Source: Terriglobia bacterium (lineage in GTDB: Bacteria; Acidobacteriota; Terriglobia; Bryobacterales; Bryobacteraceae). Taken from it: DNA of 64,000 bases. How positions within the stretch are numbered: the first letter of the stretch is position 1; each line of letters opens with the position of its first letter. The notes beneath the pieces are model-generated. The model searched no databases, had not been told where the DNA came from, and was given only the letters and a program-made list of their open reading frames with translations. The stretch lies in assembly GCA_020073145.1 (NCBI GenBank), contig JAIQFS010000015.1, forward strand, positions 42,997 to 106,996, given 5' to 3'. Positions 1 through 64,000 of the stretch are shown piece after piece. The translations under genes and the position numbers were made by a program.

Positions 1-1
1 C

Positions 2-100
2 GCTTACCTGCTGGCCCCGCGCTATTATGCCCCACACTACTATGCTCCGCGTCACTATGCTCCCGGCCGCCATGAGCGGGGCCGCCGAGACCGCCGATAA
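2..100 (+). CDS. C-terminal end of a Tyr/Ala/Pro/His-rich protein (partial)
   Basis: The window opens inside an open frame that ends at TAA 98-100. The 32 visible residues contain three short repeats of the form (Y/H)YAP, followed by a basic tail rich in Arg and Gly. The matching DNA has three degenerate 15-base copies of a 'tactatgctccgc'-like unit, in phase with the codons, which supports a true coding frame. The start lies to the left of the window. Function unknown; such low-complexity tails occur on secreted or envelope proteins. Confidence is limited by the short length. Confidence 0.45.
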   Translation, partial: AYLLAPRYYAPHYYAPRHYAPGRHERGRRDRR

Positions 101-104
101 GCCG

Positions 105-122
105 CTGGGAATTCGATCCCAG
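105..122 (+). terminator. Weak hairpin after the partial gene
   Basis: A perfect 6-bp stem (CTGGGA / TCCCAG) with a 6-base loop sits 5 bases after the stop of the partial gene. There is no T run, so it is only a possible terminator. The rest of 123-302 shows no gene; a 9-mer ATCGTACGC occurs twice near 205-222. Confidence 0.25.
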
Positions 123-302
123 GGCAGGGGCTCAGGTCCACAGCCCGGCGCATCGGAAGACCTCTCGCGGGACGGCAAAATTCCAGTTGCACGAGATAAA
201 ACCGGAATCGTACGCAATCGTACGCCTCGAAGTTAACCGTCTTTTGCTAACCTTTTGTGGCTTGCTCAACTTGTGGGCGCAGCCAATAATAGCTTCCCAG
301 TG

Positions 303-324
303 ACAGCCAATCCGTATTGGCTGT
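303..324 (+). promoter_or_regulatory. 9-bp perfect hairpin just upstream of a ribosome binding site
   Basis: ACAGCCAAT and ATTGGCTGT form a perfect 9-bp inverted repeat around a 4-base CCGT loop. It ends 2 bases before the GGAGGTGGG Shine-Dalgarno region of the 79-aa gene at 339. It could be an operator, or an RNA hairpin affecting translation. No protein partner can be named from sequence. Confidence 0.4.
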
Positions 325-338
325 GCGGAGGTGGGAGC

Positions 339-578
339 ATGACACATAACGATGAGATGCGGGCTTATCTGGACTACCTGGTTAGCCATGAGCGCGATTG
401 TGCGCGCGAGAGTTGCCCGACCTGCCAATCCGCGCAGAACATCTACGAATCCGTCCGGGGCGTGATCTTCGCCGACGTGACCTACCCGGGAGTGGCGATC
501 ACGGCACGGCGGGGCGTCACCCAGGCCGCCAACGCGACCGGCAACGGACGCAGGGCGTCGGCCAAGAAAGCCGCCTGA
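339..578 (+). CDS. Small Cys-containing hypothetical protein (79 aa)
   Basis: The ATG at 339 is chosen over an upstream in-frame start at 255 because a GGAGG-type ribosome binding site lies 5-10 bases before it. The protein has an acidic N-terminus, a cluster HERDCARESCPTC (H-x3-C-x4-C-x2-C) that could bind a metal, and a basic Ala/Lys C-terminal tail. No membrane segment or signal peptide is seen. I do not recognise the family. A hairpin precedes it (303-324) and a terminator-like hairpin follows it (586-603), so it looks like a single-gene transcript. Its cysteine cluster may be a small zinc-binding or redox motif. Confidence 0.6.
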   Translation: MTHNDEMRAYLDYLVSHERDCARESCPTCQSAQNIYESVRGVIFADVTYPGVAITARRGVTQAANATGNGRRASAKKAA

Positions 579-585
579 CCGCAAG

Positions 586-603
586 CTGTCCGGTTACGGA
601 CAG
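586..603 (+). terminator. Terminator-like hairpin after the 79-aa gene
   Basis: CTGTCCG / CGGACAG forms a perfect 7-bp stem with a GTTA loop, followed by a TTCCTTCCC pyrimidine stretch. It lies 7 bases after the stop codon, in the right place for an intrinsic terminator. Confidence 0.5.
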
Positions 604-724
604 TTCCTTCCCACGAGCGGCCGGCCGGGCCGCCGCATCCACGCGCCTCCCTCTGAAAAACAACGGTTCCGCAGTGGCCGCGGACGTGCTGACAAGCTGA
701 ACTTCCGGCTTCACGAGGAGGGTC

Positions 725-3136
725 ATGCACAATACCGTCCTGGATCTCCGCTATGCGCTCCGCATGCTCTACCGCAAGCCGGGATTCGCGGCGGTAGCCG
801 TTCTGACGCTGGCAGTAGGAATCGGCGCCAATACCGCCGTCTTCACCGTGGTGAACGCAGCCCTGCTCCGTCCGCTGCCGTTTCCGGAGCCGGAACGGTT
901 GTACCTGGTGTCGTATCTGCCTCGTGACTTTCCGGTCGGGGTGGGGCCTGGACTCTTCGACCGCCATTACCTCGAGTTTCACCGCCAGGATCGTGTGTTT
1001 GAATCCCTGACCACCTACGGCACATCCACCGCCAGCCTGACGGGCGCCGGAGAACCGGTCCGGGTAACGGCAGCCAGCGTGACCGCGGACTTCTTTTCGG
1101 TTTTCCGCGCCCACCCGGCCCTGGGCAGGACCCTGGCTCCCGGTGAAGACCAACCCGGACACGACGCCGTAGCCATGCTCAGCGACCGGCTGTGGCGCAG
1201 CCATTTCGGCGCCGACACGCATGTTCTGGGCCGGACCATCAAAATAGATGGCATTGCTCGGACGGTGATCGGGGTCATGCCGCCTGCGATGCAGTTTCCC
1301 GGCGCCGAGCTGTGGATTCCGCTGGAGGTCCGCGCCAACCCGCACACCACCATGACGCGAACGGTGGTTGGCCGGTTGAAGCCCGGAATCACCCAGACCC
1401 AGGCTCGCGGCGAACTGGAAGCTCTCCGGTCGAGATGGACGACGTTTCCGGGCATGCAGACAGCCGACATGAGGGCCGAGGTTCTTCCCATGCGCGAGCT
1501 TTTCGTCGCTGGCTTTCGAAAGTCGCTGTGGATCTTCGCGGGAGCGGTGGGATTCGTACTGCTGATCGCCTGTGCCAACGTGGCGAACCTGTTTCTGACC
1601 CGAGCCGTCGGCCGCCAACAGGAGACCACTCTGCGCAGCGCGCTGGGGGCCAGCCGATGGCGTCTGATCCGTCAGTTGCTGGCCGAGAGCGCGCTGGTTT
1701 CGCTGATCGGCGGGGCCGTTGGAGTCCTGCTGGCCTGGTGGGGCGTACCAGCGTTGCTCGCTCTTGCGCCCGAGGGCGTCATTCCGCGCGCCGACGCTTT
1801 GCATATCGATGGTCTGGTGCTGGCCTTCACCCTGGGCATCTCGGTACTGACGGGGATCGGGTTCGGCCTGGCGCCGGCCCTCCGCGCCACCAGCCGGGAG
1901 CTGCGGGATTCGCTCAGTCAGTCGGGCCGCACTCTCACGGGCCGGCACGACTGGTTGCGCGGCGCGCTGGTGGTGTCGGAGATCGCGCTGGCCCTGGTCC
2001 TGGTCACCGGCGCGGGGCTGCTGGTGAAAAGCTTCCTGCGAATGCGCTCGGTCGACCCCGGGTTCCGAACCGAGAACCTTCTCCTGGTCACGCTCGAAGC
2101 GCCCCACGCCCAGCACCTCGATGCCGGGCGGGCGCGAGCGCTGTTCCGGCAATTCGGGGAGCGGCTGTCGAGACTGGCGGGGGTCCGCGCCGTGGGCGCC
2201 GCCAGCTTCCCACCGATCGCCGGCCGATGGATTCGCGGCGACTTCCAGGTCGAAGGCGGCCGGCGTCTTCCACCCGGGTTTGACGCCTTCAAGCCGGTGG
2301 TGACACCGGGCTACTTTCGAGCCATGGGGATCCGGTTGGTGCGCGGCCGCGACTTCACCGACCGCGACGACGCCTCGGCTGCCGGCGTCGTCATCGTCAG
2401 CCGTTCGGTAGCGCGCCAAGCCTGGCCCGCAGAAGATCCCCTTGGCAAACGGATCTCCAATAACGACCATCCTTCCCCTCGGGATAGGCTGACCGTCGTC
2501 GGCATCGTGGACGATGTCGTGCAGGTGGACGTGACCCAACCGCTGACGCCCGCCATCTATCAGACGTATCTGCAGGCCGGGGACCCCGATGCACTGGCCC
2601 GGATGACTTATGCGCTGCGCACGGCCGGAAACCCCGCGGCTCTCGCCAGCGGAGTGCGAGGCGCGCTTCGCGAGATCGATCCCGATCAGCCTGCTTCGAT
2701 GATCGCCAGCATGGCGGACCTGATCCGCGGCACTCAAGCGGGGCCTCTGTTCCAGATGCGTCTGCTGGGAACATTCTCGCTGATGGCTCTGGTGCTGGCG
2801 GCCGTCGGGATCTATGGAGTGCTGGCGTACTCGGTCACGGAACGAACCCGGGAAATCGGCATTCGCATCGCTCTGGGCGCGGAACGCGGCGCCGTGCTGG
2901 GCCTGGTCATGCGGCAGACGCTAACGCTCGCAGCGGCAGGCGTGGCCATCGGCGCAGCCGGCGCGCTGGCCGCGACGCGCGTGTTGGCGGCCTATCTGTT
3001 CGATGTCAAACCAACCGACCCCGGCACGTTGATCGCGGTGATTGCGCTGCTCACGACGGTCGCGATCTGCGCGGCGTGGATTCCGGCGCGCCGCGCCACG
3101 CGCATCGATCCGACGGCGGCCTTGCGCTACGAATAA
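725..3136 (+). CDS. ADOP-family MacB/FtsX-like ABC transporter permease
   Basis: An 803-aa inner-membrane permease. After a short N-terminus (LRYALRMLYRKPGFA) comes the first transmembrane helix (about residues 22-45), then a MacB periplasmic core domain. An FtsX-type three-helix block lies around 265-380. A second TM/periplasmic core/FtsX set runs from about 415 to the end. This duplicated MacB_PCD-FtsX layout, together with an 'LRYALRxLxRxPGF' opening, is the signature of the Acidobacteria-expanded ADOP permeases. The start has a strong GAGGAGGG site. No ATP-binding subunit is adjacent, which is common for orphan ADOP genes. The substrate is unknown; related MacB proteins are mechanotransmitters for peptides or drugs rather than classic import channels. 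Confidence 0.9.
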   Translation: MHNTVLDLRYALRMLYRKPGFAAVAVLTLAVGIGANTAVFTVVNAALLRPLPFPEPERLYLVSYLPRDFPVGVGPGLFDRHYLEFHRQDRVFESLTTYGTSTASLTGAGEPVRVTAASVTADFFSVFRAHPALGRTLAPGEDQPGHDAVAMLSDRLWRSHFGADTHVLGRTIKIDGIARTVIGVMPPAMQFPGAELWIPLEVRANPHTTMTRTVVGRLKPGITQTQARGELEALRSRWTTFPGMQTADMRAEVLPMRELFVAGFRKSLWIFAGAVGFVLLIACANVANLFLTRAVGRQQETTLRSALGASRWRLIRQLLAESALVSLIGGAVGVLLAWWGVPALLALAPEGVIPRADALHIDGLVLAFTLGISVLTGIGFGLAPALRATSRELRDSLSQSGRTLTGRHDWLRGALVVSEIALALVLVTGAGLLVKSFLRMRSVDPGFRTENLLLVTLEAPHAQHLDAGRARALFRQFGERLSRLAGVRAVGAASFPPIAGRWIRGDFQVEGGRRLPPGFDAFKPVVTPGYFRAMGIRLVRGRDFTDRDDASAAGVVIVSRSVARQAWPAEDPLGKRISNNDHPSPRDRLTVVGIVDDVVQVDVTQPLTPAIYQTYLQAGDPDALARMTYALRTAGNPAALASGVRGALREIDPDQPASMIASMADLIRGTQAGPLFQMRLLGTFSLMALVLAAVGIYGVLAYSVTERTREIGIRIALGAERGAVLGLVMRQTLTLAAAGVAIGAAGALAATRVLAAYLFDVKPTDPGTLIAVIALLTTVAICAAWIPARRATRIDPTAALRYE

Positions 3137-3278
3137 ACAAAAGCGAAGCGACCGGCGCTGGGCTGTTCGAGGTCAGCGGCGAAAACACTTCACGACGACG
3201 CGCCGGACTGCGAAAATCACGTTGGTGATTTCACATCGATAACCTTCGTCGTATGCTGCATCGCGTTACTATGAAAGC

Positions 3279-4310
3279 ATGGAGATGGCGGCCGCAGCAG
3301 AGCCGACATGGTACTCGCTGAAGGATGAGGAGTTACTCAAGCTTCGTATCTGCGACCTAGGCGTGAAGATTGAAGGAAGCGAACTCGAGGCGCGGGTCGG
3401 ACAGGTGAACAACGAACTGGCTGCGCGCGGAGTGAATTTGCGTCCCGACTGCTACCTGGGAGATGAATGGTTTTCTCCGGCGGGCGTCCCTGCCATCGCC
3501 ATGCCGTTTTATCTCGCTCATCCACGGCTCAAATCGCTCGAGACGCATCAGATGATGGAGGTCGAAGGCGGCACGCCGGAATGGTGCCTCATGCTGCTGC
3601 GGCATGAGTGCGGCCACGCCATCGATCACGCCTACGACTTCTCTTCCCGGGGCGAATGGCAGGCGGTCTTTGGCAGTCCAGCTACCGAGTACGCGCCGGA
3701 CACATACCGGCCGCGCCCCTACAGCCGGAGCTTCGTGCAGCACTTGCCGAACTGGTACGCGCAAGCACATCCCGACGAGGACTTCGCCGAAACCTTCGCG
3801 GTCTGGCTGGCCAGCGATCCCGAAGCGTGGCGGCAGCACTACCAGGGATGGAAGGCGCTGGAGAAGCTGGAATTCGTTCACAGCCTGATGCAGGAGGCCG
3901 CAAAGACCCCCCCGGCGGCCAAACGCAAGCGGCGGATCTCCGAAGCGAGCAAACTGCGCAAGACGCTGGATCGCTATTACGCCGCGCGGCGCAAACTCTA
4001 CGCCGAAGATTTCCCGGATTTCTACGATGCGGATCTGCGCGCCATGTTCCAGAACGGGGCGCCGGGAGCCGAGACGGCCGCGAAGGTCATGCGCCGGAAC
4101 CGCGCCGCGCTGGTGGAATCAATCGTGCAATGGACGGGGCAGCGCAAGTACACGGTGAGCATGCTCGTGCGCAAGCTCATTCTGCGATGCCAGGAACTAA
4201 AACTGACGGCGCCGCAGGACCCGGTGCGGCTGCATTTCGAACTGGCTGCCTACCTGGCGGCGCTGGTCACCAACCATATGTACACAGGAAGATTCAAGAG
4301 GTCGGTCTAA
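3279..4310 (+). CDS. Putative zinc metallopeptidase (HExxH)
   Basis: A 343-aa protein with a gluzincin-like zinc motif HECGH at residues 109-113 and a downstream acidic segment DEDFAETFAVWL (about 166-177). That segment can supply the third ligand, as in the 'E(D)xxAE' site of related putative zinc-binding peptidases. The C-terminal ~150 residues are helical and basic (KRKRRISEASKLRK) and unassigned. No signal peptide is seen, so it is probably cytoplasmic. The stop is 2 bases before the ATG of an ATP-grasp ligase, so the two are co-translated. A peptidase paired with a peptide-bond-forming ligase suggests processing or remodelling of a small peptide or amino-acid conjugate. Substrate unknown. 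Confidence 0.7.
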   Translation: MEMAAAAEPTWYSLKDEELLKLRICDLGVKIEGSELEARVGQVNNELAARGVNLRPDCYLGDEWFSPAGVPAIAMPFYLAHPRLKSLETHQMMEVEGGTPEWCLMLLRHECGHAIDHAYDFSSRGEWQAVFGSPATEYAPDTYRPRPYSRSFVQHLPNWYAQAHPDEDFAETFAVWLASDPEAWRQHYQGWKALEKLEFVHSLMQEAAKTPPAAKRKRRISEASKLRKTLDRYYAARRKLYAEDFPDFYDADLRAMFQNGAPGAETAAKVMRRNRAALVESIVQWTGQRKYTVSMLVRKLILRCQELKLTAPQDPVRLHFELAAYLAALVTNHMYTGRFKRSV

Positions 4311-4312
4311 GC

Positions 4313-5311
4313 ATGAAGATTCTGGTACTGTTCGATGTGGCGCATCCGGCAGACCCGAACGAAACGTTTTCGGCGGAGGCGCTGAAGGAAGAGGACAAAC
4401 CAACCGAAGCCGACGTCCTCGAGGCTCTGCGGCGGCTCGGGCATGAAGTGGAAACCCTGGCCGTCTTCGATGACGTCATCGGCACCGTCGAGAAGCTCAA
4501 GGCATTCGCGCCGGACATCGTCTTCAACCTGTCGGAGTCCTTCTATCACGACCGCGCTCACGAGCCTAACATTACCGCGCTTCTGGATCTGCTCAAGGTG
4601 AAGTACACCGGGTCGGGCTCCGACGCGCTGCTGCTGTGCAAAGACAAGGCGCTGGCGAAGAAGGTGCTGGCCTATCACCACGTGAAGCTGCCGCACTTCG
4701 TGGTTTCCCATCGGGCTCATCCCTTGCGCCGGCTGCGGCGCTTCACCTACCCGGCGTTCGTCAAGCCGGTGTGCGAAGACGCCTCCGACGGCATCTGCCG
4801 CGCCTCGTTTGCCAAGGACGAAAAGGAAGCCATCGAGCGCGCGCGCTTTATTCATCAGAAGTTCAACTGCGACGCCCTGATCGAGGAGTATATCGAAGGC
4901 CGCGAGCTTTATTTGAGCGTGCTGGGAAATCACCGGCTCACCGTTTTTCCGCCGCGCGAAATCTTCTTCGGCCAGGTTCCGGAGGATGTTCCCAAGTTCG
5001 CCACCTTCCACGCCAAATGGAATGATTCGTACCGTGAGAAATGGGGCATCACCAACGGCCCGGCCAAGCCGCTGCCGGAGGGTCTGCAGGATGACCTGAC
5101 GGAACTGGCCCGCAAAGTCTACCGGCTGCTGAAGATTCGCGGGTTCGGACGCATTGACGTGCGGCTCACGCCTAAAGAAGAGGTGTACGTCATTGAAGCC
5201 AATCCCAACCCTTGTCTGGCGCACGACGAGGACTTCGCCCAGTCGGCCTGCATGGCGGGTATGAATTACGACTCGTTGGTGCAGGAAATCCTAAACACGG
5301 CAGTTGCGTGA
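4313..5311 (+). CDS. D-Ala-D-Ala ligase-like ATP-grasp protein
   Basis: A 332-aa ATP-grasp enzyme. The N-terminal alpha/beta domain (MKILVLFDVAHP) is followed by the ATP-grasp core from about residue 115 (KDKALAKKVL). Key parts are a phosphate-binding loop region near FVKPVCEDASDG, the hinge IEEYIEGRELYLSVLG, and the metal-binding end RIDVRL...VIEANPNPCL. The last matches the 'D-R...E-x-N' Mg site of the D-alanine ligase family. It ligates a carboxylate to an amine using ATP; substrates are unknown. It sits 2 bases after the metallopeptidase stop and overlaps the acylphosphatase start by 4 bases (GTGA). It is unlikely to be the housekeeping Ddl because the operon contains no cell-wall genes. 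Confidence 0.8.
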   Translation: MKILVLFDVAHPADPNETFSAEALKEEDKPTEADVLEALRRLGHEVETLAVFDDVIGTVEKLKAFAPDIVFNLSESFYHDRAHEPNITALLDLLKVKYTGSGSDALLLCKDKALAKKVLAYHHVKLPHFVVSHRAHPLRRLRRFTYPAFVKPVCEDASDGICRASFAKDEKEAIERARFIHQKFNCDALIEEYIEGRELYLSVLGNHRLTVFPPREIFFGQVPEDVPKFATFHAKWNDSYREKWGITNGPAKPLPEGLQDDLTELARKVYRLLKIRGFGRIDVRLTPKEEVYVIEANPNPCLAHDEDFAQSACMAGMNYDSLVQEILNTAVA

Positions 5312-5601
5312 GTGGCAAAGCAGCGAACCCGCGGAGCGCCCGGCGCTGGCTGGTTCGCGGCCGCGTTCAAGGTGTAGGCTTCCGCTATTTTGCGCAACGC
5401 GCCGCGGTAGAACTCGGGCTCACGGGGTACGTCCGCAACCTCGATGACGGCCGCGTCGAAGTCTACGCGGTGGGTCCCGAGGACAAACTCTCCGAGTTCG
5501 CCGGCCGGCTGCATCGCGGCCCGCGCTGTGCCGAGGTCCATGGAGTGGACGAGCAAGAGTCTGAACTGCGACTGTACGGCTCGTTTGAGATCGAACCGTA
5601 G
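5308..5601 (+). CDS. acyP: Acylphosphatase
   Basis: A 97-aa protein with both family signatures: VRGRVQGVGFR, containing the catalytic Arg and phosphate loop, and GYVRNLDDGRVEV, containing the catalytic Asn. It hydrolyses the carboxyl-phosphate bond of acyl phosphates. I place the start at GTG 5308, which overlaps the ATP-grasp stop (GTGA). The longer frame beginning at 5212 lies inside the ligase gene and adds no homologous sequence. Because ATP-grasp enzymes work through acyl-phosphate intermediates, linkage to the ligase may be functional, though acyP genes also travel in unrelated operons. Confidence 0.88.
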   Translation: MSGKAANPRSARRWLVRGRVQGVGFRYFAQRAAVELGLTGYVRNLDDGRVEVYAVGPEDKLSEFAGRLHRGPRCAEVHGVDEQESELRLYGSFEIEP

Positions 5602-5663
5602 CTCGAAATCCGGCGATTCTCTCTCCGTTGCGCCGGAAACCGGAAATCTAATAGAATTCAAAG

Positions 5664-6719
5664 ATGATTCATTGTCGGACCCTGCTGCTACTCGCCGCGT
5701 GCGTGCCGGTATTTGGGCAACAATACACCATCTCGACGATCGCGGGCGCCAGCTTTCCGACGAGCGTGGCCGTGGACTCGGCAGGCAATGTTTATTTCGG
5801 AGACTGGTACGGCATCAAAAAGATATGGCCGGGAGGGGGCGTGACCACCGTGGCGGGGCAGTTTGGAATGCCCATCGGTCTGGCGATCAGTCCCTCGGGA
5901 ATTCTCTATTTTGCTGATGAAAACAGCAATCTCGTTGGGCAAGTCAATCTATCGAGCGGGATCGTCAGCACGGTCGCCGGAACAGGCGCGGGTGTGGATA
6001 GTGGCGATGGAGGATTGGCGGTCTCGGCGGGGGTCAGAATGCCCTCGGGGGTCGCGCTGGACGCTGCTGGCAACCTCTATTTCGGCAGTAGTTGGTCGCG
6101 GATTCGAGAAGTCGACGCGCGCACCGGCATGATCAGAACCATTGCGGGTCAATTTGCCAACGGTTACACCGGTGACGGTGGACCGGCCCTCGGCGCGCGA
6201 TTCTGGGATCCCATACCCTCGGCGGTCAGTCGCAACGGAGACCTCTATATTGCCGACTTCCAGAACTCCCGGATTCGCAAGATGTCGTTGCAGACGGGAA
6301 TCGTGACGACCGTCGTTGGATCCGGCGACTGCCCGATCGCACCGGGGCCGTTTCGGATCACGGTTTGCCGCGGCGCCTACGACGGCGATGCTGGACCCGG
6401 CACGAATGCGTCCCTGAACTATGCCGAAGGGGTGGCATTGGACGACAGCGGGAACCTGTACATCGCGGATACCATCAATCACCGGATCCGGCGGCTTGAC
6501 GCGAAGACGGGCCTCATCTACACCATTGCTGGAAATGGGGTCCGCGGGTACTTCGGCGACGGAGGGCCCGCTCTGGCCGCGGAAATCAGTACCCCAGCCG
6601 GCATCGCGGTAGACAGTTCGGGCCGAGTCTACATCGCCGACGAGGGCAACAACTGCATTCGAATGCTGACGCCCGTTGCCACACAATCGGATGAACTGAG
6701 AGAGCCACACTCCCGCTGA
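5664..6719 (+). CDS. Secreted NHL-repeat beta-propeller protein
   Basis: A 351-aa protein with a clear signal peptide (MIHCRTLLLLAACVPVFGQ). It carries five or six NHL-type blades with recurring patterns 'G(I/V)A(V/L)D..GN.Y(F/I)AD' and 'I(R/K)..(D/S)..TG.I.T(V/I)AG.G..G..GDGGPA'. These blades form a six-bladed beta-propeller used for protein or ligand binding in the periplasm or outside the cell. Acidobacteria carry many such genes, often with extra C-terminal Ig-like domains, which are absent here. It stands alone between acyP and apt. Ligand unknown. Confidence 0.85.
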   Translation: MIHCRTLLLLAACVPVFGQQYTISTIAGASFPTSVAVDSAGNVYFGDWYGIKKIWPGGGVTTVAGQFGMPIGLAISPSGILYFADENSNLVGQVNLSSGIVSTVAGTGAGVDSGDGGLAVSAGVRMPSGVALDAAGNLYFGSSWSRIREVDARTGMIRTIAGQFANGYTGDGGPALGARFWDPIPSAVSRNGDLYIADFQNSRIRKMSLQTGIVTTVVGSGDCPIAPGPFRITVCRGAYDGDAGPGTNASLNYAEGVALDDSGNLYIADTINHRIRRLDAKTGLIYTIAGNGVRGYFGDGGPALAAEISTPAGIAVDSSGRVYIADEGNNCIRMLTPVATQSDELREPHSR

Positions 6720-6825
6720 GTCCTTCAGGCTGAGCGCCGATTTCGGCCGCCTTCGCACTACGCCCGCGTAACTGCAAATCCTGTCCTGCCGCGCCAGAGT
6801 TCGCTACAATCCCCCTTGGAGTCTC

Positions 6826-7347
6826 ATGGACGATTTGAAGAAGCTGATCCGCGAGGTGCCCGACTTTCCCAAGCCCGGCATCCTTTTTTATGACATCACC
6901 ACCTTGATCAAAGACGCACAGGGGTTCCGCGGCGTCATCGATGGACTGAAGAACCACTACCAGGGCGCGCACGTGGACACCGTGCTCGGAATCGAGGCCC
7001 GCGGATTCATCTTCGCGCCGGCCTTGGCGTATGCCTTGGGCGCGGGGTTCGTGCCGGTGCGCAAGCCCAACAAGCTGCCGGCCGAGCGCGTCAGCGTGAG
7101 CTACGCGCTGGAGTACGGCACCGACAGCCTGGAGATGCACAAAGACGCCGTAGGCCACGGCCAGCGCGTTCTGATTGTCGATGACCTCCTGGCCACGGGC
7201 GGCACGGCGGCGGCCGCGGCGCGCATGGTGACGGAAGTGGGCGGGATCGTGTCCGGCATCGGCTTCGTGGTTGAGTTGACCTTCTTGAATGGACGCCAGC
7301 GGCTCCCCGGCCAGGACGTCTTTTCGCTGCTCCAGTACGACAAATGA
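6826..7347 (+). CDS. apt: Adenine phosphoribosyltransferase
   Basis: A 173-aa type I phosphoribosyltransferase. It begins with the APT hallmark [18 protein letters not shown], then [14 protein letters not shown], and carries the PRPP-binding loop [17 protein letters not shown] near residue 120. It makes AMP from adenine and PRPP in purine salvage. The stop overlaps the ispE start (ATGA), and ispE in turn overlaps prs, which makes PRPP. The three genes are therefore probably one translationally coupled transcript, with producer and user of PRPP in the same unit. A TACAAT hexamer at 6805-6810 could be its -10 box. Confidence 0.96.
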
Positions 7348-8294
7348 GACACCGTGCCCCGGCGACCCGGCGGGCGCGCGTGCGGGCGCTGGCCAAGATC
7401 AACCTTGACCTGCGCGTGCTCGGCAAGCGGCCGGATGGCTATCACGAACTGCGCACGATTTTTCAGACCATCTCGCTGGCAGACACACTGGATCTTGCCT
7501 TCACGCCGGCGCGCGAGACTTCGATCGAGATCGGCGACGCGCTCCAGATTCCTGACAATTTGGCAGCGCGGGCGGCCCGGTTGGCGTTGGATGCCATGCA
7601 GGCTACGGGAAAGATCGAGATGCGTCTCACCAAGCGCATTCCGATGGGCGCCGGCCTCGGCGGCGGATCAAGCGACGCCGCGGCGGTGCTCCTGGCATTG
7701 CCAGTCCTGACCGGGCACGTCCTCCCGTTGCCGCAGCTGAGTGCGTTGGCGGCCGAACTGGGTAGCGATGTCACCTTCTTTCTGCTGGGTGGAGCAGCCG
7801 CCGGCATCGGGCGCGGCAACGAGATCTTTCCCCTGCCCGACGGGCCGGCGCGCCGGGGAGTGCTGGTGGCTCCGGGCATCCATGTTTCCACGGCTGAGGC
7901 CTACCGGCTCCTGAGCCCTAGTTTGACAACCGAATCACAACAAAATAAAATGTTTAGTTTCTCCTCTCAGGTTTGGGCCGGGGGTGTGGCCGAAGCCGGT
8001 TGTAACGATTTTGAAGCCGTTGTGTTCCGGCAGCATCCCGGTTTGGCCGCAATCAAGAAACGGCTGGAGCGGGCGGGTGCGTCTCCGGCCTTGATGAGCG
8101 GCAGCGGTTCGGCAGTATTTGGGTTGTTTCGGACGGGCGACGGCGTTTCCCGCGCCCTGGCTGCGTTGGAAAGGGAAAGCACCTTTCGGATTTCGCTGGT
8201 TAGCCGCGCGCGCTACCGGAGTTTTTGGTGGCATGCGCTCAAGGAACATATCGCTCGAAAAATATGGCCTCCCCAAAGCCGATACGCGCCATGA
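7344..8294 (+). CDS. ispE: 4-diphosphocytidyl-2-C-methyl-D-erythritol kinase
   Basis: A 316-aa GHMP kinase of the non-mevalonate isoprenoid pathway. It phosphorylates the 2-hydroxyl of CDP-methylerythritol. Visible signatures are [20 protein letters not shown] at the N-terminus, the ATP loop [20 protein letters not shown] (about 94-113), and the GHMP C-terminal loop [16 protein letters not shown]. The short AT-rich stretch at 7921-7965 encodes a surface segment ([14 protein letters not shown]) at a place where family members vary. The start ATG overlaps the apt stop and its own stop overlaps prs. The C-terminal ~30 residues are slightly longer than usual. Confidence 0.95.
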
Positions 8295-9235
8295 GCCACA
8301 ATCGCCTCACCGTTTTCACCGGGAACGCCAATCCGGCGCTGGCCCTTGAGATCTGCGAAAACTTGCAGATCGAAATCGGTCGCGCCATGGTCCGGCAGTT
8401 CGCCGACGGCGAAACCTACCTCCAGATTCAGGAGAACGTGCGCGGAGCGGATGTGTTCATCATCCAGTCGACCTGCACGCCGGTGGATCGCCACTTAATG
8501 GAAGTCCTGCTCATGATCGACGCGCTGAAGCGGGCCTCGGCAGGACGCATCACGGCAGTGCTACCCTATTATGGGTATGCGCGGCAGGACCGCAAGGACA
8601 AGCCGCGGGTCCCGATCTCGGCGAAACTGGTGGCTTCTCTGCTGGAACGCGCCGGGGCGGACCGGGTCCTGACTCTCGATTTGCACGCCGCTCCGATTCA
8701 GGGGTTCTTCGATGTTCCGGTAGATCACCTGTTTGCGATGCCCGTGTTGATCGAGTATTTTCGGGCGAAGAATATTCCGGACCTGACCGTGGTTTCGCCG
8801 GATGCGGGAGGCGTGGAACGCGCCCGGGCCTTCGCCAAGCGGCTGAACTCGCCGCTGGCGATTATCGATAAACGGCGGGAAGAAGCCAACGTCGCTGAAG
8901 TGATGAACGTGGTGGGCGATGTCGAGAGGCGGCATTGCCTGCTGGTGGATGATTTGATCGATACGGCGGGAACGCTGGTGAAGGGCGCTGAGGCGCTGCT
9001 CGAGAAGGGCGCGGCCAGCGTATCGGCTTGCGCGACGCACGCTGTCCTGTCCGGACCAGCGGTGCAGCGGATCGAGAAGTCGGAGATCCGGGAAGTGGTT
9101 TTTACGAACTCGATTCCGCTTTCCAAGGAAGCGAAGAAGTCGAGCAAGATTCAGGCGTTGTCGATCGCCCCGCTGCTGGCGGAAGCCATCCGGGCGATCA
9201 ACGGCGAGACGTCGGTCAGCGGTTTGTTTATGTAG
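8291..9235 (+). CDS. prs: Ribose-phosphate pyrophosphokinase
   Basis: A 314-aa PRPP synthetase, the usual length. Family signatures include FADGETYLQIQENVRGADVF, the ATP/flexible-loop region YGYARQDRKDKPRVPISAKL, the catalytic His in TLDLHAAPIQGFFD, and the PRPP-binding loop CLLVDDLIDTAGTLVKGAEAL. I choose ATG 8291 because it overlaps the ispE stop (ATGA) and matches the family N-terminus. Upstream in-frame starts (8225, 8264) lie inside ispE. The product, PRPP, feeds nucleotide, His and Trp synthesis, and the apt gene two positions upstream. Confidence 0.96.
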   Translation: MSHNRLTVFTGNANPALALEICENLQIEIGRAMVRQFADGETYLQIQENVRGADVFIIQSTCTPVDRHLMEVLLMIDALKRASAGRITAVLPYYGYARQDRKDKPRVPISAKLVASLLERAGADRVLTLDLHAAPIQGFFDVPVDHLFAMPVLIEYFRAKNIPDLTVVSPDAGGVERARAFAKRLNSPLAIIDKRREEANVAEVMNVVGDVERRHCLLVDDLIDTAGTLVKGAEALLEKGAASVSACATHAVLSGPAVQRIEKSEIREVVFTNSIPLSKEAKKSSKIQALSIAPLLAEAIRAINGETSVSGLFM

Positions 9236-9363
9236 TCTTGGTTTGGTGGGCGAGACGATCGGTTTTCGTCGTCTGCCTTTGAATGAGTTTTCGCGGGCCT
9301 TCGAACCCACGTCAACCCCGTAACCGGGGCCATCGGACTTCGAGCCCGTCAAGGAGATGTGAA

Positions 9364-10071
9364 GTGATTAAAGATATTACTGTCACCGCGCAGGTACGCA
9401 GCACGCGCGGTAAGAACGAAGCGCGCCGCACCCGCCGCGAGGGGCAGATTCCCGCGGTCGTCTACGGCGCATTACAAGACCCCATATCCGTCGCGGTGAG
9501 CCCGCGCGAGATCCTCAAGATCGTCCACAGCAAAACAGGCTACAACACCATTTTCAACCTGACGATTCAAGGAGGAGGAACCACGCCAGTCATGGTCGTG
9601 GACCAGCAAGTGGACCCTATCAAGGGAACCCTGCTGCACGCCGACTTGAAGCGCATCGATCTATCCAAGCGCATTCGCATCCACGTCCCCGTTCACACCA
9701 CGGGCGAGGCTCAGGGCGTCAAGGTACAGGGCGGGTTGCTCGAGGTGATCACCCGCGCCATCGAAATCGAGTGCCTCCCGGATGAGATTCCCGAGGGCTT
9801 TACCGTAGATGTCACCGAGTTGATGATCGGGATGAGCAAACGGGCCAGCGATATCGCGTTGACCGGTTCCATGAAGCTGATCAGCGCGCCGGACGCGGTG
9901 ATCGCGCACTCCGTGGCGCTGCGTGCCGAGGAAGTGGCGGCGCCCGCCGAAGGCGCGGTCACTCCGGAAGCCGCGGCCACGGCGGCCGAACCCGAAGTCA
10001 TCAAGAAGGGCAAGAAGGAAGAGGAAGCGGCCGCCGACGAGAAGGAAAAAGACAAAGGCAAGAAGAAGTAG
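9364..10071 (+). CDS. rplY: Ribosomal protein bL25 (CTC/TL5 form)
   Basis: A 235-aa general-stress-type bL25 with two domains: the N-terminal 5S rRNA-binding domain (about 1-95) and the C-terminal TL5/CTC beta domain (about 100-185). These are followed by a long Ala/Glu/Lys-rich tail ending in KEKDKGKKK. The start is GTG 9364 with AAGGAG 9 bases upstream; the upstream frame from 9283 is not conserved-looking. The 128-base leader holds two small perfect hairpins, one of them CCCCG-TAAC-CGGGG at 9316-9329. It begins the ribosomal run rplY-pth-rpsF-rpsR-rplI. Confidence 0.93.
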   Translation: MIKDITVTAQVRSTRGKNEARRTRREGQIPAVVYGALQDPISVAVSPREILKIVHSKTGYNTIFNLTIQGGGTTPVMVVDQQVDPIKGTLLHADLKRIDLSKRIRIHVPVHTTGEAQGVKVQGGLLEVITRAIEIECLPDEIPEGFTVDVTELMIGMSKRASDIALTGSMKLISAPDAVIAHSVALRAEEVAAPAEGAVTPEAAATAAEPEVIKKGKKEEEAAADEKEKDKGKKK

Positions 10072-10077
10072 CCCGCC

Positions 10078-10668
10078 ATGTTCCTGGTGGCCGGTCTGGG
10101 GAATCCGGGCGAGGAGTATGTCCATACGCCGCATAACCTCGGGTTCCAGGTGGTGGACCGGCTGGCCGAACGGCACGGCATCCGGGTTACCCGGAAGGAT
10201 TCCAAGGCGCTCGTCGGCATGGGCGAAATCGGCGGGCATCCGGTGATATTGGCCGAGCCGCAAACGTATATGAATCTCAGCGGCGCCTCGCTCACGCCGC
10301 TGATGGAAAAGCACTCCGTCGGAGTGGACCGCCTGGTGGTGGTTTACGACGAGCTGGACTTGGGCTGGCTGGCGCTGAAGATCAAGCCGAAAGGCTCGGC
10401 GGCCGGTCACAACGGCATGAAGTCGGTGATCGCCAGCCTGGGGACCAGCGATATTGTGCGGGTGCGGTTAGGGATTCACCCCGGCCACCCGCTGACGAGT
10501 GGAACGGATTATCTGCTGGCGCCGATGAAGCGCTCGCAGACGAAGGAATTGGACGGCTTCATCGACTATGCAGCCGATGCGGTCCGTTCGATAATTGCCG
10601 AAGGCGTCGAAAAGGCCATGACGACTTATAATCGTCGCGCCCCAGGCTTAAAAACAGAGGATGCATGA
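10078..10668 (+). CDS. pth: Peptidyl-tRNA hydrolase
   Basis: A 196-aa enzyme that frees tRNAs from prematurely released peptidyl-tRNA. Signatures include [20 protein letters not shown] with the catalytic His, the [14 protein letters not shown] segment, and the [18 protein letters not shown] block. It starts 6 bases after the bL25 stop and overlaps rpsF by 4 bases (ATGA), consistent with the classic rplY-pth pairing. Its C-terminal ~15 residues form a basic tail. Confidence 0.96.
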
Positions 10669-11120
10669 GGATTTACGAAGAGCTGTTTATAGCAAAACCG
10701 GACGCGCCGGATGAAGAAGTGGATCAGTTCGTGGAGCAGCTGCGCACGCATCTGATCGCCCACGGCGCCACGGTGGACAAAATCGACAAGTGGGGCAAGC
10801 GGCGCCTGGCCTACAGGGTGGACAAGTACCGCGAAGGCTCCTATGTGCTTCTGCAGTTCACCGCGGGAGCCGAGACGGTCAAGGAACTGGAGCGCCGCCT
10901 GCGCGTTTCCGACTTGGTGATCAAATTCCTGACCGTGCGGATTGACGAAACGCTGAAGCGGCTGGAAAAGCGCAAGAAGGATCGGGACAAGCGGGCGGCC
11001 AAGCGGGCCGTCGCCGCGCCGCAAGGTGCGCCAGCCCCCCTGCAACCCGGAGCGCCCTCGATGGAAGCGCCCGCAAGCCCAGCGATGCCCGGCGCCCCGG
11101 GCATGCCAAAGGAGAGTTAA
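10665..11120 (+). CDS. rpsF: Ribosomal protein bS6 with a proline-rich tail
   Basis: A 151-aa small-subunit protein. Residues 1 to about 95 form the normal S6 ferredoxin-like fold ([12 protein letters not shown]..., [20 protein letters not shown]). The rest is a basic segment ([13 protein letters not shown]) followed by ~40 residues rich in Ala, Pro, Gly and Met, longer than most S6 tails. The start overlaps pth (ATGA) and rpsR follows after 3 bases. No ssb gene lies between rpsF and rpsR, unlike in many bacteria. Confidence 0.94.
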
Positions 11121-11123
11121 GCC

Positions 11124-11423
11124 ATGGCGGAATCCAGAGGAAGACCAGGAAGCGCGGGACAGCGCCCCACCGGCGGCGACAAAGCCGTTGCCACCGGAAA
11201 GAAGCAGTACTTCCGGCGCAAGAAGGTGTGCCGCTTTTGCGTCGAGCGGATCGACGATATCAACTATAAGGACGTGAAGCTGCTGCACTCCTTCGTGGCG
11301 GAACGCGGCAAGATCGTGCCGCGCCGCATTTCCGGCGTTTGCGCGCCACATCAGCGCCGGCTGGCGGACGCCATCAAGAAGGCGCGCAACATCGCGCTGC
11401 TGCCCTTCGCGGCGTCTTTCTAG
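11124..11423 (+). CDS. rpsR: Ribosomal protein bS18
   Basis: A 99-aa S18. After a disordered basic N-terminus comes the conserved core [40 protein letters not shown] and [11 protein letters not shown]. The CxxC pair plus the later Cys-x-x-His resembles the zinc-binding C+ type of S18. It binds next to S6 in the 30S platform. It lies 3 bases after rpsF, and rplI starts 9 bases after its stop. Confidence 0.96.
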
Positions 11424-11432
11424 GGGGAGATT

Positions 11433-11879
11433 ATGGAAGTCATTCTGAGAGAAGACGTCGAAAAACTTGGGAGCCGTGGGGCGCTCGTGAAGGTGGCGGC
11501 CGGATATGCCCGCAATTTCCTGCTGCCCAAACGCCTCGCAGTCGAAGCAACTGACTCCAACCGAAAGATCGTGGAGCAGGAACGCCAGGCCCACCTACGC
11601 AAGGAAGCCAAAGCGAAGGGCGAGGCGGAGGACTTATCGAAGCTGCTCGCTGGTGTCAGCGTTACCATCGCCCAGAAGGCCGGTGAGTCCGATCAGCTCT
11701 TCGGTTCGGTTACCGCCAAGGATGTGGCCGATGCCTTGGCCGCGAAGAACTTCACCATCGATCGCAAGAAGGTCCACTTGGACGAGCCAATCAGGCAACT
11801 CGGCGAGTTCAAAGTGCCGGTGCGATTGCACCGCGAAGTGACCGTCGAAGTCACCGTCAACGTGGTGAAAGAGGATTAG
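11433..11879 (+). CDS. rplI: Ribosomal protein bL9
   Basis: A 148-aa large-subunit protein with the N-terminal signature VILREDVEKLGSRGALVKV and AGYARNFLLPKRLA, a long connecting helix (about 40-75) and the C-terminal rRNA-binding domain ending VTVEVTVNVVKED. GGGGAGATT gives a good ribosome binding site. It is the last gene of the ribosomal run; a strong GC hairpin follows 9 bases after its stop. Confidence 0.96.
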   Translation: MEVILREDVEKLGSRGALVKVAAGYARNFLLPKRLAVEATDSNRKIVEQERQAHLRKEAKAKGEAEDLSKLLAGVSVTIAQKAGESDQLFGSVTAKDVADALAAKNFTIDRKKVHLDEPIRQLGEFKVPVRLHREVTVEVTVNVVKED

Positions 11880-11887
11880 AACCCGGT

Positions 11888-11915
11888 GTGCCGGCGGTCC
11901 CGCCACCGCCGGCAC
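11888..11915 (+). terminator. GC-rich 10-bp hairpin ending the ribosomal operon
   Basis: GTGCCGGCGG / CCGCCGGCAC is a perfect 10-bp stem with an 8-base loop, 8 bases after the rplI stop and followed by TTCCCC. There is little T run, but the position and stem strength fit a terminator. The rest of the 319-base gap (11916-12198) shows no gene. A TACAAT hexamer at 12100-12105 could be the -10 box for the next gene. Confidence 0.6.
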
Positions 11916-12198
11916 TTCCCCGATCTGGCGTCACCTTCGAACTGCTTCAGGACGTTCCAGACCTCCACCCAAAACCAGTTAGTGTAATCTTCCCAATCAC
12001 TTCCAGCTAATGTCATGGTTTCTCAAAGGTGTAGTCTGCCTATGGGGGAAGTACTACTGTTGACCTTGGGAAGGGTTTCGAGGCTGGGTTTCGCGGCTTA
12101 CAATGGGGCGAAGAGGAGTGGATGACCGGAGTCTAACCTTTGCCTCCGGACCTGCGGCGGTAGCTCCCCATGCTCACGAAAGGATCTGCTCGGATCTG

Positions 12199-13929
12199 AT
12201 GGTTTTGCGCCTCCGCATCGGCAGCAAGGACGACCCGGCCGGCAAGTGGCGCTCCGGGCATCGGCTGTTATCGCTGCTGTATTCCGTGTCACTGCATGGG
12301 GGACTGCTGGCCTTCGCCTTCCTGGGGCCCGAGTGGAGCGCGCCCGATCCAACGGTATACCGTTCGACCATCGTGGCTCTGGAAAAGGAGCACAAGGTAA
12401 TCTATTACGATTTCCGCAAGGAATTGCCGGAAGTCTCCGCGGCGAACCCTTCGTCAAAAATCACTACGCCCACTCCCAACGAACTGAAGTCCAAGCAGCG
12501 GATCGTGACGGCTCCACGGGAGAAGGAGGGCAAGCAGTTCGTGTTTTTGCCGGAGCCGAAAGTCACGCTGCAGCAGGACCTGAAGGCCCCCAATCTGATA
12601 GCCTTGGCGCCGCCGGTCACAGTGCCAGTGCCGGACCGGCCAAAACCCAGAGCGTTCCAGGCGCCGGAACCGGAGAAGGCCGCACCACGGCCGGCCCCAG
12701 CCCTGCCCAGCGCGCCGCCAGTTACCGGCGTCACAACGGACCAACAAAGCGCCGAACTGGCTGCCCTGCTTCACAAGCCGGTGGCGGGCCCGCCGCCGAA
12801 GGAGTTCACGCCGCCGAAAGAGGCGAAGGTTGCGCCGCCACCGGTCGCGCCATTGCCGAACGCACCCCAGATCGCAGTCACCACGAGTGGCGCGCCGAGC
12901 GCTGAACTGGAGAACCTGCTTCGTCGGCCGGTGGCCGGTCCGCCGCCGAAGGAGTTCACGCCGCCAAAAGTGGCGAAGCTTGCGGCGCCGGAGCCTACAC
13001 TTTCCTTGCCGAGCACTCCGCCGGTGGCTGGTATCGCCGGTAGCCGGGAGAGCGTTGAGGTCAGTGCGTTGTTGAACAGGCCCCTCGCCGGCCCGCCGCC
13101 GAAACCATTCGCTCCGCCCTCGCGAACCAACAGCGGGAGCGCAACTCCGGCCGTGGCGCTGCCCGCGGCTCCCTCGGTGGCGGAGAGCCGGTCTCCCGCC
13201 AGTGCCAGTGTCGCGATTGTCGGCCTGAACCCGGCTAACGTACCGCAGATCCCCGTACCCGAAGGCAGCCGTCCTGTCCGCATTGTGGCCGGTGCTCCGG
13301 TCCCCGGCGCGACCCACCCCGAGCTCGGCGGCGGAACCTCGCCCATTGCCGCTCCTAGCCTGTCCATCGAAGGGAAGCTCGCCGTTTCGCCCTCGACCGC
13401 GACACGCGCGCCGCTCGAGCGCTCTCCAGCGCAGCCCGCGACCGGCTTGGCACGGGTCCAGATGCCGCAGGTGTTACCCACCACCCCGCACGTTTCCGTG
13501 CCGCAGTGGCCCAATACTCGAAGTCTTCCCGCGGCTGTGGAACACCACTTCCAGAACCGGGTCGTCTACATCACCCTGATTCCTTCCCGGTCCGGCGATG
13601 ACTGGGTTGTGTGGTTTGGCGAACTCACACCCACGCCCACGAACACGCAGTTGCTGATGCGCCCGCCCACTTTGGTGCGTTCCGGCGGCCTGCCTCCGTT
13701 CCCCGCGCATAGCGACCACGGCACCGGCAGCATCCGTGTGGTGGCGATGATTCATAAGGACGGGCAGGTCGATGCCACCAGCGATCTGGCGGGCGCGGGG
13801 CTGGACCGCGAACTGGCCGCCGCCCTGCACGCCTGGCAGTTCAGCCCCGCCACGCGCAACGGTGTCGCCATTGACGCCGACGCGGTGATCGACATCCCCG
13901 TCGTGTTCGGAACCCTCAGCTTACGCTGA
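12199..13929 (+). CDS. Proline-rich TonB-like energy transducer
   Basis: A 576-aa protein with the TonB layout. It has a short cytoplasmic N-terminus, one membrane helix (LLSLLYSVSLHGGLLAFAFL) and a long Pro/Ala-rich periplasmic span. It ends with a C-terminal TonB-type domain (about 505-575) containing SIRVVAMIHKDGQVDATSDL and ALHAWQFSPATRNGVAIDAD. The span has three copies of a 50-51-residue unit centred on RPVAGPPPKEFTPPK. I choose ATG 12199, because the upstream frame start at 12103 falls inside the TACAAT promoter-like box. It would pass proton-motive energy to outer-membrane receptors such as the one at 33462. Neighbouring exbB/exbD genes are absent. Confidence 0.75.
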   Translation: MVLRLRIGSKDDPAGKWRSGHRLLSLLYSVSLHGGLLAFAFLGPEWSAPDPTVYRSTIVALEKEHKVIYYDFRKELPEVSAANPSSKITTPTPNELKSKQRIVTAPREKEGKQFVFLPEPKVTLQQDLKAPNLIALAPPVTVPVPDRPKPRAFQAPEPEKAAPRPAPALPSAPPVTGVTTDQQSAELAALLHKPVAGPPPKEFTPPKEAKVAPPPVAPLPNAPQIAVTTSGAPSAELENLLRRPVAGPPPKEFTPPKVAKLAAPEPTLSLPSTPPVAGIAGSRESVEVSALLNRPLAGPPPKPFAPPSRTNSGSATPAVALPAAPSVAESRSPASASVAIVGLNPANVPQIPVPEGSRPVRIVAGAPVPGATHPELGGGTSPIAAPSLSIEGKLAVSPSTATRAPLERSPAQPATGLARVQMPQVLPTTPHVSVPQWPNTRSLPAAVEHHFQNRVVYITLIPSRSGDDWVVWFGELTPTPTNTQLLMRPPTLVRSGGLPPFPAHSDHGTGSIRVVAMIHKDGQVDATSDLAGAGLDRELAAALHAWQFSPATRNGVAIDADAVIDIPVVFGTLSLR

Positions 13930-13930
13930 G
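13915..13930. terminator. Hairpin between convergent genes
   Basis: CTCAGC-TTAC-GCTGAG forms a perfect 6-bp stem that contains the TonB-like stop codon. It lies between this gene and the convergent hoxW, so it could terminate in both directions. There is no T run. Confidence 0.3.
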
Positions 13931-13946
13931 CGGGCGCTCGGCCTTC

Positions 13947-14405
13947 TCAGCGCTGCTCGTTTCCGAATGATTCCCGCGAAGGCGCGACCCACTCTTCCAC
14001 CAGCGTTTCGACCGCGCGGAGCACACAATCCGACAGGGGGCGCCCTAGATCGTATGACTCCGCGCCGATCGTCACGATCAGGGCCTGCGGGACCCGGCCG
14101 TAAACTTGGCGGGCCAGCCGCAAGATGCTTCCTGGGCTGGCATGGTGCTCCAGCTCGGGGTGGCCGCTCTCCTGAACCGGCTCGGCACGGACCTCCCCCG
14201 GCGCCAGATCCGCTCGGGAATCGATGAACACCGATAGCTCGACACGGCTGACCGCCTCCGCCAACTCGGGCGTGAGTTGGTGTGCCTCCAGGGCCGAGAA
14301 GCCGCGGCAGCGTAACTTGCGAGCGGCATAAGGCCCTGCGCCGTCGTCGCCGCGAAGAGGGTTTCCGAATCCGATGATCAGAACCCCTTCAGGTGGCAAT
14401 CTCAT
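13947..14405 (-). CDS. hoxW: [NiFe] hydrogenase maturation protease
   Basis: A 152-aa M52-family endopeptidase. It starts LIIGFGNPLRGDDGAGPYAA, with the conserved nickel-sensing Glu/Asp positions of HycI/HyaD replaced in part (GDDG), and has FIDSRADLAPGE in the middle. HHASPGSILRLARQVYG resembles the conserved 'H..sp..ll..a..lyG' block. It removes the C-terminal peptide of HoxH after nickel insertion. ATG 14405 overlaps the end of hoxH by 17 bases, so the two are coupled; a longer start (14426) is possible. It is the last gene of the hox operon. Other maturation genes (hypA-F) are not in the window. Confidence 0.88.
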   Translation of the reverse strand: MRLPPEGVLIIGFGNPLRGDDGAGPYAARKLRCRGFSALEAHQLTPELAEAVSRVELSVFIDSRADLAPGEVRAEPVQESGHPELEHHASPGSILRLARQVYGRVPQALIVTIGAESYDLGRPLSDCVLRAVETLVEEWVAPSRESFGNEQR

Positions 14406-15804
14406 CCAGCAGCCTCCCGCCGGCATCCAACAATTCGATGCGCAGCGGCGTCAGGCCGCTGGCGTGCGTCGAACAGCTCAAGCACGGATCGTAAGCCCGT
14501 ACCACCGCCGAAACGCGGTTCAACATGCCTTCTTCCAGCTTGTCGCCGTGCACGTATCGCTTGCTGACCTGCTCCACGCTGCGGTTGATCGCCAGGTTAT
14601 TGTGGCCGGTGGCGATGACCAGGTTGGCCCACTTCATGGCGCCTTGCTCGTCCACCTTGTAGTGATGGATGAGAATTCCCCGGGGCGCCTCGGCGACGCC
14701 GATCCCTTCCAGAGCGTTGACTGACGCGCGGGCGCGCACGTGAGTATCGAGAATTCCCGGTGTGTCGAGCAAAATGCGAATCCGCTCGAGCGCATAGACG
14801 ATTTCGATGAGCCGCGCGTAGTGATAGTGAAAGGAACTGGCGACCACGCGTCCGAAACGCTGCCGGTATTCGGCCAGCTCGGCATCCGCCGCCGGTGTCC
14901 CCAGATGGTCCGCCACGTTCAGCCGGGCCAACGGGCCCACCCGGTAGATCCCGCCCGGGTAGCCCCGCGGCTTGAAGTACGGCGCCTTGAGATAGGTGTC
15001 GCGCAAGGCCGCTTCCCCAATCGCATCGGCGTATCGCTCGGCGGCCACAGTTTGCACCACGGCGCCGCCCGCGTCCTGGAAGCGGATGGCGCCGTCGTAC
15101 AGATGCAAGGCGCCGGCGGCATCCACCAGTCCGGCGTACATCGTCTCCATGGCGCCGAAGTGAGCGACTTCATCGGCAAACTGATCCAGCGTGCCTTTGA
15201 ACAGCTGGAGGGTCTTCCTCGCGATATCCCGCGCCGGGGCCAGGCCCATGAGGATCTCTTCGCGGATCTCCGGATCGAGCGGCTGGCCGATGCCGCCGGG
15301 GACAATGCCGGAGGGGTGCACCCGCTCGCCGGCCACGGCCTCGATGATCCGTTGGCCGAACTTGCGCAGTGCGATGCCGTCTTGCGCCAGCTCGGGGTGC
15401 TTCGCCGCCAGCCCCAGCACGTTGCGCCGGGCCGGATCGGAGTCCATGCCGAGCAGCAGATCGGGCGCCGAAAGATGGAAAAAACTAAGCGCATGCGACT
15501 GCACGAACTGGCCGCAGTGGATGAGTTCGCGAAGCCAGGCCGCCGCCGGCGGTATGCGCACCGCCATGATGGCGTCGCAGGCCTTGGCCGAGGCCATCAG
15601 ATGGCTGATGGGACAGATGCCGCAAATGCGCGCGGTGATCCCCGGCATCTCATAAAAAGGCCGGCCTTCCACGAATTTTTCGAAACCGCGGACCTGGGTG
15701 ACGTGAAACTGCGTGCTGGTCACCTGCCCGGCGTCGTCCAGGTGAATCGTGATCTTAGCGTGCCCTTCGATGCGGGTTACAGGGTCGATGACGATGCGTT
15801 TCAT
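14389..15804 (-). CDS. hoxH: Bidirectional [NiFe] hydrogenase large subunit
   Basis: A 471-aa catalytic subunit of a group 3 (NAD(P)-linked) hydrogenase. It begins KRIVIDPVTRIEGHAKI. The L1 site is RICGICPISH (Cys 61, Cys 64) and the L2 site DPCLSCSTH is near residue 440. These four cysteines hold the Ni-Fe(CN)2CO centre. The ~24 residues after the final His form the peptide removed by the protease encoded just downstream. The start ATG at 15804 has AAGGAG upstream. Together with HoxY it oxidises or makes H2, exchanging electrons with the HoxEFU module. The frame's upstream extension (to 16293) lies inside hoxY and is discarded. Confidence 0.96.
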   Translation of the reverse strand: MKRIVIDPVTRIEGHAKITIHLDDAGQVTSTQFHVTQVRGFEKFVEGRPFYEMPGITARICGICPISHLMASAKACDAIMAVRIPPAAAWLRELIHCGQFVQSHALSFFHLSAPDLLLGMDSDPARRNVLGLAAKHPELAQDGIALRKFGQRIIEAVAGERVHPSGIVPGGIGQPLDPEIREEILMGLAPARDIARKTLQLFKGTLDQFADEVAHFGAMETMYAGLVDAAGALHLYDGAIRFQDAGGAVVQTVAAERYADAIGEAALRDTYLKAPYFKPRGYPGGIYRVGPLARLNVADHLGTPAADAELAEYRQRFGRVVASSFHYHYARLIEIVYALERIRILLDTPGILDTHVRARASVNALEGIGVAEAPRGILIHHYKVDEQGAMKWANLVIATGHNNLAINRSVEQVSKRYVHGDKLEEGMLNRVSAVVRAYDPCLSCSTHASGLTPLRIELLDAGGRLLDEIAT

Positions 15805-15812
15805 GGCGCTCC

Positions 15813-16340
15813 TTACCCGAACTTCACTGCGGCGGCCGACGGCTTCTTGCCCGCCAGCAGGTCCGACAGCACCGCCAGAATGGCGGCGGGAGGCGGCGGA
15901 CAGCCCGGCAAATGCGCGTCCACGGCGACGAAATCGTGCAACGGGCGCGCCTGCGCCAGCAGCACGGGCACTCCGTCGGAAGGCACTCCGGGAGCCGTGT
16001 CGACGCCCTCGATGTAGATCCGCTGCAGCATCCGGCCCACCGGGATGGAATTCCGCATGGACGGCACGTTGCTGGTGACCGCGCAGTCGCCCAACGCCAC
16101 CAGGACGCGGGTGCGGGAGCGAATCATCTGGACTCTCTTCAGGTCTTCCTGGCTGGAGACCGCCCCCTCCACAAGGGTCACGTCCACGTCCTCGGGAAAC
16201 TCGGTGGCGTCCACCAGCGGGCCGTACACCAGGTCGGCCTTCTCGGCCACCGCCAGGATCCCTTCGTCGAGGTCCAGCAGCGACATGTGGCATCCCGAGC
16301 AGCCGTCAAGCCACACGGTGGCGAGTTTCAACTTGCTCAT
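15813..16340 (-). CDS. hoxY: Bidirectional [NiFe] hydrogenase small subunit
   Basis: A 175-aa short small subunit typical of group 3 enzymes. The N-terminal TVWLDGCSGCHMSLLDLDE, the middle ALGDCAVTSNVPSMRN and the late HLPGCPPPP supply the cysteines of the single proximal [4Fe-4S] cluster. It has no Tat signal, so the enzyme is cytoplasmic. The ATG at 16340 overlaps the hoxU stop (ATGA), and hoxH follows after 8 bases. The subunit links the Ni-Fe site in HoxH to the iron-sulfur chain of HoxU. Confidence 0.95.
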   Translation of the reverse strand: MSKLKLATVWLDGCSGCHMSLLDLDEGILAVAEKADLVYGPLVDATEFPEDVDVTLVEGAVSSQEDLKRVQMIRSRTRVLVALGDCAVTSNVPSMRNSIPVGRMLQRIYIEGVDTAPGVPSDGVPVLLAQARPLHDFVAVDAHLPGCPPPPAAILAVLSDLLAGKKPSAAAVKFG

Positions 16341-17047
16341 CGAGGCGCTCCTCTCTTCATCGCGACCTGCGCCACCTGGCTGCAGCGTTTGGCCATTTCT
16401 TCCACCGCGCGGCCCTTTTCGACCAGGGCTCCCGTGGGACAGGCCTGCACGCACTTGCCGCAATTGGTGCAGGCGAGCGCCTCCGCCCAGGGCTGATCGA
16501 GATCGCTGACCACGCGCAGCTGAATGCCGCGCGACATGAAATCCCACACGTGCGCGCCTTCGAGCTCGGCGCAAACCCGCACGCACCGCGAGCACAGTAC
16601 GCAGCGGTTGTGGTCGAGCACGTACCGTTCGTGGGACTGGTCGACCGGCAAAGCCGGGTAGCGGTACCGGAACCGGACGCTGGTGACGCCGATCGACGTG
16701 GCCAGGGCTTGCAGTTCGCAGTGCCCGTTGGAGACACAGACCGAGCACAGGTGGTTGCGCTCGGCCAGCAGGAGCTCGATGGTCATGCGGCGATAGGCCG
16801 TGAGCTTCGGCGAGCTGGTGGTGACGGCCATGCCGTCTTCCGCGGGCGTGGTGCACGCCGGGAGCAGCCGGTTGCTTCCGGAGACCTCCACGATGCACAG
16901 CCGGCAGGCCCCGGAATTCCGCAGCCCGTCGAAGTGGCACAAGGTGGGGATGGTCCGGCCCGCGGCCCGCGCCGCGTCGAGAATCGTCTCGCCGCGCGCG
17001 ACCTGCACCAGTTCCCCGTCGATGCGAATGGATCTCTTCTGTGGCAA
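16337..17047 (-). CDS. hoxU: Hydrogenase diaphorase iron-sulfur subunit
   Basis: A 236-aa NuoG-N-terminus-like subunit. It has a [2Fe-2S] ferredoxin domain (CHFDGLRNSGACRLC... with a later Cys). It also has a His-Cys-ligated [4Fe-4S] segment (NHLCSVCVSNGHCELQ), and two [4Fe-4S] ferredoxin motifs (CVLCSRCVRVC and CTNCGKCVQACP). I select the TTG at 17047 because AAAGGAGG sits 4 bases before it and the length then matches HoxU. The only other upstream start, TTG 17080, overlaps hoxF and lacks such a site. It wires electrons between HoxF and HoxY. Confidence 0.93.
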   Translation of the reverse strand: MPQKRSIRIDGELVQVARGETILDAARAAGRTIPTLCHFDGLRNSGACRLCIVEVSGSNRLLPACTTPAEDGMAVTTSSPKLTAYRRMTIELLLAERNHLCSVCVSNGHCELQALATSIGVTSVRFRYRYPALPVDQSHERYVLDHNRCVLCSRCVRVCAELEGAHVWDFMSRGIQLRVVSDLDQPWAEALACTNCGKCVQACPTGALVEKGRAVEEMAKRCSQVAQVAMKRGAPR

Positions 17048-17061
17048 GACGCCTCCTTTCC

Positions 17062-20000
17062 CTAGGCCCGCACGTCGCAACGCAGGCAGCGGGCAGCCTC
17101 CTCGATGGCGTCGGCCGTGGTTAGACCCTCGACCACCTCCTCCGAGCCGCGAACCCGGACGCTCACCGGCCTTTCGTGCCCGCGGCGCCGCGGCCCGCCG
17201 GCAGCCGGTGGCGGAGGCGTCTGGTCGTACTCGAACGCCTCCAGCAGCGCCGGGAAGCGGTCGCTGCCGGTCAGCCGCCGGTCCATGCTCCGCGCCGCCC
17301 TCTTTCCGTATGCCATGGCTTTGGTGACGTTGGACGCCCCGCTCACCACATCGCCGCCCGCGAAGACGTTGCTGCGGCTGGTCTCCAGCGTGAAGCGGTC
17401 GGCCACGATGGTCCCGGACGGGCTCAGCCCCAGCCCCGAGAGGCGGCCGAACTCCAGATCGACGCTCTCGCCGACGGCCAGGATCACGCTGTCGCAGTCG
17501 AATCGCGTAATCTCTCCCGTGGCCACCGGTTTCTGGCGGCCGGACTTGTCGAATTCACCCAGCCGCGTCTTCATGATTTCCAGGCCTTTGACATTCCCCC
17601 GCGGGTCGCCCACGATGCGGTGCGGGGCGGCCAGGAACAGAAACCGTACGCCCTCCCGCTCCGCCTCCGCCGTCTCTTCGGCGATCGCCGGCATGTCCTT
17701 GCGTTCGCGCCGGTAGACCACGGTCGTTTCGGCTCCCAGACGAACCGCCGTGCGCGCCGAGTCGATGGCGGCATTGCCGCCGCCGATCACCGCCACCCGC
17801 CGCCCCAGTGCTACCGGCTCGCCCCGCGCGATGGTTTCCAGAAACGGCACCGCGGCCCTCACGCCCTTCAGCTCGGCCCCGGCCACTGGGGCCGCGGCTT
17901 CCTGCCAGGTGCCGATCGAGAGAAACACCGCGTCGAATTGCCCCTCGATCTCATCCAAGCCGAGGTCCGCGCCCACCTTCTTCCCGCACTCGAATCGCAT
18001 GCCCACGCAGCGGATGCCCTCGATCTCCCGCGCCAGCACCGCTTTCGGCAGCCGGTACTCGGGCAGCGCGTACCGCAGCATCCCTCCCGGCTCCTGCCGG
18101 CTTTCAAATACCGTGACGTCGTGCCCGAGCAGCGCCAGGTAGAAGGCCGCGGTCAGCCCGGCGGGACCCGCCCCGGTGATCGCGATGCGCTGCCCGGTCG
18201 AAGCCAGCTTGCGGGCCTGGATCCGATCCATCACCGGCCCCCATTGCTCCGATCCCAACACCGAGTCCGCGATGAACCGGTGGACTTCCCGCATGTTCAC
18301 GGCCTCATCCACCGTCTGGCGGCGGCACCGGTCTTCGCACGGGTGCTGGCACACGCGCCCGGTGGAAGCCGGCAGGGGATTGTCGAGCAGTACCGAGATG
18401 AAGGCATCCTCCATGCGCCCTTCCTTCAACAATTGCAGGTACCTCGGCACGTTCATGTGCAGCGGGCAGCTGTTTTCGCACGGCGAGAGCGCCAGTTGCG
18501 TGCACACGCCGGCGTTGCACCGCCGCCCCAGGATGTGGTCTTCAAACTCGTGGCGGAAGTGCCGCATGGTGGTGAGCACCGGATTGGGCGCCGTCTGCCC
18601 CAGCCCGCACAATGACGTATCGCGGACCATGCGCCCCAGTTCGCCCAGCAGCTCCAGTTGCGCCAGCGAGCCGGTCCCTTCGGTGAAGCTGTTCAGGATA
18701 TCGAGCGCCTGATCGAGTCCCACGCGGCACGGCACGCATTTACCGCAGGATTCGGAATGTGTGAATTCGACGAAGTACCGGGCCACGTCGACCATGCAGT
18801 TGTCTTCGTCCATCACCACCATGCCGCCCGACCCCATGATCGATCCCAGTTGCGCCAGCGTTTCGTAATCTACCGGCGTATCGAACATCTCCTGCGGGAT
18901 GCAGCCTCCGGACGGCCCGCCGGTCTGCACGGACTTGATCGACTTGCCGCCGGCTCCGCCGCCGCCGATGTCGTAGACAAAGGTCTTGATCGGGGTGCCC
19001 AGCGGCATTTCCACCAGGCCGGTGTTCTGCACTTTGCCCACCAGCGAGAACACCTTGGTGCCCGCGCTCTTGGCGCTGCCGGTCTGGGTGAACCATCCCG
19101 CGCCCTTCACTACGATGGGTGCGATGTTGCACCAGGTCTCAACGTTATTGATATTGGTCGGCCGTCCCCACAGACCCCGCTGAGCCGGGAACGGCGGACG
19201 AGGCCGCGGGCGGCCCGCCAGCCCTTCAAGCGAGGCGATCAGCGCGGTCTCTTCGCCGCACACGAACGCTCCCGCCCCCTCCACCATCTCGATGTCGAAA
19301 TGGAAGCCCCGGCCCAGAACGTTGTCCCCCAGCAGGCCGTACTCCCGCGCCTGCTCGATGGCGTGCGTCAGCCGATGAACCGCCACCGGGTACTCGGCGC
19401 GGACATAGATAATGCCCAGGCTCGCCCCCATCACGAAGCCGCCGATAATCATGCCTTCCAACAGCGAGTGTGGGTCGCTCTCAATCTCGTTGCGGTTCAT
19501 GTATGCGCCGGGATCGCCTTCGTCCGCGTTGCAGATGATGTATTTGGCGTCGGCCGTGGCTTTGGCCAGATAATCCCACTTGATTCCCGTGCTGAAGCCG
19601 GCGCCGCCGCGGCCGCGCAGCCGCGCCGCTTTGATCTGCTCGATGACGCACGCAGGCTGGTTGTCGATCAGCACCTTATAGAGCGCCTGGTATCCGCCGA
19701 CCGCGACGTACTCTTCAATATCCTCCGGATCGATGAATCCGCAATTCCGCAGCACGATCTTCTTCTGCCCCGCGAAGAACGGCACTTCGTGCCAGGAGGG
19801 CAGTTCCGGATAGCCATGACCGTATTTGATCTGCGCGGTCAGGTGGTCCCACTCCTCCACCTTGCACCATGCCAGGTCCGGCGGAATCCGTCCGTCCAAG
19901 GCGTCCGCAAGGATGCGTTCCGCGTCTCCCTGCTGCACGCGGCGCAAGATCACCAGCGGGCTGCCGGGGATCCAGACGCCCACCAGCGGCTCCTCCGAAC

Positions 20001-20202
20001 ACGGCCCGAAGCACCCCACGCTGGCCAGGAGGCCGCCCGCCCGGTCGTTCGCCTCCGCCAGCGCGTGATACACGCCTTCGGCGCCGTTGCCGCGCCCGCA
20101 CGTCCCCATCCCCACCGTCACGCGCGGCACGTCCGGCAGCAGTTTCGCCAGCCCGGCTTCGCGCACCGCGTTGAACGTGCTGATGTCTTCCATGCGGCTC
20201 AT
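17062..20202 (-). CDS. hoxF: HoxF-type NADH diaphorase fused to a GltD/NfnB-like module
   Basis: A 1046-aa fusion. Residues 1-100 are a thioredoxin-like [2Fe-2S] domain (GMGTCGRGNGA, GCFGPC) with the three-Cys pattern of HndC/HydB rather than NuoE. Residues 110-560 are the NuoF/HoxF part: RGRGGAGFSTGIKW for NADH, FMN and SLBB regions, and SCGKCVPCR plus a later Cys for [4Fe-4S]. Residues 565-650 are a GltD-type [4Fe-4S] domain (NSCPLHMNVPRYLQLL, GRVCQHPCEDRCRR). Residues 670-980 form a two-dinucleotide-domain flavoprotein with FAD loop ITGAGPAGLTAAFYLALLG and NAD(P)H loop AVIGGGNAAIDSART, and the FAD closure NVFAGGDVVSGASNV. The end carries CLRC. Ordinary HoxF is about 540-600 aa. ATG 20202 overlaps the hoxE stop. 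The extra module may add NADPH or a second flavin to the electron path. Confidence 0.93.
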   Translation of the reverse strand: MSRMEDISTFNAVREAGLAKLLPDVPRVTVGMGTCGRGNGAEGVYHALAEANDRAGGLLASVGCFGPCSEEPLVGVWIPGSPLVILRRVQQGDAERILADALDGRIPPDLAWCKVEEWDHLTAQIKYGHGYPELPSWHEVPFFAGQKKIVLRNCGFIDPEDIEEYVAVGGYQALYKVLIDNQPACVIEQIKAARLRGRGGAGFSTGIKWDYLAKATADAKYIICNADEGDPGAYMNRNEIESDPHSLLEGMIIGGFVMGASLGIIYVRAEYPVAVHRLTHAIEQAREYGLLGDNVLGRGFHFDIEMVEGAGAFVCGEETALIASLEGLAGRPRPRPPFPAQRGLWGRPTNINNVETWCNIAPIVVKGAGWFTQTGSAKSAGTKVFSLVGKVQNTGLVEMPLGTPIKTFVYDIGGGGAGGKSIKSVQTGGPSGGCIPQEMFDTPVDYETLAQLGSIMGSGGMVVMDEDNCMVDVARYFVEFTHSESCGKCVPCRVGLDQALDILNSFTEGTGSLAQLELLGELGRMVRDTSLCGLGQTAPNPVLTTMRHFRHEFEDHILGRRCNAGVCTQLALSPCENSCPLHMNVPRYLQLLKEGRMEDAFISVLLDNPLPASTGRVCQHPCEDRCRRQTVDEAVNMREVHRFIADSVLGSEQWGPVMDRIQARKLASTGQRIAITGAGPAGLTAAFYLALLGHDVTVFESRQEPGGMLRYALPEYRLPKAVLAREIEGIRCVGMRFECGKKVGADLGLDEIEGQFDAVFLSIGTWQEAAAPVAGAELKGVRAAVPFLETIARGEPVALGRRVAVIGGGNAAIDSARTAVRLGAETTVVYRRERKDMPAIAEETAEAEREGVRFLFLAAPHRIVGDPRGNVKGLEIMKTRLGEFDKSGRQKPVATGEITRFDCDSVILAVGESVDLEFGRLSGLGLSPSGTIVADRFTLETSRSNVFAGGDVVSGASNVTKAMAYGKRAARSMDRRLTGSDRFPALLEAFEYDQTPPPPAAGGPRRRGHERPVSVRVRGSEEVVEGLTTADAIEEAARCLRCDVRA

Positions 20203-20729
20203 TGCGATTCCTTCCCGGCCAGCGCCTGCACTTCGCGCTTGAGTACTCCTTCGTTCATGTGGCCGCAGATCCGGTGGTCTACTTCCACCACTGGCGCCAG
20301 CGCGCACTGTCCGAAACACGCCACGGTTCGAATGGTGAACCGTCCGTTGGGCGTGGTTAGCGTCAGCTTATCCGCGTGGGCACCGTCTTCGTCCAGTCCC
20401 AGCTCCAGCCGCAGGCTCTCCAACAGGCTCCGCGAGCCTCGCGTGTGGCACGCCGTGCCGCGGCAGATGGCGATGGTGTGGTCGCCTTGCGGCTCGCGGT
20501 TGAATAGCGCATAGAACGTGACCACGCTGAAGATCTGCGAAAGGGACGTGCCGGTCTTTTCGGCGACGTAGCGAATGGTGTCGAGGCAGAGGTATTTACG
20601 GGGTTGGTGCTCCTGAACTTCCTCCAGGATTCCCAACAGCGCACCCGGGCGGGCACTGCGGCGGGCAATCACCTGATCGATGAAGGCCCGCTCCCCCGCG
20701 TCGGGCCGGAGGCCGTCCGTGGTGGGCAT
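20199..20729 (-). CDS. hoxE: Hydrogenase diaphorase [2Fe-2S] subunit
   Basis: A 176-aa NuoE-like protein. A helical N-terminus (LLGILEEVQEHQPRKYL, VAEKTGTSLSQIFSVVTFYA) precedes a thioredoxin-like fold. The cluster ligands are CRGTACH and CFGQC. It is the first gene of the hox operon and overlaps hoxF by 4 bases. Its presence marks a five-subunit HoxEFUYH enzyme. HoxF also has its own thioredoxin-like domain, so the complex has two such [2Fe-2S] domains. It starts with ATG 20729 preceded by AAGGA. The 103-base gap to the divergent RRM gene must hold both promoters. Confidence 0.95.
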   Translation of the reverse strand: MPTTDGLRPDAGERAFIDQVIARRSARPGALLGILEEVQEHQPRKYLCLDTIRYVAEKTGTSLSQIFSVVTFYALFNREPQGDHTIAICRGTACHTRGSRSLLESLRLELGLDEDGAHADKLTLTTPNGRFTIRTVACFGQCALAPVVEVDHRICGHMNEGVLKREVQALAGKESQ

Positions 20730-20832
20730 CGGGTGTCCTTACTAAGCCTCACCCTAGCACCTTTCACCCCATCCCGCTGGAACCGCCCAAAAACGGTAGT
20801 AAGATATATGAAAGTAAGAAAGGCGATAGCGC

Positions 20833-21129
20833 ATGAAAAAGATTTTCGTCGGCAACCTCAGTTATTCAGCAACCGAAGTGGCCCTCCGTTCGATGTTCGA
20901 AGCGTATGGTGCCGTCGAGAGCGTCCACATTGTGACCGACCGCGATTCCGGGCAACCCCGGGGGTTCGGGTTCGTCGAGATGACCAATGATGCGGAAGCC
21001 GCCAATGCCATCAATGGCCTGAATGGCAAGGATCTGGAAGGCCGCACCTTGAACATCAATGAAGCCCGTCCCAAGACCGACCGCCCCGGCGGCGGCGGTG
21101 GCGGTGGCTACGGACGAAAGCGCTGGTAA
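20833..21129 (+). CDS. RRM-type RNA-binding protein
   Basis: A 98-aa single RNA recognition motif protein with RNP2 (KIFVGNLSYS) and RNP1 (PRGFGFVEM) in the right spacing, then a Gly-rich tail (GGGGGGGYGRKRW). Bacterial glycine-rich RRM proteins of this kind are usually cold- or stress-induced RNA chaperones. It is transcribed divergently from hoxE. The GATAGCGC before the ATG is a poor ribosome binding site, so control at the RNA level is possible. No terminator beyond weak hairpins is seen in 21130-21313. Confidence 0.93.
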   Translation: MKKIFVGNLSYSATEVALRSMFEAYGAVESVHIVTDRDSGQPRGFGFVEMTNDAEAANAINGLNGKDLEGRTLNINEARPKTDRPGGGGGGGYGRKRW

Positions 21130-21313
21130 CGGTCGGCCCCGCCCCTCACCTGGCGCCAGCAAGCGGCGCTGGGAGGAGGTCGGGGAATGATGGGCCGGCC
21201 TTCCTGATTGAGGAAAGCTGGCCATGGAATCCCTTTTCTCCCGTGGTTGCCGTCCGTGCCAAGGCATTGCAACGCCTGAGATCCTCAGCGAATCGCGGCC
21301 CTGCGCAGCCGGC

Positions 21314-22588
21314 TTATCCGTGCGTGGGATTAGGCACCGAAGTTCGGAGCCGGAGACCCGGCGTGGCCAGCGCCTCCAGCAGTTGTTCGTGGATTTCGGG
21401 GCCGAGCAAATAGACAACCTTCCCCTCTCCTTCCGCCGTTGTGGCCAACGCCTTGGACACCAGGAGGCAGCACACCTGCAGCTCGCCGGGAGTCAGGCTG
21501 TCGGCCTCCACGCGCGTGCTTCCGCTCGGATCGCCGCGCAGTTTCCGCAGGAAATCTCGCACGAAGAGTTGTTCGTCCCGCGAGTCCAGGGCCGCTCCGG
21601 CCGCCAGCCACCGTTGCTCGGCGCTGCCGAAGAAATACGGGCCGGACGCGTAAGCCAGCAGAAACACCACAATGTCGATGAAGGCCGCCAATGCAAGCGA
21701 GAATCCGTGGCGGAACGTGGGGGCCGCGAACAGCTCCTGGAACGCTACCAGAAGGTCCTCCTGCCCGCTCGCCGTCCGGTCCACGTAGTCGGCGTAGTTG
21801 GGAAGGGAGGGCCGATCGAGACGAGCCGCGTGCAGCGAATCTTCCACATCGTTCCAGGGGAGGGCATCGTAGACTTGGCGAAAGTCCCGGAGTTGCTGAT
21901 CGGTGGGATCGAGCGGCTTGAGCCCGCGGCGAAACTCGGCCAGCCCGCGCTGCCCGTCCTCCAAGCGCGCCAGCGACTGGCGGGCTAGCTTGTCATAACG
22001 GTCAAACGCGGTGTAGCGGAGCCCTTCCCCGGAGCCCTCCCGGTAGTTGGCTGAATAGGTGCGCGCTTCCCGCGCCACCGCCTCGCGGATCCGGGCCAGG
22101 TAAGGGTCGGGATCTTCAGCCCGCGAAATGTACCCGTTCGCCTTCTCCGCGGCGGTCATCTCGTCGAGCGCCGTGACGTGCTTCTGCCCCTCGGCGATGG
22201 CCGATGCTAGGATCTGGCTGGTGCGGTCGGCCGTGTCGTTGATCTGGTCGTAGAGCTTCCGTTCCACCTGCATGGGCCGTTCGCGGGCCGAGAACCAGCT
22301 GAACAGGCTCACGTAGGAAAATGAAATGGATACCACGGCGGTGATCGCGTAAACGCCAATCAGCAGGCCGCGTTTGGATTTGGTGAAGCCGATCAGCCAG
22401 GCCACGAAGACCAGGGCCGCCTGGATGCCGAGCGACGCCAGCAGCGAAAACCAGGTCGACAGATAGAGCGCCATGCCCTGCTGGGTGGTGTACCAGGAGA
22501 CCACGGATAGCAGGCAGCTGGCGACGAACAGAGACTTGACCATCGGCCGGGTGACACTGGCCGACAACGCCAACCTTCCGAACTCCAT
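21314..22588 (-). CDS. Membrane protein with long helical domain, function unknown
   Basis: A 424-aa protein. Residues about 17-95 hold three hydrophobic helices (VKSLFVASCLLSVVSWYTT, LGIQAALVFVAWLIGF, LLIGVYAITAVVSISFSY). A ~190-residue charged, probably coiled region follows (QVERKLYDQINDTADRTSQ onward). A further helix (ALAAFIDIVVFLLAYASGPYF) sits at about 320 and a cytoplasmic C-terminal domain ends the protein. The layout resembles a signalling or scaffold membrane protein, but no catalytic motif is visible. I choose ATG 22588; the open frame continues to 22735 but would overlap the promoter of the divergent LOG gene. Weak ribosome binding site. Confidence 0.7.
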   Translation of the reverse strand: MEFGRLALSASVTRPMVKSLFVASCLLSVVSWYTTQQGMALYLSTWFSLLASLGIQAALVFVAWLIGFTKSKRGLLIGVYAITAVVSISFSYVSLFSWFSARERPMQVERKLYDQINDTADRTSQILASAIAEGQKHVTALDEMTAAEKANGYISRAEDPDPYLARIREAVAREARTYSANYREGSGEGLRYTAFDRYDKLARQSLARLEDGQRGLAEFRRGLKPLDPTDQQLRDFRQVYDALPWNDVEDSLHAARLDRPSLPNYADYVDRTASGQEDLLVAFQELFAAPTFRHGFSLALAAFIDIVVFLLAYASGPYFFGSAEQRWLAAGAALDSRDEQLFVRDFLRKLRGDPSGSTRVEADSLTPGELQVCCLLVSKALATTAEGEGKVVYLLGPEIHEQLLEALATPGLRLRTSVPNPTHG

Positions 22589-22757
22589 AATCAGAAAACG
22601 GAGAGGCGGGCGAGAAAGTTCCTCCGGGGAGCGGCCTTCCGATTGTTCGTGACAGGGGCCGGAGATGGAATGGTGAAGAATCGTACATGGCGTCGTACTT
22701 CCCCGCCAGAGCACCCGCAATCGCCACACCGTCACCGCACCGGATATATTCTGGAGA

Positions 22758-23342
22758 ATGGCCCAACGCTTCTGCGTGTTCTGCGGTTCCAGTCCCGGAT
22801 CGCGTCCCAGCTACGCCTGGGCAGCGGCATCTTTGGCGCGGTGCCTGGTGGCCAACGGGATTTCGATTGTCTACGGCGGCAGCCACGCGGGGCTGATGGG
22901 CATACTCGCCGACTCTGCCCTCGAAGCCGGCGGAGAAGTCATTGGCGTCATCCCGCGATCGCTGGCAGGCAAGGAACTCGCGCACCCGCGGCTCTCCGAC
23001 CTGAAGGTAGTAGATTCCATGCACGAGCGCAAAGCGCTGATGGCCGACCTGTCCGACGCGTTTATCGCGATGCCCGGCGGATATGGCACGTTCGAAGAGT
23101 TCTGCGAGGTCCTGACCTGGACGCAGTTGGGCCTGCAGCGCAAGCCTTGCGGCATTCTGAATGTGGATGGCTACTACGATCCGCTGCTGCAGCTCTTTGA
23201 CCGCGCCGTCACCGATCGATTCCTCAAGCCGGTGCATCGCCAAATGGTCATCGCCGACGCCAGCGCCGAAGCGCTGGTGGCGCGCCTGCTGGCGTGCGAG
23301 GTGCCTGCCGTCGAGAAGTGGCTCGGCCGCACGCAAGCTTGA
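22758..23342 (+). CDS. LOG-family (TIGR00730) nucleotide phosphoribohydrolase
   Basis: A 194-aa Rossmann protein with the LOG signature: FCGSSPGSRPSYAWAAASL, VYGGSHAGLMGILADSAL, and the catalytic PGGYGTFEEF motif, with an upstream KALMADLSDA. Members hydrolyse the N-glycosidic bond of nucleoside 5'-monophosphates, including cytokinin nucleotides; in bacteria the physiological substrate is often AMP-like. Single-gene unit between divergent neighbours; the next gene starts 24 bases later on the same strand. Confidence 0.9.
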   Translation: MAQRFCVFCGSSPGSRPSYAWAAASLARCLVANGISIVYGGSHAGLMGILADSALEAGGEVIGVIPRSLAGKELAHPRLSDLKVVDSMHERKALMADLSDAFIAMPGGYGTFEEFCEVLTWTQLGLQRKPCGILNVDGYYDPLLQLFDRAVTDRFLKPVHRQMVIADASAEALVARLLACEVPAVEKWLGRTQA

Positions 23343-23366
23343 CGCCGCGTAGAGTACGCTAGATTC

Positions 23367-25553
23367 ATGAACCGCTCTCTGACAAGCGCACCGTGGGTGG
23401 TGGCTCTCGCGCTCGCTTCGTTGCTGCTGCTCGCCCTCGTACCCGTGCGGGCGCAGCGGCAGCAATCGCAGGCTCCGCGGGGTCCGTGGATGGACCAGAG
23501 CCTGCTGCCCGACCAGCGCGCCGACCTCGTTATCGCGCAAATGACCCTCGATGAAAAGATTTCTCTAGTCCACGGCGCCGGCGGTTTCGGGGAATCTGGT
23601 CCGCGCTCCAATGGCGGGGCGGGGATGATCTCCGGGGTTCCGCGCCTCGGCCTGCCGGATGTCCAGTTGGCCGATTCGGCCGTGGGTGTACGGGCTGCCG
23701 CCGAGCGCGGCCGCTACGCCACACTGCTGCCCTCGACTCTGGCCGAGGCGGCCACCTGGGACCTGAACCTGGCGCGCGAGTACGGCGCCCTGATCGGCCG
23801 CGAGTTGCGCGATCAGCAATATAACGCTACGCTCGGCGGCGGCGTCGACCTCATGCGCGAGCCGCGCAACGGCCGCAATTTCGAGTATCACGGAGAAGAC
23901 CCCATCCTCGCCGGAAAGATGGTGGCGCAGTTGATCCAAGGCCTGCGGGAGCAGAAGGTCATCGCCGACACCAAGCACTACGCGTTCAATGATCAGGAGA
24001 CCGGCCGCAATATCGGCAACGTCAAGCTCGGCCGTCGCGTCATGCGCGAGACCGACCTGCTGGCCTTCGAAATCGCCGTCACCGAAGGCCAGCCGGGCAT
24101 GGTCATGTGCTCGTACAACAAGGTGAACAGCGACTGGGCCTGTGAGAACAGCTACCTGCTGAATGACGTGCTCAAGAAGACCTGGGGGTTCAAAGGCTTC
24201 GTGCTTTCAGATTGGGGCGGGACGCACAGCGCCGCCAAAGCCGCTCTGGCCGGCCTCGATAACGAAGAGCCCGGCAGCCGGTTTTTTGGCGATGAGCTCA
24301 AGAAAGCGGTGGAGAGCGGCGTCGTCCCTATGGTGCGGCTCAACGATATGGTGCATCGCATCGTGCGCTCCGAGTTTGCCTCCGGCATTGTGGACGATCC
24401 GCCCAAAGGCCGTGTGGTCGATCCGTTTCGCGGCGCCGAGACCGCGCAGACCATCGCCGAGAATGCTTCGGTGTTGCTGAAGAACGCCAACAACCAGCTT
24501 CCCCTGCGCGCTACCGCCGTCAAATCCATCGCGGTGATCGGGGCGCATGCCGATACCAGCGTGCTTTCGGGCGGCGGCTCGGCGCAGGTGGATCCTCCGG
24601 GCGGAGGGCCGAGCCAGTTCGGTGGCCCGCCGGTGTGGTTCCCGTCGTCGCCGCTCAAAGCCATCCGCGCCCAGGCGCCCGCGGCGAAGGTGGAATTCAG
24701 CGATGGCGCCGACCCGGCCACTGCGGCCTCGCTGGCCAAGGCTTCGGAGGTCGCCATCGTGTTCGTCAATCAGCCCACCAGCGAAGGGGGCGATTTGCCG
24801 ACCCTCACGCTGCCGGACCGCCAGGACCAACTGGTAACCGCCGTTGCCGCCGCTAATCCGCGCACCATTGTGGTCCTCGAGACCGGCGGACCGGCTGCGA
24901 TGCCGTGGATCGGGCAGGTCAGCGCCGCCATCGAGATCTGGTACCCGGGCATTCGCGGCGCCGAAGCACTGGCCCGCATCCTGTTCGGCGGCGTCAATCC
25001 GTCTGCCAAGCTGCCGGTCACGTTCGCCAAGTCCGATGCCGATCTGCCGCATCCCAAGGTTCCAGGAATCGACTTGCTCCCGCCGCCCGGCGCCGGACGC
25101 GGCGTGCGCGGCCGCATGCCCGATTTCAACATCGACTACACCGAGGGGTTGAAGGTGGGCTACAAGTGGTTCGACGCCGAAAACAAGGAGCCGCTGTTCG
25201 CCTTCGGCTACGGCCTCTCCTATACCACGTTCGCCTACTCCGGCTTGCGCGCCGCCATGGACAGCGTCTCGTTCACGGTCCGCAACACCGGACGCCGCGC
25301 CGGCGCCGAGATCGCGCAGGTCTACGTGGGCCTGCCGCCAGCCGCGAATGAGCCGCCCAAACGCCTCGTCGCGTGGGAAAAGGTCTCGCTCGACCCCGGC
25401 CAATCCAAGACCGTCACCTTGCGGCTGGAGCCGAAGTTCCTCTCGATCTTCAATGAACAGACGGACGATTGGGAATTGCCCGCCGGCGCCTATACGTTTT
25501 CCGTCGGCGGCTCATCCCGCCAGACGCCGCTGAGCGCTGCCGTGAACCACTGA
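23367..25553 (+). CDS. Secreted glycoside hydrolase family 3 beta-glucosidase
   Basis: A 728-aa enzyme with a signal peptide (WVVALALASLLLLALVPVRA). It has the GH3 N-terminal TIM barrel (about 45-350), including KHYAFNDQETGR and the nucleophile Asp in GFVLSDWGGTHSA. It also has a GH3 C-terminal alpha/beta domain (about 375-600) and a fibronectin-III-like domain (about 630-720, AEIAQVYVGLPP). This is the normal layout of bacterial beta-glucosidases/xylosidases that trim oligosaccharides in the periplasm. No transporter or regulator is adjacent. Confidence 0.94.
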   Translation: MNRSLTSAPWVVALALASLLLLALVPVRAQRQQSQAPRGPWMDQSLLPDQRADLVIAQMTLDEKISLVHGAGGFGESGPRSNGGAGMISGVPRLGLPDVQLADSAVGVRAAAERGRYATLLPSTLAEAATWDLNLAREYGALIGRELRDQQYNATLGGGVDLMREPRNGRNFEYHGEDPILAGKMVAQLIQGLREQKVIADTKHYAFNDQETGRNIGNVKLGRRVMRETDLLAFEIAVTEGQPGMVMCSYNKVNSDWACENSYLLNDVLKKTWGFKGFVLSDWGGTHSAAKAALAGLDNEEPGSRFFGDELKKAVESGVVPMVRLNDMVHRIVRSEFASGIVDDPPKGRVVDPFRGAETAQTIAENASVLLKNANNQLPLRATAVKSIAVIGAHADTSVLSGGGSAQVDPPGGGPSQFGGPPVWFPSSPLKAIRAQAPAAKVEFSDGADPATAASLAKASEVAIVFVNQPTSEGGDLPTLTLPDRQDQLVTAVAAANPRTIVVLETGGPAAMPWIGQVSAAIEIWYPGIRGAEALARILFGGVNPSAKLPVTFAKSDADLPHPKVPGIDLLPPPGAGRGVRGRMPDFNIDYTEGLKVGYKWFDAENKEPLFAFGYGLSYTTFAYSGLRAAMDSVSFTVRNTGRRAGAEIAQVYVGLPPAANEPPKRLVAWEKVSLDPGQSKTVTLRLEPKFLSIFNEQTDDWELPAGAYTFSVGGSSRQTPLSAAVNH

Positions 25554-25564
25554 GTGCGGACTGT

Positions 25565-25972
25565 CTATTGCGTCGGCCCGCCGTCCTGAGACGACCCGGC
25601 GAAGACCTTTCGCCCGTCCGCCAGTGTGATTTGTCGCGCGTTCGCCAGCGGAGTGCCATCTTTCGAGCGGTATGCGTTCACCGTGACCACGTCCCCGGGC
25701 TTCAGCGATGTTCTCGTCCAGCCTTGCCGCATCAGGGCGTTGGGGCTCCCGAGTTCGAAATCCCAACAGGTCACCTTCCCGGCGTCGTCCTTCACGTCCA
25801 CCAGAAAGTGGGCGTGCGGGTTCATCCACTCGACTTTCGTCACGGTTCCGGTCAGAGTGATGGGCTTGGTGGAATCGAACTCCGCTGCAAACGAGTGGTG
25901 GGCCAAGGCGGGACCGCCGCACAGCACCACCCCGGCTCCGGCTGCAAGGACGCAAAGAAGGTTCGCTCTCAT
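25565..25972 (-). CDS. DUF6152-like periplasmic protein
   Basis: A 135-aa protein with a signal peptide (LLCVLAAGAGVVLCGGPALA) directly followed by HHSFAAEFD, the conserved opening of DUF6152-type proteins. It then has an OB-like beta domain (TLTGTVTKVEWMNPHAHFLV, GDVVTVNAYRSKDG). The paired histidines may bind metal. ATG 25972 has GGAGG 6 bases upstream; an upstream frame start at 26068 is not supported. It is convergent with the GH3 gene. Function unknown; common in Acidobacteria and Proteobacteria. Confidence 0.78.
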   Translation of the reverse strand: MRANLLCVLAAGAGVVLCGGPALAHHSFAAEFDSTKPITLTGTVTKVEWMNPHAHFLVDVKDDAGKVTCWDFELGSPNALMRQGWTRTSLKPGDVVTVNAYRSKDGTPLANARQITLADGRKVFAGSSQDGGPTQ

Positions 25973-26151
25973 GGAAAGCCTCCAATGGCCCGTGCAGTCG
26001 CACGTTTGCGGCCAAGACCCGCCGAGACCGAACAGGTCCCCGAACCCTCGATTCAGAAGCCTCGGCACCCTGTTGTAGATTTTTGCAGCACCACTCAGGC
26101 AGCGAACCTGCGCAAAATCGCGCTACGAATCGGGGACCTGCCCCAACCCTC

Positions 26152-27708
26152 TCAACGCCAGCGCTTGAGTCGGGGCCAGATTTCGGCGAGCGACCCGAAC
26201 TTCGTGCCTCTGCAGAGGAAGACCGGGATGTGTCCTTCCAGCGCATAGGGGTTGTTTGACGTCCCGACGTATTCGACGCGTTCGAAGAGCTGATCGAGCT
26301 TCTCCCTGCGGTCGTCGACGACGATCAGGCAATTGCCCGAATAGCCGCGCGGACCCCAGAGGTAATAGGTTTGGTGGCCGCTGAGCGCGGGCGGCAGGCC
26401 GTAGCGGCGGCCGAAGAAGTCGATCGCGCCGGCTTGCCCGTAATTCTGCGCGAACACGCCGCAGCCGGGCCGTTCGGCAGCCGGAATCCGGTTCCAGGCT
26501 TGCCCGGCCACCGCGACCATATCCACCCAGCCGAACTGGTCGGCATAATGCTGCGGAAGGGCGGCGGCCGCGTGGCTCTTCTCCGTTCGCGGCACCTCGA
26601 ATGGCAATGCGTTCAGGTAGGCCAGTGTGCGGTCGACCGGCAGCACCGGAACCACAATGGGGGCTAGCCACGCTCCGGACGCCAGCAGCGGAACCAGGAT
26701 GGCCGGTTTCCACCAGGCTCGTCCGGACCGTTCGATAGCGCTCTCGATGGTGACCGCTCCCGCGGCCAGCAGCATGGGATAGATCGGCGCCAGATAGTAG
26801 TTCTTACCGTGGAGGATCTCGAAGGTGACGTATACCGCCAGGTAGCACCAGCCCAGCATTCGGTACTGCCTCAACCGGGCCGCGAACAACAGGGCGATCA
26901 GCCCGGCGATCCAGATGGGCGCGTTGAGCGGATGGATCAGCAGCACCTGCTGCGCGAAGAACGCAACCGGCCCCAGCACCACGTCGCGGCCGTCGGCCTT
27001 GATGTTGCGCATCAATTCGAGAAATGGCCAATGGTGGGCGGCGTTCCACCAGACATTCGGCAGAAAGATCAGGAACGCTGCGCCGCCCCCCATCCACATC
27101 CAGCGGCTGCCCAGGGCGCGGCGTCGTTCGGTCAACAGCAGACCGGCGACCAGGCCCAAGCCCAGGATGGCGATCGAGTACTTCTCCTCGAGCCCGATCC
27201 CGGCGATGATGCCCACGCCCAGCCAGTAGCGCGGGTCGTTTCGCTTGATTGCGAGGATCGCGCACGAGGCGCAGCCCATCCATAGGAGCGGCTCCAGGCA
27301 ATTGGTGGTGAGCAGGCTGCCGGCCGAAAGGTAGATCGGCGCGATCAGCATGGCCCCGGCGGTGAGCGTGAGAGCAAAGCTCCGGCCGCCGAATTCGCGT
27401 GCGATCCACGCCGCCTGCACCAGGGCAGCCGAGGAAGCCAGCGCCGGAAGGAAGCGCACCGCGCGCAGCGAATCGCCCAGGATCAGCCGGCTGATTTTCG
27501 CGAGGACGGGAATCAACGGCGGCTGATCGACATAGCCCCACGCCGGATGATCGCCGCACGCCAGATAGTCGAACTCGTCGCGGAAGTACCCGAAGCGATT
27601 GTTGAACAGACAGTGGAGCGCCAGCTTGGCCAGGGCGATGGCGAGCACGATGAGCATGCCGCCGGCCAGGAAGGGCCTCGCCGCCGGAGTGGATGATTCC
27701 GCTGGCAT
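26152..27708 (-). CDS. GT39/ArnT-like membrane glycosyltransferase
   Basis: A 518-aa polytopic protein of the PMT/ArnT (GT-C) class. The first periplasmic loop carries FGYFRDEFDYLACGDH, with the catalytic Asp/Glu pair, then GYVDQPPLIPVLA. About ten to eleven hydrophobic helices follow, and a soluble C-terminal domain of ~150 residues ends the protein. These enzymes move sugars from polyprenyl-phosphate carriers to lipids or proteins at the outer face of the inner membrane. It starts directly after the stop of the FAD oxidoreductase (TGAATG), so the two are co-transcribed. Confidence 0.87.
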   Translation of the reverse strand: MPAESSTPAARPFLAGGMLIVLAIALAKLALHCLFNNRFGYFRDEFDYLACGDHPAWGYVDQPPLIPVLAKISRLILGDSLRAVRFLPALASSAALVQAAWIAREFGGRSFALTLTAGAMLIAPIYLSAGSLLTTNCLEPLLWMGCASCAILAIKRNDPRYWLGVGIIAGIGLEEKYSIAILGLGLVAGLLLTERRRALGSRWMWMGGGAAFLIFLPNVWWNAAHHWPFLELMRNIKADGRDVVLGPVAFFAQQVLLIHPLNAPIWIAGLIALLFAARLRQYRMLGWCYLAVYVTFEILHGKNYYLAPIYPMLLAAGAVTIESAIERSGRAWWKPAILVPLLASGAWLAPIVVPVLPVDRTLAYLNALPFEVPRTEKSHAAAALPQHYADQFGWVDMVAVAGQAWNRIPAAERPGCGVFAQNYGQAGAIDFFGRRYGLPPALSGHQTYYLWGPRGYSGNCLIVVDDRREKLDQLFERVEYVGTSNNPYALEGHIPVFLCRGTKFGSLAEIWPRLKRWR

Positions 27709-29109
27709 TCAGCCCTGTCGTAAGGCGGCCCGGGCCGCGTGATAGCCGCACATGCCGTGGACGCCTCCCCCGGGGGGCGACGACGACGAGCAGAGGTAGA
27801 CCCCGTCCAGAGGCGTGCGATACCGCAGGCGCGTCGAGCGCAGCCGGAACTGGGCGAGATCCATCGCCCCGCCATTGAGATCGCCGCCTACCAGGTTGGG
27901 GTTGTGGATCTCCAACGCGCCGGGAGTCATGACATGGCGCTCCAGAATGCGGGCGCGGAAGCCGGGGGCAAACCGTTCCACCTGGGATTCGATGGCCTCT
28001 GCCCGGTCCACCGGCGAGCCGTTGGGGACGTGGCAATAGGCCCACGCCGTGTGTTTCGACAAGGGCGCGCGCGTGAAGTCGAAGATCGAGGGCTGGGACA
28101 GAATCACGAAGGGGGCCGGGCCCTCATGGCCGGATTCCCATTCGGCGATCTCCGCCAGCGTGCCGCCCAGGTGGAGGGTTCCGGCCTTGCGGCAGACCTC
28201 CGCCCGCCAGGGGATCGGCGCGTCCAACGCCCAATCCAGCTTGAAGACCCCAGGGCCGTAGCGGTACTTCGCCAGCATGAGACGGTACCGCTTGGGGAGG
28301 CGGTCGGCGGCCAGCGCGAGCAACTGGCGGGGCGTGATATCGCAGATCACCAGATCCGCTTCGGGAAGCGTTTCGATGCGGGAGCCGGTCCGGATCTGGC
28401 CGCCGCACGCCTGGAGATGCGCGGCCAGGGCTTTGCTGATCCGCTGTGCGCCGCCCAGGGGAAAGGGCCAGCCGGTGGCGTGGCCGGCGATGGCCAGGAC
28501 CAGACCGATGGCGGCGCTCGGCCGGGTTTCGAGCGGCATGGCCGAGTGCGCGGCAATGCCGGCAAACAAGGCCCGCGCGCGGTCGCCTTGGAACCGCGAT
28601 TCAGCCAGCGCGCGAGCCGAGCGGATGGCGTCCCGGCCGAAACGCGCGAAGGCAAATGGCGCTCGCGGGAGATGCAGTGGAGGAGCCAGTACGTCGTGCC
28701 GCAACCGGGGCCACGCCGCGACCAGCGGCTCGAACAAGCGCCGCCATGCTTCGCCATCCGGGCCGAGCTTGGCGCACGTGGTGTCGATCGAGCGGTCTAG
28801 CACTACCGCGGAGCCGTCATCCAGCGGATGGGCCAGCGGAATCTCGGGGTGAATCCACTCCAGGCCATGCTCCGCCAGGGGATAGCGCTCGAAGCATGGC
28901 GAGGCGAACCCCAGCGGGTGGACCGCGGAGCAGATATCGTGCTTAAAACCCGGCAGCGTCAGTTCGCCGGTGCGCGCCCCGCCGCCGATTTCCGCAGCAG
29001 CTTCGTGGACCGTGACTTCTAGACCCGCCGCGGCCAGTTCAATCGCGGCCGAGAGCCCGTTCGGTCCCGAACCAATCACCACAGCGCGTGTTTTCGCGGA
29101 AGAGGCCAA
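27709..29109 (-). CDS. FAD-dependent phytoene-dehydrogenase-like oxidoreductase
   Basis: A 466-aa flavoprotein. The N-terminal dinucleotide fold VVIGSGPNGLSAAIELAAAG ends with an acidic residue in VTVHEAA, and the C-terminal FAD segment is GVYLCSSSSPPGGGVHGMCG. These match the CrtI/'NAD(P)/FAD-dependent oxidoreductase' family, which desaturates or isomerises isoprenoid-like substrates. No carotenoid genes are nearby, so the substrate is open. The only good start is TTG 29109, 20 bases from the divergent aldo/keto reductase ATG. The two genes share almost no promoter space, so one start may be slightly off. Confidence 0.85.
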   Translation of the reverse strand: MASSAKTRAVVIGSGPNGLSAAIELAAAGLEVTVHEAAAEIGGGARTGELTLPGFKHDICSAVHPLGFASPCFERYPLAEHGLEWIHPEIPLAHPLDDGSAVVLDRSIDTTCAKLGPDGEAWRRLFEPLVAAWPRLRHDVLAPPLHLPRAPFAFARFGRDAIRSARALAESRFQGDRARALFAGIAAHSAMPLETRPSAAIGLVLAIAGHATGWPFPLGGAQRISKALAAHLQACGGQIRTGSRIETLPEADLVICDITPRQLLALAADRLPKRYRLMLAKYRYGPGVFKLDWALDAPIPWRAEVCRKAGTLHLGGTLAEIAEWESGHEGPAPFVILSQPSIFDFTRAPLSKHTAWAYCHVPNGSPVDRAEAIESQVERFAPGFRARILERHVMTPGALEIHNPNLVGGDLNGGAMDLAQFRLRSTRLRYRTPLDGVYLCSSSSPPGGGVHGMCGYHAARAALRQG

Positions 29110-29129
29110 CCTCGGATATTGTAAAGGAG

Positions 29130-30101
29130 ATGACCAAGAAAAAGCTGGGCAACAGTGACATGGTGCTGACCCCGGTCGGCGTTGGGGCGTGGGCGATGGG
29201 AGGGGGCGGCTGGGCCTTCGGCTGGGGACCGCAGGACGACGCGCAATCGATCGCTGCCATTCACGCCGCGCTCGACCAGGGGATCAACTGGATCGATACT
29301 GCCGCCATCTACGGTTTGGGGCATTCCGAAGAAGTCGTGGCGCGTGCGCTGAAGGGCCGGTCCCAGCGGCCGTATATCTTCACGAAATGCGCGCTGGTGT
29401 GGGACGAGAACCGTGAAGTCGGGCGCTCCCTGAAGGCTGATTCGGTCCGGCGCGAATGCGAGAGCAGCCTGCGCCGCCTGCAAGTGGACACCATCGACCT
29501 TTACCAGATCCACTGGCCCGATCCGGAACCGGATCTCGAAGAGGGTTGGCGGACCCTGGCGGAACTCCAGAAGGAAGGAAAGGTGCGCTGGATCGCGGTG
29601 TCCAATTTCAAGGTCGCGCAAATGGAGCGCTGCCGCGCGATCGGGCCCATCACCTCGCTGCAGCCGCCGTATTCGGCCGTGTCCCCCGAAGTCGAAGACG
29701 AGATTCTGCCATATTGCCAGCAACACAACATCGGCGTGATTGTCTATTCGCCGATGAAGTCCGGACTTCTCACCGGCAAGATGACCCGGGAGCGCGTGGC
29801 GAGTTTTCCGGAAGACGATTTCCGGCGCAAGGCCCTGAATTTTCAGGAGCCGCACTTGTCCCGCAACCTGGAGCTCGCCGAGCGCATGAAGCAGATCGGC
29901 GCGCGGCACGGCCGGTCGGCGGGCGAAGTCGCCATAGCCTGGACCCTGCGCCACCCGGCGGTGACCGCGGCCATTGTGGGGATGCGCTCGGCGGAGCAGG
30001 TGACGGGCGTGATCGGGGCGATGGAATTCCGGCTCAGCGAAGCCGAGATTCAGGAGATTGCCGAGTTCCGCCAGGGGCTGCTGGCGCGCTCGGCGTCGTA
30101 A
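29130..30101 (+). CDS. Aldo/keto reductase
   Basis: A 323-aa NADPH-dependent (alpha/beta)8 barrel. The N-terminus KKLGNSDMVLTPVGVGAWAM matches the family. Catalytic residues appear as Asp and Tyr in WIDTAAIYGLGHSEE, Lys in YIFTKCALVW and His in LYQIHWPD, and the coenzyme loop region is near AIVGMRSAEQV. ATG 29130 fits the family start, although AAAGGAG abuts it with no spacer. An upstream GTG (29088) would overlap the divergent oxidoreductase. Substrate unknown; such enzymes reduce sugars or detoxify aldehydes. Confidence 0.9.
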   Translation: MTKKKLGNSDMVLTPVGVGAWAMGGGGWAFGWGPQDDAQSIAAIHAALDQGINWIDTAAIYGLGHSEEVVARALKGRSQRPYIFTKCALVWDENREVGRSLKADSVRRECESSLRRLQVDTIDLYQIHWPDPEPDLEEGWRTLAELQKEGKVRWIAVSNFKVAQMERCRAIGPITSLQPPYSAVSPEVEDEILPYCQQHNIGVIVYSPMKSGLLTGKMTRERVASFPEDDFRRKALNFQEPHLSRNLELAERMKQIGARHGRSAGEVAIAWTLRHPAVTAAIVGMRSAEQVTGVIGAMEFRLSEAEIQEIAEFRQGLLARSAS

Positions 30102-30107
30102 GAACGC

Positions 30108-30492
30108 GTGATCCACGCCGGGCCAGAACGTCGGGACTTCGATCCCGAATTCGGCGCGCTTCCGGAAGACGTGCAGAACGAATTACGCGCTCATGCCCTG
30201 TTGCTGGAGCAATTTGGCCCGCAGCTCGGCAGGCCCAGCGTCGATACGCTCAAAGGTTCGCGCCACCCGAATATGAAGGAGTTGCGCTTTGACGCGGCAG
30301 AAGGCGTATGGCGCGTCGCCTTCGCGTTCGACCCGAAACGCAACGAGCTCCGCCCAACGCAAGAAGGTCAAGGCCATGGGCGGGAATCTTTCGCTGGTCG
30401 CCGAGTTTCCCGACCGTGCGCCAGTGGTTCTGTCCGGCACTGCCGAAGACGATCCGAGGCCAAAGCCGACAAGCCGGAGACGTGCCGCCTGA
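30108..30492 (+). pseudogene. Decayed HigB/HigA toxin-antitoxin locus (internal deletion)
   Basis: The first ~79 codons (30108 to about 30342) read as a Gp49/HigB-type toxin: FDPEFGALPEDVQNELRAHA, KGSRHPNMKELRF and GVWRVAFAFDPKR. The homology stops abruptly there. In a shifted frame, 30361-30492 then reads KKVKAMGGNLSLVAEFPDR and APVVLSGTAEDD, the C-terminus of the matching XRE/HigA antitoxin, ending at TGA 30490. The toxin C-terminus and the antitoxin N-terminal helix-turn-helix are both missing. A deletion of several hundred bases has probably fused the two genes. The 143-aa frame through 30539 is not a natural protein. It directly follows the aldo/keto reductase. Confidence 0.75.
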
Positions 30493-30652
30493 AGCTTCGG
30501 TTGCCGGGGAAGGGACGACCGGGCGATATTTTGACGTAAGGCCGGATTATCGGACGCAGACCGCGTTCACTCTACACTGCGCGACATCTCGCGGGTAAAT
30601 CTGGTATTCGGCGTCGGCGCACTGAATGACACTTCGTTAGAATGGAGCTCGA

Positions 30653-31420
30653 ATGGCGCTCGTGAGAATCTTCCTCGCTATGGCAGCTATGGCCTCCGCG
30701 GTACTGGCCGCCGGCAACAACCCGACCTTTGAAGTGGCAACCGTAAAACCTTCGGGGTCAGATATTATGACGCGCCACTTCACTATCGAGAGACGCCGGT
30801 TCTTAACTTTCCACACTTCGCTCGCGGACTTGATCCAATTTGCCTACGGTTTGCATCCGCGTCAGCTTGTCGGCGGACCGGGCTGGCTTGAGTCGAGTAA
30901 GTTCGACGTAGTGGGTCTGGCAAGCGGGGATGGGCAGCCCACGGAACAAGAGTGGATGAAGATGATGGCCAACTTGTTAGCTGAGCGGTTTCAGGTGCGT
31001 TTTCACTTGGAGAAACGGGAACTCTCGGTCTACGCTATCACGGCGGACCGGGGCGGACCAAGACTCGAACCGAGCGACGGCGGCCCGGACACCCTGCCGA
31101 ACATTGGATTTCGCGGCCGCGGCCAACTCGTGGCGCGAAACGCGACTCTAAGCGATTTGGCTTGGGAGCTGCAATCGGCGGTGTTGGACAGACCCGTCGT
31201 GGATGAGAGTGGGTTACGGAAACGTTTCCATTTTACGCTGTCGTGGACACCCGATGAGTTTCAGACGCCAGCGTTGTCAGGCGAAGCTCGCACAGCCGCT
31301 GAGATCGCGCCCAATCTCTTCACAGCTATCCGGCAACAACTGGGACTAAGGCTTACGACGACCAAATCCAATGTTGACGTAATGGTCCTGGAGCGGGTCG
31401 CGTTGCCGGACCGCGACTGA
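30653..31420 (+). CDS. TIGR03435-family protein
   Basis: A 255-aa protein with a signal peptide (MALVRIFLAMAAMASAVLA) followed by FEVATVKPS, the hallmark opening of TIGR03435. Further conserved parts are LIQFAYGLHPRQLVGGPGWL, LLAERFQVRFHLEKREL and the closing LGLRLTTTKSNVDVMVLERV. The family is greatly expanded in Solibacter-like soil Acidobacteria; its function is unknown, and members often sit near peptidase or sensor genes. This copy stands alone. GGAGCTCGA before the ATG is a usable ribosome binding site. Confidence 0.92.
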   Translation: MALVRIFLAMAAMASAVLAAGNNPTFEVATVKPSGSDIMTRHFTIERRRFLTFHTSLADLIQFAYGLHPRQLVGGPGWLESSKFDVVGLASGDGQPTEQEWMKMMANLLAERFQVRFHLEKRELSVYAITADRGGPRLEPSDGGPDTLPNIGFRGRGQLVARNATLSDLAWELQSAVLDRPVVDESGLRKRFHFTLSWTPDEFQTPALSGEARTAAEIAPNLFTAIRQQLGLRLTTTKSNVDVMVLERVALPDRD

Positions 31421-31717
31421 AGGGCCTGCCGAGTTAAATCCCAAGGCCATAGGTACCAGATAAGTGCCGTTCTGTCGCCCCGTCTTGGCATCTGCTCTTT
31501 CGGTCTCGCCTGACGGCCCAGTATAGACCGGTCCGCTAAGGGCTGTTCTATTGGACGATAAAGTATTCGCCTCGCAAATGATGGACGGGGCAACCACTAC
31601 TGAACTAATCAAAGTCTGGGCATCCGCGCCCGTGCTGCCCATGGCGGCCGCCGCGATCGCGCTTCTCGAACGATTGCCAAACGCCACCGCGACCAAGGGG
31701 ACCGCTGCCGGCTCCGG

Positions 31718-31900
31718 TTAGTGGCTGTCTCCGTCGTGATCCTGATCCCCGGCTTGCAGATGTGCCAGGGCGGCGGGACTGAGCTCGACGGTGTCCGTGG
31801 GGGTGGCTGACGATCCCGGTTTCTTGCCGGCAGGAGCTTGATTTTGAACGGTTTGCGACCGATAGACCGGGCTTACTGGGGATACGGGCGAAATCGACAT
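31718..31900 (-). CDS. 60-aa Ser/Pro-rich small protein
   Basis: The protein begins MSISPVSPVSPVYRSQ and ends in an acidic His tail (QAGDQDHDGDSH), with a helix-like DTVELSPAALAHLQ in between. An AGGAG lies 12 bases before the ATG. The D-x-D-x-D pattern in the tail (DQDHDGD) resembles an EF-hand-like or dockerin-like calcium loop. I do not recognise a named family. It lies downstream of, and on the same strand as, the 501-aa membrane protein (31949-33454). Confidence 0.55.
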   Translation of the reverse strand: MSISPVSPVSPVYRSQTVQNQAPAGKKPGSSATPTDTVELSPAALAHLQAGDQDHDGDSH

Positions 31901-31948
31901 GGATTAAGCGTCTCCTGATCTTCTTATCGGGTCTCCGCCTGAGGTTTT

Positions 31949-33454
31949 CTACCGTTTTGTTTCCACTTCGGCGATCCGGCAAACGGCTAACCCTTTGTTT
32001 TCATAGGGACACACCAGGCCGGCCGGAGCTGGACGCCGCACCACGATCCAGCTCACCGGGTACCGGCGGGCCAACTGCTGAAAGTCCTGGAGCTGGAATT
32101 GCCCCCATCCGGTTTGGGCCAGGACCTCGCTTTTCCATTCGACGGCTAACTGGGGAAACAGGGAAACCGCACCGCTGTCTTTCCGATTGTCGGCCAGGAC
32201 GCTGCGCTCGGCGACCGCCCGAAAGCCGTGCTGATCGTCATCCGGCGCGGCCATGTAGTTGGGGTCCAGGGCAAACACCGCGTCGCGCGGCGTGTTCGCA
32301 CGAATCCACAGGAACGCAGAAGTCCATGGATTCGGCGAGGAGGCGCCGGGCAGTTCCACATGAGGGCTGAACGGATACGAGACCTGCTGGAAAATCCACA
32401 TTCCCGCCGCCAGCGGTGCGAAGAGGGCCACCCAACGCCAGAGCCGTTTCTGGAGAGCGTACTCGGCGGCCAGCCCGCCCAGCAGCACGAAGAAAATCAC
32501 GTAGACCAGGTGGAAGGCTCGCATGGGCTGCAAGCGCGTGTAATTCTCCAGGCGCGCGGTATAGGTCAGGACAACTCCAGCGGCCGTGAACATCAGCCCG
32601 AAAGGCACTAGCGTGCGCGCCACCAGGCGAAACACCGGCGTGGTTCCGCGCGGCGGCCGGAAGGAAAACCACCACAGCAGGGCCAGGGGCGCGAAGGCGC
32701 CGAACCACTCGTACCACGCCCAGTTCGACAGAAAGAAATACGTTCGCGACAACAGCGCTTCGCGCGCGGGCCCGGTGGCCGGCTGAAACCCCCACAGGAA
32801 CGGAAGCGCCAGGGCCAAGACAGGTTCGGGGCGCTCCACGGAACCCAAGCGGCGCATCATTGCAAGACATCCCAGAAAGACCGCGCCGTAGACACTCATC
32901 TGCGGATGCACCAGCGCCGTGAACAGTAGCCAGGCCAGCGCACGCTTGCGCTGGTTGGCCAGCCAGCAGGCCACGGCCAGCAGCGTAGCCGGAGTAGAGA
33001 GCGAACGCGCCGTTACGTACGGATCCATGATGGCGAGTGCGGTGCCGGCCACCGGCGCGCTCATGGCTCCAGCCAGCAGCGCCACCCCGCCCCAGCGTGC
33101 CTGGCTGCTCTGAAAGCAGACGCCGGCCAGACGCCAGGCCGCCCAGAGCAGCAGGAAGACGCCCACCCCCTGGCACAGGAAGATGGCGGCATCGGCAGGC
33201 AGGCGGGTCATGCGCGCGAAGCCGCCCACCAGATCCGGAAATAGGGACAGGTGCGCGTGCGACATGAAGAACTCGGAGCCGAAGGGAAACAGGCCCGGGT
33301 CGGCGGCCCGTTTGATGGCCGGAATATAGATTTCCGCGTCGTCCACGCCCAGGTGATAGCCAAGAATCAGCGCCGCGGTAACGGACATTGCAGCGATGCC
33401 GGCCGCCGGGTTTCGGGCGCATCCAGGAAGCCGCTCCGTGACGCGGTTGGTCAT
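31949..33454 (-). CDS. Polytopic membrane protein, possible glycosyltransferase-like
   Basis: A 501-aa protein with about ten or eleven hydrophobic helices and a soluble C-terminus of ~120 residues (from about 375) containing WIRANTPRDAVFALDP. 'Tr..pr.AvF..dP' is a pattern seen in GT-C-like membrane proteins after the last helix. The first loop has LGVDDAEIYIPAIKRA, where the acidic pair could be catalytic as in GT-C enzymes. ATG 33454 is 8 bases past the TonB receptor stop, so they probably share a transcript. The frame extends to 33511 without homology. Exact function unknown. Confidence 0.72.
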   Translation of the reverse strand: MTNRVTERLPGCARNPAAGIAAMSVTAALILGYHLGVDDAEIYIPAIKRAADPGLFPFGSEFFMSHAHLSLFPDLVGGFARMTRLPADAAIFLCQGVGVFLLLWAAWRLAGVCFQSSQARWGGVALLAGAMSAPVAGTALAIMDPYVTARSLSTPATLLAVACWLANQRKRALAWLLFTALVHPQMSVYGAVFLGCLAMMRRLGSVERPEPVLALALPFLWGFQPATGPAREALLSRTYFFLSNWAWYEWFGAFAPLALLWWFSFRPPRGTTPVFRLVARTLVPFGLMFTAAGVVLTYTARLENYTRLQPMRAFHLVYVIFFVLLGGLAAEYALQKRLWRWVALFAPLAAGMWIFQQVSYPFSPHVELPGASSPNPWTSAFLWIRANTPRDAVFALDPNYMAAPDDDQHGFRAVAERSVLADNRKDSGAVSLFPQLAVEWKSEVLAQTGWGQFQLQDFQQLARRYPVSWIVVRRPAPAGLVCPYENKGLAVCRIAEVETKR

Positions 33455-33461
33455 GCCGGTT

Positions 33462-35972
33462 CTAGAACAGCACGTCGAAATCCGCCGTAAAGCGGCGTCC
33501 GCGCTGGCCAAACAAAAAGCCGTAGGCCGGGTCCGCGATGTTGGTATGGAGGGCTTCCGGATTGAAGTGGTTGGTCAAATTGAAACTGCTGATGGACAAT
33601 CGTACCGTATATTTCGGGTTGACCTTGAAATCCTTGGAGAACCGCGAATCCGCCGAGAAGAAATTGGGGTAACGGTTCTGGTTGGGGATGCCGGCATAGT
33701 TCTGGGCGGCGTCGGTCACCACGTACGGGAACCCGCTGCGATATTCGATGGCTGGTGCAATGCGAAAACCCAGGGGCAGTTGCACCACGCCCCAGGCCAG
33801 AAAGCGATTGGGCAGATCGGTCGGCAGGTTGGCAAACTGATTGGGGCGAATGATGGGAAAGGGGAAGCTGCCGAGATAACCGGCGAAATCGTTCAGGTCG
33901 CCGCGGGCATGGCTGCGCACGTACGAGAAAAAGAGCGCGCTCTTTTCGTTCATGCGCACGCGCGTCGTGACTTCGAACTGGCGATAGCGAGACCGGCCCG
34001 CGCCCGACAGCGTGTAGGCGCCCATGTTGGTCACCGGATCGGGCGCCTGCGGGTTGAGATTTACCAGACCGGCTGAGTCGATTTGCATGTAGCCTACGCG
34101 CAGCTTCAGGGAGCGCGCGAGCGGCTGCTCGATCAGGCCGCTCGCGGTGGCGCTGCGCGGCGAGAAGTTCCCGGCGATCGGCTCCTGATGGACGAAAGGA
34201 CTCCTTAGATTCACCTGGCCCAGGGCGTTCTGGTAGAAAAAAGGACCGCCTGCGATTTGCCCGGCTCCATCGAACAGCGTCACCACTTGGTTGGGGTAGT
34301 TGGCGAACGCGTAGACGTTGAGCGGCACCCGGTCATAGAACAAGCCGAATCCCGCGCGCATCACCGTGCCGAGGCGGGCAAACGGCGTGAAGGCCAGGCC
34401 GGCCCGCGGCGCCACGCGAAAGGCTTCTGAAATCTCCTGCGACTCCGTGCGCACCCCCAGATCCGCCGCCAACCGAGGCGAGAGGATCCAGTGGTCCTGC
34501 CCGTAGAAGGCAAACTCGGTGTCCGACATGCGGTACGGCTGGCCTCCAGTGAAGGCGATCCGCTCAATCGGCTGTCCGGCTGCACCCACGATGTTGACGG
34601 GATGCTCCTCCACCTGGCCGCGATCGGCGCTGTTCGCGATATAGGCGCCCATCTTGAAGTGGTGCGTTCCGGCGCCGCTGACCGGCGCGAACGCATAGTC
34701 CGGCAACCAACCTATGCGGGACGCAACCCGGTTCTGTTGCGCGAAGTAGTTGCCGCTATTTCCCCCCGGGGCGATGGTCAAATCGAGCGGCCCCTGGCCC
34801 CACACGCGCGCGTCGAAGCGCGTCACCGACAACGTGTTCTCCAGCAAACCCCCGCCGAGCGTCCAACGGTCGGCCACCGTGGCGGTGTAGTTGTGAGTGC
34901 CTGCGTCCGGAGAAGTAGGCTCGGGATTGAAGTAGTTGATATTGACCCACTGGAGCCGCTGCGGGGCCACATGCACCGTAGCCGTTACCAGTTGGCGGTT
35001 CGACGCCACCCAATCCAGCTGCGCGAAGGAATTGATCCCCTCCTGCTTCTTCTGATTGTCGGGGAACGGCAACTCATAGACCGCGGTTTTGCGCATTGCA
35101 TACTCGAAACCCTCCGAGAAGTAAAGCTTGCTCGGAATCAGCGGTCCTTCGAAATTCAAGCGCGGCGTCGCGTCCATCAAGCCGCGCATGTGGTAGCTGC
35201 GAATGCGGAAGTCGGGGAAGGGGTCGTTCAACTCCCATTTCCATCGGTCGCCGCCGCGCCGGGTCTCCACCGAAACCAGGCCCGCGGTGAACCTTCCGTA
35301 TTCGGCCAGGAAAGGGGCTTGATACACGTTCAGGCTTTCGACGCTGTCGATGGGAACCGTGAGCCCGAACTCCCCGGTGGCCGGATCGGTGACGTCGGCC
35401 GAATTCACGATCAGCGAGCTCCGGTGCTCGGCGCTGCCCGAGATCTGCAGCCCTCCGCCCGGCGAGCGGGCCACTCCCGGAGTCAGGGGCAAGGCATCCG
35501 CCACCGTGGCGGGCCGGCTGGGAAGCGCTTTCGCGAGTTGCGGCGGCACCCCGTTTTCCGTCGAAGCGCCTTGTTCGATCAGCGTGGCCGTTCCCTGGAC
35601 ATCAATGCTCTCTTTTCGCGAGAGCGTGGGGATCAGCGTCCATTCGAGGGACGTGGACCCGGAGGAGGTTAGATCGATTTCCCGGTGCAGAGGCTCAAAT
35701 CCGTCCCGGGCGCCGTCGATTGCATAACGGCCCGGCGCCAGTTGAGTGAAAGTGGCCTCGCCTTCGGAATTGGTTTCGGCGGAAGCCACCACCGCCTGCT
35801 CGCGCTTCAGTTCCAAGCGAACCCCGGCCGCCGGATGGCTGTCCGGCTCGCGGACCACGACCTCCAGCCGGCCGCCCGGAGCCGGCGCCTGGCAAAACGC
35901 GACAGTCTGGCAGGACAGCCAGATGGCGACCGCAATTCCACGGCACAGAATCCGGTCTAGGAAGCTGGTCAA
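33462..35972 (-). CDS. TonB-dependent receptor with carboxypeptidase regulatory-like domain
   Basis: An 836-aa outer-membrane protein. It has a signal peptide (IAVAIWLSCQTVAFCQ) and a carboxypeptidase-D regulatory-like Ig domain (about 33-110: GGRLEVVVREPDSHPAAGV, PGRYAIDGARDGFEP). A plug (about 125-240: PLTPGVARSPGGGLQISG) follows, then a beta-barrel ending in a terminal Phe (ADFDVLF). This is the Oar/SusC-like receptor type common in Acidobacteria, here shorter than the usual 1000+ residues. It should import a glycan, peptide or chelate with energy from a TonB protein such as the one at 12199. Substrate unknown. Confidence 0.9.
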   Translation of the reverse strand: MTSFLDRILCRGIAVAIWLSCQTVAFCQAPAPGGRLEVVVREPDSHPAAGVRLELKREQAVVASAETNSEGEATFTQLAPGRYAIDGARDGFEPLHREIDLTSSGSTSLEWTLIPTLSRKESIDVQGTATLIEQGASTENGVPPQLAKALPSRPATVADALPLTPGVARSPGGGLQISGSAEHRSSLIVNSADVTDPATGEFGLTVPIDSVESLNVYQAPFLAEYGRFTAGLVSVETRRGGDRWKWELNDPFPDFRIRSYHMRGLMDATPRLNFEGPLIPSKLYFSEGFEYAMRKTAVYELPFPDNQKKQEGINSFAQLDWVASNRQLVTATVHVAPQRLQWVNINYFNPEPTSPDAGTHNYTATVADRWTLGGGLLENTLSVTRFDARVWGQGPLDLTIAPGGNSGNYFAQQNRVASRIGWLPDYAFAPVSGAGTHHFKMGAYIANSADRGQVEEHPVNIVGAAGQPIERIAFTGGQPYRMSDTEFAFYGQDHWILSPRLAADLGVRTESQEISEAFRVAPRAGLAFTPFARLGTVMRAGFGLFYDRVPLNVYAFANYPNQVVTLFDGAGQIAGGPFFYQNALGQVNLRSPFVHQEPIAGNFSPRSATASGLIEQPLARSLKLRVGYMQIDSAGLVNLNPQAPDPVTNMGAYTLSGAGRSRYRQFEVTTRVRMNEKSALFFSYVRSHARGDLNDFAGYLGSFPFPIIRPNQFANLPTDLPNRFLAWGVVQLPLGFRIAPAIEYRSGFPYVVTDAAQNYAGIPNQNRYPNFFSADSRFSKDFKVNPKYTVRLSISSFNLTNHFNPEALHTNIADPAYGFLFGQRGRRFTADFDVLF

Positions 35973-36042
35973 ATGTTGTCGCCCCAGCAGATGCGCTGCA
36001 GGGCGCCCTGGTTACAGATTACTGAAAACCGCGTTCCCGCGC

Positions 36043-37107
36043 TCACTTTGCAAAGGTCAGTCGAAAGCCCGTGGTGAACAGAATGTCGTTGGGCAGGCGT
36101 CCGGTAAGCGGGTTACTTAGGTACCGATCGCTTGCCGTCAACTGCCAGGAGAGCCATTTCCGGAGCACGGTCACCGCCGAAACGTCGAAGTTGATGCGAT
36201 AGTTGCCTGTATCCGTCACGCCGGGATAGAACATCAGCTTCTCGTGCAGGGTCGTGATTTTGTTGAGCTTCTGATCGAGTTCCTCGCCGGCCACGATCGC
36301 GGCCGCGGTCCGGTTCAGGCCGGTGGAAAAGAACTCGCGATTGGCGGAAACACCCAGGTTCAAATCCAGCGTCGTGACCTTATTGGCGATGGCGTGATAG
36401 CCGCCGCCGCCCGCCGGGACAAAGCGCAGGTCGAGCGACTGGAACTGGTCCGACTCCAGATCCACGGAGCCGAACACAAACCACTGCTTCGAAACGTTGA
36501 GATTGTACGCGAGGCCGCCGCGTTTGGCATCGGCGGTGGTGAGCTGGGTTCCTGATGCGTTGCTGCTCGAAAACACCGAGGTGTAGTACACCGAAATCTT
36601 GTCGCGCGAGGTGGCGCGTGCGGCGTTCCCGCTCAACGAGAACGTCGAGGTGTTGGCGTTGCCGTGGGTGTTGGCGTAACCCAGATCGAGGGTGCCGGTC
36701 CACAGGTCGATCAGCCGCGGATTGCGCAGCCGTTCGACTTCGGCATCATAGGCTGTCTGTTCGGCGTCCGAGCGGATGGCGACCACGGCGTCTTTCGCCG
36801 CGGTGACCGCGCCCGTCTCTTTGGTGGCAATCGCGAGCCGGCCGTCCTGCGGCGTCGTGACCGTGCCAACCACGGTTTGCCCGTCCTTCAAATTGACGTG
36901 CAACTGCGAAGTCGACGTAATGCCGGTAACGGCGTCCCAGGAAATCGTTACGTCGCCCGCAAATTCGGTCTTGATGACCAGCCCCTTGGTATCCGACTTG
37001 GTGATGGTGCCGGAGAGCCGGTCGCCGTTCTTCATGGTGACCTGATCGGCGGCCAGCGCTTGGCCGGCGCACCCGGCGATCGCCAGGGAGAGAAGCAGAG
37101 CCTTCAC
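36043..37107 (-). CDS. DUF481 outer-membrane beta-barrel protein (YdiY-like)
   Basis: A 354-aa protein with a signal peptide (LLLSLAIAGCAGQALAA). It has an N-terminal small beta domain (MKNGDRLSGTITKSD, about 24-105) and a DUF481 barrel (about 135-354), beginning TGTLDLGYANTHGNANTSTF and ending ILFTTGFRLTFAK. The start is GTG 37107 with AGGAGG 5 bases before it. DUF481 proteins are small outer-membrane barrels of unclear role, sometimes acid-inducible. It is followed by the TonB receptor on the same strand after a 70-base gap. Confidence 0.88.
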   Translation of the reverse strand: MKALLLSLAIAGCAGQALAADQVTMKNGDRLSGTITKSDTKGLVIKTEFAGDVTISWDAVTGITSTSQLHVNLKDGQTVVGTVTTPQDGRLAIATKETGAVTAAKDAVVAIRSDAEQTAYDAEVERLRNPRLIDLWTGTLDLGYANTHGNANTSTFSLSGNAARATSRDKISVYYTSVFSSSNASGTQLTTADAKRGGLAYNLNVSKQWFVFGSVDLESDQFQSLDLRFVPAGGGGYHAIANKVTTLDLNLGVSANREFFSTGLNRTAAAIVAGEELDQKLNKITTLHEKLMFYPGVTDTGNYRINFDVSAVTVLRKWLSWQLTASDRYLSNPLTGRLPNDILFTTGFRLTFAK

Positions 37108-37200
37108 GGGAGCCTCCTGAAAGTTTGAGATTGCTTTAGCTTATCAGCCGGCGCGAGATGGGGCTCGGGAAGGGCGGAGTCGGCGCTCGATTCGGGAAAC

Positions 37201-37249
37201 GGGAGCCACCCGCCGGGATCGACCCGGCGACCTGCTGATTAAGAGACCA
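37201..37249 (-). repeat. tRNA 3'-end remnant, candidate old attachment site (copy A)
   Basis: On the minus strand this reads as the last ~45 bases of a tRNA: anticodon-loop-like CTCTTAA, then TCAGCAGGTC, a T arm GCCGG-GTCGATC-CCGGC and acceptor strand GGGTGGC. There is no 5' half (no D arm) and no CCA end, and the T loop begins GTC instead of TTC, so it is not a working tRNA. 37202-37241 matches 56360-56399 in 39 of 40 positions, in the same orientation. It may be the scar of an earlier integration at a tRNA gene. The surrounding 287-base gap contains nothing else recognisable. Confidence 0.65.
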
Positions 37250-37394
37250 TACGTGTCAAGTCCCATCCAGCCAGCCCTCCTGTGCGGCCTCCGCGAGCCT
37301 ACGCCAGCTAGTACATCAAGCCGATCTCGAAGCGCATTCCATCGTTCTCACGCGACCACCAGGCGAGGCGAGATCGAGGAGAGCTAGGAGCCGG

Positions 37395-38453
37395 CTATGA
37401 CGGAATAACGAACCTTCCCGCCGATTCATCACTGTTCGCATTCACTTTTAGGTCGGCGTGGCGAGCGGTCACGTTAGCGCTCTTGCTAAAGGTCCGTTTA
37501 TGGTTGAGGCGGTAGCGGCCGGGAGGCTCCCCAAACTCACGTTTGAATGCGCGGTTAAAGGCCGCTTCCGACTCGTATCCCACGTCGCCGGCGATTTCCG
37601 ATACACCCCGGGGCGTGTTTTCCAGCGACCGCGCGGCCAAATGAAGCCTCCAGCGAGTCAAGTACGTCATTGGTGGTTCGGAAAGATACCGGGTAAAACG
37701 CTCCACGAGAGCAGTCCGTGAAATGCCGACTTCCTCGGCCAGATCCGCGATGGTCCAAGGATGAGCAATGCGGCTGTGCAGCAATCCGAGGCTTTTCCCC
37801 ACGATGGGATCGCGCGCTCCCGCGAGCCAACCGGTCTGTTGTTCCGGCAACCCGGCGACATAGCGGCGGAGAGTGTCGACGAACAAAGCTTCCGATAGCT
37901 TGGCAAGCATGGCATCGCTGCCGACTCGTCCCGAAGCTGCTTCTTCTACCAGGTGCAGAATCGAACTCTCGAGCCAGTGCCCCGAGCGATCCGTTCGGAT
38001 GTTGACCTTGAAAATGGGCGGCAGACCGCCCAGAATCGGCCGGCTCAGGAAGGGGTCGCAAGCCATGTACCCACAAACATATCGCGCCGAATCGCCGCCT
38101 CCGCCACCCTGCATGGGGCGCAAGTCGCGCGCTTTGATCTTGGAAAGAATCGCCGAGTGGAGCGATGCCGCCGCCACACCTGGTGCGCTGGTCATGACGT
38201 GTGGATCCCCGTGGGGAAGGACGACGATATCTCCGGGACCAAGCTCCATCGATTTCCCATCGGGCAACTGCACGAATGCTGCGCCGTCGATCACGAAGTG
38301 ATAGATCACCAGGTGGGGCGCTCCTGGCGCTAAAAGAGGCGCAAGCGTGCTGGACGCGGGCGACGCAAAACACCAGGGTGCCGAAAACTCAGCGCTGAAG
38401 AATAACGCACCGCTGAGCTTGACTCCACTCAAAATCTCGGAGAACGCATCCAT
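37395..38453 (-). CDS. AraC-family regulator with cupin sensor domain
   Basis: A 352-aa transcription factor. Residues 1-200 form a cupin-type sensor (LVIYHFVIDGAAFVQLPDG, GDIVVLPHGDPHVM), and residues 215-320 are the double helix-turn-helix DNA-binding domain (IADLAEEVGISRTALVERF, ISEIAGDVGYESEAAFNRAF, PPGRYR). It is divergent from the diiron-protein operon starting at 38642, with a shared 188-base gap. It is therefore the probable activator of that operon, responding to a small ligand bound by the cupin. Confidence 0.92.
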   Translation of the reverse strand: MDAFSEILSGVKLSGALFFSAEFSAPWCFASPASSTLAPLLAPGAPHLVIYHFVIDGAAFVQLPDGKSMELGPGDIVVLPHGDPHVMTSAPGVAAASLHSAILSKIKARDLRPMQGGGGGDSARYVCGYMACDPFLSRPILGGLPPIFKVNIRTDRSGHWLESSILHLVEEAASGRVGSDAMLAKLSEALFVDTLRRYVAGLPEQQTGWLAGARDPIVGKSLGLLHSRIAHPWTIADLAEEVGISRTALVERFTRYLSEPPMTYLTRWRLHLAARSLENTPRGVSEIAGDVGYESEAAFNRAFKREFGEPPGRYRLNHKRTFSKSANVTARHADLKVNANSDESAGRFVIPS

Positions 38454-38577
38454 TCGGCCCCCCTGGACGGTCGGCTAAGCCATCCGGCCGGTCTGCAAAG
38501 CAACCAGCATAGGCGAGCCGTCCGAGCAATTGATCGGGACGCTCGGGCATGGTGGTAGCAACCGGTGCACTCCACAA

Positions 38578-38605
38578 TTGTAAGCGACACGAGACGTGAT
38601 ATGAA
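38578..38605 (+). promoter_or_regulatory. Possible promoter of the diiron/efflux operon
   Basis: TTGTAA at 38578 and TATGAA at 38600 are separated by 16 bases and lie 36 bases before the ATG at 38642. They resemble a weak sigma-70 promoter that would need an activator, fitting the divergent AraC gene. An AAGGAGAG ribosome binding site follows at about 38626. Confidence 0.3.
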
Positions 38606-38641
38606 AACGCGCCAAACCGATACACCAAGGAGAGAAACGCT

Positions 38642-39622
38642 ATGACCACCCCCATTCCCGTCCAAACCGAACGATATGCCGAATGTGTTGGCGCTTCCAA
38701 GCGCATACGCTGGGACATCGACCAAGACGTTCTACGAGGCCGCGAGTTCGATACGTCGCATAAGTTCCTGCCGGACTCAATGTCCGGCGTCGATCAACTT
38801 GAGTTTCTGAGCGAGGATGAAGCGATTTTTCTCAGTCAGATTCAAGGCCGCACTTATGCGAACATTTTCGGCCTGGTGGAACGTTTCATCAACTGCAAGG
38901 TCCTAGAGCTGAGCGAATTTCACTGGACCGGGGACCAGGTCGCTCTGGAGGCACTGGTTCGCTTCAGTGATGAAGAACTCAAACACCAGGAACTGTTCCG
39001 GCGCATTGAGCGCATGATCGCGTCGAAAATGCCGCAGGGATACAACTTTCTGGCGGAGCCGAACGCCGTGGCCGCGGCGGTGCTTTCGAAATCCACATGG
39101 GCGGTGCTGGGAGTGACTCTGATGATCGAGCTCTTCACGCAGACGCACTATCTGAAAAGCATCCAGCCGGGTTCACAATTATCGCCGTTGTTCAAGGATG
39201 TGTTTTTGTACCACTGGAAGGAGGAATCCCAACACGCAAGAATCGACGAGCTGGAATGGGTACGCGAAAACGTGGGCCTGTCCGCCGAGGAGCGAAATCA
39301 GGCCGTGGACGAAATGATCGCGCTCGTCGGAGCAGTGGACGGGATCGTGAACGCCCAAGCGGCCGCGGATGTTGGGTACTTCTTAAGCGTAAAAGGCGCG
39401 GCTCTATCCGACCAGAAGGTAAAGCTGCTGCACGACCAAGTGCTCCGGGCGTATCGCTGGCAGTACATTCTTTCCGGTATCGAGGAGCGGCGGTTTCAGA
39501 AGGTGCTCAGCGCCATGATCACCGGCGAGCAAATGCGGCGGATCGAAGCGGCGGTGGCTCCCCTGATTGCCTCGGCCGCCCCGACCGCAAGCGCTCGCGT
39601 TCATCCAATTCTGGAATTTTGA
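38642..39622 (+). CDS. Ferritin-like diiron protein (possible AurF-like oxygenase)
   Basis: A 326-aa helical protein. The metal ligands expected of a ferritin-like four-helix bundle can be traced: Glu in the helix after LSQIQGRTYANIFGL, then the ExxH of DEELKHQEL. A Glu in GVTLMIELFTQTHY and the ExxH of KEESQHARIDE complete the set. The E...ExxH...E...ExxH order fits diiron oxygenases such as AurF/CmlI N-oxygenases, and also other diiron oxidases; sequence alone cannot decide. First gene of an operon with a methyltransferase 17 bases downstream. It could hydroxylate or N-oxygenate the compound later exported. Confidence 0.7.
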   Translation: MTTPIPVQTERYAECVGASKRIRWDIDQDVLRGREFDTSHKFLPDSMSGVDQLEFLSEDEAIFLSQIQGRTYANIFGLVERFINCKVLELSEFHWTGDQVALEALVRFSDEELKHQELFRRIERMIASKMPQGYNFLAEPNAVAAAVLSKSTWAVLGVTLMIELFTQTHYLKSIQPGSQLSPLFKDVFLYHWKEESQHARIDELEWVRENVGLSAEERNQAVDEMIALVGAVDGIVNAQAAADVGYFLSVKGAALSDQKVKLLHDQVLRAYRWQYILSGIEERRFQKVLSAMITGEQMRRIEAAVAPLIASAAPTASARVHPILEF

Positions 39623-39639
39623 AGCATAAAGGCTAGACC

Positions 39640-40467
39640 ATGAAAGAACCTGTTATCAATCCGAACAAAGCACTCTGGGAAAAGGGTGATTTCACTACAA
39701 TCGCCGCATTCATGCGGGAATCCGGTGAGACAGTCGTGGAATCGCTCGGGGTCAAGTCTCCGCTGCGGGCCTTGGATCTCGGCTGTGGAGACGGTACTAC
39801 GGCGCTGCCGCTGGCGCGTCTCGGGGCAGAGGTTACTGGAATCGACATTGCCAGGAATCTCGTTGCGGCCGGGAACAAACGGGCGGCGGAGCACGGCCTC
39901 CGACGACTGAGATTTCTCGAGGGTGACGCCTGTAACCTGCAAGGCATCGACGACAATGCCTTCGACTTGACTCTCTCCGTATTCGGCGCCATGTTCGCCG
40001 CCAAACCCTTCGACGTGGCCAAGGAGATGGTCCGGGTCACAAAACCAGGCGGAGCCATTGTGATGGGCAACTGGATTCCAAACGATCCGACATTCGTTTC
40101 GCAGCTCCTGAAGATCAGTTCGTCGTTTACGCCTCCACCGTCGGAAGGCTTCGTCAGTCCCATGCTGTGGGGCGTGGACAGTCAGGTCGTCGATCGCTTT
40201 GCTCAGGCCGGCGTGCCCAGGGAGAAGGTATCTATGACCAGGGACACGTACTATTTTGTGTCGGCCAGCAAGGGCCCAGCGGACTTTATCGGCCTCTTCA
40301 GGCGGTTTTATGGTCCCACCATGAACGCATTTGAAGCCGCGGAACAAAGCGGTAGGGCCGAAGAGCTTCACAGTCAACTGGTGGACCTGGCGAAAGCACA
40401 CAACAAGAGCACGAATGACGGCACCTTGATACCCGCCACTTTTTTGAAGGTCACCGTTTCTCTTTGA
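39640..40467 (+). CDS. Class I SAM-dependent methyltransferase
   Basis: A 275-aa enzyme with the SAM-binding motif I LDLGCGDGTTALPLARLGA, the acidic end of beta-2 (VTGIDIARNL), motif II region DNAFDLTLSVFGAMFA, and post-motif MVRVTKPGGAIVMGNW. Similar to methyltransferase_11/25 proteins acting on small molecules. It is the second gene of the operon, 17 bases after the diiron protein, and the DinB gene follows after 17 bases. Substrate unknown. Confidence 0.9.
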   Translation: MKEPVINPNKALWEKGDFTTIAAFMRESGETVVESLGVKSPLRALDLGCGDGTTALPLARLGAEVTGIDIARNLVAAGNKRAAEHGLRRLRFLEGDACNLQGIDDNAFDLTLSVFGAMFAAKPFDVAKEMVRVTKPGGAIVMGNWIPNDPTFVSQLLKISSSFTPPPSEGFVSPMLWGVDSQVVDRFAQAGVPREKVSMTRDTYYFVSASKGPADFIGLFRRFYGPTMNAFEAAEQSGRAEELHSQLVDLAKAHNKSTNDGTLIPATFLKVTVSL

Positions 40468-40484
40468 AGAGGAGAGTCAGAAAA

Positions 40485-41024
40485 ATGAAGAACCATATTT
40501 ATGAACAGATCACCGAACCCCAAGCGCCATCGCTGAGAACAATGCGGAACCAAAGGTCTGAAGCCCTCGCCACCCGTCTTGAGAGCGGAGCGACAGCTCT
40601 TGCTGCCTTTGCGGCCACGCTCTCTGAGGCGGAGTGGCAAACGCGCCTTCCCAAGGACGGCCGGAAGGTCGGCGTGGTCGTACACCACGTCGCCAGTATG
40701 TACCCAATCGAGATCCAGCTTGCGAGTCTGCTCGCTACCTGCCAGCCGATCACGGGTGTGACGTGGGACGCGGTCAATACGATCAACCGAGACCATGCAA
40801 AAGAGAACGACAGCGTCGCCAAAGAAGGCGCACTCGCGCTGTTGAAGACCAACAGCGCGGCGGCGGCCGCGGCAATCCGGGCCTTTACCGACGTAGAGCT
40901 CGACCACGCCGCGCCTGTGTCGCTCAACAGTGACGCTCCACTCACTTGCCAATTCTTCCTGGAGGATCATCCGGTGCGCCACAGTTACCACCATCTTGCT
41001 TGGATCAAGGCGGCACTGGCGTAG
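40485..41024 (+). CDS. DinB-superfamily protein
   Basis: A 179-aa four-helix-bundle protein. Histidines expected at the metal site occur in VVHHVASMYP and in HSYHHLAWIKAAL near the C-terminus. The superfamily includes thiol-dependent enzymes such as bacillithiol S-transferase (BstA), mycothiol-dependent isomerases and glutathione-like transferases. The next gene encodes a PIG-L amidase. That pairing suggests thiol-conjugate chemistry. ATG 40485 has GAGGAGAG upstream; an earlier TTG (40464) overlaps the methyltransferase end. Confidence 0.8.
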   Translation: MKNHIYEQITEPQAPSLRTMRNQRSEALATRLESGATALAAFAATLSEAEWQTRLPKDGRKVGVVVHHVASMYPIEIQLASLLATCQPITGVTWDAVNTINRDHAKENDSVAKEGALALLKTNSAAAAAAIRAFTDVELDHAAPVSLNSDAPLTCQFFLEDHPVRHSYHHLAWIKAALA

Positions 41025-41129
41025 TGGGGCGCAACTTCCAGGGCGGATCAGGGCGTCACTAACGGCGGAAAGGCGCCGAGGCGGAAGCCCGGTCGCAGGC
41101 CTCAAAGAGTGGCAGCGCGGAGGATCACG

Positions 41130-41954
41130 ATGAACAAAAGATTCAAATTGCTGGCCGTCCTCGCTCATCCCGATGACGAGTCACTCGGTTTCGGCGGCAC
41201 GCTCGCCAAGTACGCTGCCGAGGGGGTTGAGACGTATCTCGTCACAGCCACACGCGGAGAACGCGGAAGGTTCGGCTCACTCGGCAAGGGAGGCGATCCG
41301 GTGGAAGTCGGCCGCGTTCGGGAAGCGGAATTGCGGGCCGCCGCCGCGGTGCTCGGAATTCGCGAGGTCTCCCTCTTGAACTACCCGGACGGCGCCGTGG
41401 ATCTGGTCGAACCCACAACTGCCATTCGCGCCGTTGTCTCACACATTCGGCGAATTCAGCCCGATGTGGTCGTGACCTTCGGTCCGGAGGGAGCGTACGG
41501 GCACCCTGACCACATTGCCATCTCCCAATTCACGACCGCCGCCGCCGTGTGCGCCGCCGACTGCGGATACCGCATGGATGACGGCTCGCAACCGGATTCC
41601 CTTCCGCCTCATCGCGTTCGAAAGCTGCACTACCTGGCGTGGCGACGCCACAAGTGGGAGGCGTACCAGACCGCGTTTCGCAAGCTTACGTCCATGGTCG
41701 ACGGCGTTGAGCGGCAGGCGGCTGCTTGGCCTGACTGGGCCGTGACTACCGAGATCGAGATGTCCGCCTATTGGCCCATTGTGTGGAAAGCGGTTTGCTG
41801 CCATCAAACCCAGATGTCCATCTATGAGCGACTGGAAACTCTCACCGAAGACCAGCAGACCGCACTTTGGGGATCACAGGAGTTCTATCGCGCTTATAGC
41901 TCGGTCAATGGAGGGCGAAAACTAGAAACCGATCTATTTGAAGGGTTGCGGTGA
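41130..41954 (+). CDS. PIG-L/LmbE-family deacetylase or S-conjugate amidase
   Basis: A 274-aa zinc enzyme with the N-terminal motif LAVLAHPDDESLGFGGTLA (zinc ligands His, Asp; catalytic Asp) and the distant ligand in GPEGAYGHPDH. The family contains BshB (bacillithiol synthesis), MshB and Mca (mycothiol S-conjugate amidase) as well as antibiotic deacetylases. The length is nearer Mca than BshB (~235 aa). ATG 41130 with GGAGG 7 bases before it. TolC-like outer-membrane protein starts 6 bases after its stop, which ties it to export. Confidence 0.9.
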   Translation: MNKRFKLLAVLAHPDDESLGFGGTLAKYAAEGVETYLVTATRGERGRFGSLGKGGDPVEVGRVREAELRAAAAVLGIREVSLLNYPDGAVDLVEPTTAIRAVVSHIRRIQPDVVVTFGPEGAYGHPDHIAISQFTTAAAVCAADCGYRMDDGSQPDSLPPHRVRKLHYLAWRRHKWEAYQTAFRKLTSMVDGVERQAAAWPDWAVTTEIEMSAYWPIVWKAVCCHQTQMSIYERLETLTEDQQTALWGSQEFYRAYSSVNGGRKLETDLFEGLR

Positions 41955-41960
41955 ACCACG

Positions 41961-43337
41961 ATGTCTTCTCCTCTTCGGATCGCGAGGTTCGGGACCCCCG
42001 CCGGATTCTTGACAATACTTGCACTTGTTGGTCCTCCTCTTCTGGCGCAAGAAACTCTTACGCTGCGACAGGCGGTCGATCTGGCGTTACACTCGAATCC
42101 GCTGGCCGCCGCCGCGGATGCCGGGGAAAAAGAAGCGGAGGCTCGCATTCACCAGGCCCACTCCGGCTCTTTGCCGCACGTGCAGTTCTCCGAGAGCCTC
42201 CAGAGAGGCAACAACCCCGTGTTCGTATTCAGCTCGCTTCTCACCCAGCACCAGTTCAGTGAGGCAAATTTCGCGATCGGCACTCTGAATCGCCCGGACG
42301 CCATAGACAACCACCAGTCGCAATTGACGATCGAGCAGGTAGTATTCGATGCACGGCAAACCAACCGCAGTGTCGAGGCAGCGCGCTTTACCCGCCAAAT
42401 GGCCGGCGAGGCGACGCGCCTAAGCCACTCGGACATCACCCTGAATGTGTTGCGTACCTATTTTGGCGTCACGCTGGCGGAGAACAACCTGGAGGTCGCG
42501 CGGCAATCGGTTGACAGCGCCGGGGCGGACCTCGAACGCGCAGAGTCCATCTACGAGTCCGGCCGCAGCACCCGGGCGGATGTGTTGGCCCTTCGCGTCC
42601 ATCTCGCTGCAATCGAGGAGCAGCAGATCCGCGCCTCGAATGATGTGGCCGTGGCTCGCGCGACACTGAACGACGCGCTTGGCGTCGGGCTCGATCGCAC
42701 GTTCGAGTTGACGACGCCGCTCGAGTCCAGCGCCGGCGAGCCTGAGCTCACGCTTGAAGAGTACCGCCGCCTGGCCGCTGAGGACCGCCCGGAAATGCGG
42801 CAGGCCGAACTCGCCCAGCGTCTGGCCCGGGCGCAGCAGCAGATCGCCGGCGCCACCTACTGGCCGCAGGTCGCGTTTCAGGGGATGGTCGAGTCCGACA
42901 GGCAGAATTTCCTTAGTAAAGGCGGTGCGAACTGGCTCACCGCGGTTACGCTTCGTTGGAACTTGTGGAACGGGGGCGAGACCAAAGCCCGCGTGGAGCA
43001 GGCACGCTTTGCCGAATCCCACGCCGAAGCCCTGCGGAAGCGCGCCGATTCAGCGATCCACCTGGAGGTACTCAAGGCGTACCTGGCTCTAAGGGCCGCC
43101 GCGCAGCGAGTTGAAGTTGCTTCCGCTGCTGCAGGCGAGGCCGAAGAGGCCCACCGCATCATCCAGAACCGCCACCAGGCCGGTCTGATCACCGTCACCG
43201 AACTGCTGCGCAGCGAGGTGGCGCTGGCCGCCGCACGTACGCTGTGCCTGGCGGCCGTCTACGATCACCGCATCGCCGCCGCCGCACTCGAATACGCCGC
43301 TGGAACGCTGGCGGCCGATTCCGCGCTCGTAAATTGA
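41961..43337 (+). CDS. TolC-like outer-membrane efflux protein
   Basis: A 458-aa protein with a signal peptide (FLTILALVGPPLLAQ) and two OEP repeats of ~200 residues each, as in TolC/OprM (LTLRQAVDLALHSNPLAAAA, YFGVTLAENNLEVARQS, TLRWNLWNGGETKARVEQA). It forms the trimeric outer-membrane channel for the RND pump encoded next. It begins 6 bases after the PIG-L stop and ends 9 bases before the adaptor gene. Confidence 0.93.
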   Translation: MSSPLRIARFGTPAGFLTILALVGPPLLAQETLTLRQAVDLALHSNPLAAAADAGEKEAEARIHQAHSGSLPHVQFSESLQRGNNPVFVFSSLLTQHQFSEANFAIGTLNRPDAIDNHQSQLTIEQVVFDARQTNRSVEAARFTRQMAGEATRLSHSDITLNVLRTYFGVTLAENNLEVARQSVDSAGADLERAESIYESGRSTRADVLALRVHLAAIEEQQIRASNDVAVARATLNDALGVGLDRTFELTTPLESSAGEPELTLEEYRRLAAEDRPEMRQAELAQRLARAQQQIAGATYWPQVAFQGMVESDRQNFLSKGGANWLTAVTLRWNLWNGGETKARVEQARFAESHAEALRKRADSAIHLEVLKAYLALRAAAQRVEVASAAAGEAEEAHRIIQNRHQAGLITVTELLRSEVALAAARTLCLAAVYDHRIAAAALEYAAGTLAADSALVN

Positions 43338-43346
43338 GGTGCACCT

Positions 43347-44504
43347 ATGAACCGATTGTTGCCGCTCGCGATTCTGATCCTGATGACTACCGGCTGCTCA
43401 CAGCACGAAACTCGCGTCGCCGCGGCGGGCGCCGAGCAGAGCGGGGCTGCTGTCCAGGTCGAAACCGTCGCTGATTCCGAGCTTGCCGAGATCTACCAGG
43501 TAAGCGGCAGTGTGCGTGCCCGCTATAGCGCCGCTATCGCCGCGAAAATCACCGCCAACATTCTCGAAGTCCGCGCGCAAGCCGGCGACCACGTGCAAGC
43601 CGGCCAGACGCTCATCGTGTTAGACCGCTGGGATCTCGAGGCGAACCTGCGCCGATTCGAGGCCGCCCGCGCAGAAGCCGAAAGCGCCATCGACGAGACC
43701 GAAAGCGCCATAACGGCCGCCCGCGCCAACTTTGAACTGGCGCGAGTGACTCACAAGCGGTTCCAGGACTTGCTCGCCAATATGTCTGTTTCACTGCAGG
43801 AACTCGACGAGTCGCAAGCGGGGCTCCGGAGCGCCGAGGCGACACTCGAGATGGCCGCATCGAAGCGCCGGCAAATCGGGGCGCGCCGCGGCCAGGCCGA
43901 AGCCGAAATCGCCGCCGCGAGTGTGGCCCTCGGCTACGCCACCCTTGCCGCGCCATTCGCAGCCCTGGTCACCGAACGCAAAGCCGATCCCGGCAGCCTG
44001 GCCACGCCGGGCGCGCCGCTGCTCACCCTCGAGCGCGAAGGCAACCCGCGCCTGGATGCGTCGATCGACGAGTCGCGGCTAGGTCTCGTCCGGGTCGGTG
44101 AGAGCGTTGCGGTTGAAATCGACGGCCTGAACCGAGCCATCACCGGTCGTGTCGCCGAAGTCGCACCCTCAGTCGATGCTGCCACGCGCAGCGTCACCGT
44201 GAAGATCGACCTGCCCGCGCTGCCTGGCCTGCGGTCCGGGATGTTCGGGCGAGCCGGCTTCGCCGCTGGCAAGCACGGGGCATTGCTGGTTCCCCAATCC
44301 GCGGTTCTTGAGCGTGGCCAGATCCGCTCCGTGTACGTCGTGGAAGGAGGGACGGCGCGGCTGCGCTTCGTCACGCTGGGTGAGGGGCGCGACGACCAGA
44401 GCGAGGTTCTGTCAGGCCTGACAGCCGGGGAACGTATCATCGTCACGCCCGCGCCGCTGCTCGTCGACGGCGCCCGCGTGGCGATCCAGGAGGCCGCAAA
44501 GTGA
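43347..44504 (+). CDS. RND efflux periplasmic adaptor (MFP) lipoprotein
   Basis: A 385-aa HlyD/AcrA-type adaptor with a lipoprotein signal ([13 protein letters not shown], lipid-anchored Cys at residue 17). A barrel-sandwich (lipoyl) half [20 protein letters not shown], a coiled-coil hairpin (about 100-190), the second lipoyl half and beta-barrel domains follow. It joins the inner-membrane pump to the TolC-like channel. Its stop overlaps the pump's GTG start by 4 bases. Confidence 0.93.
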
Positions 44505-47500
44505 ATGACGCCCCCCGCCTCCGCACCGCCGGGCGGCTCGCCGCCTTCTTCGTCAGTTCCAAGCTAACACCGCTTTTCGTGGTGGCCGCGATTCTTCTGG
44601 GCGTCTTCGCGGTGGTCAAACTCCCGCGCGAAGAGGAGCCGCAGATCATCGTCCCCATGATCGACGTATTCGTCGAGATGCCCGGCGCCTCCGCGCGTGA
44701 AGTCGAGGAGCGTGTCACCAAACCCATGGAGAAGCTCCTGTGGGAGATCCCTGGCGTCGAGTACATCTACTCGACATCCGGCTCGGGCATGTCCATGGCC
44801 GTGGTGCGCTTTTTCGTCGGCGAGGACGAAGAGAAGGCCATCGTGCGTCTGAACCAAAAAATGGCCGCCAACTTCGACCTGATCCCGCCGGGCGCCTCTC
44901 CGCCGCTCATTAAGCCGCGCTCGATCGATGATGTGCCCATTCTAGCCCTGACGCTCTGGAGCAAACGCTACAGCGATTACGATCTGCGGCGGCTCGCCGC
45001 GCAGTTGCAGGACACCATCAAACAAGTGGACCAGGTTTCCGTCGTCGCCATCATCGGCGGGCAGCGCCGGCAGATGCGCGTGGACCTCGACGAAACTCGG
45101 TTGGCCGGCTATCATCTCTCTCCCTCGGATGTCGCCGGCGCGCTCGGCATGGCCAACCGCCGCCTGCCGGCCGGCAGCCTTTCCAACTCGAACCGCGAGT
45201 TCGTGCTGGAGGCCGGCTCGTTCCTGACGTGCGCCGATGACGTGCGCCGCGTGGTAGTTGGCGTAGCCGATGGCCGCCCGGTGTTTCTGGGTGAGGTCGC
45301 CCAGGTCGAGGACGGCGGCGAGGAGCCCTCGCAATACGTCCGTTACGCCTCGGCCGGCGATCCTTCCTTGTCGCCCGCTGTCACAGTCGCGGTTTCGAAG
45401 CGCAAGGGCGCCAACGCCATCGAGGTCGCCGATCGTGTACTGGCCCGCGTGAACTCGGTGCGTGGCTCTTTGGTCCCCTCTGAGGTGCAGCTTTCCATCA
45501 CCCGCAACTACGGTGAAACGGCCGCCGAGAAATCGAACGGGCTGCTCTTCCATATGCTGATCGCCGTGATTTCGGTGGCTGCGCTCATCTGGCTGACACT
45601 CGGCTTTCGCGAGGCCGGTATCGTCGTCAGTGTGATCCCAGTTACTCTGGCCCTCACGCTCGCAACTTTCTATCTCTACGGCTTCACGCTGAACCGCATC
45701 ACGCTGTTCGCGCTGATCTTCTCCATCGGCATCCTGGTGGATGACGCGATCGTCATTGTCGAGAATATCGCGCGCCATGCGCGCCTCCCGCACAACCAAG
45801 GCCGCAGCCTGGCGCAGGTGGCGATCGAAGCAGTCGACGAAGTCGGCAACCCGACGATCCTCGCGACTTTGACGGTAATTGCCGCGATCCTGCCCAACGC
45901 TTTCGTAGGCGGGCTGGCCGGTCCCTATATGCGGCCAATCCCCATCGTGGGCGCAGCAGCCATGGTGTTCTCGCTGATCGTCGCCCTGGTGGTGACACCG
46001 TGGGCATCCGTACGGTTCCTCGGCGGCGCCGCCAGCCACGCCCACCGCGAAGACGAGGACCGCCTCACCCGCCTCTACCGTCGCGTGATGAATCCGTTGC
46101 TCCACCACACCGCTGCGCGTTACGGATTTTTGGCGCTGGTCGCCGTGATGCTGCTCGGCTCGATCGCTCTCGTCGGGGTCGGCTTCGTCAAGATGAAGAT
46201 GCTGCCTTTCGACAATAAGAGCGAGTTCCAGGTCATTATCGACATGCCCAAGGGAACGACGCTGGAAGAGACAGCCCGCGTCGCCGCCGAACTGGCCGCC
46301 GTCGTCCAGAAACAGCCCGAGGTCGTGAACCTCCAGACCTACGCTGGCGTTGCCTCGCCCTACAACTTTAACGGCATGGTGCGCCATTACTTCTTGCGCC
46401 GCGGGCCCAATGTCGCCGACATCCAGGTGAACCTTGTCGGAAAGTCGCTGCGCAAGCTCCAGAGTCACGACATCGCCAAGCGCGTGCGCGAGCAGTTGAT
46501 CCCTGTGGCCCGGCGCTTCGGAGCCCGCATCAAGGTCGCCGAAGTACCGCCCGGTCCGCCGGTACTCGAAACCATGGTCGCCGAGGTCTATGGCCCTGCG
46601 CAGAAGGGCCAGATTGAGATCGCGCATCAGGTTCGCGGGATTTTCGAGAAGACGGTAGGCGTGGTCGATGTCGACTGGTATGTGGAAGACGATCAGCCGA
46701 AATACCGCATCCTGGCCGACCGCGAGAAGGCCGCGCTCAACGGCATCACCGACGAGGATGTGGCAAAGGTGCTGCGCCTGGCAAGCGCGGGCGATTCCGC
46801 CGGCCTGCTGCACGTCTTTGATGAGAAAGAAGACGTGCCCATCACGGTGCGCCTCGCGCGCGCCCAGCGTTCCGACCTCGAGCGCCTGAGGAGCTTGAAA
46901 CTGCGCGGCCGCGGTAGCAGCCTCGTCGCGCTCGGCGAGATCGCTCACATCGAGAGTGCCATCGAGGACAAGAGCATTTACCACAAGAACCTGATGCCGG
47001 TGACCTACGTCACTGCCGATCTGGCGGGAGTCATCGAAAGCCCGGTCTACGCCATGCTGAAGGTCGGGCCCGAGATCGAACGAATCCAGACTCCGGACGG
47101 TTATCGCATCGAGCAGTACACGGCCGGCCTACCGCCCACCGGCTCACGCTACGCAGTCAAATGGGACGGCGAGTGGCAGATCACCTACGAGGTCTTTCGC
47201 GACCTCGGCCTGGCGTTCGGCGCTGTGCTGATTCTGATCTACATCCTCATCGTCGGCTGGTTCCGGTCATTCGTGACGCCGCTGGTCATCATGGCGGCGA
47301 TTCCGTTCTCTCTGGTGGGCATCCTGCCCGCTCATGGCCTGCTGGGCGCATTCTTCACCGCCACCTCCATGATCGGCTTCATCGCAGGCGCCGGCATCGT
47401 GGTGCGCAATTCGATCATCCTGGTAGACTTCATCGAACTGCGCCGGAAGGAAGGCATGCCGTTGGACCAGGCCGTGATCGATGCCGGAGCGGTTCGCTTC

Positions 47501-47677
47501 CGCCCCATGGTGCTCACCGCGGCCGCCGTAATCGTATGCTCCGCTGTGATTCTCTTCGATCCGATCTTTCAAGGTCTGGCCATCGCGTTGATGGCCGGTG
47601 AAATTGCTTCGCTCACACTGTCGCGGTTGACGGTACCGGTGGTCTACTTCATCATCAATCGAAGGAGGGCACAATGA
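44501..47677 (+). CDS. RND-family efflux pump permease
   Basis: A 1058-aa inner-membrane pump with twelve transmembrane helices and two large periplasmic domains (ACR_tran family). The proton-relay Asp pair lies in [20 protein letters not shown]. The start is GTG 44501 with AGGAGG 8 bases upstream, overlapping the adaptor stop. The sequence [19 protein letters not shown] after TM7 and GIEDKS-like segments are typical of hydrophobic/amphiphilic-type exporters rather than the metal-pump CusA. It should export the product or conjugate made by the enzymes in this operon. Confidence 0.94.
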
Positions 47678-49251
47678 CGATTCATCACCATCCACAAGAT
47701 CCGCAAGCTGGAGCTTCTCCTCGTTTGCATAGCGAAGAACTCAGGACCCGCGCCGCGCCTCTTGATATGACCGGCGACCAGTTTCGCTCGCTCGGCCACG
47801 ACCTTGTGGATCGAATCGCTGACTTCCTCGCTTCCATACGCACCCATCCGGTCACGCGGGCGGAATCCCCGGAGGAAGTGCGCTCGGCCTTATCCGCGAA
47901 TCGGGCGTTACCGGAGGAGGGGCGGGACCCCCAGTCCCTGCTACGGGAAGCCGCCGCACTGCTATTTGAACACTCCACTTTCAACGGCCATCCGCGTTTC
48001 TATGGTTACATCACATCCAGCGCCGCTCCTATCGGAATGCTTGCGGACCTGTTGGCATCTGCGGTAAACGCAAACGTCGGCGCCTGGAGACTGGCTCCCA
48101 TTGCAACCGAAATCGAAGCCCAGGTGATTCGATGGCTCGCGCAGTTCATCGGTTACCCGGCCGACTGCGGCGGTCTGCTCCTGAGTGGCGGGAACATGGC
48201 CAATCTCACGTGCTTTTTGGCTGCCCGCGCCGCGCAGGCTGGTTGGGATGTCCGCAGGCAAGGCGTGGCAAGTGGCCCGCGGCTGTGTGTCTACGCATCC
48301 GCGGAGACTCACACCTGGATTCAGAAAGCCACCGATCTGGCAGGACTGGGAACCGATGCGATTCATTGGATTGATGGGCCGCGAGGCATGGACTTAGGTG
48401 AGTTGCAAGCCCGCTACCGGCGGGACATAGATGAGGGCTATCAGCCATTTCTCGTGGTTGGCTCCGCGGGAACGGTCAGTACCGGCACGGTCGAACCCCT
48501 GCCGGACCTGGCGGCGTTCTGTCAAGAGCACAAACTCTGGTTCCACGTCGACGGCGCATACGGAGCGTTCGCAAACGGCCTAGCGGGCGCGCCCCCGGAA
48601 CTCAAGGGGCTGGAGTCGGCTGATTCCGTGGCTGTGGATCCTCACAAATGGTTGTACGCGCCACTTGAGGCTGGATGTGCGCTCGTTCGCAACCCTTCGG
48701 CTTTGAGGAATGCGTTCTCGTACCATCCGCCCTACTACAGCTTCGAGGGCGAGGGCCTCAACTACTACGACATCGGTCCTCAGAACTCGCGTGGATTCCG
48801 CGCACTCAAAGTCTGGCTCGCTCTGCAGCAGGCGGGAGCATCAGGCTACCGCGAGATGATTCAGGATGACATCACTCTGGCGCGGTACCTGTACGACCTG
48901 GCGGTGGACCACTCCGAGTTGGAGGCAATCACGCACCACCTGAGCATCACCACGCTGCGTTATGTTCCGCAAGAACTTTGGGCTGAGCAGGGGTCTCCAG
49001 AGACGGAAGAATATCTGAACGAATTAAATTTACGCCTTGTGGCAGCCATAGAAAAAAGCGGCGAGGCATTCATTTCCAATGCGGTGATCTCCGATAGGTA
49101 CGCCCTGCGATTCTGCATCGTGAATTTCCGGACTTCCGCAGAAGACATTGAGGCCATGCCGCCCCTCGTTGCACGCCTTGGACGTCGGATTCACGCCGAG
49201 CTCCGGAGTTCGACTGGCAGGATCAGCGAGTCCGTTCTGGAGAAAGGCTAA
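47674..49251 (+). CDS. PLP-dependent group II amino acid decarboxylase
   Basis: A 525-aa enzyme of the aromatic amino acid / glutamate decarboxylase fold. PLP-site residues are HVDGAYGAF (Asp contacting the pyridine N) and the Schiff-base Lys in [29 protein letters not shown] precedes the cofactor stack. It removes CO2 from an L-amino acid (aromatic or 2,4-diaminobutyrate type) to give an amine. The start overlaps the RND pump stop (ATGA), so decarboxylase and pump are translationally coupled. That suggests the amine or a derivative is exported. Last gene of the operon. Confidence 0.92.
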
Positions 49252-49746
49252 CGCTGCTCAGCACTTGTGAGCGTCGTTTCCTGTCCGATACAGCGGAATA
49301 TCGGTAGGTAGTCACGGGGATACCTATTGGTGTCGGAAGGCCATAGCCGCGGTGGTTAAGCCCCGGCCGTGTTGGCCTGCTCCTTCCATCATTCCGTGTT
49401 CACGCCGCCTATGATGAGCCAGAGTTGGAGAGGTAATTCCACCACGGCGGATGCCGTAGCGAGAGGAAACGGGTTGGCGGCGAACTGGGGTGACACATCT
49501 GCAGCCACGGTAGTCAGGCTCACGCTTCGATGGATCCGCTGAAGATGAGTTCGGCGTCGCGGGAACCCCCGCTGGGCCGCAGGCGCGAAGACCTCGAAGA
49601 ATGGTAACTTCTCCTGAGGAACGGTCGCCCCACTCTAATTAGGGCTTTCGCGGCGACGCGCTCCTGAACTCCAGGGCTGTCCCGGTGTAGTAGATACGAT
49701 ACAATTCGTCTGATGAACGTGCTGCAAACCCTGAGGGAGCAATAGG
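49252..49746. other. 495-base gap without a recognisable gene
   Basis: No frame here shows a ribosome binding site together with family-like residues. It must hold the end of the decarboxylase transcript and the promoter of the DUF1592 operon; a TACAAT hexamer at 49700-49705 is a possible -10 box. No riboswitch or RNA gene is recognised. Confidence 0.5.
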
Positions 49747-52224
49747 TTGCAAACGATGAGACGTTTTCTCTACGCTGGTGCTTTCTTGTCGCTGATCGGC
49801 GGCTGGGCGCTCCTCGGGCCTCGGGCCGTCGGGCAAACTCCTGCCGCGCGCACGCCTTCGGAAGATGCGCACGGTGTCATTCTAAAGACCTACTGTGAGG
49901 GGTGCCACAACGCACGGGCAAAAGTCGGCGGCTTGGCATTGGACACCCTGGACCTCCAGCACCCCGCGGCCGATCCGGAAATCTGGGAGAAAGTGCTGCG
50001 CAAGCTGCGCGGTCGATTGATGCCCCCCCCGGGCGCCCGCCAGCCGCCCCAGGCGGATATCGATGCGTTCAGCACCTGGATGGAAGGTGTTTTGGATGCA
50101 AATCCCGGTCCGATCACCGCCGGCCACGTGCCCGCTGAGCGTCTGAATCGGACCGAGTACGTGGCATCGGTGAAAGACCTTCTGGGTGTCGAGGTGAACG
50201 AGAAAGAGATCCTGCCGCAGGATGTCCAGGTGGAGGGCTTCGACAATATCGCGTCGGTTTTGTCCACCTCCCCGGCGTTCCTGGAGCAGTACCTCGATGC
50301 GGCGCGCCGCATCGCCAAGGCGGCGGTTGGCGACATGCATCCGCCTTTGTCCTCCTGGCCCATTAAGTCCGAGGGGAATCAGGATCCGGAATTGCCGTTC
50401 CCGCCGGGCATGCGGGCACGCGACGCGATGGCCGTTACGCAAAATCTGACGGCCGATGGTGAGTACCGCTTCAGCTTCAACTTCGACGAGCGGTCGATCG
50501 GTCTGTACAACGCCGGACTGCAGAACCGGACCACGCTGGTGCTGGTGATCGACGGCAGCGTCAAGTTCAAAGGCGATATCGGCGGCGTCGAAGATCTCAG
50601 ACTCGCCAACGTGCAGGGCAACGTGGGCTGGCAGCAAATCCTTGAGCGGTTCGCGAAGATCCCCGTCAAGCTGGAGGCCGGCCCGCACACGATTCTGGTT
50701 GGGTTCATAGACCGTTCGCATGTGGAATCGGACGACAACGTCGTGGGCGGCGGGTTCGGCTTCGGCGGCGCAGCCGGGGCGCCGATGGCGCGCCTGGCGG
50801 ACCCTAAGAACGTCACACTGGAGGTCAAAGGCCCTTACAACCCGACCGGCATTTCGAACAGCACCAGCCGGCCGCTGATTTTCATTTGCAATCCGAAGTC
50901 GGTTGGGGAGACCGCGTGCGCCAGGCAGATCGCGCAAAATCTGGCCCATCGCGCCTATCGCCGGCCCGTGACGGCGGACGACGCCTCCCGCCTGATGCGG
51001 TTCTATGACGAAGGACGCTTGGACAACGGCACCTTCGATCAGGGCGTTACCGAGATCGTGGCGGCGGTCCTGGCCAGCCCCGACTTCCTATTCCGCTCGA
51101 TTGAGACTCCCAAAGGCGTGTCGAAGAGCGGTGAGTTTCCGCTGAACAATCTGGAATTGGCCTCGCGGCTCTCGTTCTTTCTTTGGAGTACGGGCCCCGA
51201 CGCGGAACTGCTGAAGCTGGCCGAAACGAAACAATTGACCAAGCCCGGTGGCGTGGACGCCCAGGTGAAGCGGATGCTGGCCGATCCGAAGGCCGAGAGC
51301 CTGGTCACTAGCTTCGCCATGAAATGGCTGAACCTCAACAGCCTCGACCTGGTGCAGCCCGACGCCAAGATCTTCGCGGGCTTCACTCCGACGATGCGCA
51401 ACGATTATACGACGGAGGCTGAGAAGTTTCTCGAAAGCATCCTGCTGCAGAACAAGAACGTGACCGAGCTGCTGACCTCCGATCGGACCTTCGTCAATAA
51501 CCGGTTGGCGCGCCAATACGGAATCGAGGGACCGGCCACCTCCGCGTTTAAGCAAGTCACCCTGACGGATCCAAACCGCTTCGGCTTGCTGGGCAAGGCC
51601 GCCGTGCTGATGAGGACTTCCTATGCCGACCGCACCTCTCCGGTGCTGCGCGGCGCCTGGGTGCTCGACAAGATCCTCGGCACGCCCCCCACGGAGCCTC
51701 CCCCGAACGTCGGAAGCAACTTGGCCGAACAATCCGCGGAAGCTCCCAAAACCGTGCGTGCCCGGCTGGAGCAGCACCGCGATAAGGCCAGTTGCCGGCA
51801 GTGCCACGGCGTGATCGACCCGACCGGCCTGGCCCTCGAGAACTTCGATGCGATCGGCGAGTATCGAACCACAGACCGCCAGGCGAACAATGCCGCCATC
51901 GACGCCAGCACGGTTTTGCCGAACGGTGTCGCGATCAACGGACCGGTCGAGTTGCGCAGGCAGCTTGCGAGCCGGCCCGACGCTTTCGTTGAGGCGCTCA
52001 CCGAGAAGCTCATGATGTACGCGGTCAACCGCGAACTGGAGTATTTCGATATGCCTCAGATTCGCAAGGTGGTGCGCGACGCCAAGAAAAGCGACTATAC
52101 CCTGCCGTCCCTGGTTTTGGGGATTGTGCACACGGATGCGTTCCTCAAGCAGGGGCCCAGGAGCGGGGACAAAGAGCATTCCAAACCAAGCGCGGTCACC
52201 ACGACCGCCAGTCTGAAGAAATAA
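49747..52224 (+). CDS. DUF1587/DUF1592/DUF1588/DUF1585 c-type cytochrome-like protein
   Basis: An 825-aa exported protein with a signal peptide (FLYAGAFLSLIGGWALLG). An N-terminal cytochrome c-like segment has heme motif CEGCH. DUF1587, DUF1592 and DUF1588 follow in order, with a second heme-type motif CRQCH in the C-terminal DUF1588 region (CRQCHGVIDPTGLALENFD), then DUF1585. This order is the classic planctomycete/acidobacterial layout. Function unknown; proposed extracellular or periplasmic redox work. TTG 49747 has GGGAG 7 bases upstream; ATG 49756, three codons later, is the alternative start. A DUF1552 gene follows after 31 bases, as usual for this pair. Confidence 0.9.
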   Translation: MQTMRRFLYAGAFLSLIGGWALLGPRAVGQTPAARTPSEDAHGVILKTYCEGCHNARAKVGGLALDTLDLQHPAADPEIWEKVLRKLRGRLMPPPGARQPPQADIDAFSTWMEGVLDANPGPITAGHVPAERLNRTEYVASVKDLLGVEVNEKEILPQDVQVEGFDNIASVLSTSPAFLEQYLDAARRIAKAAVGDMHPPLSSWPIKSEGNQDPELPFPPGMRARDAMAVTQNLTADGEYRFSFNFDERSIGLYNAGLQNRTTLVLVIDGSVKFKGDIGGVEDLRLANVQGNVGWQQILERFAKIPVKLEAGPHTILVGFIDRSHVESDDNVVGGGFGFGGAAGAPMARLADPKNVTLEVKGPYNPTGISNSTSRPLIFICNPKSVGETACARQIAQNLAHRAYRRPVTADDASRLMRFYDEGRLDNGTFDQGVTEIVAAVLASPDFLFRSIETPKGVSKSGEFPLNNLELASRLSFFLWSTGPDAELLKLAETKQLTKPGGVDAQVKRMLADPKAESLVTSFAMKWLNLNSLDLVQPDAKIFAGFTPTMRNDYTTEAEKFLESILLQNKNVTELLTSDRTFVNNRLARQYGIEGPATSAFKQVTLTDPNRFGLLGKAAVLMRTSYADRTSPVLRGAWVLDKILGTPPTEPPPNVGSNLAEQSAEAPKTVRARLEQHRDKASCRQCHGVIDPTGLALENFDAIGEYRTTDRQANNAAIDASTVLPNGVAINGPVELRRQLASRPDAFVEALTEKLMMYAVNRELEYFDMPQIRKVVRDAKKSDYTLPSLVLGIVHTDAFLKQGPRSGDKEHSKPSAVTTTASLKK

Positions 52225-52255
52225 GCGCCAGGATCGAAGAACAAAGGAGACCACC

Positions 52256-53581
52256 ATGTTCATTACCAAGAAACACATTTCCCGCAGAACCGTTCTGAAG
52301 GGAGCCGGTGTCAACCTGGCGCTTCCGTTCCTGAGTGCGATGGTCCCCGCCCGGACGGCGCTCGCGCAGACGGCGGCCAATCCCAAGATCCGCGCCGGCT
52401 TCTTCTACATTCCTCACGGCGCCATCATGTACAACACCAAGTACGGTCCGGAGTGGGATCGTTGGAATCCTTCGGGATCGGGCGCAAACTTCAAGCTGAA
52501 TGAGATTACCTCTCCGCTGGAGCCCTTCAAGAAGTATGTGACCTCCTTTGGCAACCTGGAAAACGCCGCCGCCGCCGGTTCGGTGCACGTCCGAAACCCG
52601 GCGACATGGCTCAGCGCCACCCTTCCGCAGGGCAACAACATGTCAGCGACGCTCGACCAGGTGATGACGAAGTTCATCAGCCAGGACACGCAGTATCCTT
52701 CTCTGGAGCTTGCCTCCGAGACCACCGTCCAGGTGGCGGCCGGCAATGGCGGGCCCTTTACGACCCTGTCGTTCCGCGACGAGCACACGCCGCTGCCGAT
52801 GGAGTACAACCCGCGCAAGATATTCCTGATGTTGTTCGGCGAAGGCGACAGTCCGCAGGAGCGCGTTGCCATGGCTCGCCAGAAGGGCAGCATCCTCGAT
52901 CTGATCTCCGACCGTACCAACCAGCTGAAGAGTAACCTCGGCAGCGAGGACAAGGCCATTTTCGACGGGTATCTGGAGAATGTGCGCGAGGTCGAGCGGC
53001 GTTCCAAGATGGCCGGCAACTCCAATTTGTCGAAGATCAAGATCCCCAATGCGCCGGTCGGTGAGCTGGAAGATTTCGCCGCTCAGGTGAAGATCATGTA
53101 CGACCTGCTGGCCCTGGCATACCAGGCCGACCTCACCCGCGTCGCCACCTACGTGACCGTGGCCGAAGGCACCAACCGGAGCTATCCGTTCCTGAACATC
53201 GCGGGCGGCTTCCACCCCATCTCGCATCACGCCGACGACCTCGATCGGATCAAGATGCTGGTCGAGATCCAGAAGTGGCACATTCAGACATTCGCCGAGT
53301 TCCTCAAGAAGATGTCCGAAACGCCCGACGGGCAGGGCTCGCTGCTCGATCATTCCATCTTCATGTACGGATCGAACATGAGCAACAGCAACGCGCACAG
53401 CAACTACCCGATCCCCAATCTGATCGTCGGCGGCGGCAATGGCAAGCTGAAGCAGGGAGGCCAGCACTTGATGCTGAAAGAACACACGCCTATCGCCAAC
53501 TTGCATCTGACGCTGCTCCAGAAGGTAGGTCACGAGCAGGATCACTTCGGCGATAGCACGGGCGCCATCACGGAAATCTAG
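52256..53581 (+). CDS. DUF1552 (Tat-exported) protein
   Basis: A 441-aa protein with a Tat signal (ISRRTVLKGAGVNLALPFL, twin Arg at residues 10-11). The DUF1552 alkaline-phosphatase-like fold contains FFYIPHGAIMYN, LENVREVERRS, ISHHADDLDR and LLDHSIFMYGSNMSNSNAHS. The Asp/His-rich segments may bind metal, as in the related DUF1501 proteins. It nearly always follows a DUF1592 gene, so the two likely work as one secreted complex. AAAGGAG lies 6 bases before the ATG; the next gene starts directly after its stop. Confidence 0.92.
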   Translation: MFITKKHISRRTVLKGAGVNLALPFLSAMVPARTALAQTAANPKIRAGFFYIPHGAIMYNTKYGPEWDRWNPSGSGANFKLNEITSPLEPFKKYVTSFGNLENAAAAGSVHVRNPATWLSATLPQGNNMSATLDQVMTKFISQDTQYPSLELASETTVQVAAGNGGPFTTLSFRDEHTPLPMEYNPRKIFLMLFGEGDSPQERVAMARQKGSILDLISDRTNQLKSNLGSEDKAIFDGYLENVREVERRSKMAGNSNLSKIKIPNAPVGELEDFAAQVKIMYDLLALAYQADLTRVATYVTVAEGTNRSYPFLNIAGGFHPISHHADDLDRIKMLVEIQKWHIQTFAEFLKKMSETPDGQGSLLDHSIFMYGSNMSNSNAHSNYPIPNLIVGGGNGKLKQGGQHLMLKEHTPIANLHLTLLQKVGHEQDHFGDSTGAITEI

Positions 53582-54502
53582 ATGAAACGCCGCCTGAACA
53601 GAAGAGAACTCTTGAAAGGCTCCATGGCCGGCGCCTTGGCATTGGGCGCGCCGCGGCTCCTGAAGGCGCAGCCACCGGTCACGAAGCTGACCGGCACGTT
53701 GTCCTTGATCGATGGAGGCGGCGCCAATGTCACGGCGCTCTCGACCGGGGACGGGTTCGTGCTCGTGGACAGCGGAGCGCCCAATTCCGGCGACGCCTTG
53801 GCGGCCGCGCTGAAGGGCCTGGCCTCGAATGGCAAGGTTCATACCTTGTTCAACACGCACTATCACCTGGACCAAACCGCCAATAACGAGCGGTTCGCCG
53901 CTGAAGGGGCGAAGATCATTTCCCAGAAGCGCACCCGGGAATGGATGGCGGCCGATTATTGGGTCCCGGTGGAGCAGCACTATGTGAAGGCGCGCCCCAA
54001 GGCCGCGCTTCCCACCGAGACGTTCCTCACCAAAGGCTCGATGAAGGCCGGCGACGAGGATATCGAGTACGGCTATCTGCTGATGGCGCACACCTGCGGC
54101 GATTCTTACGTTCATTTCAAGGGCGCCAACGTGATTGCCGTGGGCGACGCGGCATCGCCGGTGCGCGACCCCGAGCTCGACTGGTATACGGGAGGCTGGG
54201 TGGGCGGCCGCGTGGATTCCATGGATCTGCTGCTCTCGATCAGCAATGACCAGACGCGCTTCGTGCCCGCCTACGGCACAGCGATGACGAAGGCGCAGTT
54301 TAAGGCAGAGCGCGACCTGATGGAGGAAGTGAGGCAGCGGATTTTCGACCATGTCCGGACGGGCGAAGGTCCCGAGGACATGCTGAAGGCCGGCGCGCTC
54401 GACGGCCTTCCCCGCAAATGGAAAGATCCGTTGAAGTTCCTGTACGCGGCCGCCAAGGGCGCCTGGGGCTATTACGACAAGTTGGGCGAGAACGTGGTTT
54501 AG
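53582..54502 (+). CDS. Tat-exported metallo-beta-lactamase-fold hydrolase
   Basis: A 306-aa protein with a Tat signal (NRRELLKGSMAGALALGAP) and an MBL fold: VDSGAPNSGD, the zinc motif NTHYHLDQT at residues 91-99, LMAHTCGDSYVHF and VIAVGDAASPV. The canonical HxHxDH becomes HYHLDQ, so the second-site His is Gln; a one-zinc or altered site is likely. The ATG directly follows the DUF1552 stop. It is exported together with its neighbours. Substrate unknown. Confidence 0.87.
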   Translation: MKRRLNRRELLKGSMAGALALGAPRLLKAQPPVTKLTGTLSLIDGGGANVTALSTGDGFVLVDSGAPNSGDALAAALKGLASNGKVHTLFNTHYHLDQTANNERFAAEGAKIISQKRTREWMAADYWVPVEQHYVKARPKAALPTETFLTKGSMKAGDEDIEYGYLLMAHTCGDSYVHFKGANVIAVGDAASPVRDPELDWYTGGWVGGRVDSMDLLLSISNDQTRFVPAYGTAMTKAQFKAERDLMEEVRQRIFDHVRTGEGPEDMLKAGALDGLPRKWKDPLKFLYAAAKGAWGYYDKLGENVV

Positions 54503-54511
54503 GAGGCATCC

Positions 54512-56236
54512 GTGAAGCGCTTTCATCTAGCTGTTGTGTGTGCTGCCGGTGGAACTGCGCTCGTGGCCCATCTGGTTCTGGCGCAGGCAGCGAAGGCCCC
54601 CAAAGATCTCGCCACCCTGATTCAAGCCGGCGACACCAACCTGGCACTCCAACAGATTCAAGCGGGCGCCGACGTCAACCGCGCGCAACCCAACGGCACG
54701 ACGCCGCTGATTTGGGCCGCCAACCTCGGGGATGAAGAAGTCGCCGAGGCGCTGATCGCAAAAAAGGCGGATGTGAACGCCGCCAACGAGTTCGGCGCTA
54801 CGCCCTTGACCGAAGCCGCCAGGAAGAGTAACGCGCGTCTGGTCAAGATGCTGCTGGACGCCGGGGCCAAGGTCGATTCCGCAAACCCGGACGGTGAGAC
54901 GGCGCTGATGGCGGCGATCGGCGCCGGCGAAGTTGCCACCGTTAAAACATTGATCGACGCCGGCGCGAACGTAAATACAATCGAGAAGTTTCACAACCAG
55001 ACGCCGTTAATGTACGCCGCCGCCTCCGACCGGAATGCGGCGCAGATGGTGAAGCTCCTGCTCGCCAAAGGGGCCGACGTCAAGGCGCGGGCGCTTTATT
55101 CGGATTGGCCCAGCCAGGTCACAAGTGAGCCTCGTGCGCAGTACCGTTCCGTGGGCGGACTGACAGCTCTGTTATACGCGGCGCGCAGCGGCTGCTATGA
55201 GTGTGTCCAAGACATCATCGCGGCCGGAGCCGACGTCAATCTGCCGACACCGGAAGGGATTACGCCCCTGATGATCGCCCTCGACAACTCCCATAACGAC
55301 GCGGCCAAGCTCCTGATGGAGAAGGGAGCCAATATCGATGTGTTCGATTGGTGGGGACGCACGGCCCTATGGATTGCCGTGGATCGCAGGAGCACCGGCG
55401 GTGCTGGCGGGTTCGGTGGTGGCAGAGCCCGAGGCGGCGCGGGAGGCGGTTTCGGCGGCGGGGCCCGTGGCGCCGGTGCTGGTGCACGCGGCGGCCGTGC
55501 TGCGTTCGGCGGCGGTGCTGAGGCCAATGTGAGCCGCGGTCCGGCGGTTTCCAGCGTGGAGATCATCAATGCGCTGCTGAATGCCGGCGCCGATCCCAAT
55601 GTGGAAATGAACTTCCATCGCCCGAACGCTCCCGGCAGAGGACGTTTTGCCGATAACCAGATCAGCACCGGCACCACGCCATTGTTCCGGGCCGTGCAGA
55701 ACAACGATCTGGACGCAATCCAGGCTCTGCTGGCAAAAGGCGCCGATCCCAACGTCAACAGCATGGGATACACGGCCTTCCTGCTGGCTGCTGGCGCGGG
55801 ACCAAGCGGCCGCGGCGGCGCCGGGGCCGGTCCGGATTTGCGGATTGTGGACCTGCTGGTGCAGCATTCCGCCAATGTCAATGCGCAGGTCACCGGCACC
55901 AAGCTCTATTCGTATAACGTTTCGCGTGACGCGGGGAACAACAATGGAATCCATGAGGGCGATTCGGCGCTCCATGAAGCGGCGCGTTCCGGCCGGACGG
56001 AATTGGTGAAGTACCTGCTGGATCACGGGGCCAATCCCAACATTGTGGATGCCGACGGCAAGAAGCCGATCGACGTCGCCGGCGTGCCGCGACCGATCCG
56101 TGGTTTCGGCCAGGCTCCCGCCGCGGCCGCTCCCGGGCGTGCTCCTGGTCGCGGCGGGCCTGGACGCGCCGCGATCGACCCGGCAGCGGTCGCCGAAATC
56201 CGCACCCTGCTCGAAGCGGCCGCTGCCAAGAAGTAA
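54512..56236 (+). CDS. Exported ankyrin-repeat protein with a Gly/Ala/Arg-rich insert
   Basis: A 574-aa protein with a signal peptide (VVCAAGGTALVAHLVLAQ). It carries about ten ankyrin repeats (pattern 'G.TPL..AA..G..e.v..Ll..GAdvN'). A low-complexity Gly/Ala/Arg/Phe block at about residues 293-340 interrupts the repeats, and a second short Pro/Gly/Ala-rich stretch comes near the end. The start is GTG 54512 with AGGAGG 6 bases before it. It is the last gene of the DUF1592 operon and probably a protein-binding scaffold in the periplasm. The insert is unusual and may be flexible or self-associating. Confidence 0.88.
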   Translation: MKRFHLAVVCAAGGTALVAHLVLAQAAKAPKDLATLIQAGDTNLALQQIQAGADVNRAQPNGTTPLIWAANLGDEEVAEALIAKKADVNAANEFGATPLTEAARKSNARLVKMLLDAGAKVDSANPDGETALMAAIGAGEVATVKTLIDAGANVNTIEKFHNQTPLMYAAASDRNAAQMVKLLLAKGADVKARALYSDWPSQVTSEPRAQYRSVGGLTALLYAARSGCYECVQDIIAAGADVNLPTPEGITPLMIALDNSHNDAAKLLMEKGANIDVFDWWGRTALWIAVDRRSTGGAGGFGGGRARGGAGGGFGGGARGAGAGARGGRAAFGGGAEANVSRGPAVSSVEIINALLNAGADPNVEMNFHRPNAPGRGRFADNQISTGTTPLFRAVQNNDLDAIQALLAKGADPNVNSMGYTAFLLAAGAGPSGRGGAGAGPDLRIVDLLVQHSANVNAQVTGTKLYSYNVSRDAGNNNGIHEGDSALHEAARSGRTELVKYLLDHGANPNIVDADGKKPIDVAGVPRPIRGFGQAPAAAAPGRAPGRGGPGRAAIDPAAVAEIRTLLEAAAAKK

Positions 56237-56358
56237 TCGTCAACGTTCCAAAGACGCAGAACTCAGGAAACAATTGAAGCAGCCAGCGAAAGACTTCCGC
56301 CCCTCTGAGGCTTTGGATGGGCGCCAGCGCAAGATCGACAGTAGAATTCTCGAGAAAC

Positions 56359-56407
56359 TGGAGCCACCCGCCGGGATCGAACCGGCGACCTGCTGATTAC
56401 GAATCAG
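56359..56407 (-). other. attL-like site: 3' end of tRNA-Thr(CGT) (copy B)
   Basis: On the minus strand this reads CTGATTCGTAATCAGC, then the variable loop, a perfect T arm (GCCGG-TTCGATC-CCGGC), acceptor strand GGGTGGC, discriminator T and encoded CCA. The anticodon is CGT (Thr). No D arm or 5' acceptor (GCCACCC) lies on its 5' side, so only the 3' half is present. This is what an integrative element leaves at the end distal to the rebuilt tRNA. The chromosome is to the left, so the element runs right and the intact tRNA should lie beyond the window. 56360-56399 matches 37202-37241. Confidence 0.8.
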
Positions 56408-56769
56408 TAACTAACAATAAATCAGCTATTTACGGCGGTCATGCCCACCAGTGCCAATTCTTGACCGTTACTACCAATCGTCCCTCTGTTCTCTTATCGT
56501 TGGAAGTGTGCGGCAGCAGCATTCGACATTAAATTGGCAAGCGTGTGCACTCAAGCTCAACGGGGCGTGGGCATACCAGTGGGCATACCTGGGGCACCGA
56601 ACCGCCGTGTGCCATTACGATGTCCCTCCACGCGACGAGTTGAATCTGACACTCGGCTCCGTCTATGTTGAAAGGGGCGTCTAGGCTCGGACTGATCCTC
56701 CGGGCCGAAGGCTGGGAACCCTGCCCAGTGGCGGCCCTTCCACTTCCAGGGGAATCGCAGAGGGGAGCG
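56408..56769. other. Left border of the integrated element, no gene seen
   Basis: This 362-base stretch just inside the attachment site has no supported gene. It contains two GGGCATACC copies in a direct pair (near 56568 and 56581) and an AT-rich start. Recombinase binding arms would be expected here. Confidence 0.4.
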
Positions 56770-57585
56770 ATGAATACGTGGCCGCGCCTGTCAGTCGAAG
56801 CGCAGAAGAAGATTCTCGCTGACGAAACCGAAGCGAAGGCGCAACTGGGCGACAACGTTCGCCCGTACACTCCCGGGAACCCAGACTGGCTCCGCACCAG
56901 GGAAAACATACTGGAGGGTGGATATCGCGTCATAGATTTCGTGTGCAGTTACGTGGAGATCATCTTCGACATTTACGCAGCCGCGTATGATCTGTCAGCG
57001 CTAACGTCCACGGGTGTGTTGACGGAGCGAATACTCCCCCTGACAAAAAGAATGGCGGATAAAGCATGGGGCGGCTGGCTGTGGGCAACCGCGTTTCCTG
57101 AACGGCCAACCATAGCCCCAGATGGGCCGCGTAAACCGGGCGACATTGAATTCGATCTTCCACCCCGCCTTAGCCGTGCGACGGGAGCGAAGAGGGGCGT
57201 GTTGTCCGTCGCCGACATTCCGGTTGACTCGCAGCTCGCTGCTGGCCTTGCGCAGCTGCAGGAACGATACCGTGAACAAATCGTAGAAACCCTGGACGGT
57301 CGGACCTCGGCCTGGCAACAAAGATCTCTTCCTGTTGCCAGGCCCGGTCACAACCCGCGATCCACCATCGACGCCTTTATCCAGAATGTGGCCCGGGCTG
57401 GAGCCAAAATTAACCGGACGGACATCTGGACAGTGGCGGGGTACAAGGACCGAACCGAATTCGAGCGTTACCAGCGCAAATCAACAAGAACAACCGCAAG
57501 CGCAACGAAAAACTTGGGTCGGGTTCTGAGCCTTTCGCCGGAAGCATTCCTGCTCGAACTAGAAAAAAAGAAGCGCCGGAAGTAA
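56770..57585 (+). CDS. Hypothetical element-encoded protein (271 aa)
   Basis: GAGGGGAGCG precedes ATG 56770, which I choose over the longer frame from 56665. The protein has an acidic/aromatic N-terminal half (VCSYVEIIFDIYAAAYDLSA), a Pro-rich middle (PERPTIAPDGPRKPGD), and a basic C-terminus (LLELEKKKRRK). The segment 220-260 (FIQNVARAGAKINRTDIWTV) looks like a DNA-binding helix-turn-helix-like region. No family recognised. First gene inside the element. Confidence 0.55.
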   Translation: MNTWPRLSVEAQKKILADETEAKAQLGDNVRPYTPGNPDWLRTRENILEGGYRVIDFVCSYVEIIFDIYAAAYDLSALTSTGVLTERILPLTKRMADKAWGGWLWATAFPERPTIAPDGPRKPGDIEFDLPPRLSRATGAKRGVLSVADIPVDSQLAAGLAQLQERYREQIVETLDGRTSAWQQRSLPVARPGHNPRSTIDAFIQNVARAGAKINRTDIWTVAGYKDRTEFERYQRKSTRTTASATKNLGRVLSLSPEAFLLELEKKKRRK

Positions 57586-57656
57586 GCCACCGCCGTCCGC
57601 CTCAGGAATCCCACCAGCATCGCGTGACCGAATGGTCGCGCAGCAGCGACTTCATT

Positions 57657-57716
57657 TTCCCCGCATTTCCCCGCATCTCCCCGCACCTTTCCGCGCTTGC
57701 CCCCCGCTATGCGGGG
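57657..57716. repeat. Tandem TTCCCCGCAT repeats and a CCCCGC/GCGGGG palindrome
   Basis: Two exact 10-base copies of TTCCCCGCAT (57657, 57667) are followed by CTCCCCGCAC (57677) and a decayed fourth. Then comes a palindrome CCCCGC-TAT-GCGGGG (57702-57716). Iterated GC-rich decamers next to a small regulator and ahead of primase and helicase genes resemble iterons of a replication origin or an operator array. Confidence 0.5.
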
Positions 57717-57733
57717 TCCCCTACGATTGATTC

Positions 57734-57754
57734 ACGGTGTTATGGAATCACCGT
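57734..57754. promoter_or_regulatory. Inverted repeat upstream of the AlpA-like gene
   Basis: ACGGTG-N9-CACCGT ends 12 bases before the ATG of the AlpA-like regulator; outer CTACG (57721) and CGTAG (57752) add partial symmetry. It is a plausible autoregulatory operator. Confidence 0.35.
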
Positions 57755-57766
57755 AGAAAGGATCGG

Positions 57767-57970
57767 ATGGCAGTTTCGAATTCCACGTTGGCTCCGCTCT
57801 TGAATGAACGTGAAGTTGCGCGGATTGCGAACCTATCTATTGGAACAATCCGGCGGTGGCGGCTGCTTCGACAAGGGCCAAAGTACCTAAAAATCGGCTC
57901 GGCGGTCCGGTATCAGCCCGAAGACGTCTCGGCGTGGCTGGAGAGCCGGCCAAGAGGAGGTGATCGTTAA
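57767..57970 (+). CDS. AlpA/excisionase-type helix-turn-helix protein
   Basis: A 67-aa protein with the MerR/AlpA-like winged helix fold: LLNEREVARIANLSIGTIRR, then WRLLRQGPKYLKIGSAVRY with the wing, and DVSAWLESR. Proteins of this type act as excisionases (recombination directionality factors) or transcription regulators in phage satellites, prophages and ICEs. AAAGGAT precedes ATG 57767; the longer frame (57737) is not needed. It sits between iteron-like repeats and the DNA-processing genes, as in many satellites. Confidence 0.88.
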   Translation: MAVSNSTLAPLLNEREVARIANLSIGTIRRWRLLRQGPKYLKIGSAVRYQPEDVSAWLESRPRGGDR

Positions 57971-58004
57971 AGAAGAAGATAAAAGCCGTGTTCAAAAACA
58001 GAAC

Positions 58005-58033
58005 GGCCCCGGGTGCTGGTAACACCTAGGGCC
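58005..58033 (+). terminator. Hairpin after the AlpA-like gene
   Basis: GGCCC-cg-GGTG and CACC-ta-GGGCC form a 9-bp stem with a small internal loop and a 7-base apical loop, 34 bases after the stop. A purine-rich stretch rather than T follows, so it could be an attenuator or processing hairpin. Confidence 0.4.
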
Positions 58034-58101
58034 TGCAAGAAAAGTAGCTGTCAACCAACAGACTACCCGATTCCTCTGCACAGTATCAAGAGTGGCGTTC
58101 G

Positions 58102-58224
58102 ATGCGCCACCTGGGCCAGATGCGGCCCAAGAAGTACATCTGCCTCAAAACGGACAGCGCGGTCAGCATGAACGTGATGCGCCCGTGGAGTCTGCCAAGA
58201 GTGGGATCAGCCTCATTTTTCTAA
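58102..58224 (+). CDS. Possible 40-aa small ORF before the Cys-rich protein
   Basis: An ATG frame runs 40 codons, with KKYICLKTDSAVSMNVMRPW in the middle, and ends in TAA overlapping the AAGGAG site of the next gene. That placement would couple translation. The upstream ribosome binding site is weak. Could be chance. Confidence 0.25.
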   Translation: MRHLGQMRPKKYICLKTDSAVSMNVMRPWSLPRVGSASFF

Positions 58225-58235
58225 GGAGAAGTAAT

Positions 58236-59030
58236 ATGCAGGATAATTCAGCTACCAAGAGGATGACGGCGCACGCGGACCAGGGCGAAGTCATCGCAGT
58301 GACCGACCAAGTCGCCGTTTTCAAAGGCGACGTTGAAGTAGTCCCCTCCCGGAGTCTCAGAGGGGACTTAGATCGCCACCTTCAAGTGATGGAGACGAAT
58401 TATGGTGAGGGCGGCGTTTCCGCCGATGACCTTGCTCACCGCAAACTTTCAAAATCCGGGCCGCGCTTCTGTCTACCAGGTTTGAAGGGTGACGAATTCG
58501 TTGACGAGCTTGTCGGCTTCATTATGCACACTCAGAAGACCCGAGCCCTCTGGCCGGACTCGGAAGCGGCGGGCAATTCGAGACCCCTCTGCAAATCCGA
58601 CGACGGTATCAGGGGGGAAGGCGTGCCGAGTGGCGTTTGCAAAGACTGCACCCTGGGAAACTTCGGCCCAAATGATGAGCCGCCCGTTTGTAAAGAGCGA
58701 CTATTTTTGTACATCTGGTGCCCGGATACGCGGATGGTAATCGTCGATCTGTCCCGCACTTCGATCGCGGACGCAGAGAAATTCACGAAACACGTGAAGA
58801 GGTTTGCACCGCTGCACCAGGTGCCGGTCAAGATTTCCGCCACCATAGTGAAGCGCGGCATGAAAGAGTTTTCCAAGGCGGTCTTCCAGGTCATCGGAGA
58901 TCCGTTGAGCGGGGAAGACGCCCGAGCGGCGGCAGCGTTCTCTGCTCGGTTGAAACAGCTTCTGAAATCGTCGGTGGAGTTGTCCACCACCGAGGTGTTG
59001 GCAGCCGCCATAGACGGGGAGGAGGTGTAG
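58236..59030 (+). CDS. Cys-rich phage/plasmid-type protein, possibly ssDNA-binding
   Basis: A 264-aa protein. The centre has a four- or five-cysteine cluster: LCKSDDG, GVCKDCTLGNFG and VCKERLF. This is followed by a beta-rich region ending in VDLSRTSIADAEKFTKHVK. I recall this 'C-S-x-D-G...C-x2-C-x2-N-x-F-G...C-K' arrangement in uncharacterised phage and plasmid proteins next to primases and recombination proteins. An OB-fold single-strand DNA-binding role is my inference. ATG 58236 has AAGGAG 7 bases before it. The primase gene begins 10 bases after its stop. Confidence 0.7.
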   Translation: MQDNSATKRMTAHADQGEVIAVTDQVAVFKGDVEVVPSRSLRGDLDRHLQVMETNYGEGGVSADDLAHRKLSKSGPRFCLPGLKGDEFVDELVGFIMHTQKTRALWPDSEAAGNSRPLCKSDDGIRGEGVPSGVCKDCTLGNFGPNDEPPVCKERLFLYIWCPDTRMVIVDLSRTSIADAEKFTKHVKRFAPLHQVPVKISATIVKRGMKEFSKAVFQVIGDPLSGEDARAAAAFSARLKQLLKSSVELSTTEVLAAAIDGEEV

Positions 59031-59040
59031 CCGGGACTGG

Positions 59041-59946
59041 ATGGTGGAAGCGATGATCGAATCCATCAACTTGTTGATCATGTTCATGGTGCTGAGCTCA
59101 GGTGGCTCAGCACCTGAACTGGCCAAGGTTAATTCCCGGAGGCTTGAAATCCGTGCGGCGGCCGGCGTCCCTGGCGGCCACGATAGTCCCTCGAACGCCG
59201 GGAAACAGTCCATTACCTCATTCATCATGGAGACCATCAACGTGCCCCCGTGGGGTCACCCGCTGGAAGAAAAGGATTACCGCAATCTGGAAGCACGGTG
59301 GATTACACGGGAACTTGCCAACCAGGCTCTATTGCGGCGCGTGAGTTCGGAAGAAGGTGCAGCAGTTGTTGGCCACCGCGGGGGACGCGACTGCGCCGGC
59401 ATCCTGATTCCCTACTATCTGCCGGGATCGCCGGATGTCATCAACTATCGGCTCCGGAGAGATGCGCCCGAATTGCGCTTCAACGAAATGGGAGAAGCCA
59501 AGCCGGAAGGAAAATACCTGGGTCCACCCAACGGCGGGAACCGACTATACGTGGTCCCCGGCACGCCGGTGGAATACTTGACTGACCTTTCGTTGCCGGT
59601 CGTCTTGACGGAAGGTGAATTCAAGACGATGGCGTTGTTCCGCCTTGCAAGCTATAACAGCACTTCATTCCGATTCCTACCGATCGGCCTCGCCGGCGTC
59701 TGGAACTGGCGCGGCGTCGTCGGCAAGACGGACGGCCCAAACGGCGAGCGACTTGATGTTAAGGGGCCAATTCCTGATCTTGGGCGATTGTCGTGGGCTG
59801 GACGCATTGTGCGCATCATCTTCGACACCAACGTGCGGTCCAACCAGATGGTTGCGGCAGCGAGGAGGGAGCTTTCCAAGGAACTGAAGAAGCGGGGTGC
59901 CCAGGTGTTCTGGACTGGACTCCCCGTGGCGGTGAGTCGTGGTTAA
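59041..59946 (+). CDS. DUF3854/TOPRIM-type primase domain protein (5' part of a split gene)
   Basis: A 301-aa frame. From about residue 63 it is conserved-looking: GILIPYYLPGSPDVINYRLR, then the TOPRIM-like LPVVLTEGEFKTMALFRLA, PIGLAGVWNWRG and the acidic IIFDTNVRSNQMVAAARREL. It ends WTGLPVAVSRG. The family's next motif, G-x-DDFLA, is missing here but appears at the start of the overlapping next frame, so the two probably form one protein. The first ~62 codons are doubtful: they include a 10-bp inverted repeat. Alternative starts are 59053 and 59227. Would make primers for element replication. Confidence 0.72.
   Translation: MVEAMIESINLLIMFMVLSSGGSAPELAKVNSRRLEIRAAAGVPGGHDSPSNAGKQSITSFIMETINVPPWGHPLEEKDYRNLEARWITRELANQALLRRVSSEEGAAVVGHRGGRDCAGILIPYYLPGSPDVINYRLRRDAPELRFNEMGEAKPEGKYLGPPNGGNRLYVVPGTPVEYLTDLSLPVVLTEGEFKTMALFRLASYNSTSFRFLPIGLAGVWNWRGVVGKTDGPNGERLDVKGPIPDLGRLSWAGRIVRIIFDTNVRSNQMVAAARRELSKELKKRGAQVFWTGLPVAVSRG
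59088..59114. repeat. 10-bp perfect inverted repeat
   Basis: GGTGCTGAGC and GCTCAGCACC flank a 7-base spacer. A smaller ATCAA-CTTG-TTGAT hairpin lies just before (59065-59078). Both fall in the doubtful N-terminal part of the primase frame, and may be a regulatory leader instead. Confidence 0.4.
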
Positions 59947-61726
59947 CGGTGTGGATGATTTCCTCGCCGAAAACGGCCCAGAGGCTACATTGAACCTGAT
60001 TGCCAAAGCCATCCCCGCCCCGGAAAAAGGACCAACCCAGGCGCAACTTATGGTCGAACTGGCGGAGGAGGCAAAGTTGTTTCACGCGCCGGATGGCGAC
60101 GCGTACGCTTCTGTGCAGGTCGGCAAGTACACCGAAACCTGGGCGTTAAGAAGCAAGGGATTCCGCAAGTGGCTCGGATACAAGTTCTACCTGACGTTCG
60201 GGAAAACGCCCGGAATTCAGGCGACGCAGGAAGCGATTGGCGTCCTGGAAGGCAAGGCGCAATACGACTCTCCACAAGAGCTGGTGTTCACGCGGGTGGC
60301 TGCTTTTAACGCCCGCATCTACCACGACTTGGCCAACGAGGTCCGGGAAGTGGTCGAAATCTCGGCCGATGGTTGGAGAGTCGTCCAGAATCCGCCGGTA
60401 CACTTCCGCAGGCCGAAAGGGATGCTCGGCCTGCCGCACCCAGATGCAGCCGGCTCAGTGACGCTGCTCCGGGATCTGATCAACGTAGGCGACGACAAGA
60501 ACTGGGCACTCGCTCTTACTTGGCTTGTGGCGGCCCTGCGCGGCGAGGGGCCGTATCCAGTACTGATACTCCAAGGCGAACAGGGTGCCGCCAAGAGCAC
60601 TACAGCACGGTTTCTCCGCCGAGTTATCGACCCGTCGAAAGCACTGGTGAGGACACCTCCACGAAATGACCACGATCTGCTGATCGCAGCGAACAATTCC
60701 TTAGTGATCTCCTACGACAATTTATCCAGCATCCCGCAAAGGTTATCAGACGCGCTTTGCAGGTTGGCAACCGGCGGCGGCTTCTCTATCCGCGAACTGT
60801 ACACCGATCAGGAAGAGATCATCTTCGAGGCCATGCGGCCGGTGATGCTGAACGGCATTGACCACTTGCCGGAACGCGCAGATCTGGCGGATCGTGCCAT
60901 CATTCTGAACCTTCCACGCGTGGAAAACCGGGTCGAGGAGCGCGTGCTGAACCGGCAATTCGAAACGGCGCTCCCGGGAATCATGGCCGGTTTGTACACC
61001 GCGCTGGGCATGACGTTGAGGCGCTTGCCGGAAATCAAGCTGGTGCAGCCGCCTCGAATGGCGGATTTCGCCGCATTTGGTGTGGCTGCTGAACCCGGCC
61101 TCGGACTCAAAGACGGAGCGTTTTTGAATGCCTACCTCGATAACCGGAGCAACGCCGTGGATTCGACTCTGGCGAACGATGTGGTAGCGGCTGCGCTCCG
61201 AACCTGGGCCGAGAAGTTGGTGACGCCGGCGGAGTGGGAAGGCGAATGCCAGGAACTGCTTTACGAGCTGCAGCGAAAGGTAGATGAAAAAGTTCTGAAA
61301 TCAAAGGAGTGGCCCGGTAGCCCTAAAGGATTGTCCAACAAGCTGCGGCGGCTGGTCCCGTTTTTGCGGGAGGTTGGGATCGATGTGTGCTTTCCGGAGA
61401 GCGGGAAAAAAGGGACAAATGGCAAACGCAATCTCACCATTAGAAGAATAGACAGGCAAAACACCGCCCCTACCTCCCCTACCGCCACTACCGCCACCCA
61501 GGACCGCCAAACCGAAGTGGATGGTGAGGTTACCGAAAGTGGCGGTTGTGGGAGGCAAGTGGCGGTAGCCCCGCCGGCCTCTGCTGCACCGCCACTCAGT
61601 GCCGGCGTACCCAACTTACTGGAAGCGCTGGCGGAAGTGGAAGACAGTGGCGAAGGTGGCTCTGGTGGCGGTTCGGCGCAGCCAAATTCTGGATCGATTT
61701 CCGAGCGGGAGGCCTTTCGGATATGA
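59939..61726 (+). CDS. P-loop helicase/ATPase of the element (3' part of a split primase-helicase)
   Basis: A 595-aa frame beginning GTG at 59939 and overlapping the primase stop by 8 bases. Residues 4-9 (GVDDFL) complete the preceding DUF3854 domain. The ATPase core has Walker A LQGEQGAAKSTTARFLRRV (about 211-229) and a B-like strand SLVISYDNLSSI (about 254). The arginine-rich DRAIILNLPRVENRVEERV follows. This is the layout of D5/SF3-like replication ATPases. The last ~100 residues are Thr/Pro/Gly-rich and disordered. The stop overlaps the next ATG (ATGA). Confidence 0.8.
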   Translation: MVNGVDDFLAENGPEATLNLIAKAIPAPEKGPTQAQLMVELAEEAKLFHAPDGDAYASVQVGKYTETWALRSKGFRKWLGYKFYLTFGKTPGIQATQEAIGVLEGKAQYDSPQELVFTRVAAFNARIYHDLANEVREVVEISADGWRVVQNPPVHFRRPKGMLGLPHPDAAGSVTLLRDLINVGDDKNWALALTWLVAALRGEGPYPVLILQGEQGAAKSTTARFLRRVIDPSKALVRTPPRNDHDLLIAANNSLVISYDNLSSIPQRLSDALCRLATGGGFSIRELYTDQEEIIFEAMRPVMLNGIDHLPERADLADRAIILNLPRVENRVEERVLNRQFETALPGIMAGLYTALGMTLRRLPEIKLVQPPRMADFAAFGVAAEPGLGLKDGAFLNAYLDNRSNAVDSTLANDVVAAALRTWAEKLVTPAEWEGECQELLYELQRKVDEKVLKSKEWPGSPKGLSNKLRRLVPFLREVGIDVCFPESGKKGTNGKRNLTIRRIDRQNTAPTSPTATTATQDRQTEVDGEVTESGGCGRQVAVAPPASAAPPLSAGVPNLLEALAEVEDSGEGGSGGGSAQPNSGSISEREAFRI

Positions 61727-62685
61727 ACGCGGAGAGCCTGCTGGCCGAACTGAAGCAGGTTGGTGTCGATCTAACCGCTGCCGGCGATGATCTAGTGGTG
61801 AACGCTCCGGCGGGCATCATCACCGAGGAATGGCGCGAGAAGCTCATCACCTCCAAGCAGGACCTGCTGGCTCTCTTAGTTCCGCAGGAAGACAAGGATC
61901 CGCTGCTGAATGGGGACAGGGATATTGAGTCGGAGCACAGCCCGTCAACGGATGAGCCTCCGTGCTGGGTGCTGGAAACTGAGGACGTGTACGACCGGGT
62001 GCAGCGCGCCGGCGTCAATATCTGGCTGGACGCCGCCGGCACGCTGCGGATCGATAAAACGGCTCCCGAGGAAATCAAGCAGATGGTCCGCGGCCACAAG
62101 CAGGACCTGATCGATTTTTTCGCTTGGTCGGAAGCGAAAGCCAAGAAGCTAAACCGAATCTTCGAGGAACAAGGCGCAACTGGCACGCGTAGTACGATTA
62201 CCGGGGCAACCGTCCGGCACGGGGCCGTCAAGCGGTGGCTCAAGTCTAAAGCCAACAAAAGCTCGACGGAACCCAGCCCCACAGAAGAGACAGGCCACGC
62301 CCGACATGTAGGTGTAGAAACCGCCGAGACTGGCTGGGCTCACACCGTGCTGGGCAGTGTCGGCGTCCGGCTAATGGAATTGGACGGCGTCTTCACCGTG
62401 GGGATCTGGTCGGACTTGGATTCCGCTAAGCTTCGTGCTGCGCTAGCGATTTTCGGCAGCGATACGGCACTCGTCCGATATCTGGATGGTGTCGGAATAC
62501 CGGATCGGTACAAATTGCGGCGTGTACCGGGGAAATCGGTGCCGTTGGAAGTTTTGGCCGCCATGGAGCGCAACTCCCTGGAGCCGTGGGTTGTTCGGGA
62601 TAGGATGCTCGCCGCCGTGAATGAAGTTGATGTGCCCCCTGAGAGCGATCTGAAGCCGTGTTTCGAAACGGAAAAGGGGGCCTGA
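61723..62685 (+). CDS. Protein with two TubC_N-like docking domains
   Basis: A 320-aa protein. Residues 3-52 (ESLLAELKQVGVDLTAAGDD, ending KQDLLALL) and about 90-135 (VYDRVQRAGVNIWLDAAG, ending HKQDLIDFF) both match the TubC N-terminal docking fold: helix, beta-hairpin, 'K.ELL..L' helix. A basic linker and an alpha/beta C-terminal region (VGIWSDLDSAKLRAALAIFG) follow. TubC_N domains hold NRPS subunits together, but similar domains occur on mobile-element proteins. Here they may dock to the helicase, whose stop it overlaps. ATG 61723 is chosen by overlap. Confidence 0.68.
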   Translation: MNAESLLAELKQVGVDLTAAGDDLVVNAPAGIITEEWREKLITSKQDLLALLVPQEDKDPLLNGDRDIESEHSPSTDEPPCWVLETEDVYDRVQRAGVNIWLDAAGTLRIDKTAPEEIKQMVRGHKQDLIDFFAWSEAKAKKLNRIFEEQGATGTRSTITGATVRHGAVKRWLKSKANKSSTEPSPTEETGHARHVGVETAETGWAHTVLGSVGVRLMELDGVFTVGIWSDLDSAKLRAALAIFGSDTALVRYLDGVGIPDRYKLRRVPGKSVPLEVLAAMERNSLEPWVVRDRMLAAVNEVDVPPESDLKPCFETEKGA

Positions 62686-62687
62686 AG

Positions 62688-63176
62688 ATGCCGCGTAGCT
62701 GTTCGATCTGTGCACACCTGGATCGTGGCAGAATCGACCAGGACTTGGCCGGGGAGCAGTCGCTGGGCACCATCGCCAGCCGCTTCGGCGTCACGAAGTC
62801 CGCGTTGTTTCGGCACAGCCGTGGTCATCATGGTGATCACCACCATGCCGATAAAGCCGAAACAATCGTCACCCAGGTGGAGAACGCAGCGGCGAAAGTG
62901 GAGCAGGCCAGCCAGGATAGAGTCGAAGTCGATGTTGGCAAAGAGATCAGATCGCACGGCCCCCAAAAAACCGACCAAGACTCAGTCCGGCCGCAGAAAT
63001 TGAGGCTATCGTTCACTGGATTTCACTCACGCCGCCCAGTAATTGAAGCCGGCGTTGTGATCCCGGAACCCGGCAAGAAACAGGGACCCTGCCCGAGCTG
63101 TGGCTGTAAGTTGTGGCGATTACGGCTAGATGGGAGTTTGGTCTGTTCGATTTGCAGGCCGCTGCCATGCCGGTGA
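62688..63176 (+). CDS. HTH and zinc-ribbon protein
   Basis: A 162-aa protein. Residues 4-40 (CSICAHLDRGRIDQDLAG, TIASRFGVTKSALFRHSRG) form a Cys pair plus helix-turn-helix typical of small phage DNA-binding proteins. A His/Asp-rich linker follows, then a C-terminal zinc ribbon CPSCGCKLWRLRLDG...CSIC (about 134-155). GGGGG before ATG 62688 serves as ribosome site; it is 2 bases after the previous stop. Likely a DNA-binding regulator of the element. Confidence 0.65.
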   Translation: MPRSCSICAHLDRGRIDQDLAGEQSLGTIASRFGVTKSALFRHSRGHHGDHHHADKAETIVTQVENAAAKVEQASQDRVEVDVGKEIRSHGPQKTDQDSVRPQKLRLSFTGFHSRRPVIEAGVVIPEPGKKQGPCPSCGCKLWRLRLDGSLVCSICRPLPCR

Positions 63177-63320
63177 GCGGCTAAGAGCGGCACGAAAACT
63201 CGATTCGAGTGAGCAGGCAGGAGCGCGAGGCCCGTCTTCGGCAGTGGAAACACGCATTGTCGATTTCCTGAGGGCGTTCCCCTTCCGGTTATTATTCCGT
63301 CTAGATGCTTGGTAGCCGCT

Positions 63321-63773
63321 TCATCCGCCCAGAGGAACGAACAACCCGAGCCGCTGAAGCCGGTGGAGATCCCCCCAAAGAGTATGACTTTCCTGACACG
63401 ACCGGTAGGTCAGTCCGTGGCAGCGACGGCAGCGGAATGCTGCTGCACCGGGAGGCAGGAAGAGCTTTCGCGCCCTTTGAACGCAACCAGAACACCGGAA
63501 CCACCATCTGGCTCCGCCGTAGTTCGGGGAAGTCGCTACCAACTCAATTTCGTCGGTTGCGACGGCTTCTCGCCCACGGTCTTCAATGACATAGCGGACA
63601 CGGAAGTATCCGGCGCCACCACGGATCTCCATACCGTAGTTGACTGCAAGACGAACCGTTCCATCAAACGACCAGTCGATAGTGCCGCTGGAGATAGAGG
63701 AATCGAAACAACCCTTCTGGCGGAGAAATTTCGCATCCAGGCACTGCGATTCCTCCACGATGCATGCCTTCAT
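63321..63773 (-). CDS. Mobile-element-associated zinc-ribbon protein
   Basis: A 150-aa protein on the opposite strand to the element genes. The middle VYVIEDRG-like strand region leads to TSPNYGGARWWFRCSGCVQR, then KLFLPPGAAAFRCRRCHGLT and YRSCQE. The CxxC...CxxC pair with 'GG.RWWF.C..C' is a pattern I recall from short conserved hypotheticals scattered on islands and near insertion sequences. ATG 63773 has GGAGG 5 bases upstream. Probably a separate cargo unit. The 145 bases between it and 63176 show nothing. Confidence 0.7.
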   Translation of the reverse strand: MKACIVEESQCLDAKFLRQKGCFDSSISSGTIDWSFDGTVRLAVNYGMEIRGGAGYFRVRYVIEDRGREAVATDEIELVATSPNYGGARWWFRCSGCVQRARKLFLPPGAAAFRCRRCHGLTYRSCQESHTLWGDLHRLQRLGLFVPLGG

Positions 63774-63866
63774 AACACCTCCAGCCTCACTTCGAAGTCG
63801 CATTTCGTCCTAAAGGATTAAGTCTAGCCGAGCACGGCCTTTCCGTAAACAGAAGAAACAGATGCG

Positions 63867-63981
63867 GATTCCGGGGCAAGGCGAAAAGGATTCCGGGGTG
63901 AACGTGAAAACGATTCCGGGGTGAAGGCGAACGGGATTCCGGGCTGAAGGCGAACAGTGATTCCGACGGGAAGGCGAACGG
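63867..63981. mobile_element. Tandem 22-24-bp terminal repeats of an IS21-like element (partial)
   Basis: GATTCCGGGGTGAAGGCGAACG-like units start at 63867, 63889, 63912, 63935 and 63959, five copies with small differences. IS21-family elements carry such multiple terminal repeats as transposase binding sites. The transposase genes (istA/istB) would lie past the right edge. No open frame is seen after 63830. Confidence 0.6.
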
Positions 63982-64000
63982 TTTTCGCCCGAGCCCGGAA

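Follow-up and report, generated by a model that had tools for sequence, protein, structure and literature searches.

On the reverse strand of the window, the 64,000-nucleotide stretch of a Terriglobia contig (JAIQFS010000015.1) analyzed here, hydrogenase genes lie nearly contiguously in the order hoxE-F-U-Y-H-W, and hoxF (17,062–20,202) encodes a 1046-residue fusion of a HoxF-type chain with a GltD-type flavoprotein. The frame is open from 20,202 to 17,062 across 1046 codons, including residues 560–580, where a preceding sequence-only reading of this DNA had considered a stop or frameshift. Four Pfam domains score above cut-off, namely Complex1_51K (residues 190–361), NADH_4Fe-4S (472–556), Fer4_20 (564–648), and Pyr_redox_2 (672–965), and frame, domains, and neighboring genes agree with the earlier proposal of a HoxF and a GltD-type module in one chain within a hox operon. 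The two parts meet at a fixed joint (18,478–18,504): the last cysteine of the B2 site (C567) and the first GltD cluster cysteine (C575) are separated by exactly 8 residues in every one of the 99 fusions aligned, including those with as little as 41% identity to the window protein. Since each of the best 120 of 7999 scored homologues also spans 100% of the chain (70–86% identity), the fusion is beyond chance. Conservation of the joint in many genomes rules out a frameshift or assembly artefact, while the homologues, along with an in silico description from 2024, rule out a fusion unique to the window. A structure model (pLDDT 90.8, pTM 0.85; an earlier model from 14 similar rows, with pLDDT 52.6, was left out of all results) superposes on the bifurcating BfuB chain 9bp5_B, ferredoxin end included, over 544 residues at 1.9 Å (model 26–638, chain 1–582, these ranges giving the first and last aligned residues only). 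Sequence and this confident model concur on the two nucleotide and two flavin sites previously suggested for the operon, with the cofactors themselves predicted.

All five genes described earlier as tightly packed around the fusion are present, and hoxE/hoxF and hoxU/hoxY share ATGA overlaps. The hoxE product (20,199–20,729, 176 residues, Pfam 2Fe-2S_thioredx) is of the BfuC/HydC type, with HydC of T. kivui (8a6t_C) and then of Acetomicrobium mobile (7t2r_C) as best PDB matches, and its cysteines 89, 94, 138, and 142 are predicted ligands of the [2Fe-2S] cluster C1 that characterizes BfuC. HoxU (16,337–17,047, 236 residues), whose TTG start is preceded by AAAGGAGG, scores above the NCBIfam HoxU cut-off and best matches A. 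mobile HydA (7t2r_A) in the PDB; its cysteines suffice for one [2Fe-2S] and three [4Fe-4S] clusters. No H-cluster motifs occur in HoxU, and a [NiFe] HoxH is present instead of an [FeFe] BfuA. HoxY (15,813–16,340, Pfam Oxidored_q6) is the small hydrogenase subunit with a predicted proximal [4Fe-4S] cluster. HoxH (14,389–15,804, Pfam NiFeSe_Hases) carries RICGIC and DPCLSC motifs and a C-terminal tail for protease cleavage, and it scores 521 bits against its best PDB match 7t2r_D vs. 409 bits against the classical HoxH 5xf9_D; with NiFe ligands in two CxxC pairs and HoxH/HydL of group 3 as its kin, it fits a group 3 [NiFe] large subunit. The operon closes with a hoxW-type maturation protease gene (13,947–14,426, start at 14,426 or 14,405), whose product exceeds the NCBIfam hydrog_prot cut-off and has no Pfam match at E 0.001. 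The NCBIfam cut-offs for the HoxE and NuoF families are not reached by the window proteins.

Residues 1–570 of the fusion (18,493–20,202) form a HydB/BfuB-type part, delimited by motif counts and by phmmer matches to 7t2r_B, 9n5u_B, and 8oh5_B that extend up to residue ~570. The first PDB match is 7t2r_B of a bifurcating enzyme (633 bits), and an ordinary HoxF is ruled out, as HydB, NfnB, and StnB chains score over NuoF-type chains. This part comprises a three-cysteine thioredoxin-like domain, an FMN/NAD(H) site, B1, and a B2 or Zn site. The three-cysteine N-terminal domain noted in the sequence-only reading is real (C35, C64, C68) and of the StnB and T. sibiricus NfnB kind; it may hold the B5 [2Fe-2S] cluster of Bfu enzymes, with a cysteine pattern other than that of A. 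mobile. Both the FMN domain and the B1 ligands required for BfuB are present by Pfam and motif counts: the predicted [4Fe-4S] ligands C486, C489, C492, and C532 are kept in 84/84 fused rows, with CCCC in each of the 16 window-clade rows. The B2 or Zn site consists of three general cysteines and a bifurcation-linked histidine (C469, H556, C562, C567), again conserved in 16/16 window-clade rows. A. mobile has a further B2-cluster cysteine (C476), described as not conserved in FeFe forms (PMC8880783), which corresponds to T507 here; Zn alone may occupy the window site, by analogy with StnB. Three loop motifs are reported to tell bifurcating from non-bifurcating forms (PMC8880783). In the window clade these read AYM (15 rows) or AFM (1 row), F (16), and GGPSG (16), a departure from the bifurcating motifs by F to Y in AFM. 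Three NuoF-like rows have TFK, TCK, or TYA and Y, with GGPSG in one, and unfused acidobacterial HoxF without an acceptor domain have AFM in 6/6, F in 4/6, and GGPSG in 5/6. Judged by these residues, most hallmarks of a bifurcating core are retained.

The C-terminal ferredoxin domain of HydB (B3/B4, IPR017896) is detected neither by Pfam in the window protein nor at the joint in the window and 74 listed fused loci, and Fer4_20 occupies its position. This absence, and the GltD module standing in that place, had been overlooked in the sequence-only reading. That reading had also assigned the GltD/NfnL-type part (residues 571–1046; 17,065–18,492) a single [4Fe-4S] cluster; we instead found ligands for two (C575, C579, C618, C622, C626, C1039, C1042, and one non-cysteine ligand). 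An FAD site and an NADP(H) site (GGGN; YRR, residues 830–832) are predicted in this part, and its topology is of the StnC type, with the RCLxC pair C-terminal. The score against NCBIfam PRK12771 (NF009410) is 474.6 bits, below the curated cut-off of 516. YRR, present in 97/99 aligned fusions, also occurs in the NADP(H)-binding NfnL and StnC, which suggests a preference for NADP. R717, aligned with NfnL R201, is invariant (99/99).

Across relatives, the same domain order beside hoxYH, a search the sequence-only reading had pointed to, recurs within hoxEFUYH in all ten family relatives with sufficient contig, and hoxE accompanies the fusion in each of them. Among the 16 window-clade HoxF rows, grouped by kinship, hoxYH lies on the contig in 12, and the contig is too short in L013 and L015. 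The two others, L014 and L017, are more distant acidobacterial MAGs with hoxEFU and no adjoining hoxYH, so that the fused module may also operate without a hydrogenase; a cut hoxH (51% identity) sits on another contig of the L014 genome, and no HoxH match was found in that of L017, for which completeness is not given. Elsewhere, the fusion adjoins [FeFe], [NiFe], formate-dehydrogenase-like, and glutamate-synthase-like genes in different loci; 26 of the 85 fused loci encode [FeFe] hydrogenase subunits. Bfu enzymes are likewise reported to combine one core with varied third-substrate modules (PMC9304861). Six unfused sister operons (L123–L128) keep hoxUYH and have no C-terminal acceptor, and the B2 site is lost in two of them.

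In the trees the window operon is a chimera: HoxE and HoxF are placed among proteins of [FeFe]-hydrogenase operons, HoxU and HoxH among those of unfused acidobacterial Hox, and the HoxH of 5xf9 falls outside the window clade. In the HoxF tree, a quick tree without bootstrap from which we took only where the window falls and how the "fused" label is distributed, that label changes 9 times, with at least 3 changes forced by starred branches; the "short" label also took in the ferredoxin-bearing L079, L089, L091, and L092, and counts for "short" and "Fd" were discarded. A joint of identical length throughout favors a single origin of the fusion; the 9 label changes speak against one gain without later losses or swaps.

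Taken together, these results point towards an H2-linked Bfu-type enzyme that would split electrons between two acceptors, NAD+ at the FMN and, in place of ferredoxin, NADP+ at the FAD of the GltD module, a reading to which we assign a probability of about 0.45. Along the path we infer, electrons would pass from the HoxH NiFe site through the HoxY cluster, the HoxU clusters, and HoxF B1 to FMN, from which hydride would reduce NAD+; a second branch would run from FMN via a mobile HoxE [2Fe-2S] cluster, possibly the B2 or Zn site, and the two Fer4_20 [4Fe-4S] clusters to FAD and NADP+. The net reversible reaction would be 2 H2 + NAD+ + NADP+ <-> NADH + NADPH + 2 H+. Bifurcation is suggested because the top PDB matches of HoxF, HoxU, HoxE, and HoxH are bifurcating enzymes, because the fixed joint, B1/B2 ligands, and loop motifs are kept in the window clade, and because the model superposes on BfuB and the HoxE–HoxF(GltD) core recurs with varied modules; the shared YRR motif nominates NADP+ as second acceptor. 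Several features count against it: the BfuB-defining B3/B4 domain is missing, when a complete B1–B5 set appears necessary for bifurcation (PMC11406978), AYM replaces AFM, and the loop motifs are of limited discrimination, being mostly kept in unfused acidobacterial HoxF as well, with GGPSG in one NuoF-like row. The hoxYH-less loci L014 and L017, T507 in place of the (not general) A. mobile C476, and a B2 site that may bind Zn alone weigh on the same side. NADH and NADPH also lie close in potential, which makes the gain from coupling smaller than ferredoxin would allow. From physiological values of about −280 mV for NADH (PMC9304861) and −370 mV for NADPH (PMC6288185), we computed that H2 alone could reduce NADP+ only above ~3.3 kPa, while the coupled reaction would run above ~0.1 kPa.

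Electrons from H2 would likely be divided between NAD and NADP, and NADPH could form without ferredoxin. The "transhydrogenase or bifurcating" activity named in the sequence-only reading stands as a prediction, and to our knowledge no activity has been described for any such fusion. An uncoupled hydrogenase and transhydrogenase, with FMN exchanging with NAD(H) and the GltD FAD with NADP(H) over a shared cluster chain, is a somewhat less probable account. Two nucleotide sites predicted in a single chain without a ferredoxin domain would suit it, as would unfused sisters that manage hoxUYH without the acceptor and in part without the B2 site; the two acidobacterial hoxEFU loci lacking hydrogenase genes fit a transhydrogenase and leave room for that part of the earlier idea. 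The kept B2-site ligands, the loop motifs kept bar one F to Y exchange, and the constant company of hoxE in the family relatives speak against uncoupled outlets, however. That the GltD FAD is itself a second bifurcating center, as proposed for sub-type I BfuB (PMC11406978), or bifurcates like NfnAB to feed an external ferredoxin, seems improbable: the invariant R717 would agree with it, but StnC carries the aligned arginine and its FAD is described as non-bifurcating (PMC10482914), the module has the StnC topology, and no NfnA-like gene is found by Pfam or NCBIfam among the six operon genes. The arm could also serve to reactivate an oxidized NiFe site rather than as a catalytic outlet. NADPH reactivation is known from the Ralstonia soluble hydrogenase, and five COX1-family matches above cut-off in the genome make O2 exposure likely; the same arm nevertheless accompanies [FeFe] and formate-dehydrogenase-like subunits, and we consider this explanation the most improbable of those weighed. 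An H2-driven Calvin cycle is unsupported, since the genome has no RuBisCO-large match.

If NADP+ does replace ferredoxin in a bifurcating reaction, H2 would have a direct route to NADPH, and an organism that has aerobic terminal oxidases would use bifurcation to serve two nicotinamide pools with no need of ferredoxin. We propose only tentatively, and with less confidence than the electron split itself, the fuller picture of a ferredoxin-free bifurcating [NiFe] hydrogenase, its core hard-wired to an NADP+ reductase and yielding NADH and NADPH from H2, in which HoxE and HoxF(GltD) would be an exchangeable NADP-using Bfu cassette joined to [FeFe], [NiFe], formate-dehydrogenase-like, or glutamate-synthase-like modules. 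This would widen the Bfu family, with a swappable low-potential acceptor arm beyond the third-substrate arm alone, and the unfused sister operons of the same bacterial family offer a natural comparison set.

Among known systems, classical HoxFUYH and HoxEFUYH (5xf9; cyanobacterial Hox) share the subunit set, including a HoxU that passes the NCBIfam cut-off, but lack the GltD module. The nearest solved relative of the HoxF core, HoxU, and HoxH is the A. mobile NiFe-HydABCSL (PMC8880783; 7t2r, 7t30); its HydB is described with a C-terminal B3/B4 ferredoxin domain, absent from the window HoxF, in an enzyme that uses ferredoxin, and its HydA has 692 residues vs. 236 for HoxU. Stn and Nfn-Bfu transhydrogenases (PMC10482914, PMC7483475; 8oh5, 9bov, 9n5u) combine the same HydB-type core with a GltD of the same topology for NADP(H). 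In Stn, however, GltD belongs to the A-type, NuoG-like StnC and feeds FMN, whereas here it sits on the HydB-like subunit and HoxU lacks it; StnB retains the ferredoxin domain, in a complex described without hydrogenase. Closest in architecture is sub-type I BfuABC, from an in silico study of [FeFe] hydrogenases (Zheng and Huang 2024, PMC11406978), in which the same fused BfuB lies beside BfuC and BfuA. The window fusion shares its defining replacement of B3/B4 by DPD_II (Fer4_20) and an FAD/NAD(P) domain. The third-substrate module there is an [FeFe] H-cluster BfuA rather than HoxUYH with its NiFe site, and the FAD is discussed as a possible second bifurcation center rather than the NADP outlet proposed here. 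Our searches of open-licence PMC papers listed none that we recognized as reporting this fusion with a [NiFe] hydrogenase; the architecture is already known for [FeFe] enzymes, and its pairing with a [NiFe] hydrogenase would be the new part.

The genes hoxE, hoxF-gltD, hoxU, hoxY, hoxH and hoxW lie in that order on the minus strand (window positions 20729 to 13947), head-to-tail with two ATGA overlaps, which bears out the tightly packed operon of the sequence-only reading. The single chain it described also stood: hoxF-gltD (17062–20202, minus strand) is one open frame of 1046 aa, in which the Pfam domains are those of NuoF/HydB as far as residue 556, then Fer4_20 (564–648) and a two-Rossmann flavoprotein (672–965). 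In bifurcating HydB a two-cluster ferredoxin domain comes after the ‘C....C’ of the B2 Fe-S site (tails of comparison loci L079, L089, L091, L092 and L129), whereas in the window fusion this domain is missing and GltD directly follows the B2 site, as it does in at least 74 fused loci among the best 80 of a genome scan. The last Cys of the B2 site (C567) and the first one of GltD (C575) stand 8 residues apart in 99/99 rows (P0001, 72 of 85 fused loci and 26 of the 120 homologues listed; the other 13 fused loci, below 900 residues, were left out); in ferredoxin-bearing tails the corresponding distance is 12–13 by our own count. A Cys pair that is N-terminal in NfnL is C-terminal here (RCLRC, 1038–1042), a position common to the fusion, StnC and 9bov_A and kept in 96 of the 99 rows.

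PDB searches covered HoxF-GltD, HoxE, HoxU and HoxH. The first half of the fusion (28–570) matched Acetomicrobium mobile NiFe-HydB (633 bits), alongside T. sibiricus NfnB, A. woodii HydB and StnB, while the second half (from ~572) matched the GltD modules of Caldicellulosiruptor NfnA, T. sibiricus NfnA and StnC, then NfnL. The bifurcating NiFe enzyme of A. mobile was the best match for HoxU and HoxH; for HoxE, its HydC ranked second, after T. kivui HydC.

Among 61 genomes searched (the host and 60 relatives), the fusion occurred in 12/37 from the same family, 11 at full length including the window and one cut at a contig edge, and in 0/4 congeners and 0/24 genomes from outside the family. The domain order sought beside hoxYH was recovered, with hoxE-F-U-Y-H in 10 of the 11 relatives fetched; the remaining contig (L122) begins within the fusion, with U-Y-H visible. 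A hoxW-like match was seen in 3/11. More broadly, the fused loci of the genome scan (at least 74 among the best 80) span at least 19 named phyla. Partners in the 85 fused loci listed were an H-cluster subunit (26), a [NiFe] large subunit (16) or neither (43, many cut by contig ends). Pfam, run on ten selected neighbours, identified molybdopterin formate-dehydrogenase-like proteins beside the fused core (L050:3713-10785, L062:10086-12821, L037:3598-6519), and a Glu_synthase-domain protein beside it in L055:10832-12475 and L059:10880-12538. The latter two loci also have a short HoxU there, and the assembly may be a glutamate-synthase-like complex linked to NAD/NADP. In L050 the adjoining genes include one with the C-terminal domain of methylene-tetrahydrofolate reductase, and the L037 molybdopterin protein carries a fused HoxE-like domain.

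In L052:5810-14279 and L044:4601-12230, a HydB-GltD fusion is followed by a second HoxE, an unfused HoxF and one [FeFe] HydA, which we read as two diaphorase arms serving one hydrogenase; related double sets occur in L046, L048 and L086. In L086:7878-10875 the HydB and GltD parts occupy two overlapping frames, as a result of either a naturally split gene or a frameshift introduced by sequencing. The host genome itself has a second HoxE/HoxF/HoxU-like set (L130:4562-9464, C11), with a HoxU-like frame of 965 aa.

In the HoxF tree the window HoxF belongs to a 16-member clade of fused rows (99), mostly from genomes of the same family together with MAGs that bear the names Bryobacterales and Acidobacteria. 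This clade adjoins L018–L021 (91), among which L018, L019 and L021 carry H-cluster subunits (L020 is cut); unfused acidobacterial HoxF is placed elsewhere. The HoxE tree agrees on this kinship, uniting the 16 rows (100/98) with L018–L020 (99/84) and keeping unfused rows separate. In the HoxU tree 16 fused-clade and 6 unfused rows form one clade of 22 (98/91), and in the HoxH tree 13 fused and 6 unfused rows form one of 19 (100/99), with A. mobile HydL weakly placed next to it (81/70) and 5xf9 HoxH outside. These trees are most simply explained if a [FeFe] operon and a [NiFe] operon exchanged the HoxE-HoxF arm. Acidobacterial-type fused genes also occur in MAGs labelled Chloroflexi and Ancalomicrobiaceae (L015, L016), through gene transfer or mis-binning.

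Three loops, AFM, F282 and GGPSG, are described in PMC8880783 as telling bifurcating from non-bifurcating forms, and a His-coordinated B2 site is also named there. Bifurcation motifs are retained across the fused lineage. The 16 window-clade HoxF rows (excluding L122, cut at its contig edge) have AYM in 15 and AFM in one, with F, GGPSG, the B1 Cys and the B2 Cys/His/Cys/Cys (C469, H556, C562 and C567) in 16/16; 68 other fusions have AFM (48) or AYM (20), F in 67, GGPSG in 64 and B1 in 68. However, the motifs are mostly retained too in unfused relatives lacking any C-terminal acceptor, and are thus weaker proof of bifurcation: six unfused acidobacterial HoxF have AFM in 6, F in 4, GGPSG in 5 and the B2 site in 4, compared with 0/3, 0/3 and 1/3 for the loops in NuoF-like rows. 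The two without B2-site Cys and His are L126:1808-3589 and L128:6320-7966. The full B1–B5 set appears necessary for bifurcation, according to PMC11406978, and B3/B4 are missing from the window fusion.

The GltD module is most likely an NADP(H) outlet, since YRR is kept in 97/99 rows and is common to NfnL and StnC, which both bind NADP(H). NAD(H) would then react at FMN and NADP(H) at GltD, and the natural reading is that NAD+ and NADP+ would share the electrons from H2, or that the reaction would run the other way. With potentials of ~-280 mV for NADH (PMC9304861) and ~-370 mV for NADPH (PMC6288185), calculated H2 balance points are ~0.1 kPa for the coupled reaction, ~3.3 kPa for NADP+ alone and ~3 Pa for NAD+ alone. 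The host genome has five COX1-family matches over the cut-off, PntB, HypD and four matches to the POR family, with no match for RuBisCO-large, so the enzyme may help to keep redox balance as O2 varies. Gene order in two acidobacterial MAG loci of the window clade (L014:2426-8926, L017:4743-12544) counts against a hydrogenase-only role: hoxEFU(GltD) has no adjacent hoxYH, and hoxU is followed by an RraA-like or unnamed gene, then accA. On a separate contig of the L014 genome lies a cut HoxH (51% identity), together with hoxW; the L017 genome gave no HoxH match, and completeness is given for neither. In these two genomes the hoxEFU(GltD) unit may work alone, with transhydrogenase activity as one example, or may associate with hydrogenase subunits whose genes lie elsewhere.

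A literature search found no report of the fusion together with a [NiFe] hydrogenase. Since the BfuB definition in PMC9304861 includes the ferredoxin domain, window-type fusions probably lie outside that set. PMC11406978 assigns the same BfuB architecture, there within [FeFe] group A3, to sub-type I and also suggests a second, FAD-based bifurcation centre for it; the FAD of this GltD type need not bifurcate, judging from StnC in PMC10482914. Sub-type I BfuB shares its architecture with the window fusion but has a [FeFe] partner, whereas the partner here is [NiFe].
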